The notes under the pieces are model-generated. The model ran no database searches and was not told where the DNA came from. It saw only the letters and a program-made list of their open reading frames with translations. 59,153 bases of DNA from Candidatus Thorarchaeota archaeon (lineage in GTDB: Archaea > Asgardarchaeota > Thorarchaeia > Thorarchaeales > Thorarchaeaceae): positions 1 through 59,153 of the forward strand of contig JAGSHN010000009.1 in NCBI GenBank assembly GCA_029855935.1. Reading direction: 5' to 3'. This document shows, in pieces, positions 1 through 59,153 of the stretch. The position numbers and the translations under genes were made by a program. Each line of letters starts with the position of its first letter. The first letter of the stretch is position 1.

Positions 1-665
1 ACCTGGTAGTCATTTCACTCTGGCTGATCTATGGAGATTGACCTATCAAGACAAGGACCTTGTCGCAGTTCTTGGACTGACTATCCGGAGTTCACCGTCC
101 GAGAGCGACTCGCCCTCCCTGAGCCGATCAAGATAGGAAGCTCTTCTCCGGGGACGAGCGTGTGGTCAGATGATACCACTCATCCAGAGGACCTGCCACA
201 CAGGTTCACCCTGCCTTAGTCCAGAATCAGGACAACACACAGAGGGTATCACACGTCTCCGCAGGAACCTCTCGGTACCATCACTGTATTTCTTCTCCAC
301 CCGACTACAGCCAAGGAATCCTCCCGGTCTGACATACTCTACCTACTGGCGAAGAGAGTCGGCCTTTCCGCGGATGGGGCGTCGTTCGACTCTGCGGTGC
401 AGTCCACACTTGCATAGTTGACTGAGAATGGTGCAAGATGACCCCCTGCTCTCCCTGAGGGCCACAGGAGAGAGGACTGGTTGAAGAACGTCCACTGCCA
501 CAAGAGGCCACTGGATGACTACCTCCCTGCTCTCAGCGATGAGGAGGCGGATTCTCCCTTCACTCTGGTTGGAGCGGTCTTTGAACTGGTCGTTCTCGCA
601 GACGAGTGTTTCCACCGTTCACAGGACTGCGAGATGCAATGCCGCACTCTGCAGGAGAGAGTTGA
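1..665. other. no recognisable gene
   Basis: Short open frames occur on both strands (for example 343-615 minus), but none has a recognisable domain, transmembrane segment or ribosome-binding site. The region lies downstream of the broken surface-protein gene at 666-1357. I see no hairpin-plus-T-tract terminator or tandem repeat. Confidence 0.5.
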
Positions 666-1357
666 CTACGGCGCTCGTCTTCTCTGCCACAACACAAGCG
701 CAATCATCACTGTCCCGATTCCGACTCCCCCAATAGCAACCCAGCCCAGATTCACTTGAGTGACGGAACTATTTGTTGTATTCGTGGTCGGAGGCTCTAC
801 TGTAGTCAAGGGGAAGGTCACATACACACGGATGCGATACTCGGCGGAGACCGACACTTCACCGTTGGTGTCATTTGAATAGAACCGAAGACTCCAGTTC
901 GTCGGTGTCTAGTGCCTTGGCGCGGAATCCACCGCAATAGCTGTTGTTTGTGACTTCCGGGGCTCCATATGCCGGACGGGGGGGGTTCATTGCCCTGCAT
1001 CCATGTGAAGGCCTCGCTGACAACGAGTCCGTCGGACCGCCGTTCACCCACGATCCATACAGTGTCAATTCCGTCCGGATCATAGACGTCCACTACTGCA
1101 ATGACCCCGTACCCGGTACAAATAGAGGCATCGAGATATTCTAGCTTGCCCGGAGTAAGAGCTATCCAAGTGCTATAGTCATACGAGTGGATAACACAGG
1201 TGACATTCTCAAAGACTGCCTCGTCACTTCCTGCCTGTTGATAGCTGCTCTTGGGTGAGAATCCATAGGGTGAGCGGTAAATGCCGAACCGAAACAAGCT
1301 GAGCGTCACAACTAGGAGCATGATCCCCAGAACCCTTGCTACTTCCGTAGGCCACAC
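666..1357 (-). pseudogene. frameshifted membrane-anchored surface protein
   Basis: Three successive minus-strand frames add up to one small surface protein. Frame 1 starts at 1357 with a hydrophobic N-terminus (VLGIMLLVVTLSLF) and a beta-rich domain. The frame changes at a run of eight G (978-985; C8 in the gene), where the next frame continues as APEVTNNSYCGG. It changes again near 880-900, after which the third frame gives NWSLRFYSNDTNGEVSV, a Thr/Asn-rich linker and a C-terminal transmembrane helix ending LWQRRRAP at 666. Signal, extracellular domain, linker, helix and Arg tail are the layout shared by the other surface proteins in this window. Two frameshifts make it a pseudogene as read; the C8 tract is also a classic site for sequencing error or slippage. 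Confidence 0.6.
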
Positions 1358-1710
1358 TACTCTCTAGCACACTTCTCGTTGCCATCAGAGTATCTCCCGG
1401 TTGAACCTAGACTCCGCGGATCGTAGATAGTCTTTCGACCCTGGTATGGATGCTCGATAGGTCAGCCAGATAGAGCCGGACGGTAGACAGCCTATCAAAT
1501 GGATGAAGGACTCTTGCAGTATGGGAGCCATTTGCACAGGCAAGATCAAACGGGGTACTAGTCGGAAAACCGCCAACGACAGGGTGCCGGACAATGCTCG
1601 TGTCCGCGTACGAGGTTGCCATCCCGTTATTGAAGACGGAGTAGTCGACTTGGAAAAGAAAGTGGGAGAGGCGCGGCATCTAGAGTGCCACGCCTGTTCG
1701 CCAGATTGTG
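1358..1710. other. intergenic, nothing recognised
   Basis: About 350 bases between the broken surface gene and the 3' end of the 823-aa gene. A 90-codon minus-strand frame (1407-1679) is open but has no recognisable domain or ribosome-binding site, so it is not called. Confidence 0.4.
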
Positions 1711-4182
1711 CTATCTGCGTCTCTTGACCAGCACGATGATTACGATGACGATGACGACCAGCCCTACGATGACATACAGGTACTGGTCTATCAACGCCTG
1801 CAGCCCACCTGGAAGGACGCCGCCCGTTCCGGTTGTCGTGCCAGTAGTTGTGGCCGCGAGCACCTCAATCTGGACCCACGTCTCATTCCACGTGCCGGGT
1901 AGGCTCTCCATATAGATTGACAGGTTGTACGTCCCTGCAGCACTTGGTGTCCACTCGTACGAGTAGGTGTCACCACTGGCTGTCATCGAGTAGTTGACGC
2001 CATCGATCTCAATCAGCACCTGATGTATCCCCAGTGGATGTGTGACGTCAAGGGAGATTGTCGTTGTCTCACCGACGTGTGGAGAGGCAGGCGATATCTC
2101 CGGAGTGGTGAACATTGGCGCAGGCACGATTGTGACATTGAAGCGTTCCACGCTCCAGTCACTCCAGAACCCGGCAGTGTCCCTAACCCGTACTCGCCAC
2201 CAGTAGGCTGTGTTGTTGTTGAGCGGAGTGCCACCGAACTCGATGGACTGTTCCCGGTGTTCGAAGTCAAGCCACATTGCGTAGGTGAGATTATCAGAAC
2301 CCTCGCTGTGAACACCATGACTGAATGTCACATTGAAATATCGTGAGCCACCAGCGTTCAAAGCGGTACGTAGGGTGAGCTCTCCCGAGAGAAGAGAGTC
2401 CCACTGAATGTCGATTATCAGAGAGCCGAGGCCCTGGTATTCGAATACTGGTTCAACATCGATCATGGCCGTCATTCCGGTGCTCCATACGGAGTAGGTC
2501 TCCTCATTCAGCACGGTGACAGGGGTCGCACCACCAAGGTTGGCCTCCGGGTCGTCACCCAGCGGACCCTCGTCCGCAGTCTCGACCATACGCACCCTGA
2601 AGTTCTCGAATGTGACATTGTCGCTTCTTCCGTCACTTCCAAAGTAGATGCGGTCGATGAAACCTCTCTGCGATATCATAGACTTGGGATACTTCACCTG
2701 AAATCGTCCCGGCTGAGCAGGGTCCGTGCCGAATGGGAAGAGATTGTGGCCTGTCGCGGATGACAAGACGGTGGTTGTGGAGAACTCAATCCTGAGGGAG
2801 TGGGTTCTGGCCTGGGCGTAGCTTGCTGTGGACTCGGTGTTGGCTCCGGCCCCCACCAGGCCAGCAGCATAGCAAGGAGTCGAAGTCTGGACATAGATTG
2901 GGAGCAGGTCGCCCGTGTTGCCAGTATGACGGATCTCAATCAGCAACGAGTAGTCAGTGCCGTACCAGAAAGTGTCAGCCACGTCGACCTCAATGACGCC
3001 ATCCTCCGATGTCAGGTTCAGGGTGTCCCTTGACAGCACGACCGTACGGTGCATCCCCATAAAGTTGCCCTCGAAGTCCGTCGTCAGTGCGTCGTCATAC
3101 GGGATGCTAGTGAAGGATATCTCGACGTCGTGCAACACGGCCGTACCCACTGTGTCAGAGTAGAAGTATAGCTTGTCTATTACGCCGGACTTGTCAATCT
3201 GTCCAGCGGGTATCTTGTACTGCCACCTGATCGGTTGCGTCGTCGCAAAGGGATGGAGGTTGTGGTGCGCCGTCCCGACAAATGTGGACCACGCCTCGTA
3301 CTGCAGGTCCGTTGCCCACAGAGGACACCCAAAATCCGGTGAGTCAAAGACCTGGACCGAGTACGCCGTCTGGCGATCGGTCGCATCGGCGTCGACCGTC
3401 GCCCATGAGAGCGTTGGAGTCGTGTCTTGAATATACTCTATCATAGGATTGGAAGAGGATCGTCCATCAACTTGTTGCCCCACAACGGCAGGAGTGTTGT
3501 AGGTCACTGCGAGGTAAGACTGGTTGAACTTGAAGTACTCTGTCTCGGTGAAATACTTCCAGGAATCGCCCGTTGCTGAGGCCTCATCGGTCAGTGCAAG
3601 GACGAGTGTGAGCACCTTGTCCGTGGTGACAGCAAGATTGAACGCCTCTGTGACATCGAACTCGTACCAGTTGCCCTTGACGAACATGTCAGGAGCCGCA
3701 GGACTATCAATGACATCCAGTGCGGGCGTGGTAAAGAGCGGTTGATTGTCCCACGTGATCGTGTCATCTCTCCACGAGTCGTTGGCGCAGTAGTGTACGC
3801 CGATTGGTAGGTCGTCATTCTCGTTGTACTCGTCGTTGAGGTGAACGTGAAGTGTGACCGAGACCTTCGACATATGTGCGTCGACACTGCTCAGATTGAA
3901 CATCAGCCAAGAACGGGCGGTCTTCCCAACAGCCTTGCCGACAAAGAGTCCCCCGCGGACAGTGTTGCCATCATAGTTCGTGAAGGGACTGCCAGAGCTG
4001 ACGGCCTCATCTTGGAGTACAGGGATGATAAGGTCGGCCTGCACCTGCTCAGCCGTGGCCGCACCGCTCCTCTCGGGAGAGTGTTGTGTCGTAGTCTGCT
4101 GTAGTGGCGCGTTGCTGATAGTCACCGTCAGTGGACTGACAATCAGAACTAGCAGGAGCATTATGCGTGCGATATTTCTCAT
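1711..4182 (-). CDS. large anchored surface protein with DNRLRE-like domain
   Basis: 823-aa secreted protein. Residues 1-28 are a signal peptide (IARIMLLLVLIVSPLTVTIS). A first beta domain (about 45-230) resembles the DNRLRE/CBM96-type stalk domain: ADLIIPVLQDEAVSSG, then RSWLMFNLSSVD and the DDTITWDNQP motif. A fibronectin-like strand set follows (PTLSWATVDADATDRQTAYS). Two copies of a roughly 150-residue beta module come next, each opening HNLxPF (about 307 and 478) and continuing with a GxIDxxYFxSD motif. An Ig-like domain near 690-770, a short Thr/Gly linker, a transmembrane helix and KRRR end the chain. Probably a cell-envelope adhesin or glycan-binding protein. The ATG at 4182 follows a purine-rich GATGAGAG leader. 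The ligand is unknown. Confidence 0.8.
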   Translation of the reverse strand: MRNIARIMLLLVLIVSPLTVTISNAPLQQTTTQHSPERSGAATAEQVQADLIIPVLQDEAVSSGSPFTNYDGNTVRGGLFVGKAVGKTARSWLMFNLSSVDAHMSKVSVTLHVHLNDEYNENDDLPIGVHYCANDSWRDDTITWDNQPLFTTPALDVIDSPAAPDMFVKGNWYEFDVTEAFNLAVTTDKVLTLVLALTDEASATGDSWKYFTETEYFKFNQSYLAVTYNTPAVVGQQVDGRSSSNPMIEYIQDTTPTLSWATVDADATDRQTAYSVQVFDSPDFGCPLWATDLQYEAWSTFVGTAHHNLHPFATTQPIRWQYKIPAGQIDKSGVIDKLYFYSDTVGTAVLHDVEISFTSIPYDDALTTDFEGNFMGMHRTVVLSRDTLNLTSEDGVIEVDVADTFWYGTDYSLLIEIRHTGNTGDLLPIYVQTSTPCYAAGLVGAGANTESTASYAQARTHSLRIEFSTTTVLSSATGHNLFPFGTDPAQPGRFQVKYPKSMISQRGFIDRIYFGSDGRSDNVTFENFRVRMVETADEGPLGDDPEANLGGATPVTVLNEETYSVWSTGMTAMIDVEPVFEYQGLGSLIIDIQWDSLLSGELTLRTALNAGGSRYFNVTFSHGVHSEGSDNLTYAMWLDFEHREQSIEFGGTPLNNNTAYWWRVRVRDTAGFWSDWSVERFNVTIVPAPMFTTPEISPASPHVGETTTISLDVTHPLGIHQVLIEIDGVNYSMTASGDTYSYEWTPSAAGTYNLSIYMESLPGTWNETWVQIEVLAATTTGTTTGTGGVLPGGLQALIDQYLYVIVGLVVIVIVIIVLVKRRR

Positions 4183-4312
4183 CTCTCATCAACTCTCAAA
4201 GCAGGAATGGGGCGGCAAGTGGCTCTGTCCTTGCCTCAGGGTGGTGAATCCCTTCCCATTCCTAGCCTCTCAAGCTGCAGAGAGAGAAAAATGACTTTAA
4301 TTTTTCCGTGAC

Positions 4313-4687
4313 CTAGGGAAAAGGGGAAACTGGACTGATTGTATTGGCCAGTGTCCGCTCGTCCAGCTGAACACGTCCGTTGAACCGCCGGGTACGCATC
4401 GTTCCTGTGCCTGCCCGAGTCGGGGAAACCGCTGAGGAACTGAGAGCGAGAGAAACGGAGGCGAAGTTCTTGTCCGCTTGAGCTCCCGAGAGCACTGTCT
4501 CGTCCTGTAGTACGGGGACGATCAGGTCACCCTGAACTTGCTCGGAGGGCACGGTGCCAGTCCCGTCAAGAGCGCTCTGCGGAACGGTCTGCTCCCTCGG
4601 TTGGGCCAGCGGCATACCGCGGAGCGCAATAGTGGGGGGGCTTAGGACCAGCACCAGCAGAAGAATCAAGCGAGTAGTGTTCCTCAT
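4313..4687 (-). pseudogene. truncated tandem paralogue of the 823-aa surface protein
   Basis: The first ~70 residues match the neighbouring 823-aa protein closely: same signal peptide pattern (RLILLLVLVLSPPTIAL) and EQVQGDLIVPVLQDE against EQVQADLIIPVLQDE. After DKNF the similarity stops; the rest is Ser/Thr/Arg-rich with no domain or anchor, and the frame closes after 124 residues. The leaders match too (AAGAGTTGAATTGAGATG here, GAGAGTTGATGAGAGATG there), which supports a tandem duplication followed by loss of most of this copy. It could still make a short secreted peptide, but I read it as a gene remnant. Confidence 0.65.
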
Positions 4688-4873
4688 CTCAATTCAACTC
4701 TTTAGAAAGAGAAGGGCCGGGATGCTTTCATTCTCCTGACCCTGAGTCTTGAGTATCCCCCTATTCTCCGGTGTATCAGCATACAGGCTATACGGGAGAA
4801 GACTAGTCTTTCCCGAAGAGAGTAGGAGGTTCTGCGGTACTGACCAGAGTAGAATCCCCCGGAGCAAGTCCGT

Positions 4874-5425
4874 TCAGTACTCGGTCCGTTCAACGCGGTC
4901 TGCGCTCTCAGTGAGGACTACAATCAGAAGAGCAGTAGTCCCGACTAGCACCATCCCGACTACTATCGACATACTTGGACTGATGACGAAGCTACCGACT
5001 ACCATCACCAACACCAGCACTGACGAGATGACGAACCTCCACACGGGATCTGTATCCGGCATCAGCCGCTCCGCTGGTGTGGGTTCGCCCTCCCAGAGCA
5101 TCTTCCAGTCTATGGCAAGGGCAGAACAGAACGCCCACAGGAACCGGACCACACTAGCGCGAAAGGCTCCGCCGACGATCATCACCAGAATTGGGTCAGC
5201 AACGCCTGTGGCGATCAGCGCCGACGTCTCCACGGTCGTGTACTCCACGAAAAGAAGGTAGCCTCCATAGACCGTGAAGAGGGCCTCTTCGTCAGGGTCC
5301 TTCGACCAACGCCTGAGATCCCGCACTCGTTCGAGCAGCGCAATGGTGAAGACGACGATGACGACTGTGCCAAGGCCGTAGAGGAAGACAAGCATCCTGA
5401 TGGCTACAGAGGCCGTGAAGATCAT
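4874..5425 (-). CDS. polytopic membrane protein (possibly 5'-truncated)
   Basis: 183 residues from the ATG at 5425, with five or so hydrophobic segments (for example GTVVIVVFTIALLERV near the start, SSVLVLVMVVGSFVISP and IVVGMVLVGTTALLIVVL near the end). A soluble loop carries RDLRRWSKDPDEEAL. No catalytic motif or known family was recognised. The frame stays open upstream to 5521, but that extension is not hydrophobic, whereas the neighbouring frame there encodes two more membrane-like helices, so the gene has probably lost its original 5' end (next entry). Confidence 0.55.
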   Translation of the reverse strand: MIFTASVAIRMLVFLYGLGTVVIVVFTIALLERVRDLRRWSKDPDEEALFTVYGGYLLFVEYTTVETSALIATGVADPILVMIVGGAFRASVVRFLWAFCSALAIDWKMLWEGEPTPAERLMPDTDPVWRFVISSVLVLVMVVGSFVISPSMSIVVGMVLVGTTALLIVVLTESADRVERTEY

Positions 5426-5690
5426 CGAGCCGACATCCTGCGCACTCAACAGGGAGGTCTGATGACCTGTGAAGGGCCCATTGCAGTCAAGACGATAGGC
5501 GCGATGTAGATGACAGTCCACGCAAGGACTGCCATCTGCGAGGCGCGCTCCAATGTATCAATCCAGGTACAAAAGAAGTTGAAGATACCAATCCCTCCAT
5601 AGAACGAGTACGCCTACATGATTGCTATTGCCACTCACAGAAGAATGCCAGTGAGGAGCAGAACCAGGTGAATGAGCATCACTGACACAA
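5426..5690 (-). pseudogene. frame-broken 5' part of the membrane protein at 4874-5425
   Basis: Two hydrophobic stretches can be read on the minus strand in frames different from the intact 3' part. One begins at a GTG/ATG near 5680 and gives VSVMLIHLVLLLTGILL before a stop at about 5637. The other gives AYSFYGGIGIFNFFCTWID, then QMAVLAWTVIYIAPIVLTAM, before a stop near 5454. Together with the 3' gene they look like one polytopic membrane protein with at least two frameshifts, either real decay or assembly error. No function can be assigned. Confidence 0.45.
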
Positions 5691-5885
5691 TTCCTGCGAC
5701 AGACCCCACACCGCCCTTGGACTCAGTCTGCCTCGGGGCCCCGCCCAAGAATCTTGTCTGCACGCCCACACACCCAGCTACTCACCCCAAGGAGCAGACC
5801 CACTGGTGTACTATTCCCCGCCAATCACAGGGCTGGCGGAAGGGGCCTCACATTCTGGCCGCGCGAAGACCATTGTGTACCACAA

Positions 5886-8486
5886 TCACTGTCGGGCCTC
5901 TTTGCTCACAGCACGATCTCCGACGACATTCTGTTGTTCTGCACGACCAAGGAGGACGCGGAAGATGGTACCCTTCACACCGTTTCTGCGATAGTTGTCC
6001 TCGACCGATATCTGGCCACCAGATACGTCGACGATGTCCCTCGCAACGTGAAGGCTCACACCACCGAACCTCCGGCCAACATCGAACAGTGTGGCCTTGC
6101 GCTTGTCTGATATGCCGGGGCCGTTGTCGGCGATAATGACCTCAAACCAGTCGCCGCGCTCAGTCAGCCTGACCCACACCCGTCGCTCGTCGGACGGGTT
6201 GTGAACGTACGCATTCTCAAGCAACGAGAGCCAGACATCAGAGAGGGACTCAAGCCCGTTCACCAATGCAGTGTCCACGTCAAACCGGACCTTGACAATG
6301 GCATCGGGATGTCGCTCACGGAAGGCAGCCAGCGCCTCCTCAAGCGAGGCCTTCAGGTTGACGACTTTGAGCTTCTCCCGCGTGATACCCCGGACCGACC
6401 CAACCTTCGAGACTATGGAGATACATCTCTCCACTCCGTCAAGAGCGACCTGCAGATGCTTGCGGGACTGCCCAATATCGGGTGCGTCCATCGCAAGCTC
6501 CGTCGCACCGAGAATGGCCTGAAGCTGGTTGGTCACGTCGTGCAGCAGAAGGTCGATGTACAGTTCCACTCTCTCGTTCGCCCTACGAAGACGGTCCTCA
6601 TACTCCCTTCGCACAGTGACATCGCGGATGACGAGAACAAGACCCGGTTCTGATCCCGGATAGGTCTTCTCGTCCGACTCGTTATGACCAATGGCCGAGA
6701 GGGTCACCTCTACCGGGGTCCGCTTACCATCGGGGCACACGAGGATGGTCTCGAAGGACGCAGGCTCGCCAAGTCCGTCACGCGCATAGCGTCTGACCCG
6801 CGACTCAAAGTCACCATCATCAGCGCCTCTGAAGACCGACATCAGCGGCATTCCCAACAGTTCATCTGCATTCTCGACACAGGCTATCCGCGCAGCAGAA
6901 TCATTCGCAAGCAGAATGGAACCGGATACGTCACAGACGACAATCCCCACAGGTGAAGCCATCACCACGCTCTCATATCGCGCCTCAGTCTGCGTCAGTC
7001 GCCGGACCAGTGTACTTGCATGGAGGGATACCGCGACCTCCCTCGCGATGGCCAGTACGACCTGCTCCTCGCGCGTCGAATACCCGCGCCCATTTGTTCT
7101 CGGACCGAGGACCAGCACTCCCACAAACTCGCGCCTGTCACCCATACTGGCCACAAGGCTCACAATCGCAGACACACCCGACCCAGCCTCTCCATCTCTT
7201 GGCTGCTCCATCGTGGTAGTCTCCCTGAGCTCTCCGACTATGGGTTGCGGGAGCTCTGGCGGCGAAGGGCCGCGCGCTGCATATCTCTCAAGCCGACCAT
7301 CGAGAGCGATGTACAGGCTGCAGGACTTGAGAGAGAGACCTTGCATCACAACATCGATGGTCGATGATGCGATCTGGGGAAGGTCCAGCATTGTCCGGAT
7401 TGCCATGAGGAACTCCTCGGCAGAACGCTCGAGCTGAACGGTCCCGGGCAAGAAGACGCGATTGAGGAATTCGGCAACGACCGTATATGCCCTCTGTGCG
7501 ACAACTCCTGCGGTCAGAGAGACCGTCAGGATGACGAACAACTGACCACCTAGGATTCCAATCGAATTGAGGTAGGTGATAGTGACTAGCGCAGCAAAGA
7601 GCATTCCCGCAAAGAAGAGTGAGAAGGCAATATATATCGTGGCCTTGGCCGCTATCGCTTCCAAGTCCCAGAGACGATACCGACTGACAGATATTGCCAG
7701 CGTAGCAGGAACGATGACAACCGCCGGGAGACGGAGAACCATGACGAGGACGAGGTCCGTAAAGACTTGGGCAGCATCGGGGCCGAGTTGAATGGCGGCA
7801 ATCCAACGACCGACGTTGACGCTCACGGTCATCGCAAGTACGGAGGCCATACCCACGATCAGCCATTTTGTCTGCTGTCTCTCAAGTACTCCATAGACAT
7901 ATCGCATCCTGTACAGCTGGACCAAGATCACGATTCCGAGGAAGACTAGGGACACCACAATCTCCAGCCCGGGTGCGAAGAACACAACAAGCGTGGCAAC
8001 GGCAGCCCACACGAAGAGCAACCACCGCGTCCATCGCGGGTTGAACTCCCACGTTGGAAAGACGAGCATAGTCGCAAAGAGAAACGTCCTTGCCAAGACG
8101 ATTGCCCCCATCGTGAACAGTGAAGCCGGCGGAGGGACAGGGACTCGCAACACTGAGGAAAAGGCGACTCCCGAGAGAACAATCGCTCCAGAAACGAGTA
8201 CACACATAGGATCGCTTCTTCGCTTGACGAAGAGGGCTACGCCTACGATCCCCAGTACCCCCGCTATGATAACATCGCGGAGCACTATCATCTTGACGTA
8301 CCCGTCAACGGAGACCCCCATCTGGTGAAGGATATCAAGGGTGTCCGACTGCAGTGCAAACGACAGCACGTGCTCACGATATGCGGGGACCACACTCCAG
8401 AAGACCGACTCGGAGAACAGAACTGCCACTGCCCACGCGACCTGGAGCAGCCTTGCAGATCTCTTTGCACTCTCAAGCGCTGACAT
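5886..8486 (-). CDS. membrane sensor histidine kinase (GAF-PAS-HATPase)
   Basis: 866 residues. About 1-340 is a multi-helix membrane sensor; it contains SRYRLWDLEAI followed by two helices, a motif common in membrane-sensor kinases. A GAF-like domain spans about 360-490 and a PAS domain about 500-625 (RYESVVMASPVGIVVCD). The kinase core has an H-box with His649 (LLLHDVTNQLQ), an N-box with Asn758 (LLENAYVHNP), a G1 box D787-N-G-P-G, and a G2-like stretch (GVSLHVARDIVDVSGG). It should autophosphorylate on His649 in response to a membrane or cytosolic signal. No receiver-domain partner is in the window, so the phosphate acceptor is unknown. The ATG at 8486 has an AGGG about 9 nt upstream. Confidence 0.88.
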   Translation of the reverse strand: MSALESAKRSARLLQVAWAVAVLFSESVFWSVVPAYREHVLSFALQSDTLDILHQMGVSVDGYVKMIVLRDVIIAGVLGIVGVALFVKRRSDPMCVLVSGAIVLSGVAFSSVLRVPVPPPASLFTMGAIVLARTFLFATMLVFPTWEFNPRWTRWLLFVWAAVATLVVFFAPGLEIVVSLVFLGIVILVQLYRMRYVYGVLERQQTKWLIVGMASVLAMTVSVNVGRWIAAIQLGPDAAQVFTDLVLVMVLRLPAVVIVPATLAISVSRYRLWDLEAIAAKATIYIAFSLFFAGMLFAALVTITYLNSIGILGGQLFVILTVSLTAGVVAQRAYTVVAEFLNRVFLPGTVQLERSAEEFLMAIRTMLDLPQIASSTIDVVMQGLSLKSCSLYIALDGRLERYAARGPSPPELPQPIVGELRETTTMEQPRDGEAGSGVSAIVSLVASMGDRREFVGVLVLGPRTNGRGYSTREEQVVLAIAREVAVSLHASTLVRRLTQTEARYESVVMASPVGIVVCDVSGSILLANDSAARIACVENADELLGMPLMSVFRGADDGDFESRVRRYARDGLGEPASFETILVCPDGKRTPVEVTLSAIGHNESDEKTYPGSEPGLVLVIRDVTVRREYEDRLRRANERVELYIDLLLHDVTNQLQAILGATELAMDAPDIGQSRKHLQVALDGVERCISIVSKVGSVRGITREKLKVVNLKASLEEALAAFRERHPDAIVKVRFDVDTALVNGLESLSDVWLSLLENAYVHNPSDERRVWVRLTERGDWFEVIIADNGPGISDKRKATLFDVGRRFGGVSLHVARDIVDVSGGQISVEDNYRRNGVKGTIFRVLLGRAEQQNVVGDRAVSKEARQ

Positions 8487-8848
8487 AGCTGGTAACCCTG
8501 CACCTTACTTGAGTGCGAGCTCGGAACGGCAAGTGAGATAAGCTATTCCATTGACGTAGTTCTGGGAGCGAACCTCTCCAGAGCCTGTGCGGCCGCAGCT
8601 CAGGCAACCGTATTGCCCCCTAGTCCTTGGCGCACTTGACCTCAGAATGCTGTTCCTGGCTCGTAGGATTTGGCTCTCTGTGTCGATACGAGAGAGAACC
8701 AGAAGTTCGTGGCCTTGTCTCCAGAGATTCTTGAGCAACCCTTGACCATTTTCAATGTGACGTCCGTCCACCATAGTAACTAGCACAGGAATCGCCACTC
8801 TCAGGCCTATGGCCAGTCGGTGGCATCCTGACCTCTCAGGCATCATCC
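8487..8848. other. divergent intergenic region
   Basis: About 360 bases between the sensor kinase (minus) and the coiled-coil gene (plus). A 113-codon minus-strand frame (8505-8846) has biased but unrecognisable content. The region most likely carries the two divergent promoters; no strong TATA box stands out. Confidence 0.4.
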
Positions 8849-9388
8849 GTGCCCGAACCTCGCATCGAAACGCTAATCAGTGGCCGTTCCGGACAGGTGA
8901 TGATTCCTATGCCACAGGACGAGTTCAGTTCTGACAAGAAAATTCGAAAGATTGATGCTGACATCGCGTCTTTCGAGGGTGACCTCAGGGCGGCTGAAGA
9001 CGAACTGGCTGGCCTTGACGCCGAATACGACAGAAGGATAGAGGAGGCGCGCAGGCTCGCGAAGCAGAAGCGCGCTGAATATGAGGATCTCTGGCGTCGT
9101 GCCAAGGACGCCGAGAGGGAGTGGAAGAGGTCTGAGAAGGCCTATCACGAGCTGGAGAACAACAGGCTCAAACGGAAGAGGGAGCTGCAAAAGAAGATTG
9201 CAACGCTCAAGAAGAGGATCCGCAACGCCAAGAAGACGCGCGAGAAACGAGTCGCAGAGTTGAGGAAGGAGAAGGAGCGAGAGGTCCAGAAGGCAAAGAG
9301 ACAGAGAGAGAAGGAACTCGAGCGCCAGAAGGACAAGGAGCTCGCCCGGGTCGAGGAAGAGAAGAGGCGAGAGCTCGGACTCGAGTGA
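8849..9388 (+). CDS. highly charged coiled-coil protein
   Basis: 179 residues. After a short N-terminal segment, nearly all of residues 28-175 is a continuous Lys/Arg/Glu-rich heptad-like helix (for example KIRKIDADIASFEGDLRAAE and a KEREVQKAKRQREKEL tail) with no Pro or Gly breaks. This is a long coiled coil; it may form a filament, a scaffold or a nucleic-acid-binding rod. There is no signal peptide or membrane segment. The start is uncertain: GTG 8849, or ATG 8900 or 8912 further in. No catalytic motif is visible, and low-complexity coiled coils give unreliable homology. Confidence 0.7.
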   Translation: MPEPRIETLISGRSGQVMIPMPQDEFSSDKKIRKIDADIASFEGDLRAAEDELAGLDAEYDRRIEEARRLAKQKRAEYEDLWRRAKDAEREWKRSEKAYHELENNRLKRKRELQKKIATLKKRIRNAKKTREKRVAELRKEKEREVQKAKRQREKELERQKDKELARVEEEKRRELGLE

Positions 9389-9539
9389 TCTGGCGCCTCC
9401 TCTGACCTGACCATCGCCAGTCGCTCACCCAGGCACAGGCCTTCGGTACAACTGGTGCTGTGCCCAGCTGAGCCGCATTCTTCCCACGCCGTAGTGTGCC
9501 CAGTACTCCCGTGAATGACGGCTCAGCCCGGACGCAGGC

Positions 9540-10172
9540 TCACAGACCCGCGACCGCGACTATTGCCGTCCTCACTGCAAAGACGTAGGTCAGATGCAAT
9601 ACAATGACGAGCAATGTTGTAACAATGAAGAGTAGGGCATTCTCTCTACTGTGGCCCCTCGCCATGACTCTCTGGAAGAAGAACAGGAAGAGGAACGCAG
9701 CGCCAGCCCAGCCGAATGGCACAAGTGCGGGCATCTCCCACATCACGAGGACCACGTTCGACGGCCAGACCCACCATTGAGTCTGAGGGGCACCAGCCGC
9801 GACCTCAACGGGGATGGAGAGAAGTCCCGTCACGATGGCGCTGAAGAGAGGACTACCCCACCAGCGCTCCTTGATGCCAGGTGCAAAGGCATCAAGGATA
9901 CGGTCGGAGATGACCCAGCTCGCGTAGAACGACGCTGACCAGCCGAATCCCATCATCAGCGGCGCACTGCCAATGTAGAGCGGGTGATCCGGATACGTGT
10001 AGAGAGTTCCCATCATCGAGACTATGTTCTCCCTGACGATGCCAAAGACAAACCCGCCGACGAAGAAGGCGACCGTGAACCAGATGTCCTGGTTCCTCCA
10101 GCTGTGGATGATGCACAGCAGACAGCCCAACATGACAGTCGCGGTCACAATCTCAGCGTACATCCCGCTCAC
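9540..10172 (-). CDS. polytopic membrane protein, faintly like carotenoid hydratase family
   Basis: 210 residues with six or seven predicted transmembrane helices and a large number of Trp. The stretch FVGGFVFGIVRENIVSM, then YTYPDHPLYIGSAPLMMG and FGWSASFYASW, resembles the pattern seen in the CruF/DUF422 carotenoid hydratase family (Gly-Glu pair, aromatic-Pro, GxxP). That is a weak, by-eye resemblance and no other carotenoid gene is nearby. The gene overlaps the end of the small membrane protein upstream (10153-10347) by 20 nt, so the two are likely translated from one message. Confidence 0.65.
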   Translation of the reverse strand: MSGMYAEIVTATVMLGCLLCIIHSWRNQDIWFTVAFFVGGFVFGIVRENIVSMMGTLYTYPDHPLYIGSAPLMMGFGWSASFYASWVISDRILDAFAPGIKERWWGSPLFSAIVTGLLSIPVEVAAGAPQTQWWVWPSNVVLVMWEMPALVPFGWAGAAFLFLFFFQRVMARGHSRENALLFIVTTLLVIVLHLTYVFAVRTAIVAVAGL

Positions 10173-10347
10173 CTCTCAGTCTCATCACAGCAGCTCCCCA
10201 GAGCAGCAGCACGAGAGATATTGGGAGAACTGTGACCGCCCTCAGGGGTTCGTTAATGATCAGGACGTCCACTCCCGCCATCGAGACTATGACCAGGAGT
10301 ATGGCCAAGACAGCTAGAAGGTCCTCTCTTGTGTCCAGTTGTATCAC
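10153..10347 (-). CDS. small two-helix membrane protein
   Basis: 64 residues: a short acidic N-terminus (MIQLDTREDLL), two hydrophobic helices (AVLAILLVIVSMAGVDVLII and VTVLPISLVLLLWGAAV), and a basic tail. It overlaps the start of the 210-aa membrane protein by 20 nt, indicating translational coupling. Candidate roles are a small subunit or chaperone of that protein; nothing in the sequence says which. Confidence 0.55.
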   Translation of the reverse strand: MIQLDTREDLLAVLAILLVIVSMAGVDVLIINEPLRAVTVLPISLVLLLWGAAVMRLRGERDVR

Positions 10348-10444
10348 CTCGGGGAGGAGGCTACTCTCAGCTCAGCAGGGGGTCCCTCCACTTAACCATT
10401 CTTGTCTGCAGTGATAGGAGTCCGGAAACTCCATAGTCGGTGCG

Positions 10445-10858
10445 CTACGTGAGATCCTCATCGGTGAACGGTTCCTCGTCCTGTGCGCCGTGCTTGAAGA
10501 GGCTGGCCAACAGGATAGAGAGAAGTATTGTGACCGACAGGACACCTGCCACCATTGCGGAGACTGTGAGGACCTCAAGAATGGTCGTGGAGAAAAACCT
10601 CGGCAAGAGAAGGACCATCACCCCGACCTGAATGCCCATCTCCGAGGTATAGAACACAAATACCGCCCGTCCAGTATCGCCGAACAATAGCCTGCCCAGC
10701 TGTTTGAGCCGAGGCGAGGCAGTCGGATTCGCAGACACTCTGGCAAGTTGGATCATCAAGACCAGAACGAAACACGAGAGCAGTATCAGGTAGTACCCTA
10801 CGTTTGCACTCACTCCGCTCGCCGCCCCAGCGCTCTGATTGTGAGGACTCAACAACAA
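10445..10858 (-). CDS. small polytopic membrane protein
   Basis: 137 residues with three clear hydrophobic helices (YYLILLSCFVLVLMIQLA, GIQVGVMVLLLPRFF, VAGVLSVTILLSILLASLF), a basic inner loop and an acidic C-terminus (EEPFTDEDLT). It lies 97 nt upstream of the two-gene membrane unit on the same strand and may head that operon. Similar small membrane proteins recur at 22562 and 40454, but no family was recognised. Confidence 0.6.
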   Translation of the reverse strand: MLLSPHNQSAGAASGVSANVGYYLILLSCFVLVLMIQLARVSANPTASPRLKQLGRLLFGDTGRAVFVFYTSEMGIQVGVMVLLLPRFFSTTILEVLTVSAMVAGVLSVTILLSILLASLFKHGAQDEEPFTDEDLT

Positions 10859-11395
10859 CAGGAACTATGCCGTATGGCTAGAAAAGTATTCCTGCGGATG
10901 TGGATTCATCAGAGGTCTGTCGGTCCGTGGTCAGTGGGAAGTCCACAGAGAGTATGGTCGGGGCCCCGAAACCTCTCAGCGGCATAAGTGTTGCCTGCTC
11001 AAGTGCAGGACGTATAGCCTGCTCGACCGAACGTACAATACTTCAGAGTTGACGGTAGGATACCGCTCTTCGCTGACCAACGAAATCAGATCCCACCGAC
11101 CTCCGGTAGATCGGGCCCAGATGACCACAGATCATACCAAACAACAGTGAGGGTATTGCAGCCCGGCCCAACATCAGACGCGGGCTCACGGTGGGCGAGT
11201 TTGAATCTGACTGAATGGGAGGTCAGAACGTGCAGTGTGGTACTACACCGCCGATTGCAATGTAGACTCGGTAGGACAGGATATGGGATCGTCACGGCAA
11301 GAACACGTACAGACGCTGCTATGTGCGTGCCAGAGAAGAGCTGGTGCCCTGCCAGAGCCTATGACCACGACTCTCACTCGCGTCGGGTTGTGTCT
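10859..11395. other. intergenic, no gene recognised
   Basis: About 540 bases. Short frames exist on both strands, including a 69-codon minus-strand frame (11086-11295), with no domain or ribosome-binding site. A long plus-strand frame starting at 11147 is antisense to hepT and is a shadow. No repeats seen. Confidence 0.4.
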
Positions 11396-11809
11396 TCAAC
11401 CTGTTGCTCTCAGCACTTGGGAAACGAAGTCCTCTATGTCTGCGAGCCGCTCTCTCACCAGCTGAAGGACACGGACGTTGTCAATCTGAGAGTACCCGTG
11501 AACAAGAAGATTGCGAAATCTCGCCATCAACGCAAGCCGCGCCGCAAGATAACTCGACAAGATGCCATTCTCTCCCAGTGCAACAAAGAGATCGGCGTAG
11601 GTTTCACTGCGGGGGAGACCTCTGGCAGAAACAATGTGTGCGGCAATGTCGATACACGCCTCAATTGCCTCAAGCAGCGAGTACTTGACTGCCTGAATGT
11701 CCTTGTAGCTCTTCAGGAACTGATCCGTATCCACGCGCCAGTACTGGCGCAGGAACTGAAGATTCCTCTCAATCACATCAATCTTCGACTCTATGATCTC
11801 GCGTGACAT
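11396..11809 (-). CDS. hepT: HepT-family HEPN ribonuclease toxin
   Basis: 137-residue all-helical protein of the HepT (DUF86) family. The catalytic motif is near the C-terminus: ARFRNLLVHGYSQID gives R99-x4-H104-x-Y106, the RX4HXY signature of HEPN RNases in MntA-HepT systems. In characterised systems the toxin cleaves RNA and is silenced by AMP addition to the motif tyrosine, equivalent to Tyr106 here. Length is normal and key residues are present, so it should be active. It overlaps the upstream nucleotidyltransferase gene by 32 nt, the usual toxin-antitoxin arrangement. Confidence 0.88.
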   Translation of the reverse strand: MSREIIESKIDVIERNLQFLRQYWRVDTDQFLKSYKDIQAVKYSLLEAIEACIDIAAHIVSARGLPRSETYADLFVALGENGILSSYLAARLALMARFRNLLVHGYSQIDNVRVLQLVRERLADIEDFVSQVLRATG

Positions 11810-12197
11810 ATCGCTGTCTCCTCATCTCATCGTACCTGTCAAAGTAGTACTTCATATCATAATACTCCATCATGACTCTGACCTCGAACTCCACCCGCCT
11901 GTTCTCATCCGACGAGTACAGCACCACTCCGGTCTTGATGACCTCAAACAGAAACCTAACGGGACGGCCATTGAGGACTCTGACGTCGAACTTCCCGCCA
12001 AGCCTCCTCTCAAGCTCGGCCGCCAATTCGGCCTCATAGAGCGCAGACGGCGAGAACTCCTCGTCAAGCAGCAGACCAATGTCGATATCGTCATACTGAG
12101 CCGACCCTACAGAGGAACCGTAGAGGTAGGCCACTACTATCTCTCTGCGTGTGGCAAGAATCTTCCCCGCCTCGGCTCTCACGTTGTCCGGCAACAT
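11778..12197 (-). CDS. mntA: MntA-like nucleotidyltransferase antitoxin
   Basis: 139 residues, minimal nucleotidyltransferase fold. The active-site strand reads LYGSSVGSAQYDDIDIG: G27-S28 and D37-x-D39, the GSXnDXD signature that binds metal-ATP. The gap is shorter than usual (8 residues between GS and DxD rather than about 10). The C-terminal part is charged and helical (EYYDMKYYFDRYDEMRRQRY). In the characterised family this enzyme neutralises HepT by transferring AMP to its tyrosine. It is first in the two-gene unit, and its 3' end overlaps hepT, coupling their translation. Confidence 0.85.
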   Translation of the reverse strand: MLPDNVRAEAGKILATRREIVVAYLYGSSVGSAQYDDIDIGLLLDEEFSPSALYEAELAAELERRLGGKFDVRVLNGRPVRFLFEVIKTGVVLYSSDENRRVEFEVRVMMEYYDMKYYFDRYDEMRRQRYVTRDHRVED

Positions 12198-12831
12198 TCA
12201 ATCACAACCTCTATCTCTCGTCTGACTCTTCGCCAGCTACTGTGTATCACGCGACAGGCGTCCCGCGCCTTGGAACGGCCTACGGCACTGTTTCCGAGCG
12301 CCATCCCGGGTCACTTCTTGTTGGCCTTGCTTAAAAGTCTAGATTGAGAATGCCCGGAAATTTCACGTTGCTCGCCGGCCAAGATTCGAGAACGACCGTC
12401 CAAAAGAACGCGACGGTGCCTAACGCAAGACTGTCCGGGACCGTAGAGAGAATCGCGTTCGAAGCAGATGGTCAATCGCCGCAATTGTGAAACGACCGGA
12501 ACAGTAGAGGGGATGCCCTGAGGACCGCTGATTACCCAGAAGGGGAGTGACGGCATACCACGTACGACTACTGACAGAGCGAGCCTGTGATTCTCTACAC
12601 ACGAATGGAGCATTTCTGGACTGTAGCCGGAGTGCCATTTCTGAGAACAGCCATCGTCGGGGAGTGTCGCGCTGAAGAGGACGTGTCATTCTCTACCAGA
12701 GACGCATTCTCGGACTATTATGCTCTTGAGGACAGAGAGGCCCTATCCGGTAGGACCGTTCAACTCAGCCTCGTCGGCTCTGGGCAGGTGATTGGACCGC
12801 GCATAATCGCGCGCGGTCTGAAAGATTCATA
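12198..12831. other. intergenic region upstream of the ATPase gene
   Basis: About 630 bases between the divergently placed mntA and the ATPase gene. Several 80-100 codon frames are open on both strands, none with a recognisable feature. The only structured element is the 8-bp inverted repeat at 12795-12818, listed separately. Confidence 0.4.
12795..12818. promoter_or_regulatory. inverted repeat before the ATPase gene
   Basis: GACCGCGC (12795-12802) and its exact complement GCGCGGTC (12811-12818) are separated by 8 nt and lie 13 nt before the ATG at 12832. It could be an operator for autoregulation or an RNA hairpin in the leader. No T-tract follows, so it is not an obvious terminator. Confidence 0.4.
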
Positions 12832-14502
12832 ATGATGTTTCCTCTAACACCGAAGCAGGCCCTGCCACGTAGGAGGTCCACGGGGTCTGGAGAGATGGAG
12901 ATGAGTGACCGTTCTGATGACGATTCGTACGACATTGAGATGTACTTCGAAGTGCTCAGAGAGGATCCGCCTTTCAAGAGATATGTGTCGCGCGGAGACA
13001 CGCCGGACGTTGTCGATATCCCTGATCCACACAGCGAGGCAGACAGTGCCATCTACCGGGCGATTCGGATGGTACGTTCTGATAGAGCTCCTAGGTTCCA
13101 GCCCGTTCTGGGCAATGCGGGAATGGGCAAGACCCACCTCTACTGGGTCCTGAAGGACCGTGAGGCGGACTCCCCGGCCGGGCCGTACAGGGCTGTCTAT
13201 GTTCCCTCACCACCGTCGCCAGTCCGCGTGCCACTACACTTCTATGCGTGCCTCGTCGACGAGCTAGGCGACCTTCTGTTTGGAGGGATGGCCGACGTTC
13301 TGCTCGATGAGTACGGTGAACTGCAGGGCCTGATCCGCAAGAGATTCAGGCTTGAGGACATAATGAGAAGGGCGGCTGCCCGGTACCCGGGAGTTGCTGC
13401 AGATGCGGTGAAGGTACTGGTGCAGTATCGTCTGGCTGAGTCCAAGAAGAATCTTGCGCGGCGCTGGCTTCTGGGCGAGGCACTCAGTCCTGAAGAGCTT
13501 GCGGAGCTGGACGTTCGGACATATCTCGAGGATGACGACATCACGATGGCCACCTTCAGGCTGTTGCTTGAGGGTAGCGACAGACCCATTGTTCTCTTCA
13601 TCGACGAGATGGAGGGCCCCTACAACACGCACGGCGAGGAGGGCGAGCGCCAGTTTCTCGAGGTGATAAAGCGTGTGTACAACGAGTGCACCAATGTCTG
13701 CATTGTCGCGTCTTGCCTGTCCGAGATCTGGGACCGCATCTATTCCATTGCTGATGGCCCTCTACGCTCCAGGATGGAGGTCCCGATTGCCCTCCAGCCA
13801 TTCAGCCGGGAACACGTGGCGAGATTCGTCAGAGAGACGATGGAGCTCTACTGGGACGACAAGAACCTCGAGGTCCCACCGAATCCGTACTTCCCCCTCA
13901 CGGAGAAGGACCTTGACGCGATATTTGACAGGTCAAGGGGTGTTCCCCGAGAGGCAATTCGTCAGCTGATTGCGCGGATGGACGAGATCCTGTTCGGTCG
14001 AAAGGTCACGGAGGTCAAGACGACTGACTATGTTGTCAAGCTAACCCCGAGCGTTGTCATTGGCTCCATCGTCAGGGCCATCCAGTTGCGGGCCGAGAGC
14101 AACGGGCTGAAGATACAGCTGCAGGCCGTCACGGGGAGAACCAAGCGCGAGTCCACTGCAATGATGGAGATCACAGACGGCGTGTCGAGTCGGACCTTCG
14201 CGGTGGAGGTGCCAAACGTCAAGAACTGGAACCGCAGCGCCGGTGTGGCCGCGTACTATTCCGCAAGGCGACTGAAGAGGGCCATAGAGGCGGGAATGAT
14301 AGACATGGCGGTCATTGCGATTCCAGAGGGTACGAGCGGGGCCAAGTTCGAGGCGATGAAACAGGAGCTGGGCGACAGGCTGATAGAGCTCGTCCTCGAC
14401 TACGAGTCCGCAGCACAGCTGGCGGAATCAACGAACGAGGACAGGGTCCCGACCGAGCAGATACAGATGTTTGACGACCTCGTTGCTCGGTTGAAGCCCT
14501 GA
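12832..14502 (+). CDS. P-loop ATPase with uncharacterised C-terminal domain
   Basis: 556 residues. Residues 40-350 form an AAA/STAND-like P-loop ATPase: Walker A GNAGMGKTH (Lys100, Thr101), Walker B IVLFIDEMEG (about 251-260), then a sensor-like strand NVCIVASCLSEIWDRI and a lid-like helical part containing SRGVPREAIRQLI, typical of ORC/Cdc6-like ATPases. The C-terminal 150 residues are a separate alpha/beta domain (SSRTFAVEVPNVKNW; DMAVIAIPEGTSG) that could be a degraded restriction-endonuclease fold, but this is only inference. Start is ATG 12832; ATG 12895 also fits. Likely role: DNA- or signal-dependent ATPase in defence or chromosome function. Confidence 0.72.
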   Translation: MMFPLTPKQALPRRRSTGSGEMEMSDRSDDDSYDIEMYFEVLREDPPFKRYVSRGDTPDVVDIPDPHSEADSAIYRAIRMVRSDRAPRFQPVLGNAGMGKTHLYWVLKDREADSPAGPYRAVYVPSPPSPVRVPLHFYACLVDELGDLLFGGMADVLLDEYGELQGLIRKRFRLEDIMRRAAARYPGVAADAVKVLVQYRLAESKKNLARRWLLGEALSPEELAELDVRTYLEDDDITMATFRLLLEGSDRPIVLFIDEMEGPYNTHGEEGERQFLEVIKRVYNECTNVCIVASCLSEIWDRIYSIADGPLRSRMEVPIALQPFSREHVARFVRETMELYWDDKNLEVPPNPYFPLTEKDLDAIFDRSRGVPREAIRQLIARMDEILFGRKVTEVKTTDYVVKLTPSVVIGSIVRAIQLRAESNGLKIQLQAVTGRTKRESTAMMEITDGVSSRTFAVEVPNVKNWNRSAGVAAYYSARRLKRAIEAGMIDMAVIAIPEGTSGAKFEAMKQELGDRLIELVLDYESAAQLAESTNEDRVPTEQIQMFDDLVARLKP

Positions 14503-14725
14503 GTATGTCTGCCCCTTGGTCGTCGTACCCCCGCGAGTACAATGGCACAGTGCCTCAGCGTAGGTCAGCGGCGGTGATACTTGGTGCAACGCAAATGGTC
14601 CTGACGAATCGCGACGCGTTGCAGAAGGTCGCACTGGGATTCCTACGGGCGCTGCTGGCGTAATGGAACTAGTTGGGCAAGAGATGCATCGACACGTCGG
14701 AGCGTCGCAACCAAGGAGATACCTC

Positions 14726-15235
14726 TCAGTCCTGAGGCGGAGTGAACTCGACCCTCTGAAGCATCGGAATGTCCACGCGCTCTCCGGGCCTTGGCAGAGA
14801 GCATCCGTAGACGCGGTCCAGCTGAACGTACGCCGTTGGCCTGTCAATCTCGTGGAATGTCCCCTTCACATGGAGGAGTTGCGGCTCAAAAGTCACCACC
14901 GTCGGCAGCTCGTGGTCCCAGAAGTCTTCCGGTGGACTCACCTTCACGGCCATTGCTTTGAAGGTCCCGTCGATGGGTGGCAGAAACTGGTATATCGCCG
15001 GCTCGTTCGACCAGTCGTGGAACGAGTACAGCTCATCCCACTTGGTCCCGGTTGTGAAGGCATACGGTTCGTTGGTCTCGCTACGCCTGTGGAGGGAGTA
15101 GAACTGTTCCCTAGGATTCCACCCCCGCTTGGACAGACGCTCCGATGGGGACCAGATCTTCGCAGTCAAAGCGTGGGACTCTTCAACGACCATATGTTGA
15201 CTGACTCCAGCAGACAGATTGCTACAGTAGAACAT
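14726..15235 (-). CDS. uncharacterised protein
   Basis: 169 residues, mixed alpha/beta, rich in aromatic residues and Pro (YSFHDWSNEPAIYQFLPP; VSPPEDFWDHELPTVVTFEP). No signal peptide, membrane segment or recognised motif. The C-terminal half reads like a small beta-barrel or binding domain. ATG 15235 is used; ATG 15193 (MVVEESHALTAKIW) is equally possible. Codon-position bias and acidic composition fit a cytosolic archaeal protein. Confidence 0.5.
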   Translation of the reverse strand: MFYCSNLSAGVSQHMVVEESHALTAKIWSPSERLSKRGWNPREQFYSLHRRSETNEPYAFTTGTKWDELYSFHDWSNEPAIYQFLPPIDGTFKAMAVKVSPPEDFWDHELPTVVTFEPQLLHVKGTFHEIDRPTAYVQLDRVYGCSLPRPGERVDIPMLQRVEFTPPQD

Positions 15236-15426
15236 AGGTCTAGTGCATTCGCCACTCCCTACCGTGTTGAGCCAGTCGCTACATCCTCAGCATATGGCGG
15301 AGTCGGGACCACAACTGACAGCAGTGCCAGTCAGGGGCCAGGCCACCTCTCAAAGCCAGGGACCCACTGTGCGCGAGGGGCAATGGAATCTCTCGTTCCG
15401 ACCTCGCTCGCCTGCCTCCACCGTGC

Positions 15427-15684
15427 TCAGAGGAGGTCCTTCACGTGCTTCTCCCACTTGGGCTCAAGCTCAAGGACCTTTCTGGCGGCCTCGCGTGCCT
15501 TCTCCGTCTGGCCGAGCTTGTGATGGACCCGAGCCTTGTAGTACCAGGCTTTTGCAAATCCGGGATCCATCTCAATAGCCGCCTCGTAGGCCTTTATCGC
15601 CTCTTCCAAGTTGCCCTGCTGCTCGTGCACACGACCCACATTGAACCAGTCGTACTGTGTTCTATCTTCAATCTCTGCAGACAT
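15427..15684 (-). CDS. small TPR protein
   Basis: 85 residues with two tetratricopeptide repeats: WFNVGRVHEQQGNLEEAIKA with YEAAIEMDPG, and AWYYKARVHHKLGQTEKARE with ARKVLELEP. The canonical W/Y-G-Y-A-P pattern is well kept. A minimal TPR unit like this usually serves as a protein-protein adaptor. ATG 15684 is preferred over the upstream TTG 15705 because GGGGAAGAGAG lies just before it. It is flanked by unrelated genes; its partner is unknown. Confidence 0.8.
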   Translation of the reverse strand: MSAEIEDRTQYDWFNVGRVHEQQGNLEEAIKAYEAAIEMDPGFAKAWYYKARVHHKLGQTEKAREAARKVLELEPKWEKHVKDLL

Positions 15685-15705
15685 CTCTCTCTTCCCCGGG
15701 GGCAA

Positions 15706-16131
15706 CAGATGTTCGTACTATGCCACATCCGCTGCTCGTTCTAATAAATGGCCCGTATGCGATAGTGAGCGGCCTGTGCGACAGAACGGGGGACCAATCC
15801 TGTCTATACGGTTGTGGGAAACGATGACAACGGACATGTTGAAGCCGATATGAGAGCGGAGAAGCACTACGGTTCGTATTCTTGCTGTTCCACAAGACGG
15901 TGAGCGTCGAGGAAAAGAAAGTACTCCCTTTGGAAGGACGCTAGAGAGTGGGGGAAATCCTGGCACTCTCTAGCAGGAGCCTCTTGGCAAGTAGGCTCGG
16001 TCGAGTCAGGCGAATCATCAACATCATACTTGCTCTGTGGAGCATACGCACATCGTCCCTGACGGTGCTCCAGCTTGGTAGGAAATGTTCCCAGAAGATA
16101 TTAATAACAGGGCAACACGCCGAATTTCTGG
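15706..16131. other. intergenic region with promoter of the beta-helix gene
   Basis: About 425 bases between the divergent TPR and beta-helix genes. The only clear element is the TATA box near 16097-16106. No conserved frame was recognised. Confidence 0.4.
16097..16106 (+). promoter_or_regulatory. TATA box, probably leaderless transcript
   Basis: GATATTAATA centred about 30 nt before ATG 16132. No Shine-Dalgarno sequence lies before the ATG, so transcription probably starts at or within a few bases of the start codon, giving a leaderless mRNA as is common in archaea. Confidence 0.5.
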
Positions 16132-18492
16132 ATGTGGCCCTTTTTGATTGCGGGGTGGAAATACTATCGTCTTCTAGGCTGCGCTGTGTCTACGCTTCTC
16201 GTGATTCTCTTTCTGGCAGATGTTGTTGTTGGCGGCCCTGCCAGTGCTCCCGTTTCGGCAAATAGCCGGTCCCGCACGCCCGGTGGTCCCACCAGTGAGG
16301 ACTTCGTCCGGTCTGTGCCGTACATGGTGTCGGCCTACACTTCTCACGGTTCGATCAACATCACCTCCAATGCGGACTTTGTGTCGCAGGGGTGGCCGGG
16401 GAGTGGGACTGAGGCTGACCCCTATATGATGCGGGGGCTGAACATAACCACCAGCGGACACTGTATCTCTATCTCAGACACAACGGTCTATTTTGTGATA
16501 TGTGACTGCCTCCTCACAGGAGGCTCGCAAGGACACGGAGTGCGTCTGAACAATGTGACCTATGGAATGGTAGAGGGATGTCTGATCTCTGGGAAACAGT
16601 ACGGTGTGAATATGGTCTCCTCCTTGAACAACACGCTGGCGAACAACACCATCTCGCACAATAGTGATGGTGGCGTGTACATGGGATCCTCGAACTACAA
16701 CCGTCTGCTGAATAACATAGTTTCGTACAATAATGGTGATGATGGTGTGTATATGGACTCCTCGAACTACAACAGTCTGGTGAACAACACTGTTTCAAGC
16801 AATCATTGGAGAGGCGTGTCTATGTCCCACGACTCGAACTACAACAGTCTGGTCAACAACACCATATTGGACAATGATGGTCCTTGTGTGTTGGTCAAGT
16901 ACTCCTCAAGCTACAACAGTCTGGTCAACAACACCATCTCACACGGTGGTAATGATGGAGTGTCTATGTCCTACGACTCGACCTACAACACTCTGGTTGA
17001 CAATACAATCTCAAACAATTATCGGATTGGTGTGGACATATACTGCTCGGGGAACATTCTCGTGAACAACGTGATTACGTATAACGGTGATGATGGTGTG
17101 CAAACGTCCTCGAACAACATTCTGGTGAGCAACACTATCTCGTACAACGGTGATTGTGGTGTGAGCACGTACTCCTCCTCACTGAACAACACTCTGGTGA
17201 ACAACACAATCTCAAGCAATCATAATGATGGTGTATACACATACTCCTCCTCGAACAACACTCTGGTGAACAACACGATCTTGTACAATGGTGATGATGG
17301 TGTGGTGGTGCACTATTGCTCAGACTCCAACAGTCTGGTGAATAACATAGTCTCGTACAACGGTGACAATGGTGTGCAAATCTCGTCCGCCTCGAACTAC
17401 AACAGTCTGGTGAGCAACACCATATCAGACAATGATGGTATTGGCGTGTACATGTACTCCTCCTCGGACTCTAACAGTCTGATGAACAACATGATCTTAA
17501 ACAACTCTGGGCATGGTACGTATGTCGACTCCTCCTCGAACAACTGGATCTATCTTAACATTCTTGCTTGGAATGGCAACAATTCGTGTGATAACGGGTC
17601 AGACAACCACTGGAATACGACAGGAATGGGGAATTACTGGTCAGACTACAATGGCACGGGTGTCTACAGTATCCCCGGTTCTGCGGGTTCAGTGGACTAT
17701 CATCCAAGGATATGGCCGGTGAATGACACGACTCCGCCAACAGTCGACCATCCGGTTGACCTCGAGTACGTGGAGGGGGCCATTGGGAATGCTGTCACGT
17801 GGAGTCTTTCTGATGCGAATCCTTTCAGCTACGTAGTGTATCGCAACGGCACACCAGTGGAGTATGGAGGCTGGACGAATGGCTCTATCGCAATCGATGT
17901 CGATGGGCTAGGTGCAGGCACCTATAACATCACACTGGTGGTCTACGATGCCTCGGACAACTGGGCCAGCGACACAGTGTTTGTGACAGTCGTTGACTCC
18001 ACCGCTCCAACCATCGACCATCCGTCGGACATCGAGTACGTCGAGGGAACCACCGGGCACTCGATCACGTGGGCTCCAAGTGATGCACACCCTGCGAGCT
18101 ACGAGGTCTATCGGAACGGTACTCTTGTCGAGTCAGGGAGCTGGACAGGTGGAACAGTCACTGTCAATGTTGATGGGTTGACTGTGGGAGTGTACAACTT
18201 CACGCTGGTGGTGTATGATGCCTCAGGCAACTGGGCGGGTGACACTGTGCTTGTCGCGGTGGTGCCACAGAGTACCACAACGACGACCACCACGACTACA
18301 ACTACCACCACAACGACAACAACGCCGACCACCACTACTGCAGGCACGACCACCGAGACCACCAGCGAGACCTCCACCACGACACCGGGAGGTCTCGCAG
18401 GAGCAACGGCGATGATGATCCTAGTAGCTGGCGGCGCGGCCGTGGGTGTTGTGGTTGTTCTCTTGGTCGTCAGTGCCAGACGACGCCGTTGA
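16132..18492 (+). CDS. right-handed beta-helix (NosD-type) anchored surface protein
   Basis: 786 residues. Signal peptide 1-38 (LLGCAVSTLLVILFLADVVV). An N-terminal cap with WPGSGTEADPYMMRGLNIT and a DCLLTGG motif is shared with three other proteins in this window. Residues 140-500 are about 15 PbH1 coils of 22-25 residues, each with an L-V-N-N-T-I/V core and a G-V-Y/S-M turn: a right-handed beta-helix with an asparagine ladder. It closes with the shared GNYWSDYNGTGVY block. Two Ig-like (HYR-type) domains follow (IEYVEGTTGHSITW), then a Thr-rich stalk, a transmembrane helix and RRRR. Expected at the outer cell surface as an extended, probably N-glycosylated, carbohydrate-binding or structural rod. 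Substrate unknown. Confidence 0.88.
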   Translation: MWPFLIAGWKYYRLLGCAVSTLLVILFLADVVVGGPASAPVSANSRSRTPGGPTSEDFVRSVPYMVSAYTSHGSINITSNADFVSQGWPGSGTEADPYMMRGLNITTSGHCISISDTTVYFVICDCLLTGGSQGHGVRLNNVTYGMVEGCLISGKQYGVNMVSSLNNTLANNTISHNSDGGVYMGSSNYNRLLNNIVSYNNGDDGVYMDSSNYNSLVNNTVSSNHWRGVSMSHDSNYNSLVNNTILDNDGPCVLVKYSSSYNSLVNNTISHGGNDGVSMSYDSTYNTLVDNTISNNYRIGVDIYCSGNILVNNVITYNGDDGVQTSSNNILVSNTISYNGDCGVSTYSSSLNNTLVNNTISSNHNDGVYTYSSSNNTLVNNTILYNGDDGVVVHYCSDSNSLVNNIVSYNGDNGVQISSASNYNSLVSNTISDNDGIGVYMYSSSDSNSLMNNMILNNSGHGTYVDSSSNNWIYLNILAWNGNNSCDNGSDNHWNTTGMGNYWSDYNGTGVYSIPGSAGSVDYHPRIWPVNDTTPPTVDHPVDLEYVEGAIGNAVTWSLSDANPFSYVVYRNGTPVEYGGWTNGSIAIDVDGLGAGTYNITLVVYDASDNWASDTVFVTVVDSTAPTIDHPSDIEYVEGTTGHSITWAPSDAHPASYEVYRNGTLVESGSWTGGTVTVNVDGLTVGVYNFTLVVYDASGNWAGDTVLVAVVPQSTTTTTTTTTTTTTTTTTPTTTTAGTTTETTSETSTTTPGGLAGATAMMILVAGGAAVGVVVVLLVVSARRRR
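16600..17560 (+). repeat. PbH1 coil repeats
   Basis: About 14 imperfect DNA repeats of 66-75 nt, each built around codons for N-S-L-V-N-N-T-I and recognisable at nucleotide level by the recurring words AACAGTCTGGTGAACAACAC and GGTGATGATGGTGTG. High nucleotide similarity between neighbours suggests expansion by unequal exchange within the gene. Confidence 0.8.
18271..18375 (+). repeat. Thr-codon (ACN) low-complexity tract
   Basis: An almost unbroken run of ACN codons encoding a poly-Thr stalk just before the transmembrane helix. A mucin-like, probably O-glycosylated spacer is the usual interpretation. The tract is prone to length change. Confidence 0.85.
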
Positions 18493-18647
18493 CCCGCTCC
18501 AGCAAGAAACGCCTGGATGGAGAGGGATTCGTCCTCGACGGGCCCTCTTCTGTCCCACATTTCCGGCTGCAGGCGAGTGCTGATTGAAACAGCTTCAGCC
18601 CTACACCCTGAGTCCGGATAACCGGATGCCATTGGGAGCCTAACAAT

Positions 18648-19601
18648 CTACTTCAGTTTTGTTTCTTCGAATGTAAAGTGGATTGAATGGGATTTGACAT
18701 CGATCAAATCACGGGCCATCTCAAGGGCATACTCCAGACGCTCGTTTCGTTCTGCGCATATTGTAAGACCTCTGACACCCTGCGTATTTCGACAGGGATT
18801 GGTCTTCATCCAGCCCATGTACCACAAAGTCTGGCGGACAGCTCTCTGAATTCCATAGTCGCGTTTCAGTTCTATGATATAGAAGCTGTCGTCACGCAGA
18901 CATCTAGCCAGAATATCAACCCGACCGACTATCCTTTCGCTACCATTCGTCACAGGATACTGCTTTCCCTGGACCCCATCTTCATCAACAAAGATCTCGT
19001 AGTCCAGACCGAAGATCCTGTCGAAATTGGTAACAATGAAGTCCTCCAGATGGCTCTCAAACATGAATGACTCTCCACCCTCCTCGGGTAGTTCCAGCTC
19101 CGGCGGCGGGGTGTTCTCTACTCTCGCGTAGTAGTATTCGTCATCGAATGGTCCGGCCAACGTATGCATGGAAAACGCAATCCAGTCGAATTCAACATAG
19201 TTCTCCTCCCACTCGACATCGATGAAATTGGGGTAGTAGTAGTCATCGTAACTGCCAACCCGAGCTATGCCCTTCTCTTTGTCATAGTACGCGGTCCTAG
19301 TGACAGTCCCCACCGCCAGCATGACCTTTCGACCGCGCCTTGCGATGATCTTGTCCCCCACCTCTATCTCGTGGAAGAACTTCCAGAGAGCGCTGAAGTC
19401 GATGGACCGGCCTCTATCAGACTTGTCGGGATATGTTTCTTTGATCTTCTGCCTGAGTTCATCAGCACTCAGCCCTGATACGTCACCAAGCCTAAGCCAA
19501 CCGATTGCAATGATACCGTGTTCCAGGTCATATTTCCAAGCGTGTTCAAAGGCCTTGGTCTTTGTCGAGTCGTAGGGCGCAATGACCCAATACTTGGTCA
19601 A
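18648..19601 (-). CDS. EVE/PUA-like plus NucS-like (DUF91) nuclease
   Basis: 317 residues. The N-terminal ~150 residues (TKYWVIAPYDSTKTKAFEHA; GIIAIGWLRLGDVSG; VGDKIIARRGRKVMLAVGTV) match the EVE/PUA-like fold, which binds modified bases. The C-terminal ~140 residues match the NucS/DUF91 PD-(D/E)XK nuclease: FESHLEDFIVTNFDRI, then GRVDILA (metal-binding Asp), FYIIELKRD (E-x-K catalytic pair), and RQTLWYMGWMK. This is the layout of modification-dependent restriction enzymes: reader domain plus nuclease. The TTG start at 19601 is supported by GGAGG about 9 nt upstream, with a TATA box at 19647-19656. Confidence 0.82.
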   Translation of the reverse strand: MTKYWVIAPYDSTKTKAFEHAWKYDLEHGIIAIGWLRLGDVSGLSADELRQKIKETYPDKSDRGRSIDFSALWKFFHEIEVGDKIIARRGRKVMLAVGTVTRTAYYDKEKGIARVGSYDDYYYPNFIDVEWEENYVEFDWIAFSMHTLAGPFDDEYYYARVENTPPPELELPEEGGESFMFESHLEDFIVTNFDRIFGLDYEIFVDEDGVQGKQYPVTNGSERIVGRVDILARCLRDDSFYIIELKRDYGIQRAVRQTLWYMGWMKTNPCRNTQGVRGLTICAERNERLEYALEMARDLIDVKSHSIHFTFEETKLK

Positions 19602-19646
19602 CGAAACATCCTCCGTAACGGGTTGACGGTCATACCAATCCCCCCC

Positions 19647-19656
19647 ATATTATGTA
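19647..19656 (-). promoter_or_regulatory. TATA box of the EVE-nuclease gene
   Basis: On the minus strand this reads ACATAATATG, 46-55 nt before the TTG start at 19601. The predicted transcription start near 19625 leaves a short leader containing GGAGG. Confidence 0.45.
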
Positions 19657-19661
19657 TTTGT

Positions 19662-20106
19662 GTTGCAGAATGGGGCTCTTCACGGAAACGCCCCGTTTGA
19701 TACGCTCTAGGAAGTTCAAAGCGAGCATATGATTGTCGTCAGCATCCGTGGCTTAATTCCGTACAGCTGCTCCTCAAGAATGCTTGGACTATTTCTGTCC
19801 CGGGTAGTCAAGTATGGCTTATGTGATGAACTCCAGTTGCCGGAGGTATCTGGAGTCTTTCGACTTCTGTGCTGGGAGGGATAGCAGGACTTTCTTGGCG
19901 CAGCCGCAATCAGCTGGTGAGGTCACTTCTTGTCACAACAGGGGGCGACCAGTATTCTTTACAGACTGGTTCAGGCTGGCAGCGATAATGATGCCCGGAC
20001 TGCCAGTTGGTGTGACGGGCTAGATTGATGATCGTATCAACAGGCGTCCCAACCGGCAAAGAACTCAATCCCATTGATACGAGATTGAAACGCATGGTGA
20101 AGTCGG
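19662..20106. other. intergenic region upstream of hicBA
   Basis: About 450 bases without a supported gene. A single GATTGAAAC word near 20085 resembles a CRISPR repeat end but is not repeated. Confidence 0.4.
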
Positions 20107-20118
20107 AATATCTTTTAA
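20107..20118 (+). promoter_or_regulatory. promoter of hicBA
   Basis: AATATCTTTTAA is a plausible archaeal TATA box 35-45 nt before the hicB ATG, with GAGG (20142-20145) as ribosome-binding site 7 nt ahead of the start. HicB proteins normally repress their own promoter; an operator was not identified. Confidence 0.45.
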
Positions 20119-20152
20119 CTGAAAAGGTACAAGACCTAGTTGAGGCACAGAG

Positions 20153-20374
20153 ATGGAGAAATTGCGTCTGCCCATAATCATCGAAGTCGATGAGGACGGG
20201 TACTATATAGTAAGTTGCCCACTTTTTCGGGGCTGCCACTCCTATGGTGAAACAATTGATGAGGCAATGGAAAACATAAGAGAAGTCATAGAAATGTGCC
20301 TTGAAGAAACAAGGGTCGAAGAGCTCAACAGGTTCGTGGGATTCAGAGAACTGGAAGTTTCACAGGATGCCTAA
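20153..20374 (+). CDS. hicB: HicB-family antitoxin
   Basis: 73 residues with the HicB/partial RNase-H fold signature: LRLPIIIEVDEDGYYIVSCP, then LFRGCHSYGETIDEAMENIR and EVIEMCLEE. Length is typical of the short HicB class, which lacks the extra C-terminal DNA-binding domain. It binds and neutralises HicA. It overlaps the downstream hicA start by 8 nt (ATG inside its last codons), the usual translationally coupled order. Gene order is antitoxin first. Confidence 0.88.
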   Translation: MEKLRLPIIIEVDEDGYYIVSCPLFRGCHSYGETIDEAMENIREVIEMCLEETRVEELNRFVGFRELEVSQDA

Positions 20375-20621
20375 GCTTCCCGCAGTCGATGGTAAGGAAC
20401 TGCTAAAGTTCTTGGAATATTTGGGTTTCAGACCTATCAGGAAAAAGGGATCTCACGTTCGACTGAGGGCAAATGACGGGCGTGTGACCACTGTCCCCAT
20501 TCACGGGACCAAGACCATTCCAAAAGGGCTTCTGCGCAAGATAGTGAGGGAAGACCTAGAACTGAGTCTGGAGGAGTTTCTGGAGCAATACTCGAGATAC
20601 AAGGGAAAGAAGAAAAGCTGA
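20367..20621 (+). CDS. hicA: HicA-family mRNA interferase toxin
   Basis: 84 residues starting at ATG 20367. Double-stranded-RNA-binding-like HicA fold: KLPAVDGKELLKFLEYLGF, RKKGSHVRL (the catalytic His is in GSH), TTVPIHGTKTIPKGLLRKI. All hallmarks of the family are present and the length is normal. The toxin cleaves mRNA when freed from HicB. The basic C-terminus (YKGKKKS) fits RNA binding. Confidence 0.9.
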   Translation: MPKLPAVDGKELLKFLEYLGFRPIRKKGSHVRLRANDGRVTTVPIHGTKTIPKGLLRKIVREDLELSLEEFLEQYSRYKGKKKS

Positions 20622-20832
20622 CTAATTATCGGTCAAAAGGTTTCAAAGTTGCCCAGACAGCTTACCTCGCTCTGTTGGATCATCGTGACGCAGGACGGCC
20701 TCTAGTGCGGGGAAACAGCAAAGCATTTGCCAGTCGAGTGCTCTTCCGTCCAACAGATTGCGTGTAGGCTGCAGGCTGCTGCCCGTGGCCCTGAGCGGAG
20801 GATTAATCCTGCAGAGCGACTCCGTGGGTGTG

Positions 20833-21344
20833 ATGACAATGGACGTACTACAGGCGATACGAGAGCGGAGGAGCATTCGCAAGTATCGGGACACCCCCGT
20901 TGAGGACGAGAAGATACACGCCATTCTCGAGGCGGGCCGATGGGCGCCATCGGCATCGAACAGGCAACCGTGGCACTTCATCGTCATCAGAAATGCAGAG
21001 ACCCGAAGGCGGCTGGCAGAGGTGCATCCCTATGGGAGGTTCATGGCGAGTCGCCCGTGGTCATAGTCGTCTTGGGCATACTGCCAAGGCACCAGAAGTA
21101 CCATCTCTGCGATCCCCACAACGCAGTCCAGAACATGCTTCTGGCTGCACACGCCCTCGGCCTCGGCACGTGCTGGGTCGGTGTGCGTGACACACCAATG
21201 GAGGACAAGTTCAGAGACATACTGGGCGTCCCCAGGGATCTCAGGGTGGTGTGCGCCTTTCCCGTGGGCCATCCTGCCGAGACTGCAAAGAGCTCGAGAG
21301 AGCCACTTGAGAAGATTGTGTCGTACGAGCGATATCGGGGATAG
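20833..21344 (+). pseudogene. nitroreductase-family FMN flavoprotein, frameshifted
   Basis: The two halves are in different frames. The first (20833-21047) gives AIRERRSIRKYRDTPVED and WAPSASNRQPWHFIVIRN, the FMN-phosphate-binding and dimer motifs. The second gives SPVVIVVLGILPRH, NAVQNMLLAAHALGLGTCWV and AFPVGHPAE, ending KIVSYERYRG, the normal C-terminus. One base appears to be missing after 21047 (ATG-GC, then GAG-TCG). The joined product is about 170 residues, a normal length. The sequence is otherwise undamaged, so an assembly error or very recent mutation is likely. Function would be NAD(P)H-dependent reduction of an unknown substrate. Confidence 0.8.
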
Positions 21345-21368
21345 TCTCTCTGGTGAGGTGCGCTCAGA

Positions 21369-22355
21369 TTGACGGTGACCATAGACGACGTCAGGGCTGC
21401 GGCCGAGAGGCAGAGAGGCGTCGCTCATCGGACACCGATAATGACCTCCCGCACGATTGACAGGATGACCGGGTGCAGGGTGCTCTTCAAGTGCGAGAAT
21501 CTGCAGCGCGTGGGCGCTTTCAAGTTCCGGGGCGCATACAATGCCGTCAGTCTTCTCAGCGAGGAGGAGCGGGCCCGCGGTGTGATCACGCACTCGTCGG
21601 GCAACCATGCGCAGGCCCTCGCCCTTGCAGCCTCTCTGCTCGGTGTGAGAGTGACCGTCGTGATGCCAGAGAACTCGACGCCCGCAAAGATAGCAGCCAC
21701 GCGAGAATACGGCGCAGAGGTCATCTTGTGCGAGCCCACTCTGGAGGCACGGGAGACCACGACCCGCAGGCTGATTGAGGAACACGGATACGTATTGATC
21801 CATCCATATGATGACGAACGGATTGTTGCCGGAGCGGGGACTGCCGCACTGGAGCTCATCGAGGACGCCGGACCGCTTGACATCATCATCTGCCCAGTCG
21901 GTGGCGGCGGCCTGCTCAGTGGTACCGCAATCGCGGCCAAGTCGCTGTTGCCTGATTGCACCGTCTTGGGGGCTGAACCGGTCAACGCCGACGATGCCTG
22001 TCGAAGTCTGAAGAGCGGGGAATGGGTACCAAGCGTCAATCCACAGACTCTGGCCGACGGCCTGCGCACCTCTCTCGGGTCAGTGAACTTTGAGATCATC
22101 AAGAGGAATGTAGACGACATAATCACTGTGCGCGAGACAGAGATAATCGAGGCTATGCAGTTGCTCTGGGAGCGGATGAAGCTGGTGGTGGAGCCATCAG
22201 GAGCAGTCCCGGTGGCTGCTCTCAGAACGGCAAGAAACGACCTTGAGGGTAAGCGGGTCGGCGTCATTCTGAGCGGCGGAAACGTAGATCTGAGTGACTT
22301 CTTTGGTCAGATGAAGGAACGTGCTAAGGAGCTCGACGAAATGGGTAGACAGTGA
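21369..22355 (+). CDS. threonine dehydratase / serine racemase-like PLP enzyme
   Basis: 328 residues, fold-type II PLP enzyme. PLP lysine is Lys52 in VGAFKFRGAYNA; the phosphate/Asn loop is THSSGNHAQA; the Gly-rich phosphate-binding loop is CPVGGGGLLSG; the C-terminal ILSGGNVDL is typical of catabolic threonine ammonia-lyases. There is no C-terminal ACT-type regulatory domain, so it matches the short TdcB/serine-racemase-like class rather than IlvA with feedback control. It converts threonine to 2-oxobutanoate (and may act on serine). The start is TTG 21369, 24 nt after the nitroreductase stop, so the two may share a transcript. Confidence 0.9.
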   Translation: MTVTIDDVRAAAERQRGVAHRTPIMTSRTIDRMTGCRVLFKCENLQRVGAFKFRGAYNAVSLLSEEERARGVITHSSGNHAQALALAASLLGVRVTVVMPENSTPAKIAATREYGAEVILCEPTLEARETTTRRLIEEHGYVLIHPYDDERIVAGAGTAALELIEDAGPLDIIICPVGGGGLLSGTAIAAKSLLPDCTVLGAEPVNADDACRSLKSGEWVPSVNPQTLADGLRTSLGSVNFEIIKRNVDDIITVRETEIIEAMQLLWERMKLVVEPSGAVPVAALRTARNDLEGKRVGVILSGGNVDLSDFFGQMKERAKELDEMGRQ

Positions 22356-22561
22356 CGAGGCCTTCCAAAGGATGGCCGGTGGTCCCAAAAGCCGAGCCTG
22401 TTGACGATGTTCACATACAACGGAGTCGATTGGGGCCGGGAGATAGTCAGCAACCGCACTCCGTGATACGCTCGCGCAGGTCACCAAGGACGTAATGGGA
22501 TCCTTCAGGTCACGGGTTAGTTGTTGCAAGGACTGAGCCGGTCTAGGCAGTCAGCTTCGGG

Positions 22562-23011
22562 ATGAAGGGCTTAAGAGCCACCAAGGGAATAACAGTCTGC
22601 AAACATCTTGCTGCGGAAGACCATAGATATTACGTCTGGATAGGGTTCTTCTTGCTGATGGAAGTGATGCCTGGCTCTTTCATATGGGCGACGACCATGA
22701 TGCTCTTCCACGGCAACGTTCCCCTGTACGCTTTCCTGATGGTTGTTTCTTGGGCTCTGCCATTTGTCTACGTGGCAGGTAGTAGGTGGGTCTTCGATGT
22801 GGGGGACTGGAGAGGCTTTGAGGTCTTGAGATGGGCCTTGGTCGGCATTCTGATCTTTGCCCTAGTGAGAATCGACCTTTTCTCGACAATTCTGTCTGTA
22901 ATCGGATTGGTTATTGCTCATATGCCAGCGGTCAGGGAATATGTCGCCGAGGCCAAGAGACTTAGGAGACTTGTCGACCAGGCAGAACGAGAAGATACCG
23001 TGCAGGCGTGA
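22562..23011 (+). CDS. small polytopic membrane protein
   Basis: 149 residues with four hydrophobic helices (YYVWIGFFLLMEVMPGSFIW; LYAFLMVVSWALPFVYVAG; LRWALVGILIFALVRI; TILSVIGLVIAHMP) and a charged C-terminal helix (AEAKRLRRLVDQAERED) that is probably cytosolic. No family recognised. ATG 22562; no strong ribosome-binding site. Confidence 0.6.
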   Translation: MKGLRATKGITVCKHLAAEDHRYYVWIGFFLLMEVMPGSFIWATTMMLFHGNVPLYAFLMVVSWALPFVYVAGSRWVFDVGDWRGFEVLRWALVGILIFALVRIDLFSTILSVIGLVIAHMPAVREYVAEAKRLRRLVDQAEREDTVQA

Positions 23012-23382
23012 CGGACTCTCGCCTCTGTTGGCCCTCTCTTGGCCTGCAGCGCGACACTGATCTTGACCGCACCAAGCGGACAGTGTAGGAGCACCTAGCA
23101 CAAAGCCAGACACTCTGAGGATGCTCTGCCTACCAACATAGGCCCGGGAACAGACTGGCCTTGCACATAGAGTGAAGTCGGACGGCGCGACTATTGCTGA
23201 GAGACCGGCTACGTCAACCAAGGTCGTAGGCACTCTTGACAGCCGATGCTCAAGGCCTCTGTCCAGCCCGGCCAACCCGGGTTTTGCCCCCGAATATGCG
23301 TCGGTGCAACTCCACCAGTCCGTCTTCAAGCTGAGCCAGACACTCGTGTAGACAGAGACCCGTCCAATGCCTGGCGTCGGGA
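23012..23382. other. intergenic, nothing recognised
   Basis: About 370 bases between converging genes. A 194-codon minus-strand frame covers this region and both flanking genes; its composition is that of an antisense shadow. Confidence 0.4.
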
Positions 23383-23763
23383 TCACAGAAATATCGTCAA
23401 CATCGAGAGGAGTCCCAACGCAACAAGCAGAATGGCGCACCGACACAATGGCGGCTTCGGGGCCTCTTGCTCTGTACCGGGCTCAGGAGGCGGAGAGGTC
23501 GATGGAGGAGGTTCGTCACGTACAATTGGCGCAAGCCCGAAGAATGAGTCAGGCTTCGCCTTTTTGGTCGGCCTTGTCTTGCCACTTGAAGTATCGGGTG
23601 CAGCACTCGGCGTCTCTGAGTCTGGACCTGTTGGAGATGGCACGGTGCTCTCAGGTTCGTGGCCCAACCGAAATGCCCCGGCGGGAATGCTCAGGCGACC
23701 ACAGCTCGGGCATACTCTCTCCCCGTCAGGAATCTCGGCTCCACAATTCTTGCATCTTCGCAT
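23383..23763 (-). CDS. zinc-ribbon protein with C-terminal membrane anchor
   Basis: 126 residues. The N-terminal zinc ribbon is CKNCGAEIPDGERVCPSCGR (C-x2-C, 11-residue loop, C-x2-C). A long Pro/Ser/Thr-rich linker (PPPSTSPPPEPGTEQE) follows, then a C-terminal hydrophobic helix (CAILLVALGLLSMLTIFL). This is a tail-anchored protein with the zinc ribbon on the cytosolic side. ATG 23763 is chosen over ATG 23787 because GGGAGG (23774-23779) sits 10 nt before it. Function unknown; similar zinc-ribbon membrane proteins are common in archaea. Confidence 0.75.
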   Translation of the reverse strand: MRRCKNCGAEIPDGERVCPSCGRLSIPAGAFRLGHEPESTVPSPTGPDSETPSAAPDTSSGKTRPTKKAKPDSFFGLAPIVRDEPPPSTSPPPEPGTEQEAPKPPLCRCAILLVALGLLSMLTIFL

Positions 23764-23940
23764 AGGGTGAGTTCCTCCCGTAGGCATGCCCCCGCTTTCA
23801 ATTAACTATTCCGAGTCATTCATCGCAGGCCGGATGGAGTGGAAGTCCGGCCAGTGTCCTACCGGGGCGCTGCGTATGGCAGACATCAGCATTTCCTCTG
23901 CCAGGCTCGTCCACAGATGCCGCCTACGCTGTTCGGAGCG

Positions 23941-23948
23941 TATATAGT
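23941..23948 (+). promoter_or_regulatory. TATA box, leaderless GTG start
   Basis: TATATAGT centred about 28 nt before the GTG at 23973, which would place the transcription start at or next to the start codon. Same arrangement as the 16132 beta-helix gene. Confidence 0.5.
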
Positions 23949-23972
23949 AGGAAACTCTCATAGAACCGGCGG

Positions 23973-25508
23973 GTGTGCGTGTCATTGGTCCTGATACGGA
24001 GATGCCATCACACCATTCGCTCTCCCCTACACATCACCGCTCTGATGGTGTGTCTGGTGGGAGTCCTGACCAGCGGCGTTCTGTGGCTTCCTCTCTCGGT
24101 GAGCACAGACGCTGATGCTGTTGCGAGTTCCCACCCGGAGTGCTCTACACTCCCGAAGTCGTCGGCTCCGTCGACCTACCTCTCGCACGGTCCTATCGTC
24201 ATCACGTCAGACGAGGACTTTGAATCTGCGGGATGGCCGGGCAGTGGCACAGAGTCCGACCCCTATGTGATTGGGGCGTTGAACATCACCACAGACGGGG
24301 ATTGCATTGTCATATCGGACACGAGAGCCTACTTCGTCATTCGCGACTGTCTGCTCACGGGTGGATCTTCGGGGGATGGCGTCCGCTTCGAGAATGTGAC
24401 ACACGGAACGGTCTATAGATGCCAGATATGGGGGAAGGCCAAAGGTGTGACTCTACGAAACTCACGGAACAACACTCTGGTGAACAACATAGTCTCGCAT
24501 AGTTCGTGGAATGGCATATGTCTGCGGTCGTCCTCCGACAACAGGCTGGCGAACAATACGCTCTTGTCCAACTACTGGTACGGCATAGAGCTGTATTCCT
24601 CCTCAGACCGCAATAGTCTGTTCAACAACTCGGTCTGTTACAGCGGCATTCACGGCGTGGAGTTGTCGTCCTCATGCTCGAACAACAGTATCGTGGAGAA
24701 CGTCATCTCGCACAACGATGCATGCGGTGTGGAGCTGTCCTCTTCGTCGAACAACAGTGTCGTGAACAATGAGATCTCCGAGAACGGCGGCCACGGTGTG
24801 TCGCTGTCACTCGCGTCCAACAATACCGTGGTGGACAACACGATCCGCAGCAATGGCGGCTATGGGGTCTTCCTAGGCGCCTCCTCTCACGTGGAGGTGA
24901 TCAACAACACAGTCTCCTACAGCAGTCGCGATGGTGTGAGACTGGTGGTCTCATCAGACAACACTCTCGTGAACAATACCATCCTCCTCAATCATGATCG
25001 CGGCATCCGTCTTGATGGGTCGTCGGAGAATCTGCTCTACCTCAACATTCTCGCCTGGAATGGGCTGAACGCGGAGGACAACGGAACAGGCAATCACTGG
25101 AACATCACAGGACTGGGAAACTACTGGTCAGATTACAACGGAACGGGCGTGTACGTTATCCCCGGCTCGGCCGGCTCGGTGGACTATTTCCCCAAGGTGT
25201 GGCCGACAACGGTCACGACTACTGCCACCTATCCCCCGACGGGCGGAAGCACACCCACAGAGACGACTGGCGAGCCGTCTATCGGCACAACGACTCCTGA
25301 GAGGTCTCCTCTGAGGGACGTGCTCGTCATTATGTACGTCGGCGTAATCCTTGGCAGCATTGTCGGTGTCCTGGTCGTGAGGGCCAGAAGGCGCAGTCGG
25401 CGCTCTCAGGAGAGAACCGGCGTGCGGTACCTCAATGACCGTGATGAGAACTACGCGGTCGGCAGTTCCCAGACCTCTACGGTCTTCTGGGTCCCCGCGA
25501 ATACGTAG
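23973..25508 (+). CDS. right-handed beta-helix (NosD-type) anchored surface protein
   Basis: 511 residues. Signal peptide within 1-48 (LMVCLVGVLTSGVLWLPL). It carries the family cap (GWPGSGTESDPYVIGALNIT; YFVIRDCLLTGG), then about ten PbH1 coils (NNTLVNNIVSHSSWNGICLR type) and the GNYWSDYNGTGVYVIPGS block. Unlike its paralogues it has no Ig-like domains: a short Thr linker leads straight to the membrane helix (VLVIMYVGVILGSIVGVLVV), followed by a longer basic cytosolic tail of about 45 residues. The last 58 nt overlap the convergent WD40-like gene. Confidence 0.85.
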   Translation: MCVSLVLIRRCHHTIRSPLHITALMVCLVGVLTSGVLWLPLSVSTDADAVASSHPECSTLPKSSAPSTYLSHGPIVITSDEDFESAGWPGSGTESDPYVIGALNITTDGDCIVISDTRAYFVIRDCLLTGGSSGDGVRFENVTHGTVYRCQIWGKAKGVTLRNSRNNTLVNNIVSHSSWNGICLRSSSDNRLANNTLLSNYWYGIELYSSSDRNSLFNNSVCYSGIHGVELSSSCSNNSIVENVISHNDACGVELSSSSNNSVVNNEISENGGHGVSLSLASNNTVVDNTIRSNGGYGVFLGASSHVEVINNTVSYSSRDGVRLVVSSDNTLVNNTILLNHDRGIRLDGSSENLLYLNILAWNGLNAEDNGTGNHWNITGLGNYWSDYNGTGVYVIPGSAGSVDYFPKVWPTTVTTTATYPPTGGSTPTETTGEPSIGTTTPERSPLRDVLVIMYVGVILGSIVGVLVVRARRRSRRSQERTGVRYLNDRDENYAVGSSQTSTVFWVPANT

Positions 25509-26308
25509 GGACGATGAATCGCGACCGAGTAGTAGTTCAGGGATCCTGTGCCGAGCCTGGCCAGACATCGGCCTGATTTGAGGTCCCAGACCCTCAGTGA
25601 TTTATCCACCGAGGCCGACACCATTACTTTTCCGTCCGTGGCCATATCGGTGACAAAGGAGTCGTGTCCCTGTAGCTCACCCACCTTTTGCCAGGCCCTC
25701 TTCGCATAGGCGTATATCGGTCCGTCGAGCCACCCAACGTACAGGTACCTGTCGCTGGTAGCCACACCGAATGCGCCCTCCTTGGGTCCCGTTATGTCGG
25801 CGACCTTTTTCCAACTGGTCATGTCCCAGATCATCACTCCATCCATCGCCGACGTGCAGTAGAGGAACTTGTCATCAACGAAGAGTCCCTCGACACCTCT
25901 CTTGATTGGAAACGTATCGGCCAACTCCTCAAGCTCATAGGGCCAGATTCTGATCAGACCCTCCTTCTCCGGTGGCTGTTCAGCGGCGTACAGCAGGACC
26001 CCACCGACGGCCACCTTGAAGATAGTCGCGTTGCCCTTCGCCTTCGCATATAGGTTCCAAGAGTCCTTCTCCCATATGTAGACGTGATACCCGCTCGCTG
26101 AGTAGACGCGCCCGTGTCCAAGTGCCACATCACAGGTGAAATGCTCGCCCTTGGGCTTCAGCTCTGTCACCAGCTCCCACGTATCCTGTCTCCAGACGTG
26201 CACAACGCCCTTGTCCGCCCCGGCATAGACGTATCTCTCGTCTGCGGCGACACAGGGAAACTTGCTCTCCACATCAAAGACGTGGAGTGGTGTCTTTACC
26301 TCTCTCAA
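25451..26308 (-). CDS. WD40/beta-propeller repeat protein
   Basis: 285 residues of repeating beta-propeller blades: YVYAGADKGVVHVWRQDTWE, ASGYHVYIWEKDSWN, GLIRIWPYEL, TSAMDGVMIWDMTSWKKVAD, SASVDKSLRVWDLKSGRC and a final blade with TQKTVEVWELPTA. The x-D-x-x-V-x-V/I-W core marks WD40 blades; about seven can be counted, enough to close one propeller. No signal peptide, so cytosolic; likely a scaffold. The TTG start at 26308 is the only reasonable choice. Its 3' end overlaps the beta-helix gene by 58 nt on the opposite strand. Confidence 0.82.
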   Translation of the reverse strand: MREVKTPLHVFDVESKFPCVAADERYVYAGADKGVVHVWRQDTWELVTELKPKGEHFTCDVALGHGRVYSASGYHVYIWEKDSWNLYAKAKGNATIFKVAVGGVLLYAAEQPPEKEGLIRIWPYELEELADTFPIKRGVEGLFVDDKFLYCTSAMDGVMIWDMTSWKKVADITGPKEGAFGVATSDRYLYVGWLDGPIYAYAKRAWQKVGELQGHDSFVTDMATDGKVMVSASVDKSLRVWDLKSGRCLARLGTGSLNYYSVAIHRPYVFAGTQKTVEVWELPTA

Positions 26309-26466
26309 GACAAAAACCCCAATGAGTTATGCTGAGCATGAGTCCCTGCGTGGCAATAAGTCTCACGAGCAAAGTTCTGCCTATGCCGCAGAGGTTCGGG
26401 GAGCAACGGGTGGGGGCCAGAATGGGCTCACTGGTCGGAGCCGACAGGGGAACTGCTGCTCATACT

Positions 26467-26991
26467 CTATGGGCATCGTACCTTATCGAGCTCAGTCCGA
26501 CAGACCTCGCGATTGTTGGGGTCGCTCACGTCGTCCAACGCCTTTCTCGCGAGGGCCACATACGCCTGACACTCCTCCGCCCGCCCCAGCGCTGAGTACG
26601 CTCGTGCCAATGCCTCGTATGCGAACACAATGTCAAAGTCGGCAAAGGCTACTGGCTCCCTGCACATAAGGCTCTTGTCAGCACGCACGATGGCGATCTC
26701 GCTCTTTGACTGAATCAGGTCCAGGCATCTCTCGGCGTGATTGAGGGCGAGGTCGCCCTGTCCCATTGCACTGTAGACCCTTGAGATCATATACTCGGCG
26801 CGAGCGATGTTCACAACCGTTCCGGCCTCTTCCCAGTGATAGCGAGACGTGAAGGCCCAGCCAAGCGCCCTGTCAAGGTCTTCCAACTCGGGCGCCGCCC
26901 CATCCAGAACTGTCCATACGGCCTCGTTCGTTTCGATGGCTATTCGCTTGTGAAACTCCTTGGACGGTGTCCCTTCTCCCAACTCTATCAC
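26467..26991 (-). CDS. helical-repeat (TPR-like) protein
   Basis: 174 residues, all helical. At least two TPR-like pairs are visible: AEYMISRVYSAMGQGDLALN with HAERCLDLI, and AYEALARAYSALGRAEECQA with YVALARKALDDV. The N-terminal part resembles tetratricopeptide proteins that handle time or count data, but no partner domain is present. It is 158 nt upstream of the WD40-like gene on the same strand, so the two scaffold-type proteins may be co-transcribed. Confidence 0.7.
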   Translation of the reverse strand: MIELGEGTPSKEFHKRIAIETNEAVWTVLDGAAPELEDLDRALGWAFTSRYHWEEAGTVVNIARAEYMISRVYSAMGQGDLALNHAERCLDLIQSKSEIAIVRADKSLMCREPVAFADFDIVFAYEALARAYSALGRAEECQAYVALARKALDDVSDPNNREVCRTELDKVRCP

Positions 26992-27436
26992 CTCACCCTC
27001 GCATTCGTTCCGTATAAGAGTATGCGATGGAGCGACGGCTCAGAGGCCGAAGAGGGCGCAGAAATGACGCAGTAGCCTCAAGTCTACTTCTAGTCCGATT
27101 CAAACACATAGTGGGGGTTATACAGATGGCGATGCTCGATTGTCTCATTGCGATGTTTGATAGCATTCTCCTGAGCCGAGTCTGGCCTGTTCTCATCAAG
27201 CCACTACTTCAGGTCCTACTTGCCGGAGTATTCCGTGAGCTACCCGCGTCGTGGCTGCCCGGCCGCCGAGACTTACCTCACTCCCGACTCGCTGCCTCAG
27301 TATCTGGTCCACAGCTGGCTGCATTTGAGACCTTTCAGTGAAATCATTTATTAGAATCCACTGCTCACCCTTGAAGGAATCAAGAGGGACCTAGTTCGGT
27401 CCTGACAGCATGCCAAATCAAAAGGAGGATTAGTTA
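26992..27436. other. intergenic region with promoter of the 27.4-33.6 kb unit
   Basis: About 445 bases. A plus-strand frame (27027-27341) holds a hydrophobic stretch but no supporting motif. TTTATTA near 27347 is a plausible TATA box for the downstream operon, followed by GGAGG at 27424-27428, 8 nt before the GTG start at 27437. Confidence 0.45.
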
Positions 27437-30400
27437 GTGTCTGTTGACTTGAGGAGAAGTGCAGCCGTGCTTCTCATTCTGATTATCGTAGCCTCGACTG
27501 TTCCGGTTCTGCTGACCCCGGGTCTGATTCGGGCGGATGACCGCTCCGAACCTGCTGACCTCAACCCAATGAGAATCGGCGCGAGGCTTGCGCAGTACAC
27601 ACCACATGTGCCTGTGTGGATAGACGGGACTGATGATTTCCAGTCCCAAGGCTGGCCCGGCTCGGGCACATCTGATGACCCGTATGTCATCTCTGGGCTA
27701 AACATCACATACGATATCGACGAGCCATTGATTCGCATATGGAACACAGATGCCTACTTCATAGTGACAGACTGTGTTGTCAATCAGATCAGCAGTGGTG
27801 TTATGGCCGTCTACCTTGAGAACGTGACTCACGGTACACTCGACCACCTGACGGTCAACTCGCCCGATGTGGGAATATACCTGGTACGCGCGAACTACAC
27901 CAGTGTGCAATACACCGAGGTCACCGCTCAGAACGACTATGCTTTGCATGTCTGGTCATCACCACACACGGTTTTCAGATTCCTGAATCTGACGGCGCAG
28001 AGCTATCGCGCGGTCTTGCTATACGACTCTGACTGGTGCAGATTTGAGGACGTTATCTCGACCTCGCACTCGTCGTGGAACGGGTACTATCTTGCGTACT
28101 CTTCTCACGTCGCCTTCGAACGTGTCTCTCACACGTCATCATCCGCTTTTGTCTACGCCCTCAACTCAGCGATGGTTCAGATTCAGCACTGTGAGATATC
28201 AGGCTCCAGCTATGGGCTGTATCTCGAATCATCCCCGAACGCCACGGTTCAGGACTCGACTTTTCGTGTCAGTTCACACGGAATATTCGCCTCTGGCAGC
28301 TCTGAGAACGTCACCGTGCGGTCATCGGAGTTCTATGACGGCGATACTATGCTGTCGGCATCGGGCTCCACGGACAACGTACTGATTGACAATGTTCTCG
28401 TGGACTCGTTCCTTGCGGGAGTTTCCATACCAGTGTCGTACCATGCAATCGTCACCAACTCCGAATTCCGTGAATTGACCAAGGGACCAGTTCTGTCCGT
28501 ATCTCAGGGCGGGGACATCACGTTTGCTCAGAATGTGGTCGTCAATGGTAATGTTGGCACTGCTGTCGACTTGGCCGACTGCTCTGGTGTCACGGTCAGC
28601 GGCAACACCTTCGCAAACTTTGATGGGACCGCATTGTCTGCAACGAACGTCAACTACACAACCGTCGAGGGCAACTCCATTTCGAACGTGAAGACCGCCA
28701 CCGATGCCGCACAGTGCAACAACTGGACGATTGTATCGAACACCGTAGAGACTGTGACCAACTCGATTCAGTTCTATCAGGGCTCCAATGTGACGATAGC
28801 CTCCAACAATGTGACCGATGTGATCAACGAGGGAATCTACGTTGATGATGTCGCCGGGGACGTGATTGTGAGAGATAACAGCGCCCGCGAATGTAGTGGT
28901 ACGGGGGTCAATGTTGGGAGCGTCAATGGTAGAGTCTTGGCTGAGTACAACGGAGTCTGGGACTCAGCCGGTGGACTGTACTTCTATGCGATAGACAACC
29001 TCACCGTACGGTACAACTTTGTCAGCCAACCCATGTATGACGGAATCTCGATTGATCAGAGCCCCAACTCATTTGTCTTCAACAACACGGTATCTATGGC
29101 TGGGAGAGCTGGCATCTGGGTGTCGCACTCTGCTGGAACAAACTTCACTAGCAACTGGCTCTACCGATGCGGCTTCTACTTTGTGCACGATCAGGCTCTT
29201 GACGAGTATCGAGTGAGTATGACTGGCAACATTGTCAATGGCCTCCCCGTGTTCTACAAAGTCGACGAGATGGGCTATGCACTCCACGCCTGGAACTACG
29301 GCCAAGCGATTCTCATCAACTGCACGTATGTGGACGTCAACGGTGGAAGATGGCTCCGTCCGTCGGTCGGAGTGGCCGCATACTACTCAGACTGGATAAC
29401 GGTCCATAACTTCTCCATCGGCGAGGCATACTGGGGAATCATCACCGTGCGGAGTGCAAACATCACCATAGAGGATGGCTCTATCACAGCACTGTCCAAC
29501 GGCTACGGCCTGCTCATTCGTCACACTGATGACGTGACCCTGTCTGACCTTGAGATATCTGACATCGGGAACAACGGCTACGCGATCTACGCCGAGGTGG
29601 GAGATCGCTACACCATGGAGCAGCTGACTATCCTACACGCGGAGCGAATGTATTTCCGCCAGATAGACTATGCGACCCTCTCTGATTCGCAGATCTATCA
29701 GATGTCCTCCAACGCCCTCTTTGCATTCCAGTCCAACCACTGGCTGGTCAACGGGTGCTATTTCTCGGAGGCCCAGTATGGGATCTATCTCAGCTCCAGT
29801 TCCAGCTGGAACATCACCGGCTCAAACTTCTACTACATGAATCTCGACGGAGTCTCTACCTCCGGGAGCGTTAGCAACATCAGAATCACGGAGTGCTACT
29901 TCGAGGGATCAAGGATTGGTGTGAACGGAAACTCGGGTAGTGGCTGGGTGATAGTGAACAACACGTTCAGTTGGCACACTCAATACGGCGTCAGACTGGC
30001 TCTTGTCACTTCGCCCACTGTCTACCGCAACGTGTTTGTAGGAAACCACATGTTCAACGCATACGACACAGGCTCTAACTTCTGGGACGACGGCGTGAGC
30101 GTTGGCAACTGGTGGGATGACTATGCCGGTCCGGGCTACTACTACATCCCGGGAGGCTTCTCGGTCGACCGATATCCGTCTACCTACTTGCCGACCACAC
30201 CGATTCTCAGTAGTCCCCCAGACGTGAGCTACGCTGAGGGCACCGAGGAGTACGTCGTGACATGGTACGCATACGACGATCTTCTGTCAGGCTGGAATGC
30301 GACTCTTGACGGAGCGCCCTATGCGTCGGGCGTTTGGAACTTCGCGGACATAGAGGTCGATGTTGGAGGGCTTGCCTATGGCGTCCACCAGTTGGTACTC

Positions 30401-31171
30401 ACGGTCTATGATGTCGATCACAACACTGTGACCGACGTGCTGCTCATCAACGTCTACGACAATACGGCACCCGTGCTCGACGGTCCTGACTATGTGACCA
30501 GATTCGTAGGAGCCCCTGGGCAGGAGATCACCTGGGAGGCTACTGACCTCCACCCGGCAAACTATACCATCTACGAGGGTGACTCCACAATTGCAGAGGG
30601 TCTCTGGACTGGTGATACAGTCACGTATTCTGCGTCAGTGCTGTCGGAGGGTGACCATACACTCAGAATCGTCGTACGCGACATCGACCTCAACGTGGCA
30701 ACAATGACGACGAACGTGAGGATGCTTGTCGACAACACTGCCCCAACGGTCGACAGTCCTCCTGATGTGACCATCTACCAGGGCACGGCTGGCGCAGCGG
30801 TGGTGTGGACGGCGTCTGACGACCACCCGTCGAGATACGTGATTCAGCTGAATGGCACGGAGTACGACTCCGGGCCGTGGTCCGGTGGTCTGATCGTGTT
30901 GCCACTCGAGAACCTCTCGGTCGGACACTACGAGTTCACGATCTCTGTCTACGACGGTGCCGAGAACAGTGCTTCCGACACCGTTGTTGTGACTGTGACC
31001 TCACCACCGTGGCCGGGCCTCGTCGGGCCAACCACTACCACTGGTCCAACAACAACCCCACCTGGGCTAGGTGTGGACCCGATGTTGCTGATGCTTGCTG
31101 GCGGCAGCATCATTGGCGTCATCGTGGTGATCGCCGCGGTCAGGTACATCCGTAAAAGGAGGGCAGCGTAG
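27437..31171 (+). CDS. giant beta-helix surface protein with Ig-like domains
   Basis: 1244 residues, the largest protein here. Signal peptide 1-33, family cap (SQGWPGSGTSDDPYVISGLN; AYFIVTDCVVN), then a long, irregular right-handed beta-helix to about residue 880 with varied coils (VTVSGNTFANFDGT; NVTIASNNVTDVINEGIYV). One NosD-type insert is present (YGQAILINCTYVDVNGG). Three Ig-like domains follow, each beginning near a PP/GP-D-V pattern (YAEGTEEYVVTWYAYDD; FVGAPGQEITWEATDLHP; YQGTAGAAVVWTASDDHP). A short Thr/Pro linker, transmembrane helix and RKRRAA finish it. GTG 27437 is fixed by GGAGG at 27424. It is followed 43 nt later by another surface gene, so the two form a unit. Confidence 0.87.
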   Translation: MSVDLRRSAAVLLILIIVASTVPVLLTPGLIRADDRSEPADLNPMRIGARLAQYTPHVPVWIDGTDDFQSQGWPGSGTSDDPYVISGLNITYDIDEPLIRIWNTDAYFIVTDCVVNQISSGVMAVYLENVTHGTLDHLTVNSPDVGIYLVRANYTSVQYTEVTAQNDYALHVWSSPHTVFRFLNLTAQSYRAVLLYDSDWCRFEDVISTSHSSWNGYYLAYSSHVAFERVSHTSSSAFVYALNSAMVQIQHCEISGSSYGLYLESSPNATVQDSTFRVSSHGIFASGSSENVTVRSSEFYDGDTMLSASGSTDNVLIDNVLVDSFLAGVSIPVSYHAIVTNSEFRELTKGPVLSVSQGGDITFAQNVVVNGNVGTAVDLADCSGVTVSGNTFANFDGTALSATNVNYTTVEGNSISNVKTATDAAQCNNWTIVSNTVETVTNSIQFYQGSNVTIASNNVTDVINEGIYVDDVAGDVIVRDNSARECSGTGVNVGSVNGRVLAEYNGVWDSAGGLYFYAIDNLTVRYNFVSQPMYDGISIDQSPNSFVFNNTVSMAGRAGIWVSHSAGTNFTSNWLYRCGFYFVHDQALDEYRVSMTGNIVNGLPVFYKVDEMGYALHAWNYGQAILINCTYVDVNGGRWLRPSVGVAAYYSDWITVHNFSIGEAYWGIITVRSANITIEDGSITALSNGYGLLIRHTDDVTLSDLEISDIGNNGYAIYAEVGDRYTMEQLTILHAERMYFRQIDYATLSDSQIYQMSSNALFAFQSNHWLVNGCYFSEAQYGIYLSSSSSWNITGSNFYYMNLDGVSTSGSVSNIRITECYFEGSRIGVNGNSGSGWVIVNNTFSWHTQYGVRLALVTSPTVYRNVFVGNHMFNAYDTGSNFWDDGVSVGNWWDDYAGPGYYYIPGGFSVDRYPSTYLPTTPILSSPPDVSYAEGTEEYVVTWYAYDDLLSGWNATLDGAPYASGVWNFADIEVDVGGLAYGVHQLVLTVYDVDHNTVTDVLLINVYDNTAPVLDGPDYVTRFVGAPGQEITWEATDLHPANYTIYEGDSTIAEGLWTGDTVTYSASVLSEGDHTLRIVVRDIDLNVATMTTNVRMLVDNTAPTVDSPPDVTIYQGTAGAAVVWTASDDHPSRYVIQLNGTEYDSGPWSGGLIVLPLENLSVGHYEFTISVYDGAENSASDTVVVTVTSPPWPGLVGPTTTTGPTTTPPGLGVDPMLLMLAGGSIIGVIVVIAAVRYIRKRRAA

Positions 31172-31214
31172 TGTGCGCCTTGTACCGAGGAATTGACAGA
31201 CGAGGTGAGTAGAT

Positions 31215-33605
31215 ATGGAAATGAAACGATACCTATCTGTAATGGCAATCGTGACCGTTGCGCTACTACTGTCGAGCACAGCGGCCTCAGCTCTGAGTAC
31301 TACCACAGCCATGATCCCGGCCACCCTCTCAGGCTCTCAGCATCTGACAAGAGAGAGTGACGGACGGATCTACGGCACTATGGACACCCACAACCTGAAC
31401 TGGTTTGGTCCTCATTTCTGGCTGGCTCACGACCACGACATTAGCTACCGGGCCTATAGCCTCTCCCTCGACTATATGACCCGGGACCCGGGAACACTGG
31501 CTGGACCAGCAAATCGTACTATCCCTTGGAGTTCGGCGAGTTTCGACACACGTGGCTGGCTTGACGCCGGAATGGTTCTTCCAAGCTTCTGGACAATCTC
31601 GAATCTCACAAACGACCTCGATGCAACAATGGGCTGGGATGCCTACTACTTCCCCTTGTACGTGGGCGAGACCAGCACCGTGTTTGCACGGAACGGGAGG
31701 ATGACAATAGGTCTGCTCAATGTAACCACTCCTGCCGAGTACTACAACGTGATTGTCAAGTCTTTGCAGGACGGTGTTGAAACCTGGTTCATAGTTGTAG
31801 GTCCTTCAGGCCAGGCCATCAGCGGCGAGGGTTACCTCGAAGATGCGGATATCGGGGTCATGCCAATTCCCTTCGACGGACTGGGGCTGTACAGGTTCTA
31901 CTTCTGGGTGGTGGGCGAATATCAATCGCTACCCGGACTGGAGGTCACAGTTGTCCAGACGACACCCATTGAGCTGGCTCCCGGCGAGGTCGCAAGGGGA
32001 ACACTTGAGGGAAGCGAGTGGATGGTCAACTCCTCCTCAGGGGAGGTGATGTACCAGGAGCGCATCCCGTCGGTGGCCACATTCAAGATAACACCACCAG
32101 ACGGAGCGATTGGACGCGTTGTCTACTCCTTCAACTATCCTGAGTTTCGGACCGGGACCTACGAGACTCACGAACCGGTGATGTTCGTCAGTGGAAACGT
32201 GTCCCAGGCCAGCTGGATACGCTATGTCGACTACTTCTGGCCGACGGAGCATACTTGGTGGTATATGGGCATAGAGAATCGCTCGTACTACGTGACAGTG
32301 ATGGGCCTTGACAACGTCGAATACACCATCCTCAACGAGCTCGTCGATGTGCCTCAGATACCAGCTGGAGAGGACTTCTACATCGAGTCCACAGAGGGGC
32401 ATTCGGGCATTCAGGCCTTCAGGCTGCACTTGGACACAGATTCGGTGTTGTGCATCAACTCGACCGAATGGTCCAGCGGCTTCAGTTGGGGAATCTACGG
32501 CTACGTCAACAACATCTACACATACAAATATGTGGCAGACTCCAGTCTGTTCTCGAGCGCCGGAGTGACCTACGTTCCCGCTGGAGACTATATGCTCGTG
32601 GCCACGCCTGATGGGTCGGGGGCAAGTGGGATCTACAGGTTCACTGTGGCCCCAGTCGTTGCTCTTGCTGATACGATTCCCGTAGACGACTCGTCACTCA
32701 TCGGTGTGCGGTTGCCTGCGGAGGCGCTGAAGCGCTATGTACTCAACGTCACGCTGGAGACCGACGCTGAGGTTCTGACTACTCTCAGGACCTATGTGAT
32801 GACCGAGTTTGGCTACCCGGCAGGCGTGTACACCGACCCCCTAGGGCATTTCAGAGAGGGCTTCGGTTGGGCCGCGCTGGGGACCAACTACACCACTGTG
32901 TCGCTGGGTCTGATACCGGGTGTATATCTCGATGGTGACAGCTTCATAGTCGCATTCAAGCCGTATGATACGCTCAACGCGACGGACGGATTCGTGACCA
33001 ATTCTCTTGTTGGTCAGCCTCACGCCCTTGGCCTCGTGTTTGAGGACTATGAGTCTATGGCCTTCAACGGTACCGCTGAACTCGACGGGCGCATTGGCTA
33101 CGGCATCGACACACACTCTTTCACGCTTGGCGAGCCTCAGTATGCATCTGAGACCTATCTCGTGCGGGTCACTGTGAACCCCAACAGGTGGTACAATATC
33201 TCGATACGCACCTCTGATGTCACAGCGGTTCAAGTCTCTCTGTTCGAGGATCTCCACGGGCGCATGCTGGGATACAGCTCGACCTCTATGGGCTACACTG
33301 TTGAGGGAACAGTCTCCGATATGCGAATGGGCTTCGGTTCTCTGACTGACAGCGTAGCGCTGGTCATCAACATTGACAGGGACCCGCTCGTCGATGGTGG
33401 CTTTCTGAACATCACCGTTCGCGAGATGACCACCAATGCGCTTGTGGTTTCGGAGCTGCCGTCTGTACCGTCCTCCGCCCCGACAGCCGGGGCCGGAATC
33501 ACGGACTGGCTCAATACGAACGGCCTGACCGTGGGCGGTGCCGCAGCTGGCGTGGTGATTCTCGTCGCCGCAGCCTATGTCATTCGCAAGAGAAGAGCAG
33601 GCTAG
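31215..33605 (+). CDS. large anchored surface protein of unknown fold
   Basis: 796 residues. Signal peptide 1-28 (VMAIVTVALLLSSTAASALS), then a beta-rich extracellular region with no recognised domain but many Tyr, Trp and Thr and repeated strand patterns (YRFYFWVVGEYQSLPG; YRFTVAPVVALADTIPVDD). A linker, a transmembrane helix (TVGGAAAGVVILVAAAYVI) and RKRRAG close it, the same anchor type as the 1244-aa protein immediately upstream. GAGGTGAG lies just before ATG 31215. The two are co-transcribed and probably work as a pair at the cell surface. Confidence 0.75.
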   Translation: MEMKRYLSVMAIVTVALLLSSTAASALSTTTAMIPATLSGSQHLTRESDGRIYGTMDTHNLNWFGPHFWLAHDHDISYRAYSLSLDYMTRDPGTLAGPANRTIPWSSASFDTRGWLDAGMVLPSFWTISNLTNDLDATMGWDAYYFPLYVGETSTVFARNGRMTIGLLNVTTPAEYYNVIVKSLQDGVETWFIVVGPSGQAISGEGYLEDADIGVMPIPFDGLGLYRFYFWVVGEYQSLPGLEVTVVQTTPIELAPGEVARGTLEGSEWMVNSSSGEVMYQERIPSVATFKITPPDGAIGRVVYSFNYPEFRTGTYETHEPVMFVSGNVSQASWIRYVDYFWPTEHTWWYMGIENRSYYVTVMGLDNVEYTILNELVDVPQIPAGEDFYIESTEGHSGIQAFRLHLDTDSVLCINSTEWSSGFSWGIYGYVNNIYTYKYVADSSLFSSAGVTYVPAGDYMLVATPDGSGASGIYRFTVAPVVALADTIPVDDSSLIGVRLPAEALKRYVLNVTLETDAEVLTTLRTYVMTEFGYPAGVYTDPLGHFREGFGWAALGTNYTTVSLGLIPGVYLDGDSFIVAFKPYDTLNATDGFVTNSLVGQPHALGLVFEDYESMAFNGTAELDGRIGYGIDTHSFTLGEPQYASETYLVRVTVNPNRWYNISIRTSDVTAVQVSLFEDLHGRMLGYSSTSMGYTVEGTVSDMRMGFGSLTDSVALVINIDRDPLVDGGFLNITVREMTTNALVVSELPSVPSSAPTAGAGITDWLNTNGLTVGGAAAGVVILVAAAYVIRKRRAG

Positions 33606-33665
33606 GGTGGCGAGACCCCTTCGGGGGTCCAACCCTCCCACTCTTCCCCCTCTCCTTTTTCTCTC
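33604..33665 (+). terminator. UUCG hairpin plus pyrimidine tract
   Basis: GACCCC (33614-33619), TTCG loop (33620-33623), GGGGTC (33624-33629): a perfect 6-bp stem with the very stable UUCG tetraloop, extended by AGGGT (33604-33608) pairing with ACCCT (33632-33636). A C/T-rich tract with CTTTTTC follows. It overlaps the stop of the 796-aa gene and closes the two-gene surface unit. Confidence 0.7.
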
Positions 33666-33784
33666 TCCTCTCACCAGGTCCCTGCAGATGCGGTGACCCC
33701 GCCACCAAATGGTCCGACAGACTTTTCTGCAGCGTCGTTGTTCCCGAATCTGAGAGGCCACGACGGGGGCAAGACGCGTCGCCA

Positions 33785-35422
33785 ATGCCTGGGCAGTACT
33801 ATCTGGGAGCCGAAGAATCAGCGCCTCTGTTCGACGTAGATCTTGGGGAGATCAGCATCATTGTCGGAGCTGTCTGGGGTGTTCTATGGAACTATAGCGC
33901 GGGCCTCGTGAGCCCGTTGGCGTGGTTGGTGCTTGGTCTGCTTGTCGCCGTACTATTCAATCTGTTCATCCAGCGACTCATCAGGGCGCGGTTCCAACAT
34001 CCTCTGAACAATGCCAAGGTGACAGAGATAGTCGATCGCGCGGCTCAGAGGTTGGGAATCACGGACCATATTGAGGTCTGGTCTCGCGAGTCGGACCGCC
34101 TTACCTGTATGGCCACGCGGAACCTCGTGTTTGCCGCTGTCCTGCTCTCTGATATGGCAGTGCGAGACATAGTCCGGGACCCAGAGAATGCCGAGGTCGT
34201 TGTCGCCTACAAGTTGGCCGGGGCCTATCACTCCAACCCGGTCAGAAGGCTCATGGTAGCGTTGGGAGCGTTCTTTCTAGGCCTATCCTCCGAGTCCTTC
34301 TTCCTTTTCAGGACGATCTCTGAGATATCATCAATACCTTATTTCGTTTCCACGATGGTGCTGCTGGTTGCGATCATGCTGTTCTCTGTTCTCATCGTCA
34401 TCCTATTTGCTCGGCGGAGCTACCGTGATGGTCCTCTCGAGACGGTCGAGGAGCTCTATGAGATACCGCCACCAGTCGCCATCCTCAGACTCTTCTCTAA
34501 GGCACCCATCAGTGACCAGAAGGTGGCGGAGTACAGGGACAGAAAGGCGTCAGCTCTCAAGGAAGAGGCGAAGAGCGAGACACTCCGGAACCTCAAGAGG
34601 AGTGCAATTGTGGCGTTCGTTTCCACAATCCTCGCACTCATCTTTGTCGTCAGGGTAATCGGGTTCTCGACTCCCCCTAGAATAGTGTTCTCGGTCATCT
34701 TCTTGGTCGTGGGTGCAGGCATTCCATTCATACTGACATTTGTTGTGACTCAGTTTCTGGCGTCTGGTAAGCCCGGAAACGGATCCGATGCGGATCGTGA
34801 GGAGGAGATTTGCCGTTCGGAGCTGGACAAGGAGATAGAGAAGCTCATTGGGAGCAGCTCAATCGGAGGAGGAATGTCGGTGAGGACGCTCCGCGGTGAG
34901 GACGGTGTTGAGTATGTTGCTGTCTACGACTCACCCGACCCCTTATCCGGCAAAAGAGTGCTGGCACTGGTCCCGCACATTGTGGACCTCCTGGGGACTG
35001 CTGATATGCTGGCTCCGTACATTCTCTACGAGACTCGTCGAGAGGCCCTGGTGTCACGGTATGAGCGGCTCATATTCGCTCTCTCATTTGGGTCTTTGAT
35101 TGTGCTGATTGCTGTAATGCTGGCCAGTTTCTTCTCCAGCACGTTTTCGTTGGATGTAGACCAGACCTTGATCATGTTCTTCGCGTGGATCTTCGTCATT
35201 TTCCCGGTGATCTATGTCTGGTTCCGTCACAGTACTTTTGAGCTGGATGTCAGGCTGGCGCGCGAGTTTCCAAGATATGTCGAGATGCTGCACAGACTGT
35301 ACGAGGACGGATACGGGACGCCGTACATGGGATATCCTCTCAGAAAGAGACTGGAATACCTTAGTCGCAGAGGCTTTGAGTCAGCGAATCTGGCGTTGCC
35401 ATCGGCCTCGGATTCCTGGTAA
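33785..35422 (+). CDS. M48-peptidase-like membrane protein lacking the zinc motif
   Basis: 545 residues with about eight transmembrane helices in the order typical of M48 (HtpX/Ste24-like) peptidases: two N-terminal helices, a cytosolic domain, two more, then C-terminal pairs. Where the family has HExxH, this protein reads VVVAYKLAGAYHSNPVRR, with Tyr-Lys and Gly-Ala in place of the His-Glu and His. The distal glutamate region is reduced to STFELDVRLAREF. It is therefore probably a catalytically dead relative acting in membrane-protein handling or as a receptor. The resemblance is inferred by eye. Confidence 0.6.
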   Translation: MPGQYYLGAEESAPLFDVDLGEISIIVGAVWGVLWNYSAGLVSPLAWLVLGLLVAVLFNLFIQRLIRARFQHPLNNAKVTEIVDRAAQRLGITDHIEVWSRESDRLTCMATRNLVFAAVLLSDMAVRDIVRDPENAEVVVAYKLAGAYHSNPVRRLMVALGAFFLGLSSESFFLFRTISEISSIPYFVSTMVLLVAIMLFSVLIVILFARRSYRDGPLETVEELYEIPPPVAILRLFSKAPISDQKVAEYRDRKASALKEEAKSETLRNLKRSAIVAFVSTILALIFVVRVIGFSTPPRIVFSVIFLVVGAGIPFILTFVVTQFLASGKPGNGSDADREEEICRSELDKEIEKLIGSSSIGGGMSVRTLRGEDGVEYVAVYDSPDPLSGKRVLALVPHIVDLLGTADMLAPYILYETRREALVSRYERLIFALSFGSLIVLIAVMLASFFSSTFSLDVDQTLIMFFAWIFVIFPVIYVWFRHSTFELDVRLAREFPRYVEMLHRLYEDGYGTPYMGYPLRKRLEYLSRRGFESANLALPSASDSW

Positions 35423-35507
35423 GCTGCCATATGAATCGCTCAAAGACTATGACTACTAGCTTGTGCCACATCGAGGCGAACCTGCTAGGGTTGGTTGGAT
35501 GATGTCC

Positions 35508-36200
35508 TCACAAGGAACTCAGACCGCCACCGCATTTCTGAGCCTCTGCGTTTGCAATCTCGTGGACTAGTTGCAACAGTCGCTCTCTGGAGAACGATGG
35601 GACGCGAACGATGTAGGAACGGCCCAGCATGGGAAGCACGTAGAGGACACAGTCACAGGTCACTATGTCTCCGTTGGGTGTCGGGACCGAGTACCGCCCC
35701 TGAAGACGATGGACAGAGTAGTCGGCGATCTTCGTGCGCCCCCACCTTGGAATGAACCCTGGGACGCGAATTCTGTTCGTCGCCAGAGCGTTCAGTGTGT
35801 CGATGCAGGTGAAGAACAGGCTCCCCTCCGACTTCTTCAACACAAAGACTATGACATCCACCACCTCGGCCACTGCAAAGTCCTCTGTGATGAGGGGGCT
35901 CGGGTGAATCCTCTGAAGGAACCCTATCGTTCGCAGATAGATGTCGTCCTGGGTCGCAAGGGCAAACGCTGCCGCGCCAGTCCCTACGCACGGGACCAAG
36001 AAGGCCAGCGGTAGTAGGATCACATAAGGGCTGAATGAGTCCTGTGATATACCGCCCAGAACCAGAATCATCACCAACGGTCCAGCCATCAACAATATCG
36101 TGCCGAGGGCATAGTTCCGCTTTTTTTTCGCCTGATACTCGTCGTTCAAGCTCCTCCAGAGCCATACCACGAGTCCCTTGTTCGGTCTCACAGAACTCAT
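35508..36200 (-). CDS. membrane protein with two N-terminal helices and soluble domain
   Basis: 230 residues from ATG 36200 (a TTG at 36245 is an alternative). Two adjacent helices (ALGTILLMAGPLVMILVLGG and YVILLPLAFLVPCVGTGAAA) are followed by a cytosolic alpha/beta domain of about 150 residues (ITEDFAVAEVVDVIVFVLKK; IVTCDCVLYVLPMLGRSYIV). No motif recognised. Convergent with the M48-like gene. Confidence 0.6.
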   Translation of the reverse strand: MSSVRPNKGLVVWLWRSLNDEYQAKKKRNYALGTILLMAGPLVMILVLGGISQDSFSPYVILLPLAFLVPCVGTGAAAFALATQDDIYLRTIGFLQRIHPSPLITEDFAVAEVVDVIVFVLKKSEGSLFFTCIDTLNALATNRIRVPGFIPRWGRTKIADYSVHRLQGRYSVPTPNGDIVTCDCVLYVLPMLGRSYIVRVPSFSRERLLQLVHEIANAEAQKCGGGLSSL

Positions 36201-36595
36201 CGCTGGACAAGACACTGAGGCTCCGTGCCCCGGTGAGTAGCTCAAAGCAACAGATGAGAAAAGCGCTGTTATAGATCTTGTCGAGCTCGCTATGCACTTG
36301 AGCTCTGTTTATGGGCTGTTTCCTTCGTCATCGCTTGGGCAGTCCGTGTTGCCAGAACGGCAATCGTGTGCCCTGCCAACCGGCGGGTGGTGGGATCGCG
36401 CGCGGTCACAAGTCTTCACACGTATCCGCCAGCGGGAGCGGCTGACATAGTGCAAGGCCTCGCACTCGTCTCTGAAGTTGTGCTGAGGCCAGTGTCGCTC
36501 ATCTAGACTCGGCTCTCCAGTCAGCTGCAGCCTGACACACGGGCCCGTGATTCAACACAGGACCATCCCCTCCCCCTGGAGGTATCCTCCGCTCG
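36201..36595. other. intergenic, nothing recognised
   Basis: About 395 bases between the 5' end of the two-helix membrane gene and the 3' end of the 949-aa beta-helix gene. Fairly GC-rich; no hairpin plus T-tract, no clear TATA box, no frame worth calling. Confidence 0.4.
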
Positions 36596-39445
36596 TCAGC
36601 CGCGCCGCTTCCCGGTGACTACGAGCACTATGAGGACTCCTGTGGCAACGGCCCCCACTATGACCAGTATCGCGGCGGGACCTCCAAGCCACTCTGCCGC
36701 AGCGGTGGAGGTCGTGGACTCGCTGGTAGTGCTGGTGGACGTGTTCGTGCCTGTCGTAGTGCCCGTCACGGCAAGCACGGTCACAAACACCGTGTCACTA
36801 GTCCAGTTTCCTGACTCATCGTAGACCACTATGGTGTAGTTGTAGGTGCCCGCGCTGAGTCCGTCCACACCGACCGTCACCGGATCTCCCGTCCAAGTGC
36901 CGGCGAAGACGAGACTGCCGTTCCGATAGATCTCGTACCTCGCGGCGTGCGCATCGCTTGGGTTCCAAGTGATCGAGTGACCTGTGCTTCCCTCTACGTA
37001 CTCGATGTCAGCCGGACGGTCAATCGTCGGCGGGTCGCTGTCTGGAGCCTCTATCACAGTCACGAACACTGTGTCCTTGGCCCAGTTTCCTGACTTATCG
37101 TAGACGACTATCGTATAGTTGTATGTACCTATGCTCAGTCCGTCCGTGTCAATGGTGATGGAACCCCCTGGCCAGCCGTGTGACTCTATGAGAGTGCCAT
37201 TCTGGTACACCTCGTAGCTGGCGGGATAGTCGTCATACGGGCTCCACGTGATTGAATGCCCCGCAGCACCCTCAACGTATTCGATGTCTGATGGGTGATT
37301 GATGGTCGGAGGTGTGGTGTCGATCCATGTCCTTGGATGATAGTCCACCGAGCCCGTAGACGGTCCGACGACGTAGACACCCGTGCCATTGTAGTCTGAC
37401 CAGTAGTTGCCTATCCCTGTCGTGTTCCAGTAGTTGTCTGACCCCGCGTCGTATGCGTTGTTACCATTCCAAGCAAGAATGTTGAGGTAGATTCGGTTGT
37501 TTGAGGAGGAGTACAGATACACGCCATACTCAGAGTTGTCTGAGATGGTATTGCTCGTCAGAATGTTGTTCGACGAATTGTACAGCCACACACCGTCACC
37601 ATTGCGAGAGATGTTGCTGCTGACAACAATGTTGTTCGACGAAGAACGCAAAAACACGCCATACCGTGAGTTGTCTGAGATGGTGTTGTTCACCACAGCG
37701 TTGTTGGAGGAGAAGCCAAGTTCTATTCCCAGTGAGCTGTTGATGAACACGCCGTCAAGTACTGTGACCCCCGTGCAGTTTACCAGAATGACCTGACCAT
37801 ACTGGCCGCCATCAATCACTCCTCTTGCCAACCCGGAGAAGTAGCCCAGCGTCTTTCCGTTCACGGTGTTGTCGGAGATTGCAGTCTGCAACCAGTCCGA
37901 TAGCGTTTCCCCACGTATCTCGAGTCCGTTGTTGACAAACTCGTTGTTCACCAAACTGTTGTTGGGGGAGGAGTCCAAGCACACACCGTCATAATAGTTG
38001 TCTGAGATTGTGTTGTTGGCCACACTGTTGTTGGAGGAGGAAGAGAACAAGAGCACACCGAACCATGAGTTGTCTGAGATGGCGCTGTTCATCACAGTGT
38101 TGCGAGAGGAGGAGAATAGAAACACACCAGCATCACAGTCTGAAATGCTGCTGTTCACTACACTGTTGTTCGAGGAGTCCGACAGATACACACCATATGG
38201 GTTGTGTGAAATCGTGTTGTTCGTGAGAGTATTGTCGGAGGAGAAGCCCAGCTCTATACCCACCGTGGTATTGAAGAACACGCCATCCCGTACCGTCACA
38301 CCTGTACAGTTCGCCAGGATCACCTGACCGTACTGACTGCCATCAATCACCCCTCCTGTCAGCCCAGAGAAGTAGCCCAATGGTTTTCCGTTCACAGTGT
38401 TATCAGAGGTGACCGTCTGCAACCAGTGTGTGACAGTGGTCCCATCTACATATAGTCCGGTGTTCACAAACTCGTTGTTCACTATGCTGTTGTTCTGTGA
38501 GTACCAGATGAACACCCCATACGTGCTGTCCAGAATCACGTTATCGACCAGACTATTGTTGGAGGACGACTGCAGTTCCACACCACCTGAGATCACGTTG
38601 TTCACCAAGATGTTGTTCGAGGAGGAATAGGACAGTCCCACACCACCACCGTTGTGTGAGATTGTATTGTTCGACAGGCGGTTGTTGTTCGAGGAGTGCA
38701 GGTGAACACCATCATCGCCATTGCGTGAGACTGTGTTGTTCACCAGACTGTTACCGTTCGAGGAGTCGAGATACACAGCACGATATGAGCTGTATGAGAT
38801 GATGTTGTTCATCACGGTGTTGTTCGAGGACGAGTATAAGTGCACAGCACGACTGTTGTGTGAAATGGTGTTGTTCAACACACTGTTGTTCACGGACGAG
38901 TCGAGATGTACAGCGTGGTACGAGTTGTCTGAGATGGTGTTGTTGAGCACACTGTTGTACGAGGAGGAATACAACCGCACACCATTCCAGTTTCCCGAGA
39001 TCACACATTTCTCTATCATTCCATTGGTCACATTGTCCAGAGTCACGCCATCCCCTGAGGAGCCTCCTGTGAGCAGACAGTTGCGTATCACGAAATGGGC
39101 CGTTGTGTTTGATACGGAGATGCAGCCTCCGCTGGTGGTGATATTCAGTCCCTCTATCACGTACGGGTCCGCCTCGGTACCACTTCCCGGCCAGCCCTGA
39201 GATGCAAAGTCCGCATCGGAGGTGATAGTGATTGGACCGTGAGGACTGTAGGCAGAAACCATATGCTGTGGCAAGAGTATCTGCGTTTCTCCCCCATAGT
39301 CTCGACCAGTGCAGGTCCCGTCAAGGAGAGGAGTAGACTCAGTTGCCAGATTACCCAGTGTGCCGATCAGAAACAATGCTACCAGGCCAGCGCATAGCAA
39401 GAGGCAAGACCTGGAATGAAGCCTGTGTTTCGTACCCAAAGACAC
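36596..39445 (-). CDS. right-handed beta-helix (NosD-type) anchored surface protein with internal duplication
   Basis: 949 residues. Signal peptide 1-34 (LLLCAGLVALFLIGTLGNL), family cap (SQGWPGSGTEADPYVIEGLN; HFVIRNCLLTGG), then PbH1 coils (NSVLNNTISHNSRAVHL type) from about 150 to 660. Two near-identical blocks (residues 321-412 and 499-590) carry the NosD signature NTVNGKPLGYFSGL...GVIDG followed by YGQVILANCTGVTV. After the shared GNYWSDYNGTGVY block come two Ig-like domains (IEYVEGAAGHSITWSP; IEYVEGSTGHSITWNP), a Thr/Ser stalk, a transmembrane helix and KRRG. GTG start at 39445, with a TATTTCTTC/AAATAA element about 35 nt upstream. Confidence 0.87.
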   Translation of the reverse strand: MSLGTKHRLHSRSCLLLCAGLVALFLIGTLGNLATESTPLLDGTCTGRDYGGETQILLPQHMVSAYSPHGPITITSDADFASQGWPGSGTEADPYVIEGLNITTSGGCISVSNTTAHFVIRNCLLTGGSSGDGVTLDNVTNGMIEKCVISGNWNGVRLYSSSYNSVLNNTISDNSYHAVHLDSSVNNSVLNNTISHNSRAVHLYSSSNNTVMNNIISYSSYRAVYLDSSNGNSLVNNTVSRNGDDGVHLHSSNNNRLSNNTISHNGGGVGLSYSSSNNILVNNVISGGVELQSSSNNSLVDNVILDSTYGVFIWYSQNNSIVNNEFVNTGLYVDGTTVTHWLQTVTSDNTVNGKPLGYFSGLTGGVIDGSQYGQVILANCTGVTVRDGVFFNTTVGIELGFSSDNTLTNNTISHNPYGVYLSDSSNNSVVNSSISDCDAGVFLFSSSRNTVMNSAISDNSWFGVLLFSSSSNNSVANNTISDNYYDGVCLDSSPNNSLVNNEFVNNGLEIRGETLSDWLQTAISDNTVNGKTLGYFSGLARGVIDGGQYGQVILVNCTGVTVLDGVFINSSLGIELGFSSNNAVVNNTISDNSRYGVFLRSSSNNIVVSSNISRNGDGVWLYNSSNNILTSNTISDNSEYGVYLYSSSNNRIYLNILAWNGNNAYDAGSDNYWNTTGIGNYWSDYNGTGVYVVGPSTGSVDYHPRTWIDTTPPTINHPSDIEYVEGAAGHSITWSPYDDYPASYEVYQNGTLIESHGWPGGSITIDTDGLSIGTYNYTIVVYDKSGNWAKDTVFVTVIEAPDSDPPTIDRPADIEYVEGSTGHSITWNPSDAHAARYEIYRNGSLVFAGTWTGDPVTVGVDGLSAGTYNYTIVVYDESGNWTSDTVFVTVLAVTGTTTGTNTSTSTTSESTTSTAAAEWLGGPAAILVIVGAVATGVLIVLVVTGKRRG
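37676..38485 (-). repeat. intragenic tandem duplication in the 949-aa beta-helix gene
   Basis: Two copies of a ~276-nt block (38210-38485 and 37676-37951), each encoding NEFVN, a WLQT...SDNTVNGK core and GVIDG-QYGQVIL-NCTGVTV. They flank about 86 residues of ordinary PbH1 coils, so a ~530-nt unit was duplicated. Confidence 0.75.
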
Positions 39446-39681
39446 CCACTCACGACGCGTCCGTTGTGTCTGGGTCTTATTTCTTCTGGGAAAAGACCCC
39501 GCTTGATGCCGACCGTCTGCTCATAACAGAGTTGACTACTGCGTCGAAGTCCATTTGCAGAGTTCCAAGCTCCAGGCTGCCTCTGCCCGTGCTGCTCTGT
39601 ATGGTCAGAAGACAGAATCCGAGAGGGTACTGATGCTCCAGAGAAGAGCATATGCGGGCCTCGCATCTCAACTACGAAGGG

Positions 39682-40326
39682 TCATCGTTTTTCCTTCGTC
39701 ACCGGGTCTGGAGTCGCCTCATTGACAGAGTCCTCATCTGTCGGAGCCAGCAGCACAGATTGATTCTGTCCACCTTCGTTGTCTGACCAGAGCCTGCGCC
39801 TGATGACGGGCGATAGCCAGACTGCGAGCACGAGAAGTATGCTGCCTAGCAGAATGCTGTCTGGGTGCGATGTGATCTGTTCGATGACTGGTGAGATATC
39901 CCTGTAGACTTTGACCTCCCACTCGTCGCCGTCGTACATGCGAACCTCCACGCGAACATTGACATCTTCGGTGGGGTTCAGCACACATATCCGACCGATG
40001 CTGGCGTGTGCATCCAAGGCCGGGTTCTTCGCCACGTCGAACGTAGAGAGAAATCCCTCGAAGACCAGCCTGTTCTGAACAAAGATGCGAACATCCGCAG
40101 AGGCCTCGGCCCGGTACCTCTCGATGTCGCGAATCGCGACCGCTAGCTCATATCTGTGGCCTTTTTCAAGCACCACGGTGTAGATGTGATCATCAGGTGA
40201 CAGGTGGGCCTCGTCCATAACGTACTGTTCTCGGACCACAAAGGCTCCCATAACGAGGATGGTCGAGAACACAAGAATGCATGCTGTGGCCAGTCTCAGA
40301 GGCCTCTCCTCTTGATCTTCTGTCAT
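39682..40326 (-). CDS. bitopic membrane protein with extracellular beta domain
   Basis: 214 residues. One helix at 12-32 (ATACILVFSTILVMGAFVV), an extracellular beta domain of about 120 residues (YTVVLEKGHRYELAVAIRDI; ICVLNPTEDVNVRVEVRMYD), a second helix (SILLGSILLVLAVWLSPVI) and a polar cytosolic tail. The two-helix, one-loop layout fits a sensor-like or accessory surface protein. No known domain recognised. Confidence 0.65.
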   Translation of the reverse strand: MTEDQEERPLRLATACILVFSTILVMGAFVVREQYVMDEAHLSPDDHIYTVVLEKGHRYELAVAIRDIERYRAEASADVRIFVQNRLVFEGFLSTFDVAKNPALDAHASIGRICVLNPTEDVNVRVEVRMYDGDEWEVKVYRDISPVIEQITSHPDSILLGSILLVLAVWLSPVIRRRLWSDNEGGQNQSVLLAPTDEDSVNEATPDPVTKEKR

Positions 40327-40453
40327 ATGTCCTCACACCGCGCACGGACTGATATCGGTTCGACGAGTCGTCGTATCTCGTCACAGCTCACCAAGCTCTC
40401 TCGCCTGATGTATTCACCCAGATACCACATAGTGTTCGTAGACTCTTGTACTC

Positions 40454-40882
40454 TCAGTCTCTTCTTGACCTGAACCATTCTACCATAGTCCAGACTATGA
40501 GAATCAGATACCAGACAATCCCAGCAGCCAGATAGATGACGATGACCGACTGTGTCTCAGGCCTGGCGCCGAGGTCTATGAGATCGGCAAGGAGAGCCAG
40601 ATACATGGCGCCAAAGAGGAGGTTTGAGAGTAGAAAGCCGACAAAGCCGACGGGAGTCATCCCCGCCTTCTGAAGTGCTCTTGCTATCTCTCCACCGAAG
40701 AGCATCAACAAGAGTGTGCCAAACAGGCCGAGCGTCAATGCAACCTGTCTGGTGACCGAGTTCTCACCTGATATTAGCCCACTGAGTACGAAGAGTATGA
40801 ATAGCGAGACAACGATTGAGGCATAGAGCGTTGCGAGGGGCTTTGTGAGCTCGACATTAGACGAGGTCTCTCTCACACCCAT
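40454..40882 (-). CDS. small polytopic membrane protein
   Basis: 142 residues from ATG 40882, with four helices (LATLYASIVVSLFILFVLSG; VALTLGLFGTLLLMLFGG; FVGFLLSNLLFGAMYLALLA; VIVIYLAAGIVWYLILIVW). Similar in size and pattern to the proteins at 10445 and 22562. The ORF extends to 40894 but would then overlap the divergent ferredoxin-type gene's first ATG; a TATA-like CTAATAAG on this strand near 40920 supports the inner start. Confidence 0.65.
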   Translation of the reverse strand: MGVRETSSNVELTKPLATLYASIVVSLFILFVLSGLISGENSVTRQVALTLGLFGTLLLMLFGGEIARALQKAGMTPVGFVGFLLSNLLFGAMYLALLADLIDLGARPETQSVIVIYLAAGIVWYLILIVWTMVEWFRSRRD

Positions 40883-40885
40883 AGG

Positions 40886-41851
40886 ATGTACCACCCCACG
40901 AATACATGGGTGAAGACGCTTATTAGGTTAGTGAGATGTGTTGCGCCGCCGTTTCAATCCCTCCCCTCAGAGGCCACCCCGGCTGAAATCGACACTCATA
41001 TCAGGGCTGGGTGTGCTCCGCTCAGCATGGCTCGACCTCTCTGGCTTGTCAGGATGCTCACACAGGCATTTCCGTACCGTGCATGGCTAGCACGGCTCAC
41101 GCGGTTCCCGCTTGTCCGCTGGATTGCAGACAGGTTCGTCTTCTGGCAGGACTATGTTGTCTACCTACCTCAGGACAGAGTAGTCAAGAAAACAATTCAA
41201 GTCCGCCAGCGCCTTGACGAACCTGAGAGCACAGTATTGCCCTCAGATATTGTTCATCGCCTCATAGACCAGGCCAGTTTCCTGTGGCTAATGAACTTCT
41301 GCATCTGTAGGTCTGCCTCCAACTGCAGAGACTATCCAGTTGACTACGGCTGTCTGTTCTTGGGAGAGGCCGCAAGGGGGATCAACCCGGAACTGGGCAG
41401 ACCTGTGACAAGGGAGGAGGCGCACGAGCATATCAGAAGATGTCAGGAGGCCGGACTGGTCCATATGGTCGGCAGAAACAAGCTCGACACTCTGTGGCTG
41501 GGTGTCGGCCCTGGTGATAGGCTGCTCACTGTATGCAACTGCTGTCCCTGTTGTTGTCTGTGGACCATGTTGCCAAAGATGGACAGGCGGTTGGCCCAAA
41601 AGGTCAACAGGATGCCCGGAGTGACCCTGAGAGTCAACGATAGGTGCACTGGTTGTGGTCGGTGTTTGGATGTCTGCTTTGTCGATGCAGTAGAGATTCG
41701 TGACGGAACAGCGCACATAACTGGTCTCTGTAGGGGCTGCGGAAGGTGTGTCGATATCTGCCCACAGGGTGCAGTTGAGATGAAGATCCCTAGTGCTCGG
41801 CGATACGACGAGACGGCGGGACGGCTGTCTTCGTTGGTTGACGTGCGCTAG
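40886..41851 (+). CDS. Cys-rich 2x[4Fe-4S] protein
   Basis: 321 residues as an open frame; ATG 41027 (MARPLWLVRMLTQAF) may be the true start, because GCTTATTAGG near 40918 is a likely TATA box and would put the transcript start near 40950. The C-terminus has two classic ferredoxin motifs, CTGCGRCLDVCFVDAVEI and CRGCGRCVDICPQGAVEM, each C-x2-C-x2-C-x3-C. Upstream lie NFCICRSASNCRDYP and an unusual CNCCPCCCLW cluster that may bind a further cluster or metal. Likely an electron carrier or a redox subunit. Related archaeal ferredoxin-domain proteins are known with this Cys-rich middle part. Confidence 0.82.
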   Translation: MYHPTNTWVKTLIRLVRCVAPPFQSLPSEATPAEIDTHIRAGCAPLSMARPLWLVRMLTQAFPYRAWLARLTRFPLVRWIADRFVFWQDYVVYLPQDRVVKKTIQVRQRLDEPESTVLPSDIVHRLIDQASFLWLMNFCICRSASNCRDYPVDYGCLFLGEAARGINPELGRPVTREEAHEHIRRCQEAGLVHMVGRNKLDTLWLGVGPGDRLLTVCNCCPCCCLWTMLPKMDRRLAQKVNRMPGVTLRVNDRCTGCGRCLDVCFVDAVEIRDGTAHITGLCRGCGRCVDICPQGAVEMKIPSARRYDETAGRLSSLVDVR

Positions 41852-42155
41852 ATGAATGCCCAATCGCTGAGGCAATATGGGCGAGGGTGACAGCCCACTC
41901 GGTACGGAGAAGATAGATAAACGATGTTGCCCTATCTGAAGCGTACAGCCCTCGCATCGTTCGTGTGACGAGTGCAACTGACAGCCATCGGTCTCCTCTT
42001 GGTCGTTGTGTCATCAGCGTTGGACTCCTATAGTCACACTGGCATCAAAGAGGACTCGTTGACCAAAGGATTCTGCAGTCGCGTGGTATCTGCATTCAGC
42101 AGGGTGGGCACGGTCTGAGGCGGCCAGGACGGTCGAGGAGGCAGGTCTTCTCGTC
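41852..42155. other. intergenic region
   Basis: About 300 bases; AGATAGATAAACG near 41910 could be a promoter for the two tandem paralogues downstream. No other feature. Confidence 0.35.
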
Positions 42156-42590
42156 TTGCCTGAGGGTCACTTTGGATCTCGGGAACGATGTGCGGCGTCG
42201 TATTCCGACGCTGTGCTGGGCGAGGGACCATCACCAGGGAGCGTTGAATCATTGGTATTTGGTAAGAAGGCCAACCTCGTGATTGTCTGGTTTGGTGTCA
42301 GTGAGCTTGAGGACCTACCAATTCCTGACGGCTTGCTGCTGAAGATGATTCTGGACGAGAGCGAGATCAAGAAGGACATTGGCAAGGACGCGCGAGTTCG
42401 TATCCTATACAGCTACGAACCCAAGATCACGCGTGCCATAAGAGAGGACGACGACGACCTGCTGGCCCATTTCGTCATCGCTATGTTGCTCAAGGTCGGT
42501 TCGCCTGAGAAACTAAAGTACCGCAAGTCCAGCTTTTTCGTCGTCAAGGACATTCCCGTTGTCATCGTGACCGTTGACGACAAGAGATAG
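42156..42590 (+). CDS. uncharacterised protein, tandem paralogue 1
   Basis: 144 codons from TTG 42156; a later TTG (about 42252) preceded by AGGGAG would start at the conserved core. The core is KKANLVIVWFGVSELEDLPI, then ARVRILYSYEPKITRAIRED and a helix ahead of VVKDIPVVIVTVDD. It aligns with the gene 54 nt downstream over nearly its whole length (same V-x-V-x-W-x-G-V opening and a K/R-I-x-I/L-x-x-S/Y-E-x pattern). An alpha/beta fold is likely; function unknown. Confidence 0.5.
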   Translation: MPEGHFGSRERCAASYSDAVLGEGPSPGSVESLVFGKKANLVIVWFGVSELEDLPIPDGLLLKMILDESEIKKDIGKDARVRILYSYEPKITRAIREDDDDLLAHFVIAMLLKVGSPEKLKYRKSSFFVVKDIPVVIVTVDDKR

Positions 42591-42644
42591 TCGGTCTAAA
42601 GATTGGTCCCGGCTGGCGCAACAGACCACGAGTGATGGAGTGGA

Positions 42645-43001
42645 TTGGCGTTGGAGCGTGGGGGCGGGCAGCCCAGAGAGGCCAAGTTTGTTGTCGTCTG
42701 GATTGGTGTGGACGACCTTGGCATCCTTCCGGAGGAGGGGAAAGACATAGTCCGAGCGCTGCTTAGGAACCCCGAGGTCTCGGGGAGAGTGGCTACGGAC
42801 GCAAAGATTGGAATCATCCACCAGTCCGAGTCACCGCTATTGGAGGCGGTAAGGATGGGCGTTTTCGAGTCTATGGTCCCGTACGTAGCGGAGTTGCTTG
42901 GGGAGGTGAAACAGTCCCACGAGGCACGCGACCTTGACGTGGTTGGTATCAGCTGGGGACTCTACGACGAAGTGCCGGCGTTCTTGGTCGCCTTTGGTTA
43001 A
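42645..43001 (+). CDS. uncharacterised protein, tandem paralogue 2
   Basis: 118 codons from TTG 42645. Core motifs EAKFVVVWIGVDDLGILPEE, AKIGIIHQSESPLLEAVRMG and ISWGLYDEVPAFLVAFG line up with the preceding gene, so the two arose by tandem duplication but have diverged well beyond 50 percent. Both TTG starts are uncertain. They probably form one transcription unit and may act as a heterodimer. Confidence 0.5.
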   Translation: MALERGGGQPREAKFVVVWIGVDDLGILPEEGKDIVRALLRNPEVSGRVATDAKIGIIHQSESPLLEAVRMGVFESMVPYVAELLGEVKQSHEARDLDVVGISWGLYDEVPAFLVAFG

Positions 43002-43153
43002 GAGGTGCGAATCTCTCGTCGGGACATGAGCACTTGTCCACCATCCAACACGCTCTACAACCTGTCAGGACCCTGCTCTGTCTGTCGCCCGGGTGTCGCC
43101 CCAGGTCACGTGGCCCCTGCCCGATCGAGAGAATGTATCGAGAGGAACATATC

Positions 43154-43168
43154 AAAAGGGATATATAC
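43154..43168 (+). promoter_or_regulatory. BRE/TATA promoter of the copper ATPase gene
   Basis: A textbook archaeal promoter: AAAAGGG (BRE-like) followed by ATATATAC. The expected start, about 25 nt downstream, leaves a ~30-nt leader containing GGTGAGG (43205-43211) just before TTG 43216. Confidence 0.6.
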
Positions 43169-43215
43169 TGTGCGGGGCGAGGCGTACCTACATACGGCTG
43201 TGCCGGTGAGGTCTT

Positions 43216-45873
43216 TTGAGCGAGACACGACAAGAACAGACGACAGAGAAGAAGGCACGTGCAGCAGTGAAGATTGAGGGAATGCACTGCGCGTCCTGTG
43301 TCAGTACGATTGAGAAGGCGATTGCGGGTCAGGACGGAGTCATACGGGTGTCTGTGAGCCTCCTTGATGGCAAGGCAGTGGTCGAGTACGACCCTGACAA
43401 GGTCGACAGGACAAGGCTGGAGCAGGCAGTCGAACAGACTGGATACAGAGCGGTCAGAGCGAAGATGCTGATCAATCTGTCACCAAGCCCGTCGGCCGAA
43501 CAGTGGGACGAGATAGAGAGGACGCTGCGAGACCTCGATGGCGTCATCGATGTCGTCCGGTATGAGGACAGGGACCGTCTCCTTGTGGAATATGACGACA
43601 GTCTGCTCACGTTCAGGATGCTGAAGAGGACACTGAGTCACCTCGGTTTCGAGGCTGAGGAGCACGGCGCTGGAGCTGCAGACCGTGAGATGTCCGAGCG
43701 TCAGAGAGAGATAAAGTACTACAGCAGGTTGCTGGTCTTCTCACTCATCCTGAGCATTCCGGTGATGGTCATCACACTGGCGCCCACACTGGTCACTCCG
43801 TTCCTCCCGACGGGCGTGTCGCCAGAGATTGTGAACTTCATCTTGACGACACCGATCCAGTTTGTCGCGGGCTATCCGTTCTACGGTTCAAGTCTTCGTG
43901 CTGCGCGACACGGCAAGGCGAACATGGACACGCTGATAATGCTCGGCACGAGTGCAGCCTACTTCTACTCGGTGGCCGCAACGTTCTTCCTCACCGGGTA
44001 CACTGCGTTCTATGACACGGCAGCCCTTCTCATAACATTCATCCTCCTCGGACGCACCCTGGAGGCGCTTGCCAAGGGCAGGACATCGAGGGCAATAAGG
44101 AAGCTTCTCGACCTGCAGGCAAAGGTGGCTGTGGTCATTCGAGACGGACAGGAGATCACAGTACCAATCGAGGACGTCGAGGTCGGCGACGTGTTGCTCG
44201 TCCGGCCGGGCGAGAAGATCCCGGTCGATGGCGAGGTCATTGATGGGTCGTCGTCGGTCGATGAGTCGATGGTCACGGGCGAGTCGATACCGGTCAGCAA
44301 GAAGGTCGGCGACCAGGTGATTGGCTCGACAATTAACAAGAACGGAGTTCTCAGGATTCGTGCCACGAGGGTCGGCAAGGATACTGTGCTATCGCAGATC
44401 GTCCGCCTTGTGGAGGAGGCACAGACCCAGAAGCCACCGATACAGAGGAAGGCAGATGCCATAGCGGGAGTCTTCGTGCCGGTCGTCATCGCGCTGGCAG
44501 TGGGCACCTTTCTGTTCTGGCTGCTCATTGGTGCCGAGGACTGGGTGCGGTCCCTGAGCTTTATGATTGCCGTACTTGTCGCGGCCTGTCCGTGTGCGCT
44601 GGGTCTTGCCACGCCAACTGCACTCATGGTCGGCATTGGCAAGGGTGCAGAGCACGGGATCCTCGTCAAGACCGGGGCTGGACTTGAGACCATTCCACGA
44701 GTGGACACGATCGTCTTTGACAAGACTGGGACTCTCACTGTTGGAAAGCCAACGGTGACGGATGTCATCCCAGCGGAGGGAGTTGATACGATGGGGGCGC
44801 TTCGGATAGTGGCAGCAGTGGAGAAGAACAGCGAGCATCCTCTCGCTGAGGCAATCGTCCAGTACGCCGAGGCCGCGAACATAGAGATTCCCGAAACCAC
44901 AGACTTCAACTCCGTCACAGGCAAGGGAGTTGTCGCAACTGTTGAGGGATCGAACGTTCTTGTGGGGACCGACCGTTTCTTGATAGAGAACGGCGTTGAT
45001 ATCAGCGCCCTCCAGGATGAGGTTGTCAGACTTCAAGAGGAGGGCAAGACAACCGTCTTTTCTGCGAGGGATGGAAGGCCGCTGGCGCTGTTTGCCATCG
45101 CGGACACTCTGAAGGAGAACTCCGCGCAGGCTGTTGCCAGGTTGAAGAAGATGGGACTTGACGTTCTGATGATAACAGGCGACAAGGAACGGACTGCTCT
45201 TGCGATTGCACGTTCTGTTGGGATTGACAGGGTGCTGGCGGAGGTCATGCCTGGCGACAAGGCGGCTGAGGTGAAGAGACTGCAGTCAGAGGGACGGGTC
45301 GTCGCAATGACTGGCGACGGTATCAACGACGCACCAGCCCTCGCTCAGGCTGATGTGGGCATAGCCCTAGGCTCAGGAACCGACGTCTCGCTGGAGGCTG
45401 GCGACATAGTTCTTGTCAGGGACGATCTGATGGACGTGGTCTCAGCCATAGAGCTCGGCAAGAAGACGATGTCAAAGATCAAGCAGAACTTCTTCTGGGC
45501 CCTCGTCTACAACCTTGTGCTGCTGCCCATTGCAGCTGGCGCGTTCTACCCCGTGCTCGGGCTTGTGCTCAAGCCTGAGTTCGCAGCGCTGGCCATGGCT
45601 TTCTCCAGCGTGAGCGTAGTCAGCAACTCGCTACTTCTTGGACGCTACTCGCCGAAGTCGTATGAGCACATCCCGGAGGCCGAGCAGTCTGAGGCCAAAC
45701 CCGAGGGGCCGAGAAAGGCAATCGATCCAATCTGCAAGATGGAGGTCGACATCGAGACCGCAGAGCTCTACAGTGACTACGAGGGCAAGCGTTACTACTT
45801 CTGCGCGCCGTACTGCAAGAAGACCTTCGACCAGGACCCCGAGCAATACAAGGACGCAGATGTCCCTGCGTGA
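43216..45873 (+). CDS. copA: P1B-type copper-transporting ATPase with YHS tail
   Basis: 885 residues. Domain order: an HMA metal-binding domain with GMHCASC (Cys25, Cys28); a second HMA-like fold (about 83-150) that has lost its CxxC; eight transmembrane helices with the ion-selective AACPCALGL motif (C458-P459-C460); the phosphorylation site D502-KTGT; HP-type nucleotide-binding SEHPLAEAI; hinge [11 protein letters not shown]; and a C-terminal YHS domain (ICKMEVD...[10 protein letters not shown]). This should export Cu(I) from the cytosol; the YHS domain is typical of metal-handling variants. The TTG start has GGTGAGG 4 nt upstream. It opens a run of metal-related genes. Confidence 0.93.
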
Positions 45874-45904
45874 GTCGCAGGAGTCGTCTCACTACTGAGG
45901 TAGC

Positions 45905-45945
45905 GGGCCAATCTCTGGCCCGGCCACCATTCTTTATCTGTCAAT
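45905..45945 (+). terminator. hairpin after copA
   Basis: GGGCCA (45905-45910) pairs with TGGCCC (45916-45921) across a 5-nt loop, 31 nt after the stop, followed by ATTCTTTATC. A simple 6-bp hairpin with a modest T-rich tail; plausible terminator. Confidence 0.45.
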
Positions 45946-45992
45946 CTGACATATCACTATTCTCGTGATTGACATTGTCCTCTGATGAGTCA

Positions 45993-46526
45993 ATGGCCAC
46001 GGGCACAGACGGAATCCCACAGGAGAAGAGGCTGGCCGCGCTTGTTCCTGCGGCCATCCTGTTTGCCTTAGTTCTACCTGTACTTCTTGTCTGGGGTGGG
46101 CTGTGGTTCGACCAACGTGTCCCGCTAGCACGGATCTCTTGGGTACCGTTCCGTGAGGCACTTGGTCTGGTGGTCACAGTCCTCGGACTCTGCTTTGCAG
46201 GGTGGACGGTGTGGTACCAGTATACGGTGGGACGCGGAACGCCAATACCAAAGCTACCGCCTCAGCGACTGCTCGTTGATGGCCCGTATTCCTACTGCAG
46301 AAACCCGATGACGTTTGGTACCACTGTGGAGTACCTAGGTCTATCACTCCTCTTTGGTTCCTCATGGTCGATTGTGTTCACAGTGCTCTTCACGGCGCTC
46401 CTTCTTGCATACGTCCGGCTGTTCGAGGAGAAGGAACTCGAACAGAGGTTCGGCGGGGCCTACCGACAGTACAAGGACAGTACGCCATTCTTTCTCCCCC
46501 GTGGCAGGCCCCGTCACACAGAATAG
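45993..46526 (+). CDS. isoprenylcysteine carboxyl methyltransferase-like membrane protein
   Basis: 177 residues from ATG 45993 (upstream TTG 45969 possible). Four or five helices; C-terminal signature of the ICMT/phospholipid-methyltransferase family: LLVDGPYSYCRNPMTFG and FEEKELEQRFGGAYRQYKD, then PFFLPR. These loops bind S-adenosylmethionine in the family. The substrate in archaea is uncertain: a prenylated or lipid-linked acceptor at the membrane. It lies 120 nt after copA with a hairpin between, so it is probably separately transcribed. Confidence 0.8.
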   Translation: MATGTDGIPQEKRLAALVPAAILFALVLPVLLVWGGLWFDQRVPLARISWVPFREALGLVVTVLGLCFAGWTVWYQYTVGRGTPIPKLPPQRLLVDGPYSYCRNPMTFGTTVEYLGLSLLFGSSWSIVFTVLFTALLLAYVRLFEEKELEQRFGGAYRQYKDSTPFFLPRGRPRHTE

Positions 46527-46628
46527 ACATCGGCGCTGCAATGCCCAACCTCACGCGAGCTCACAAAGGTGGTCCACATCGACCCACCGCGCTAGGCCAC
46601 GCTCCGTACGGCACGATGGTCAGGTAGC

Positions 46629-47027
46629 TCAGTCGAAATGATGATGGCTGTGGTGGTGGCCGTGATGGCCCTCGTGTTCGGAGCCCTCGCAAGACTCCGC
46701 CCCTTCGAGTCGTCCGCGAAGGTAGTCGTCAAGGATCTCCCTGATGCTCCGGGGCGCAGTCGTCACCGGTGTCACCCCAAGCTGCTGGAACCAGCTGATT
46801 GCACGTGGTCCCATACCACCTGCAATTACGACATCGGCCCTCTGCTGTGCGATGAACTGTGGAATCGCTCCCGGTTGGTGGTTCTCGTAGAAGGGGTTTG
46901 GAAGCGTCTCGACTCGTTGGACCTCTTCACCGTCAACGTCCACGAACACGTAATACGGGCACCTACCGAAGTGTGGCGAGAGCTGCCCGTCGATACCCTC
47001 GTTGATTGAGGCAAATGCGATTCGCAT
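46629..47027 (-). CDS. NifX/NifB-type Fe-Mo cofactor-binding domain protein with His-rich tail
   Basis: 132 residues from ATG 47027. The single-domain dinitrogenase-cofactor-binding fold is clear: MRIAFASINEGIDGQLSPHF, GRCPYYVFVDVDG, ADVVIAGGMGPRAISWF. Stand-alone members are widespread in archaea and are thought to bind or carry metal clusters; no nitrogenase is implied. The C-terminus is EHEGHHGHHHSHHHFD, a histidine-rich metal-binding tail. It is convergent with the methyltransferase-like gene and sits beside the ferritin-like gene, fitting a metal-homeostasis neighbourhood. Confidence 0.85.
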   Translation of the reverse strand: MRIAFASINEGIDGQLSPHFGRCPYYVFVDVDGEEVQRVETLPNPFYENHQPGAIPQFIAQQRADVVIAGGMGPRAISWFQQLGVTPVTTAPRSIREILDDYLRGRLEGAESCEGSEHEGHHGHHHSHHHFD

Positions 47028-47262
47028 GATGATCACCGGTTGGAATTGCTATGTTGACCCGATTGGTCGAGCCCGTCGGCATCCATCGATATATTTCAAT
47101 CTTCCAGTCGCGGCTGGCCCGCGGCTCTCCGGCGGTCTCAAGACTGCCGCCGTATCGGGCGGCGGAATTGGAAAAAGAAAAAGCCCTGTGGCCTGGAAGA
47201 CCCCGCCGTCGGTTCGAACGATGGCGAGGGCCACTAGGCCACTTGCAATAGACTTGTATCGC

Positions 47263-47682
47263 TCAGCTCTTCTCGAGCAGCCCAGTGAAGACGTCGTGAT
47301 GCTCTTCCTCATCAGCAAGGATCTGCTCAAAGAGGCGGCGCGTCGTGTTATCCCTCTCTTCTCGCGCCTTGTCGATTATCTGATTGTAGAGCTCAATCGC
47401 CGACTCCTCGTCCTTCTTGTCCCGCTCGATCATCTCTCTGAGCGACTCTCCGACGAAGATAGGGTCAGGTTTCGTTGTCGGTGTCCCACCGAGGTAGGCC
47501 AGTCGTTCCGCAATGGCCTCCGCATGCTTCATCTCTTCGATGGCAATGGACTTCAGCTCGTCCTTGACGGCAAAACCCTCCACGCCCTTCCACAGGACGT
47601 GCTGCCACATGTACTGGATGGACACCTGTATCTCTCTGGCGATTGCCTTGTTCAGCAGCTCAAGAAGCTCTTTTGACGCCAT
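47263..47682 (-). CDS. bacterioferritin-like diiron protein
   Basis: 139 residues, four-helix ferritin-like bundle. The ferroxidase ligands match bacterioferritin with a one-residue offset: Glu17, Glu50, His53, Glu93, Glu126 and His129 (motifs AREIQVSIQYMWQHV, IEEMKHAEA, ADEEEHHDVF). Met51, in EEMKH, corresponds to the haem-ligand methionine of bacterioferritin. It should oxidise and store Fe(II). It is shorter than E. coli Bfr (158), lacking the last short helix. A perfect palindrome 57-71 nt upstream suggests metal- or redox-controlled expression. Confidence 0.87.
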   Translation of the reverse strand: MASKELLELLNKAIAREIQVSIQYMWQHVLWKGVEGFAVKDELKSIAIEEMKHAEAIAERLAYLGGTPTTKPDPIFVGESLREMIERDKKDEESAIELYNQIIDKAREERDNTTRRLFEQILADEEEHHDVFTGLLEKS

Positions 47683-47738
47683 AGTAGCACCTCCGGCCTC
47701 CCCTGTAGGTCAGCGGTCGCATATTAACTCTATTCTAT

Positions 47739-47753
47739 GTGCGAATTTCGCAC
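47739..47753. promoter_or_regulatory. perfect 15-nt palindrome upstream of the ferritin-like gene
   Basis: GTGCGAATTTCGCAC is symmetric about position 47746 (7-bp arms, 1-nt centre). On the minus strand it lies just upstream of a TATA-like AGTTAATATG (47720-47729), which would drive the ferritin-like gene starting at 47682. Position and symmetry fit an operator for a dimeric metal or redox regulator; the identity of the regulator is unknown. Confidence 0.6.
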
Positions 47754-47976
47754 GAGAGGCGACTCCTAAACTTGTCACAGTCCATTGTTCAACTACACCG
47801 ACAGTAAGACATCTATAGTGGTCCTCATATATTGAATCTGTAGAACCAGACAGCGGCTAGTAAGACTATGCGTGCCCGAAGCAAGATTGCAACAAGAAAC
47901 ACATATTGAAGTAGGTTCTCACTGGACACGGCGAACCCAGTCCTTTCCGGCCCATCAAAGAGGCTCGGACTGAGGG

Positions 47977-48588
47977 ATGTTGATGTCATCTGATACGAGA
48001 GACGCGGAGCTCATAATACTGCTGATATTAGGCAGTAGCGACGGCAAAGTCAGAATGCTCCATCTCCAGAAGATGTTCTTTTGCCTTTGGAGGTTTAGTC
48101 CGCAAATACGAAAACTAGTGGATTTTGAGCCGCACCTGAAGGGGCCTTTCTCGTTTGATGTCAACGAACTGGCAAGGGCCCCTGAGTTCCTCCCCGGTCA
48201 TTGGGAATACATACCACCAAAGAATCGCTCGGAAGCCGAGGATGTGAAAGGGGGCTACCTAAGGCTGACTAGGGTGGGAGAAGAAGCATACGCTGACATT
48301 ATGCGCAAGCTTGAGAAGCAGGCCAAGACCGATAATGATGTGCTGGCCTTGCTAGGTGCAGTTAGGCTGGTTGTCAATCTGTATTCGAAACTCGAATGGG
48401 ATGAACTGCTGTTCCTTGTATATACTGACCAAAACATCAGGGGGTTCTCGAAGCGATCTGCATTGTTGCACAAGATACTCACAAGAACCGGCAAAATTGT
48501 TGATAGGCTCATCCTAAAAGGCATTGTTCCCGAAGAAAAACGGAAAGCCATTCTTCAACGAGCGAAACGGTGTGATGTGGAACAATGA
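47977..48588 (+). CDS. possible Panacea/SocA-like antitoxin
   Basis: 203 residues; ATG 47983 is an alternative start. The first 80 residues resemble the Panacea/DUF4065 (SocA-like) domain: LLILGSSDGKVRMLHLQKMF, then FSPQIRKLVDFEPHLKGPFS, a K-L/Q-Q-K-x-F helix and a GPFS motif. A YLRLTRVGEEAY strand follows, then an all-helical C-terminal half. Panacea domains neutralise many unrelated toxins. The gene ends in ATGA shared with the next gene's start, so the two are translationally coupled. The family call is by eye and moderate. Confidence 0.5.
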   Translation: MLMSSDTRDAELIILLILGSSDGKVRMLHLQKMFFCLWRFSPQIRKLVDFEPHLKGPFSFDVNELARAPEFLPGHWEYIPPKNRSEAEDVKGGYLRLTRVGEEAYADIMRKLEKQAKTDNDVLALLGAVRLVVNLYSKLEWDELLFLVYTDQNIRGFSKRSALLHKILTRTGKIVDRLILKGIVPEEKRKAILQRAKRCDVEQ

Positions 48589-48812
48589 CGGCGACGGAGG
48601 TTGTAGTGAGCGATAGTTCTTTCTACATAGCCTTTCTATCACAGGATGAGATTGGGAACTGCCAACTGCTGCTTGACTTACTCGAAAAGTATGACTTTCA
48701 CGCAGGCCCCGTAGTACTCGAAGAACTGTCGAGGCGCCACGCGTTGGTAATTCAGCAGCTGAATCTTGCAAAGTTTGTCACCAAAGAAACATACGACTTT
48801 TCCGCTCTTTGA
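48585..48812 (+). CDS. short PIN-like protein
   Basis: 75 residues. It opens with VVVSDSSFYIAFLSQDE, the beta1 strand plus first acidic residue of a PIN domain, continues LLLDLLEKYDF, then AGPVVLEELSR (second acidic position). It stops at the point where a normal PIN (about 130 residues) would enter its second half, so the last acidic residues are missing. Either a natural minimal PIN-like antitoxin/toxin or a truncated toxin. It overlaps both neighbours (ATGA upstream, TGATG downstream). Confidence 0.5.
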   Translation: MTATEVVVSDSSFYIAFLSQDEIGNCQLLLDLLEKYDFHAGPVVLEELSRRHALVIQQLNLAKFVTKETYDFSAL

Positions 48813-49141
48813 TGCCCGATCGTGCCTCAATCGCCAACGTGTGCCTTGACCGGGTCAGAACAGACATGCTTAGTTTCGTCCGGAAAGCGGGTCACGCTCA
48901 GTTCAACAGGCGGAGGAGCTCTGCTGAGAAGACGAGCTACGCAATCAGTGGTTCTGTCACAAACGGCCAACTGAGGGTGCTGCAGAAGAGAGTTCAGAGG
49001 GAAGGAAAGCTTGCAGAATACATCCAAGAGAAGCAATACTTCAAGCAGGACGGTCAATCTGTTCTCAACAGACTGCTGGCGAAAGATCGAAGGAGTACTC
49101 AAGCATCCATTTTCGGCTTCCTCGAACAATCGGGAGAGTAA
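48812..49141 (+). CDS. uncharacterised basic helical protein, third gene of the cassette
   Basis: 109 residues from ATG 48812, which overlaps the preceding stop by one base (TGATG). Basic and helical, no PIN residues (RVRTDMLSFVRKAGHAQFN; KRVQREGKLAEYIQEKQYF). It does not continue the PIN domain in any frame, so it is a separate protein. Tight coupling in a three-gene overlap suggests a functional unit with the two preceding genes. Confidence 0.5.
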   Translation: MPDRASIANVCLDRVRTDMLSFVRKAGHAQFNRRRSSAEKTSYAISGSVTNGQLRVLQKRVQREGKLAEYIQEKQYFKQDGQSVLNRLLAKDRRSTQASIFGFLEQSGE

Positions 49142-49216
49142 TCGCACATCAATTCAAGCAGCCATCATCCGCCGCAAGTCCCTCTAGTGATCTCGTCTCC
49201 ACTCTGTGCCAGATGA

Positions 49217-51472
49217 CTACTTTTCTCGTTGCGTCCCCGAGCCTCTAGTCGTTGGAAGCTGAAGCATAATTGACACAGAGAGGCGATTTCCGCTCTCAGC
49301 CTCAAAGGCATATCCGATGTTCCCTCCCAGGGCCTCGACTATGAACATGGCTTGTGTCAGAGCCGTCCCAGTCTGACTGAGGCCACTGGCATACCGAATC
49401 AGCATATCTCTCTTGACCCTTGCATTCTCTGCCTCGACCTCGATGACAATCTCAACGGCGAGCAGTCGGAGCCTGTTCTTCTCCAGCTCTGGGACCCTGC
49501 GGATATGGACGCTCCGAATGACGCCAATCCTCTTCAGTAGAAGCGAGAGTACACCCGCTATGGCATCAGCAATGGCAGGATCGGTCTTGACCAGCCACTC
49601 TTCGTGCTCTGTGTCGAACTCTGCAGCGCAACCGAAGGTGTCCAGTCTTATGATCGACTCGAGAACATCAACAAGATCGATCGTGGAGAGCTCCTCCTCT
49701 GGGACTGGAGTACGTCGGGCAATGAGCTGGGCGCTCTTGAGCAGCGACTGCGCTCTTGAGAGGCCACTGAGTGCCTTTGCAGACAGCTCAAGACGCTCCT
49801 CGTCACGTTTCTCCGACCCCATCGCCTCGACATAGTCACTGACCAGAGCAGTGATCTCCTCGAGTGCCGGCAGAGTGACGCTCTCCTCAAGGAGCATTCG
49901 TTCCTTGAGTTCGTCAGACTCGCTCACCACCCTAGCATACGTCCTGACAAGCTGTAGGATACTCGATGTTGCAACCGAATACAGGAGGAGCTCGCTTGTC
50001 CACCAGCCAATTGTCCAGGCCGCAAAATTGGCCCGGAGAATGGTCACGACCACCCACACGGTATTGAGAGCCGCGAGGCTTGCGTCGAAGGTGAGCCGCC
50101 CGCCATAGAATATCTGCATCGAATAGAATAGTCTTAGTAGTGCGTACAGGGCCAAGTAGGCAAAGCCCAACATCAGGGCTGACTCAAGAGCACCCAGCTC
50201 CGAAGACCGCATGACTCTGCTGACGGCAAGTCGCACTCCCTCAGTCCCTACAAGCACTCCCACCACAGCGAGAACGTAGATTGGGACGGAGGCCAGCGAC
50301 CAGTGTTCCCCTCCCGCAGCAGCTGGCGACACCGCGTGCCTATACGTTGACAGCAACAGTACAAAGGTGAACAGCGATCCCATCAGGTAGGGGACGATTG
50401 TCTCATTGCCACCGTACCACGGCAAGAAGAGAGAGGCAGCGACTGTGCCCTCGGCCACTGTCCAGAACATGAACAGAAAGGCTAGAGGTCTGTGCCAGTG
50501 CGCCAGCAGAGCTGTTCCCCTCCGATAGAAGAGGTACGTGCAGGCACCAGCCATCGCAGCAGCGGCAAAGTGCGAGAGGAATGACACGGGAGCGTTCTGA
50601 ATCATGCTCGTGGGCGCGTACGCATTCAACACGTAGGTCAGCACAACTGGGAGGACGATGATGGCCTGCACGACTGTGGCAAAAGCATAGCTTCGTCGCG
50701 CAGAGACGCCCATCTCCATCAGGGTCGGAGAGATCACACCGACATTGGCATAGACAAAGCCCATAGCTAGAAGGCCCATAGAGATGACCCACAGCGATGA
50801 GGGCTGGCTCACTATGACAGTGTGGACCAGGGCCGCACAGGCCATCGCCGCGAATGCTATGAACAGCCTGAAAGGCTGAATGATGCGGAAACTATGGCGC
50901 TTTCGGATGACTTCACCAGAGGCAAGAGCAAAGCAGAGAACGGATGTCACGCCAAGGCCACGCCCCAGAATAACGAGAGCATCGCTAGGCAGTGCCGACG
51001 TCACAGCGACGGACCCGAACAATGACACTCCGGAGCCGACTGCGACAATCAGCAGCTCGATGCGCATAGATGTCCACCAGGTGTCTTCAGGATACTGCCT
51101 CCCTACCAGACGCACGTATGCCACTAGAAGAACAGCGGCGACTGTCAGTGCCACGAGGTTCGTGAAGATGCCCTCTGTCGTTGCGTGAGCCGCCAGCGGC
51201 GCGCTCTTCGCTATGTTGATCAGCGACGACGCACCCAGGACCACGAATCCCGTGAGAGCCGTCCCGGCAAGGACTGCATTGGAGGGCGTATCGTCAATCC
51301 GCTGAAGCTCCAAGAGCGAAACGGAGAGAATCATCGTCAGAAATGCAAGCGCAGAATAGATTGCCGCCGCCCCTGATGGCGAGTCCCACGGAGGCCCGCT
51401 CACATAGAAGATGATAACAAGAGCAAGCATTATCAGGAGACCGATGAGTCTGGGCCTTGCGTCGACGCTCAT
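49217..51472 (-). CDS. polytopic sensor protein with degenerate histidine-kinase-like domain
   Basis: 751 residues. About 14-16 transmembrane helices fill the first ~510 residues, a sensor region of unknown type. The C-terminal ~210 residues have the outline of a histidine kinase: a dimerisation-like helix pair (EESVTLPALEEITALVSDYV), an N-box-like helix (IADAIAGVLSLLLKRIG) and a G2-like strand (ALTQAMFIVEALGGNIGYAF), ending SVSIMLQLP. The phospho-accepting His, the N-box Asn and the D-x-G-x-G motif are all absent, so it is probably a pseudokinase that binds rather than transfers phosphate. A TATA-like AGATATTAGG lies about 20 nt upstream. Confidence 0.7.
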   Translation of the reverse strand: MSVDARPRLIGLLIMLALVIIFYVSGPPWDSPSGAAAIYSALAFLTMILSVSLLELQRIDDTPSNAVLAGTALTGFVVLGASSLINIAKSAPLAAHATTEGIFTNLVALTVAAVLLVAYVRLVGRQYPEDTWWTSMRIELLIVAVGSGVSLFGSVAVTSALPSDALVILGRGLGVTSVLCFALASGEVIRKRHSFRIIQPFRLFIAFAAMACAALVHTVIVSQPSSLWVISMGLLAMGFVYANVGVISPTLMEMGVSARRSYAFATVVQAIIVLPVVLTYVLNAYAPTSMIQNAPVSFLSHFAAAAMAGACTYLFYRRGTALLAHWHRPLAFLFMFWTVAEGTVAASLFLPWYGGNETIVPYLMGSLFTFVLLLSTYRHAVSPAAAGGEHWSLASVPIYVLAVVGVLVGTEGVRLAVSRVMRSSELGALESALMLGFAYLALYALLRLFYSMQIFYGGRLTFDASLAALNTVWVVVTILRANFAAWTIGWWTSELLLYSVATSSILQLVRTYARVVSESDELKERMLLEESVTLPALEEITALVSDYVEAMGSEKRDEERLELSAKALSGLSRAQSLLKSAQLIARRTPVPEEELSTIDLVDVLESIIRLDTFGCAAEFDTEHEEWLVKTDPAIADAIAGVLSLLLKRIGVIRSVHIRRVPELEKNRLRLLAVEIVIEVEAENARVKRDMLIRYASGLSQTGTALTQAMFIVEALGGNIGYAFEAESGNRLSVSIMLQLPTTRGSGTQREK

Positions 51473-51653
51473 CTATGGCACATCCTAATATCTGGTCATA
51501 TGTGCATTGAAGACAGACAAATATCCTTTGGGGTGCTGCCACATCGAGGAGGACATTGCGTTGCCGAGGACATGGGCGGTTGCAGCCGAGAGTCTCCAGC
51601 GGCCGAAAGGTGCAGCACAGTCTGCCCCGAATACAGGCGCTAGGTGAACCAGA

Positions 51654-52358
51654 ATGGATAGCGAAGATGTATGGAATGACACATCGTGGCTCACTAACGC
51701 ACGAATGCTTCTGGCCTGGCTCCGCGCGCAGAGCCCTCGTGAGGTGGTTCTGCTCATTCTGCGTCACTCGCACAGGGCTCAGATTGACAGTCACGACGTG
51801 ACTCTCGCCGCAGGCCTCACGGACATTGGGCGTATCACCTCCTACGAGATGGGACGTAGGCTCCCGACCGACCGTCCTGTCCGTTTCTTCACCAGTTTTG
51901 TCCCACGGTGCTTCGAGACGGCCGAGATGATGGCACAGGGTCTCAGGGATGCTGGTGGGGAGTTCATTGACATTGATCCGCTACCTGTGCTTGTCATGCC
52001 AGAGTACACTGACCGGATGGTGTGGGCGGAACTCCAACCTGATGGACTGAATGTCCACGAGTTTGTCAACCGCTGGGCAGACGGAGAGTTCACGGGACGC
52101 GTTCAAGACCTGCAGGAGTACGGGGCACATCTGTTCGCAGAGACCGTCGAGAGGGCAATCAACGCGGGTCCAAGCGAGCTGCACATCCACGTGACACACG
52201 ACCTCGCCATAATGGTCATGAAGCGATTGGTTCTCGGCCGTGCGCTGCAACGCGACGATCGGGAGAACTACCTCGGTGGACTGGGGATTCGTGCCTATGC
52301 CGATGGCCGGTACGATGTCATCTCTGGTCGCGATCTCATTGCCCGCTCCCAGGGCTGA
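51654..52358 (+). CDS. histidine phosphatase superfamily protein
   Basis: 234 residues. Conserved fold of the phosphoglycerate-mutase/histidine-phosphatase superfamily: LLILRHSHRAQID gives R-H-S in place of the usual R-H-G, then VRFFTSFVPRCFETAEMM carries the second arginine, and ELHIHVTHDLAIMVM has the C-terminal His-Asp. The nucleophilic His and both Arg positions are kept, so phosphatase activity is plausible. Substrate unknown. Confidence 0.8.
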   Translation: MDSEDVWNDTSWLTNARMLLAWLRAQSPREVVLLILRHSHRAQIDSHDVTLAAGLTDIGRITSYEMGRRLPTDRPVRFFTSFVPRCFETAEMMAQGLRDAGGEFIDIDPLPVLVMPEYTDRMVWAELQPDGLNVHEFVNRWADGEFTGRVQDLQEYGAHLFAETVERAINAGPSELHIHVTHDLAIMVMKRLVLGRALQRDDRENYLGGLGIRAYADGRYDVISGRDLIARSQG

Positions 52359-52468
52359 GTGTCGGTCATCTGTATTGTCTGAGAACGGCGCAGGCGGGGA
52401 GACCCTATCTGCCGTACGAATGTTGATATGGGCAGCCTTCTGAAGATTGACGGTTGTAAAGAGAGGAG

Positions 52469-54115
52469 TTGAGAAGAAGCTTGTTCAGAGCAAGTTCCGA
52501 GGCAATACCGGCGTCACGAGACGTCGTCCCAGAGGTGCCCTTCGTCCTCCGCCTGGATCTATCGCGGGTGGACTCTGCTGCGTCGACCATTGTTGGTACA
52601 CCGATATCTTGCTACAAGTGCGGTGCGTTTGTGGAAGATGTTGCCGAGATCAAGGAAGACCCGAAGGTGGGCAAGCATTTCGTGTGCAGGTTTTGCGGCA
52701 CACTCAACATCGTGAAGGACGAGATCATCATTGCAGGACCGGACACAGAGATTGTCATCTCGGAGCCGGAGAAACCTGAGGAGGAGACGACGGTCGAGGG
52801 CCAGGACCTGAAGATGGGCTCCCTGCTGGCTGTGATAGACGTGTCCGGGTCGATGCAGGGAGCGAACCTCGCGGCAGTGAAACGGAGTCTTCTTGGGACG
52901 CTCAACAGTCTTGCGAGCAACTCCCCTGCCACCAAGTTCGGCCTCATCACATTCAGCACAGAGGTCTCCATAGTCGATATGATCGGAGGCAAGGTGCATA
53001 CGGTCCCTCCTGGGGCCTACAATAGCATCGATGCACTGATCAAGGAGGCCAAGAGAATCTCGGACGGCGTCCGTCTGGTGAAAGTGGGCGAGAACATCGA
53101 GTCTTTGAGGAAACAGGTGAACTCACTCTACGCTCAGGCATCCACGGCACTGGGGCCTGCTGTTGTCACCGCGTACGCGATGGCCGAGATGAAGGGGATT
53201 GACCGGGTCATTGTCTTGACCGACGGTCTGGCCAATGAGGGCATCGGCTCGTTTGAGGCAGTGCAGGTGCCTCCGGCGTCGGAGTTCTACTCCAAGATGG
53301 GCGATATGTTTCGAGAGTCCGGGACCGTCGTCGACATCGTGGGCATCGAGTCAGGTTCAGGGATGGAGCTGCGAACGCTCGGATCGATGCCACTTGCGAC
53401 AGGAGGCCAGATGTTTCTCGTCACACCCAGCGAGCTTGACAGGTCGCTTGCCGAGCTCGGGGGTCGTCGCGTCCTCGGTCGTGACGCTGTCGTGCGCCTG
53501 ATATCTCATCCCTCGATCCGCGTCGAGGATGTTGCTGGAGTGTCTCGGGCCATCGAGTCAGAGCTGAGAGAGTCACGGGAGGCAAGGCTTGCTGGAATAA
53601 CAGAGGACACAGAGCTGTACCTCAGCGTCGCTCCTGAGTCGAAGATTGACGCCGACGAGGTGCCGGTCCAAATTCAGGTGGAGTACACTGCGCCTGACGG
53701 CTCACGACGAATGCGTGTGATGACCAAGAAGTTCAAGGTGGCAAGAAAGAAGGAAGATGTCCTCAAGTCGCTCGACCCAGAGATACCCGCCGCCTTTGCC
53801 GTCCAGAAGGCCGGTGAGGAGTCGTTCCTCGGTGCAACAGATGCAGCTCAGTCGCGTCTTCAGAATCTGGAAGTCTTCTTCGAGGAGCAGGCCAAGGTGA
53901 GGCCTGCAGCCGCTGCCAAGAGGTTCAAGAAGGCGGCACGCGTCATCGGTCAGGAGAGATTCACGCTGGAGGAAGAGGTCCAGGCAGCCGCAGCTCCCTC
54001 GGCGGCGCCTCAGGCGAGAGATGCGTTTTCTGTGGCACAGATGGCACGGATGAGAAAGAAGAGCGACGACCTGTTCAAGGACGACGCTGGCGAGTCGGAG
54101 GAGGAAGAGGAATAG
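52469..54115 (+). CDS. Sec23/24-like protein (zinc ribbon plus vWA trunk)
   Basis: 548 residues. Zinc ribbon at 46-78: CYKCGAFVEDVAEI with Cys48/51 and FVCRFCGTLN with Cys73/76. A vWA (Sec23/24 trunk-like) domain spans about 118-325 with a complete MIDAS: D124-V-S126-G-S128 in IDVSGSMQ, and TDG251-253. A beta-sandwich-like segment (340-425) and a helical region (430-510) follow, then an acidic tail. Order and domain types match eukaryotic Sec23/Sec24 up to the helical domain; the gelsolin domain is missing. Sec23/24-like proteins are reported from Asgard archaea. The function is inferred (membrane-coat or trafficking-like). TTG 52469 is used; TTG 52481 is better spaced from GAGAGGAG. Confidence 0.78.
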   Translation: MRRSLFRASSEAIPASRDVVPEVPFVLRLDLSRVDSAASTIVGTPISCYKCGAFVEDVAEIKEDPKVGKHFVCRFCGTLNIVKDEIIIAGPDTEIVISEPEKPEEETTVEGQDLKMGSLLAVIDVSGSMQGANLAAVKRSLLGTLNSLASNSPATKFGLITFSTEVSIVDMIGGKVHTVPPGAYNSIDALIKEAKRISDGVRLVKVGENIESLRKQVNSLYAQASTALGPAVVTAYAMAEMKGIDRVIVLTDGLANEGIGSFEAVQVPPASEFYSKMGDMFRESGTVVDIVGIESGSGMELRTLGSMPLATGGQMFLVTPSELDRSLAELGGRRVLGRDAVVRLISHPSIRVEDVAGVSRAIESELRESREARLAGITEDTELYLSVAPESKIDADEVPVQIQVEYTAPDGSRRMRVMTKKFKVARKKEDVLKSLDPEIPAAFAVQKAGEESFLGATDAAQSRLQNLEVFFEEQAKVRPAAAAKRFKKAARVIGQERFTLEEEVQAAAAPSAAPQARDAFSVAQMARMRKKSDDLFKDDAGESEEEEE

Positions 54116-54151
54116 TTCACGGTCTCGTGACAGCGACACAGATTCCGCCAC

Positions 54152-54919
54152 TCAATGAATGACTGGTGGCAGCAGGTACCCGAAGCCAATGCTCAGACCG
54201 AAGAGCACTGCCAACCAGAGGCCAAACCGGCGGAGTATCACTGCGAGCATCACACCGACCACCTTGAATGTGTAACTGTGGATGCTCTTCACGACACGTG
54301 ACCTGCGCTTCTTCGAGTACGTGACTGAGACAGGCATCTCGACAATCCTCATCCTCTTGAGCGAGAGGTCCATCACCATCTGTTGCGTGTAGGTGAAGAC
54401 GCGCATCAGGTCCATCGCCTCGGCGGCCCGACGAGACATCGCTCGGAAACCACACTGGGTGTCGTAGATTCTGCGACCGACCAACACGGATACTATCGCA
54501 CTCACGATCTGGTTGCCAATCCGCTTGATCGTTGGAATGCTGTCGGCAGCCCGGCCGAGGAGCCGCGAGCCCAGCACGACATCTGCCTTGCCGTCAATTA
54601 TTGGCGTTATCAGCCGAGGTATCTCATCCGGGTCGAACTGACCATCAGCATCGATGTTGACTATGATGTCCGCGCCTCTGTGCAGTGCTATGGTCACACC
54701 ACTTGCAAAGGCGTTGACGACACCGCAGTTCTGCCTGTGTCTGTACACAACGTCTGCACCAGCCGCCCTTGCAGCCTCTGAAGTGTTGTCGTCGGAGCCG
54801 TCATCCACAACAATGACCTCCGTATGATCGACACCCGGGTCACTCCGTGGTATTGAGGCGACTACTGTTCCTATCTTTGAGGCCTCATTGTAGGCGGGGA
54901 TGATCACGGCAAGTCTCAC
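54152..54919 (-). CDS. dolichol-phosphate-mannose-synthase-like glycosyltransferase (GT2)
   Basis: 255 residues. GT-A fold: LAVIIPAYNEASKIGTVVAS, VIVVDDGSDDNTSE, VNIDADGQFDPDEIPRL (the metal-binding DxD lies in this stretch), LGSRLLGR, and CGFRAMSRRAAEAM. This is the DPM1-type family that transfers mannose or glucose from a nucleotide sugar to a polyprenyl phosphate on the cytosolic face. A C-terminal hydrophobic stretch (RRFGLWLAVLFGLSIGFGYLL) anchors it in the membrane. It may feed the glycosylation of the surface proteins in this window. It is convergent with the Sec23/24-like gene, 36 nt apart. Confidence 0.9.
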   Translation of the reverse strand: MRLAVIIPAYNEASKIGTVVASIPRSDPGVDHTEVIVVDDGSDDNTSEAARAAGADVVYRHRQNCGVVNAFASGVTIALHRGADIIVNIDADGQFDPDEIPRLITPIIDGKADVVLGSRLLGRAADSIPTIKRIGNQIVSAIVSVLVGRRIYDTQCGFRAMSRRAAEAMDLMRVFTYTQQMVMDLSLKRMRIVEMPVSVTYSKKRRSRVVKSIHSYTFKVVGVMLAVILRRFGLWLAVLFGLSIGFGYLLPPVIH

Positions 54920-55206
54920 GGTTCTCCCACACTGTGCAGAACGTGATGTCCCAGCCGTTTGTCGCCCAAGATAAGGGTTCCGTGGGTCAAGTGCACCTCT
55001 TCACACTCGCCTTGCTCTGGCGGGGGAAGCCGAAGACTGAACTCGTTCTCAAACTCTCATCGGGACAGGAGATTGTGGTCGGACGATACTAGGCAAAGGA
55101 CTGGTAGAAAGCTCCGCGGTGATGCCAATTGCACCAGTGGGAAAACGGGCAAACCGGTGAAAAACCCATCCCCAAGAGTTATCAATCCTCAAATCAACTT
55201 AAAGAC
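54920..55206. other. intergenic region upstream of the UPF0175 gene
   Basis: About 290 bases. CAACTTAAAG (55193-55202) may be a TATA box; if so the transcript would begin near 55225 and the first usable start would be ATG 55252 rather than GTG 55207. Confidence 0.35.
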
Positions 55207-55476
55207 GTGATAGCGGAGAGAGAGATATCGGAACTTGCCGAGCTTCTCGGAATGAGTAAGGATGAAGCACTGAGAAGAGCACTGGAAGAGGGAATAAGAG
55301 AGTCAAGACTAAAGAAGTCCATAGAACTCTACGCTGCAGACAGAGTGAGCGTCAAACAGGCTGCGAGAATTGCCGGGTTGAGCCTTGCTGAATGGTTTGA
55401 AGTGGCAAGAGAAAAGGGACTGCTTGTTCAGATTGAGCCCGATGAGATAGAAGATGAGGTCAAGGCCCTAGAATGA
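55207..55476 (+). CDS. UPF0175-family antitoxin
   Basis: 89 residues from GTG 55207. The UPF0175 ribbon-helix-helix type protein is clear: EREISELAELLGMSKDEALR, RRALEEGIRESRLKKSIELY, RVSVKQAARIAGLSLAEWFE. These proteins are antitoxins to DUF3368/PIN toxins and usually repress their own operon. The downstream toxin start overlaps its stop by 4 nt (ATGA), but that toxin is broken, so this antitoxin may now be orphaned. ATG 55252 is an alternative start. Confidence 0.8.
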   Translation: MIAEREISELAELLGMSKDEALRRALEEGIRESRLKKSIELYAADRVSVKQAARIAGLSLAEWFEVAREKGLLVQIEPDEIEDEVKALE

Positions 55477-55945
55477 TCATAGCGGATTCAACTGTTCTCA
55501 TAGTCCTTGGCAATATTAGAGAGCTGAGGCTGCTCCCAAGATTTCTGGTTCCTGAGAGGGTTCTGAAGGAGATCACGAAAGAACCCACAAAGGGTGCCCT
55601 TGGGGATGTCAGGGTCTTCAAGCCATCCGCGGATTCGAGGAGATGAGCACTACGAATACTCGGTGACAAAGAGAAGACAGAAGATTCGGATGTTGTTGCA
55701 TCACTGCTCGACCTCGGCCATACGGTTGCAACAGATGACAGAAGAGTTTGAAACGTCTGCAGAGCTCTGGGCGGAAGAGCGAATGGGGCTCTGGGAATAC
55801 TCATTCATTCCGTGAAAACGGGGAAGACATCGAAGGCCGAGGCCCTTGAGATACTCCAAGCGGCTCGATGCTGCAGGCTCTAGAATGAGTGTGGAGTTCT
55901 ATGAGCGAGTCAAGAGGATGATAGAAAGCGCCTTCAAATACTCGA
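55473..55945 (+). pseudogene. decayed DUF3368/PIN toxin of the UPF0175 pair
   Basis: The N-terminal half reads MIIADSTVLIVLGNIRELRL and FLVPERVLKEITKEPTKGAL, with the acidic residues of a PIN toxin. An in-frame TGA at 55644-55646 interrupts it; the same frame resumes as ALRILGDKEKTEDSDVVASL and ATDDRRV, then stops at 55750. A shift to the next frame gives NVCRALGGRANGALGILIHS and KAEALEILQAARCCRL, and a third frame gives RMSVEFYERVKRMIESAFK. The order matches the full DUF3368 family from start to finish. One stop and two frameshifts mean the toxin is lost. Confidence 0.8.
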
Positions 55946-56057
55946 CAGACGCCATCAAGCAGTGGTTGCGTTGTCTCAAGACTCTTGGCTCAGATTCCTC
56001 CCTATGGCCTCTCACGGATCTGGGAGGTCATAGTCGATTGCGTCAGCTGCGCCCTGT

Positions 56058-57503
56058 CTATGTCTTCTTCTTATTTCTCAGCCGCCTCAATCTCCTCCTC
56101 CGTCTCTCTGAGTAGTAGATGTAGACTCCAGGTGAGGCGATCAGAGTCAGAAGTAGAAGTCCCGGCACGAATGGTGCAATGACACTCAGGACGTCAATTG
56201 ATGGAAGACCCCACGATCCTCCTCCCAGCGCAGTGGTGGTACTGGTTGAGTTCCCAAACTCCCTGTTCGTCAACTCTATGTACCAATCCGGAATCGTGTG
56301 CTTGGGATAATGGAAGACTGTTATGTTCTCCTCGAGAAGGTCAATCCGTCCCAACAACTCAAGAATGTCTGTCGCCACCTTCGTGAAATAGAGCTTCTCC
56401 TCCCACTCATCCATGTGGTCCGGAACGGGGTCGAACCCTCCATTCTGTGCGGACTGACAGTCGAGTACCCACGTCAACACAGCATCGAGATTCACCCTGT
56501 CCAGTGTCCCCATATGGTCCAGCGACCAGAGTATTCGATACAGGGTGACTATCGTATGGTCCGGTACGTCCCCTGTGTTGTTGTCAAGGAACTGAAGCGT
56601 GAAGTTCGTTGTCTCCTCAGTCCTGATCAGGTCAGTCCGTCCCAGTGCCTCCAGCGCCATTATCCCCAGTGGGACAGCACCCACGAGCGACTCATCTGTT
56701 GGCGTGTTGGAGAATCCACCATCGTCTCTGTAGCAGGAGAGAACAAAGTTCAGAGCCGCGTCCTGGTCAATCATATCGAGGCGTCCCAGACGTCTGAGCG
56801 TTCTGAGTGCAAAGGCTGTGCCAATCATTGTGGCACTCTCCGCAATCTCATCGGAAAAGGGAGCTGTCCCAAATCCACCATCTGTCTTCTGCAGACTACT
56901 CAGGAAGTGAGCAATCTCATTCGGAAATACCCATTCCTCCAGTCCCAGTTCAGGGTAGTATTCAGCCGCTGTGTAACAAGTGCCGACACCAGGCGCGCTA
57001 TCAATTGTAAAGTTAGGAAGGTGATAGAAACTACTCTCGGGGTCTAGATTGATCAGGCTCTTGAGGAAATTCTTGCACTTGCTCCAGTCAATGAGGTCAG
57101 TCGCATTCAACCTCTTCAGAACGAAATATCCGTCAAACACATTGTCGGGGCTGGGGTTGTGATGAATCCTTGGGTCCCACGGAGCCTGCGTGAGGAACCC
57201 ATAGAACACGGCATAGTCACCATCGTAGACATCCAGATCATCATCGTAGAGAGCCATGACAAAATCGATGATTGCCTGGCGACGCGTGGCGTGATGAATC
57301 TCGTTGGATGCGATGTCCCCAGCGTTGGTAACATTGAGGGGGTCTGACGCACTGACAGGATCTGGCCCGCACGGGAACTGCATCTGCACGGTCAGCACCA
57401 GTACACAGACAAGCAGGGCAAGAGACCACCTCTTCAAGTCGCCATCACCATCCCACCAGACAAGAGAGAATGAAGAGTGATTCTTCATCTCCCGGTTCCT
57501 CAT
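56058..57503 (-). CDS. secreted alpha/alpha-toroid (prenyltransferase/cyclase-like) anchored protein
   Basis: 481 residues. Signal-anchor near 25-45 (LALLVCVLVLTVQMQF). The ectodomain has repeated alpha/alpha-barrel units seen in squalene cyclases and protein prenyltransferases: IAHFLSSLQKTDGGFGTAPF, LNFVLSCYRDDGGFSNTP, VLTWVLDCQSAQNGGFDPVP, each with a GGF turn. No catalytic DxDD or zinc triad was seen, so enzymatic activity is doubtful; a binding role is more likely. The C-terminus has a membrane helix (VLSVIAPFVPGLLLLTLIAS) and a strongly basic tail (ERRRRRLRRLRNKKK). ATG 57503 or 57488; TTTGATATAG lies 15-25 nt upstream. Confidence 0.8.
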   Translation of the reverse strand: MRNREMKNHSSFSLVWWDGDGDLKRWSLALLVCVLVLTVQMQFPCGPDPVSASDPLNVTNAGDIASNEIHHATRRQAIIDFVMALYDDDLDVYDGDYAVFYGFLTQAPWDPRIHHNPSPDNVFDGYFVLKRLNATDLIDWSKCKNFLKSLINLDPESSFYHLPNFTIDSAPGVGTCYTAAEYYPELGLEEWVFPNEIAHFLSSLQKTDGGFGTAPFSDEIAESATMIGTAFALRTLRRLGRLDMIDQDAALNFVLSCYRDDGGFSNTPTDESLVGAVPLGIMALEALGRTDLIRTEETTNFTLQFLDNNTGDVPDHTIVTLYRILWSLDHMGTLDRVNLDAVLTWVLDCQSAQNGGFDPVPDHMDEWEEKLYFTKVATDILELLGRIDLLEENITVFHYPKHTIPDWYIELTNREFGNSTSTTTALGGGSWGLPSIDVLSVIAPFVPGLLLLTLIASPGVYIYYSERRRRRLRRLRNKKKT

Positions 57504-57980
57504 TGTCGGATCCGTCTATATCAAAGTGTCGTGTGTCAAGCTGGTAGTTTCAATCTTTTTCAGCAGAGGTCCGCTATAGTCTCTAGAATACTTACATATA
57601 TCTGAACAAGTCCCGGTTGGAGTCGGTGCCAGTCCCGAAATATTCGATTTGCGTAGAGATTCAAGTGATTGTTCTGCGGGTCCAAAAGCGCGGCCTTTCT
57701 CAACTTGTGTAACTCTAGAACCAGCAACATCAGACCACAATCTCGTCTGCAGACTGAGGCGGCTCTGTTTGTCCCGGCTGGCCCCACGGTGATAGGATAG
57801 CCGCGGCTAGGCCAAAGAGACGTTGAGGGAGCTCCGGTCCGGTCGCAGCCGTTGTGTTGTCCTCACGGAATCGTATCGTGTTGTCTTGTCTTGGAGTGGC
57901 GTCTCTCTTGCGGAGAGTTTATCTCAATTCAGATTCATATGTAGCCATCAGAATCAGTACAGACCTTCAGGTGATGCGTC
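57504..57980. other. intergenic region with possible gene remnant
   Basis: About 475 bases. A minus-strand frame (57560-57787) ends with a protein-like helical stretch (LMLLVLELHKLRKAALLDP; VQIYVSILETIADL) but has no start signal or family. Promoter elements (GAGTTTATCTC near 57914, CATATG near 57938) probably serve the AbrB/PIN pair. Confidence 0.35.
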
Positions 57981-58235
57981 TTGAGTCTGGCAATTGAGGG
58001 TCAAGTCGGAAAGAAGCATACGATATACATTCCAAAGGCGGTGGTCGAGAAGGTGGGCCTCACAGAAGGGATGAGAATCCTCATCACCGTCGAGGACAAC
58101 AGAATCATCATCGAGCCGCTCCCGGACCCTGTCACGTTGGCACTGCACGGGAAGAAGTTTGCTACTGTGGGTCTTGAGGAACTGGAGGCCATAAGTCGTG
58201 AGGAGCAGTCCAGAATCACGGAAGATTCTTCTTGA
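57981..58235 (+). CDS. vapB: AbrB/SpoVT-type VapB antitoxin
   Basis: 84 residues from TTG 57981, supported by AGGTGA 6 nt upstream. Swapped-hairpin AbrB domain: GQVGKKHTIYIPKAVVEKVG, LTEGMRILITVEDNRIIIEP. The C-terminal half (EELEAISREEQSRITED) is the toxin-binding part. It binds DNA as a dimer to repress its operon and neutralises the downstream PIN toxin, whose start overlaps it by 38 nt. Confidence 0.85.
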   Translation: MSLAIEGQVGKKHTIYIPKAVVEKVGLTEGMRILITVEDNRIIIEPLPDPVTLALHGKKFATVGLEELEAISREEQSRITEDSS

Positions 58236-58650
58236 CACTTCCTTCCTCCTGCCAACTCTTGGAATCCGTGTGCAGGAAGAAGTGAATGATGCACTTCAGA
58301 AACTACATCCCCGGACCGAGAAGATCTTCTACTCTGAAGCAAGTCTCCTTGAATGCATATGGCTGGCCAAGGGACTAATCAGAAAAGGCAAGTATGACGA
58401 AGCGATCTTTCGAAGAGGACTACTCAGTATCACAAAGACCGGCTACTACGATGTTCTTCATCCGAGTGCTGAAGACTACCTCTTCGCGCTGAGACTATGC
58501 GAACTTGGGCACACAGACATGATTGACAACCTGCTGTACGCAATCGCCTTGAACAATATGTGCTGGTTTCTCACCATAGATGAGACGTTTGAGACCTTCA
58601 TTGAGAAGCAGGACTTTCAGAATGTGATTCTGACACCGAAGACACTCTGA
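58198..58650 (+). CDS. vapC: PIN-domain VapC-type toxin
   Basis: 150 residues from GTG 58198. PIN-domain acidic residues are all present: KILLDTSFLLP (Asp13), SEASLLECIWLAKG, HTDMIDNLLYAIA, and WFLTIDETFE. It should be a metal-dependent RNase. The start overlaps vapB by 38 nt, consistent with coupled translation. Length is normal, and no damage is seen. Confidence 0.85.
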   Translation: MRSSPESRKILLDTSFLLPTLGIRVQEEVNDALQKLHPRTEKIFYSEASLLECIWLAKGLIRKGKYDEAIFRRGLLSITKTGYYDVLHPSAEDYLFALRLCELGHTDMIDNLLYAIALNNMCWFLTIDETFETFIEKQDFQNVILTPKTL

Positions 58651-58809
58651 TTGTGGGTAGGGCGTTTGATAGCGCACAGACCAGTTCACGGAAAGACAAT
58701 GCAAGACTTGAATTACAGGCTTCCGTCGTCCTTCTGCTAACTGAACAAGAACGGGTGTTGGGTGCGTCCTTCGCTTCCTGTTCTCCCCTCGTTGGGCTCA
58801 CGCACATCG
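58651..58809. other. short intergenic stretch
   Basis: No gene recognised between vapC and the PIN relic. Confidence 0.3.
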
Positions 58810-58926
58810 TCAGACTATCACCTTTGCAATGCCGGAGAGCTGAGGCCAATCCCCAGACTCATATCTCCTGAGGAGGTTCTGAAGGAAGTTGCGAATGTAG
58901 CCATTGGGCGATGCGGTGGACCGTAG
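58810..58926 (+). pseudogene. fragment of a second DUF3368/PIN toxin
   Basis: The frame beginning at 58810 reads SDYHLCNAGELRPIPRL and SPEEVLKEV before a stop at 58924. It aligns with the decayed toxin at 55473 (NIRELRLLPRF-VPERVLKEI). The start, the first acidic strand and the rest of the toxin are gone; no UPF0175 partner precedes it. An isolated remnant. Confidence 0.65.
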
Positions 58927-59074
58927 AGAATGTCTGCAATGTGCCATCATAGCTCGACTCTCAGTGCCATTGGCCGCCAGACATCGAGCCGCCACGGGAT
59001 GGAGGTCCCCCGAGGACTGCTTGCAGATTCTGTCGCGTGGGTGACACCATCCCGTGGTCTGTGATTGTGACGAG

Positions 59075-59153
59075 CTAGGCGCCGCGGCGCTTTCTTAGTA
59101 CGAACACCACCACAAGAGCGACTGCCACTGCTGCAGCCCCAGCTGCTACAAGC
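59075..59153 (-). CDS. C-terminal anchor of a surface protein, partial
   Basis: The last 25 codons of a minus-strand gene that begins beyond the window. They encode a hydrophobic helix (LVAAGAAAVAVALVVVFVL) followed by RKRRGA and a stop at 59075-59077. This is the same helix-plus-basic-tail ending as the beta-helix and other surface proteins here, so a further large surface protein very likely lies to the right. Confidence 0.75.
   Translation of the reverse strand, partial: LVAAGAAAVAVALVVVFVLRKRRGA

Follow-up and report, generated by a model that had tools for sequence, protein, structure and literature searches.

In eukaryotes the COPII inner coat proteins Sec23 and Sec24 combine N-terminal strands, a zinc ribbon, a vWA trunk, a beta-sandwich and a helical domain in this order, and the gelsolin domain of Sec23 carries the arginine finger for Sar1. 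According to the passages of PMC7997004 and PMC9648965 that cite the original work, reports of Thorarchaeotal Sec23/24 homologues go back to 2017; COPII homologues in Asgard archaea are covered in PMC10307638, and Asgard and Thorarchaeotal Sec23/24-domain proteins also in PMC7613921. A comparable core is found in ArnAB, a phospho-switched regulator that its authors compare to Sec23/24 (PMC12852372). ArnB and ArnE of Sulfolobus (8s05, 5a8j) contain a vWA domain, a topologically split beta-sandwich and a helical bundle with an intact MIDAS, and ArnA supplies a zinc ribbon in trans. Tripartite bacterial vWA proteins, such as that of Catenulispora (4fx5), also consist of a vWA domain, a beta-sandwich and a helix bundle.

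We here describe a gene in a window of 59,153 nucleotides, the whole stretch of Thorarchaeotal DNA that was analysed, which encodes a genuine Thorarchaeal (Asgard) relative of Sec23/Sec24. Homology places the protein in the Sec23/Sec24 superfamily, as an Asgard member encoded by a single gene. The gene and its parts are as follows.

52469..54115, plus strand: Asgard Sec23/24-like gene, 548 aa; open reading frame, Sec23_trunk above the Pfam cut-off, sole copy in the genome
52469..52600, plus strand: N-terminal segment, residues 1-44; strands joining the beta-sandwich in the AlphaFold2 secondary structure
52601..52720, plus strand: zinc ribbon, residues 45-84, with C48, C51, C73 and C76; zf-Sec23_Sec24 match
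52820..53470, plus strand: vWA trunk, residues 118-334; Sec23_trunk 37.7 bits, VWA 38.7 bits
52838..52855, plus strand: MIDAS DVSGSM, residues 124-129; near-invariant in 41 homologues
53144-53146 (T226) and 53219-53227 (T251-D252-G253), plus strand: MIDAS partners
53471..53746, plus strand: beta-sandwich, residues 335-426, with the Sec23_BS signature; Sec23_BS 29.5 bits, E 1.2e-6
53747..54004, plus strand: helical domain, residues about 427-512; AlphaFold2 helices
54050..54076, plus strand: C-terminal motif MRKKSDDLF, residues 528-536; conserved across four Asgard groups
54077..54112, plus strand: acidic C-terminal tail KDDAGESEEEEE, read from the sequence

The start codon is TTG at 52469 or TTG at 52481, with the stop at 54113-54115; because these two in-frame TTG codons, 12 bases apart, fit the N-terminus of aligned homologues equally well, the start is uncertain by four residues. 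An Rfam search detected no structured RNA. The N-terminal strands are placed in the same order as in Sec23/24 and ArnB, and the sandwich carries a signature of the Sec23/Sec24 PxQxQxxYxxxxGxxxxR type, P399-x-Q-x-Q-xx-Y-xxxx-G-xxxx-R416. Conservation was judged from alignments of 18 (A1) and 41 (A2) homologues. The four cysteines do not vary in A1 and vary little or not at all in A2, and the same holds for most zinc, MIDAS and Sec23_BS signature residues; D124, S126, S128, T226 and D252 of the MIDAS are invariant or nearly so in the 41 homologues, and D-x-SGS was found in 59/59 sequences checked. The original prediction of a four-Cys zinc ribbon and a vWA trunk with D-x-S-x-S (D124-x-S126-x-S128) and TDG (T251-D252-G253) is borne out.

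Among the Pfam models, Sec23_trunk exceeds its cut-off of 27 bits in the window protein, Sec23_BS falls slightly under its cut-off of 33.5 and zf-Sec23_Sec24, at 13.9 bits, lies under its cut-off of 25. Sec23_BS passes the cut-off in two homologues (L207 and L101), and across 18 family members Sec23_trunk matches 18/18, Sec23_BS 18/18 and the zinc finger 17/18 at E<=1, with a best zinc-finger E of 0.0023. Because the three Sec23/24 models recur over these 18 homologues, the sub-cut-off matches are not chance. The helical domain PF04815 gave no Pfam match in the window protein, but the AlphaFold2 model has a helical bundle (helices at 428-433, 438-453, 457-477 and 480-508, pLDDT about 93-98). 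No Pfam match to a gelsolin domain was found and the protein ends after the bundle and tail, in line with the claimed lack of that domain. The predicted structure shows the claimed domain order, with a helical bundle at its end. Homologue frames are about 500-640 aa. Among the C-termini of homologues L056-L104, Thor, Hermod, Jord/Frey and Borr members keep the C-terminal motif, with some variation, as R-x-[ST]-x-K-x-[LMI]-F. The tail that follows is acidic in most Thor members, and Loki, Sigyn and family f24 homologues mostly have basic KKRKK-type tails instead.

The AlphaFold2 model, built from 41 sequences, reached a pLDDT of 90.1 and a pTM of 0.90, the latter suggesting well-defined domain packing. 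In a Foldseek search of the PDB, ranks 1-46 were all Sec23/Sec24 chains (E 8e-31 to 2e-20, TMq 0.62-0.75) with alignments of 513-700 columns, in agreement with the expectation that the top structural hits would be Sec23/24 over more than 350 residues. The next match was the bacterial vWA protein 4fx5 (E 5e-17, TMq 0.47), followed by ArnB 8s05 at ranks 48-49 (E 3e-16, TMq 0.48). Foldseek with the model of a Lokiarchaeal homologue, which shares 24% identity with the window protein, again placed Sec23/24 at ranks 1-46, ahead of ArnB 8s05 at ranks 47-48; the two underlying alignments share members and the models are not fully independent.

Sequence comparison leads to the same relatives. The window protein alone matched human Sec24A with phmmer over residues 5-466 (E 2.7e-6, 29.7 bits), which can be set against the mere 31.5 bits between the human Sec23A core and Sec24A; the Sec23A query was confirmed by a 1250-bit match over 537/537 residues. 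The family profile matched Sec24A at E 5e-14 and Sec23A at E 2e-4 (24 bits), with ArnB as near as Sec23A (31 bits), and hhalign of the family against human Sec23A gave 356 aligned columns (probability 96, E 1.6e-9), again more than 350 residues. Structure, the zinc ribbon in cis and the Sec24 score together separate the family from ArnB. Profile scores lean to Sec24 and the TM-score leans slightly to Sec23, as expected of, but not proof for, a form that predates the Sec23/Sec24 split. The protein would accordingly be a pre-gelsolin form of the kind expected before that split, its ancestral state being our inference. It differs from Sec23 and Sec24, as far as sequence and predicted fold tell, in the missing gelsolin domain and in being a single gene rather than one of a pair. 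In human Sec24A the MIDAS is lost (DVSHNA in the phmmer alignment), whereas the archaeal trunk retains it intact and thereby keeps a predicted metal site that the eukaryotic one lacks.

A single-sequence search of the named genomes gave no matches, and a search with the family alignment returned near-full-length homologues exclusively from Asgard archaea, as the gene's proposed value as a taxonomic clue implied. Most of them are Thorarchaeotal, followed by those of Hermod-, Jord/Frey-, Borr-, Sigyn- and Lokiarchaeota and Harpocratesius. Bacterial matches had E 7e-8 and weaker, mostly over the vWA part alone. Near-full-length homologues, counted as matches of 380 bits or more, are present in 78/228 genomes of the phylum, usually one per genome, and in 39/47 genomes of the window's own family. 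No further copy was found in the window's genome, and no Sec23/Sec24-type paralogue pair was seen, nearly all genomes having one full-length match. Other families of the phylum have weak vWA matches only, some in ArnB-sized frames. In genomes G129-G136 (family f22), among others, frames of ~430 aa match the vWA core only, which points to relatives of ArnB size in Asgard families that lack the full-length protein.

Since the homologues include Thorarchaeota SMTZ1-45 and AB_25 (L085, L083), the window protein very probably belongs to the same orthologous family as the published Asgard/Thorarchaeotal Sec23/24-domain proteins. It differs from the published Thorarchaeotal ones in lying outside the conserved Thor locus, and it is 42-48% identical to its Thor relatives. 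Three points appear to be new: the position of the gene between roadblock genes and an MglA/Arf-like GTPase in Thorarchaeaceae, inserted in an older SMC-roadblock-GTPase block; its departure from that block in the window's genome, leaving a clean empty site; and the conservation of the C-terminal R-x-[ST]-x-K-x-[LM]-F peptide over four Asgard groups. In the open-access papers searched, we came across no account of the roadblock-GTPase locus, of its insertion and loss, or of the motif.

In the window the gene lies beside a weak histidine phosphatase and a GT2 glycosyltransferase, together with a 751-aa protein that matches no Pfam model. Such uninformative neighbours are particular to this genome, since in its relatives roadblock and small-GTPase genes adjoin it. 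Elsewhere in the window are three large NosD/right-handed beta-helix proteins (16132-18489, 27437-31168 and, on the minus strand, 36602-39445), probably at the cell surface, and by the contig end a MazE-like/PIN toxin-antitoxin pair (57981-58647) and a UPF0175 gene (55129-55473).

In almost all Thor loci with enough sequence to judge, the gene sits inside a fixed block, with ScpB, ScpA, SMC and the roadblock gene RBLc7 divergently on one side and RBLc8, RBLc3, a small GTPase, RBLc17 and UppS on the other. The GTPase is nearest to MglA (2e-40) and then Arf, RBLc3 is nearest to MglB, and the closest matches of RBLc8 are Asgard roadblock and dynein light chain. Between genera within Thorarchaeaceae the block GTPase is 92-97% identical; the Sec23/24-like proteins of relatives are <50% identical to the window's. 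Jord-, Hermod- and, partly, Borrarchaeota have the block but not the Sec23/24-like gene, so the ancestor of Thorarchaeaceae probably acquired the gene by insertion into the divergent promoter region. The SMC-ScpA-ScpB/roadblock/MglA-like GTPase/roadblock/UppS arrangement is itself conserved over Thor-, Hermod-, Jord- and partly Borrarchaeota (also in L218, L220 and L221) and sets chromosome-segregation genes next to a polarity-type GTPase system. Family f24 (L203-L207) has a strong Ras/Rab-type small GTPase gene about 4 kb away (188 bits in L204), a neighbourhood that differs from the Thorarchaeotal one. The window's genome also encodes two TRAPP homologues and 26 Arf-family-like GTPases.

The window's genome carries a gene-less block on contig C14 (L159:7838-15131), in which a 261-base gap aligns to both gene flanks of sister genomes; the window copy has therefore moved or is a replacement. 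In the tree the window protein falls within the Thor clade (100/100), where it forms a long branch (0.91) beside another genus (98/96). This position speaks against a plain relocated orthologue and leaves relocation with fast divergence indistinguishable from substitution by a foreign Thor copy. In a close relative (G006, L160:7950-8640) the gene is deleted, with the upstream region and the last 31 codons, including the C-terminal motif, remaining; this is either a recent loss or an assembly variant. The gene-less block in three Asgard groups and the G006 deletion reduce the weight of Thor synteny as a sign that the genes work together, and since synteny extends over the entire region, adjacency says little about a joint function.

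The most likely role, to which we assign a probability of about 0.5, is that of a soluble cytosolic scaffold or adaptor, a pre-gelsolin member of the Sec23/Sec24 superfamily with metal and peptide binding and a part in GTPase/roadblock membrane signalling. The intact MIDAS would bind metal and probably also an acidic residue of a partner, the rigid Sec23/24-type core would be held by the zinc ribbon and beta-sandwich, and the C-terminal R-x-[ST]-x-K-x-[LM]-F peptide may be phospho-regulated or serve in docking. The roadblock proteins and MglA/Arf-like GTPase that stand alongside in nearly all Thorarchaeaceae are the most plausible controllers, and synteny makes an action in GTPase-directed membrane organisation probable; because the gelsolin domain is missing, as judged by sequence length and Pfam, no Sec23-style Sar1 arginine finger is possible. 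Against this role, the GTPase neighbourhood goes back to a single ancestral insertion into a block that other groups keep without the gene, block and gene are apart in the window's genome, the gene is lost in G006, and ArnB, a motility regulator, has the same vWA-sandwich-helix core with intact MIDAS (PMC12852372). That the Thor protein is specifically the effector of the neighbouring GTPase and roadblocks, in a GTPase-switched membrane module preserving a stage before the Sar1/Sec23/Sec24 coat, is a tentative and rather doubtful extension.

The likeness to ArnB also allows a real, if lesser, chance that the protein is a phospho-signalling module in which kinases modify the C-terminal helical region and motif, FHA-type readers bind, and the output is expression or motility rather than membranes. 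ArnB and ArnE are the next structural matches after Sec23/24 and a bacterial vWA protein and share the vWA domain, split sandwich, helical bundle and intact MIDAS; the ArnA zinc finger docks on the ArnB sandwich and FHA reads a helical-bundle phospho-Thr (PMC12852372, PMC6509490), and the C-terminal motif has a conserved Ser/Thr behind basic residues. However, Sec23/24 chains fit clearly better (TMq 0.62-0.75 against 0.47-0.48), the zinc ribbon is part of the same chain, as in Sec23/24, and we saw no FHA protein or kinase in the conserved neighbourhood. The shared core fold, together with the Arf/MglA-like GTPase, roadblocks and TRAPP homologues of the genome, makes a vesicle-budding coat role possible, but a working proto-COPII inner coat, with homodimers on membranes under a small GTPase bending them or gathering cargo, is unlikely given the missing gelsolin domain and hence Sec23-type GAP finger, one gene per genome without a Sec23/Sec24 pair, no domain of marked net positive charge in the window protein and the loss in G006.

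Two further readings concern the identity of the gene itself. The window copy might be decaying or misbinned and not the organism's functional gene, as its long branch beside another genus, its absence from the ancestral block of the same assembly and an assembly contamination of 2.8% could indicate; we consider this quite improbable, since the frame is open, every zinc and MIDAS residue is retained and it is the sole copy in the genome, and another gene of the contig is closest to the window's own genus (69% to G002), which argues against misbinning. That the product is an ordinary prokaryotic vWA protein, of the YfbK or Mg-chelatase type, and has its zinc ribbon by coincidence is highly improbable and largely refuted by the Foldseek results of both models. 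The generic VWA model does score as well as Sec23_trunk, but the Sec23_BS and zinc-finger models match family-wide, bacterial matches are mostly confined to the vWA part, and structure and profile searches rank Sec23/24 well above 4fx5, ITIH and factor B; ordinary vWA proteins as best hits, the outcome that would have spoken against the original prediction, did not appear.

The protein bears on an open question, the origin of eukaryotic vesicle coats. A compact, single-copy Asgard Sec23/24 relative with an intact MIDAS names genes for joint expression and testing, namely the GTPase, the MglB-like and dynein-light-chain-like roadblocks and the Sec23/24-like protein, and its usual genomic home by a small-GTPase/roadblock operon gives a testable functional lead. 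Because Sec23/24, the Asgard family and the ArnB regulators are closely tied, our results suggest that the coat core derived from a signalling scaffold.
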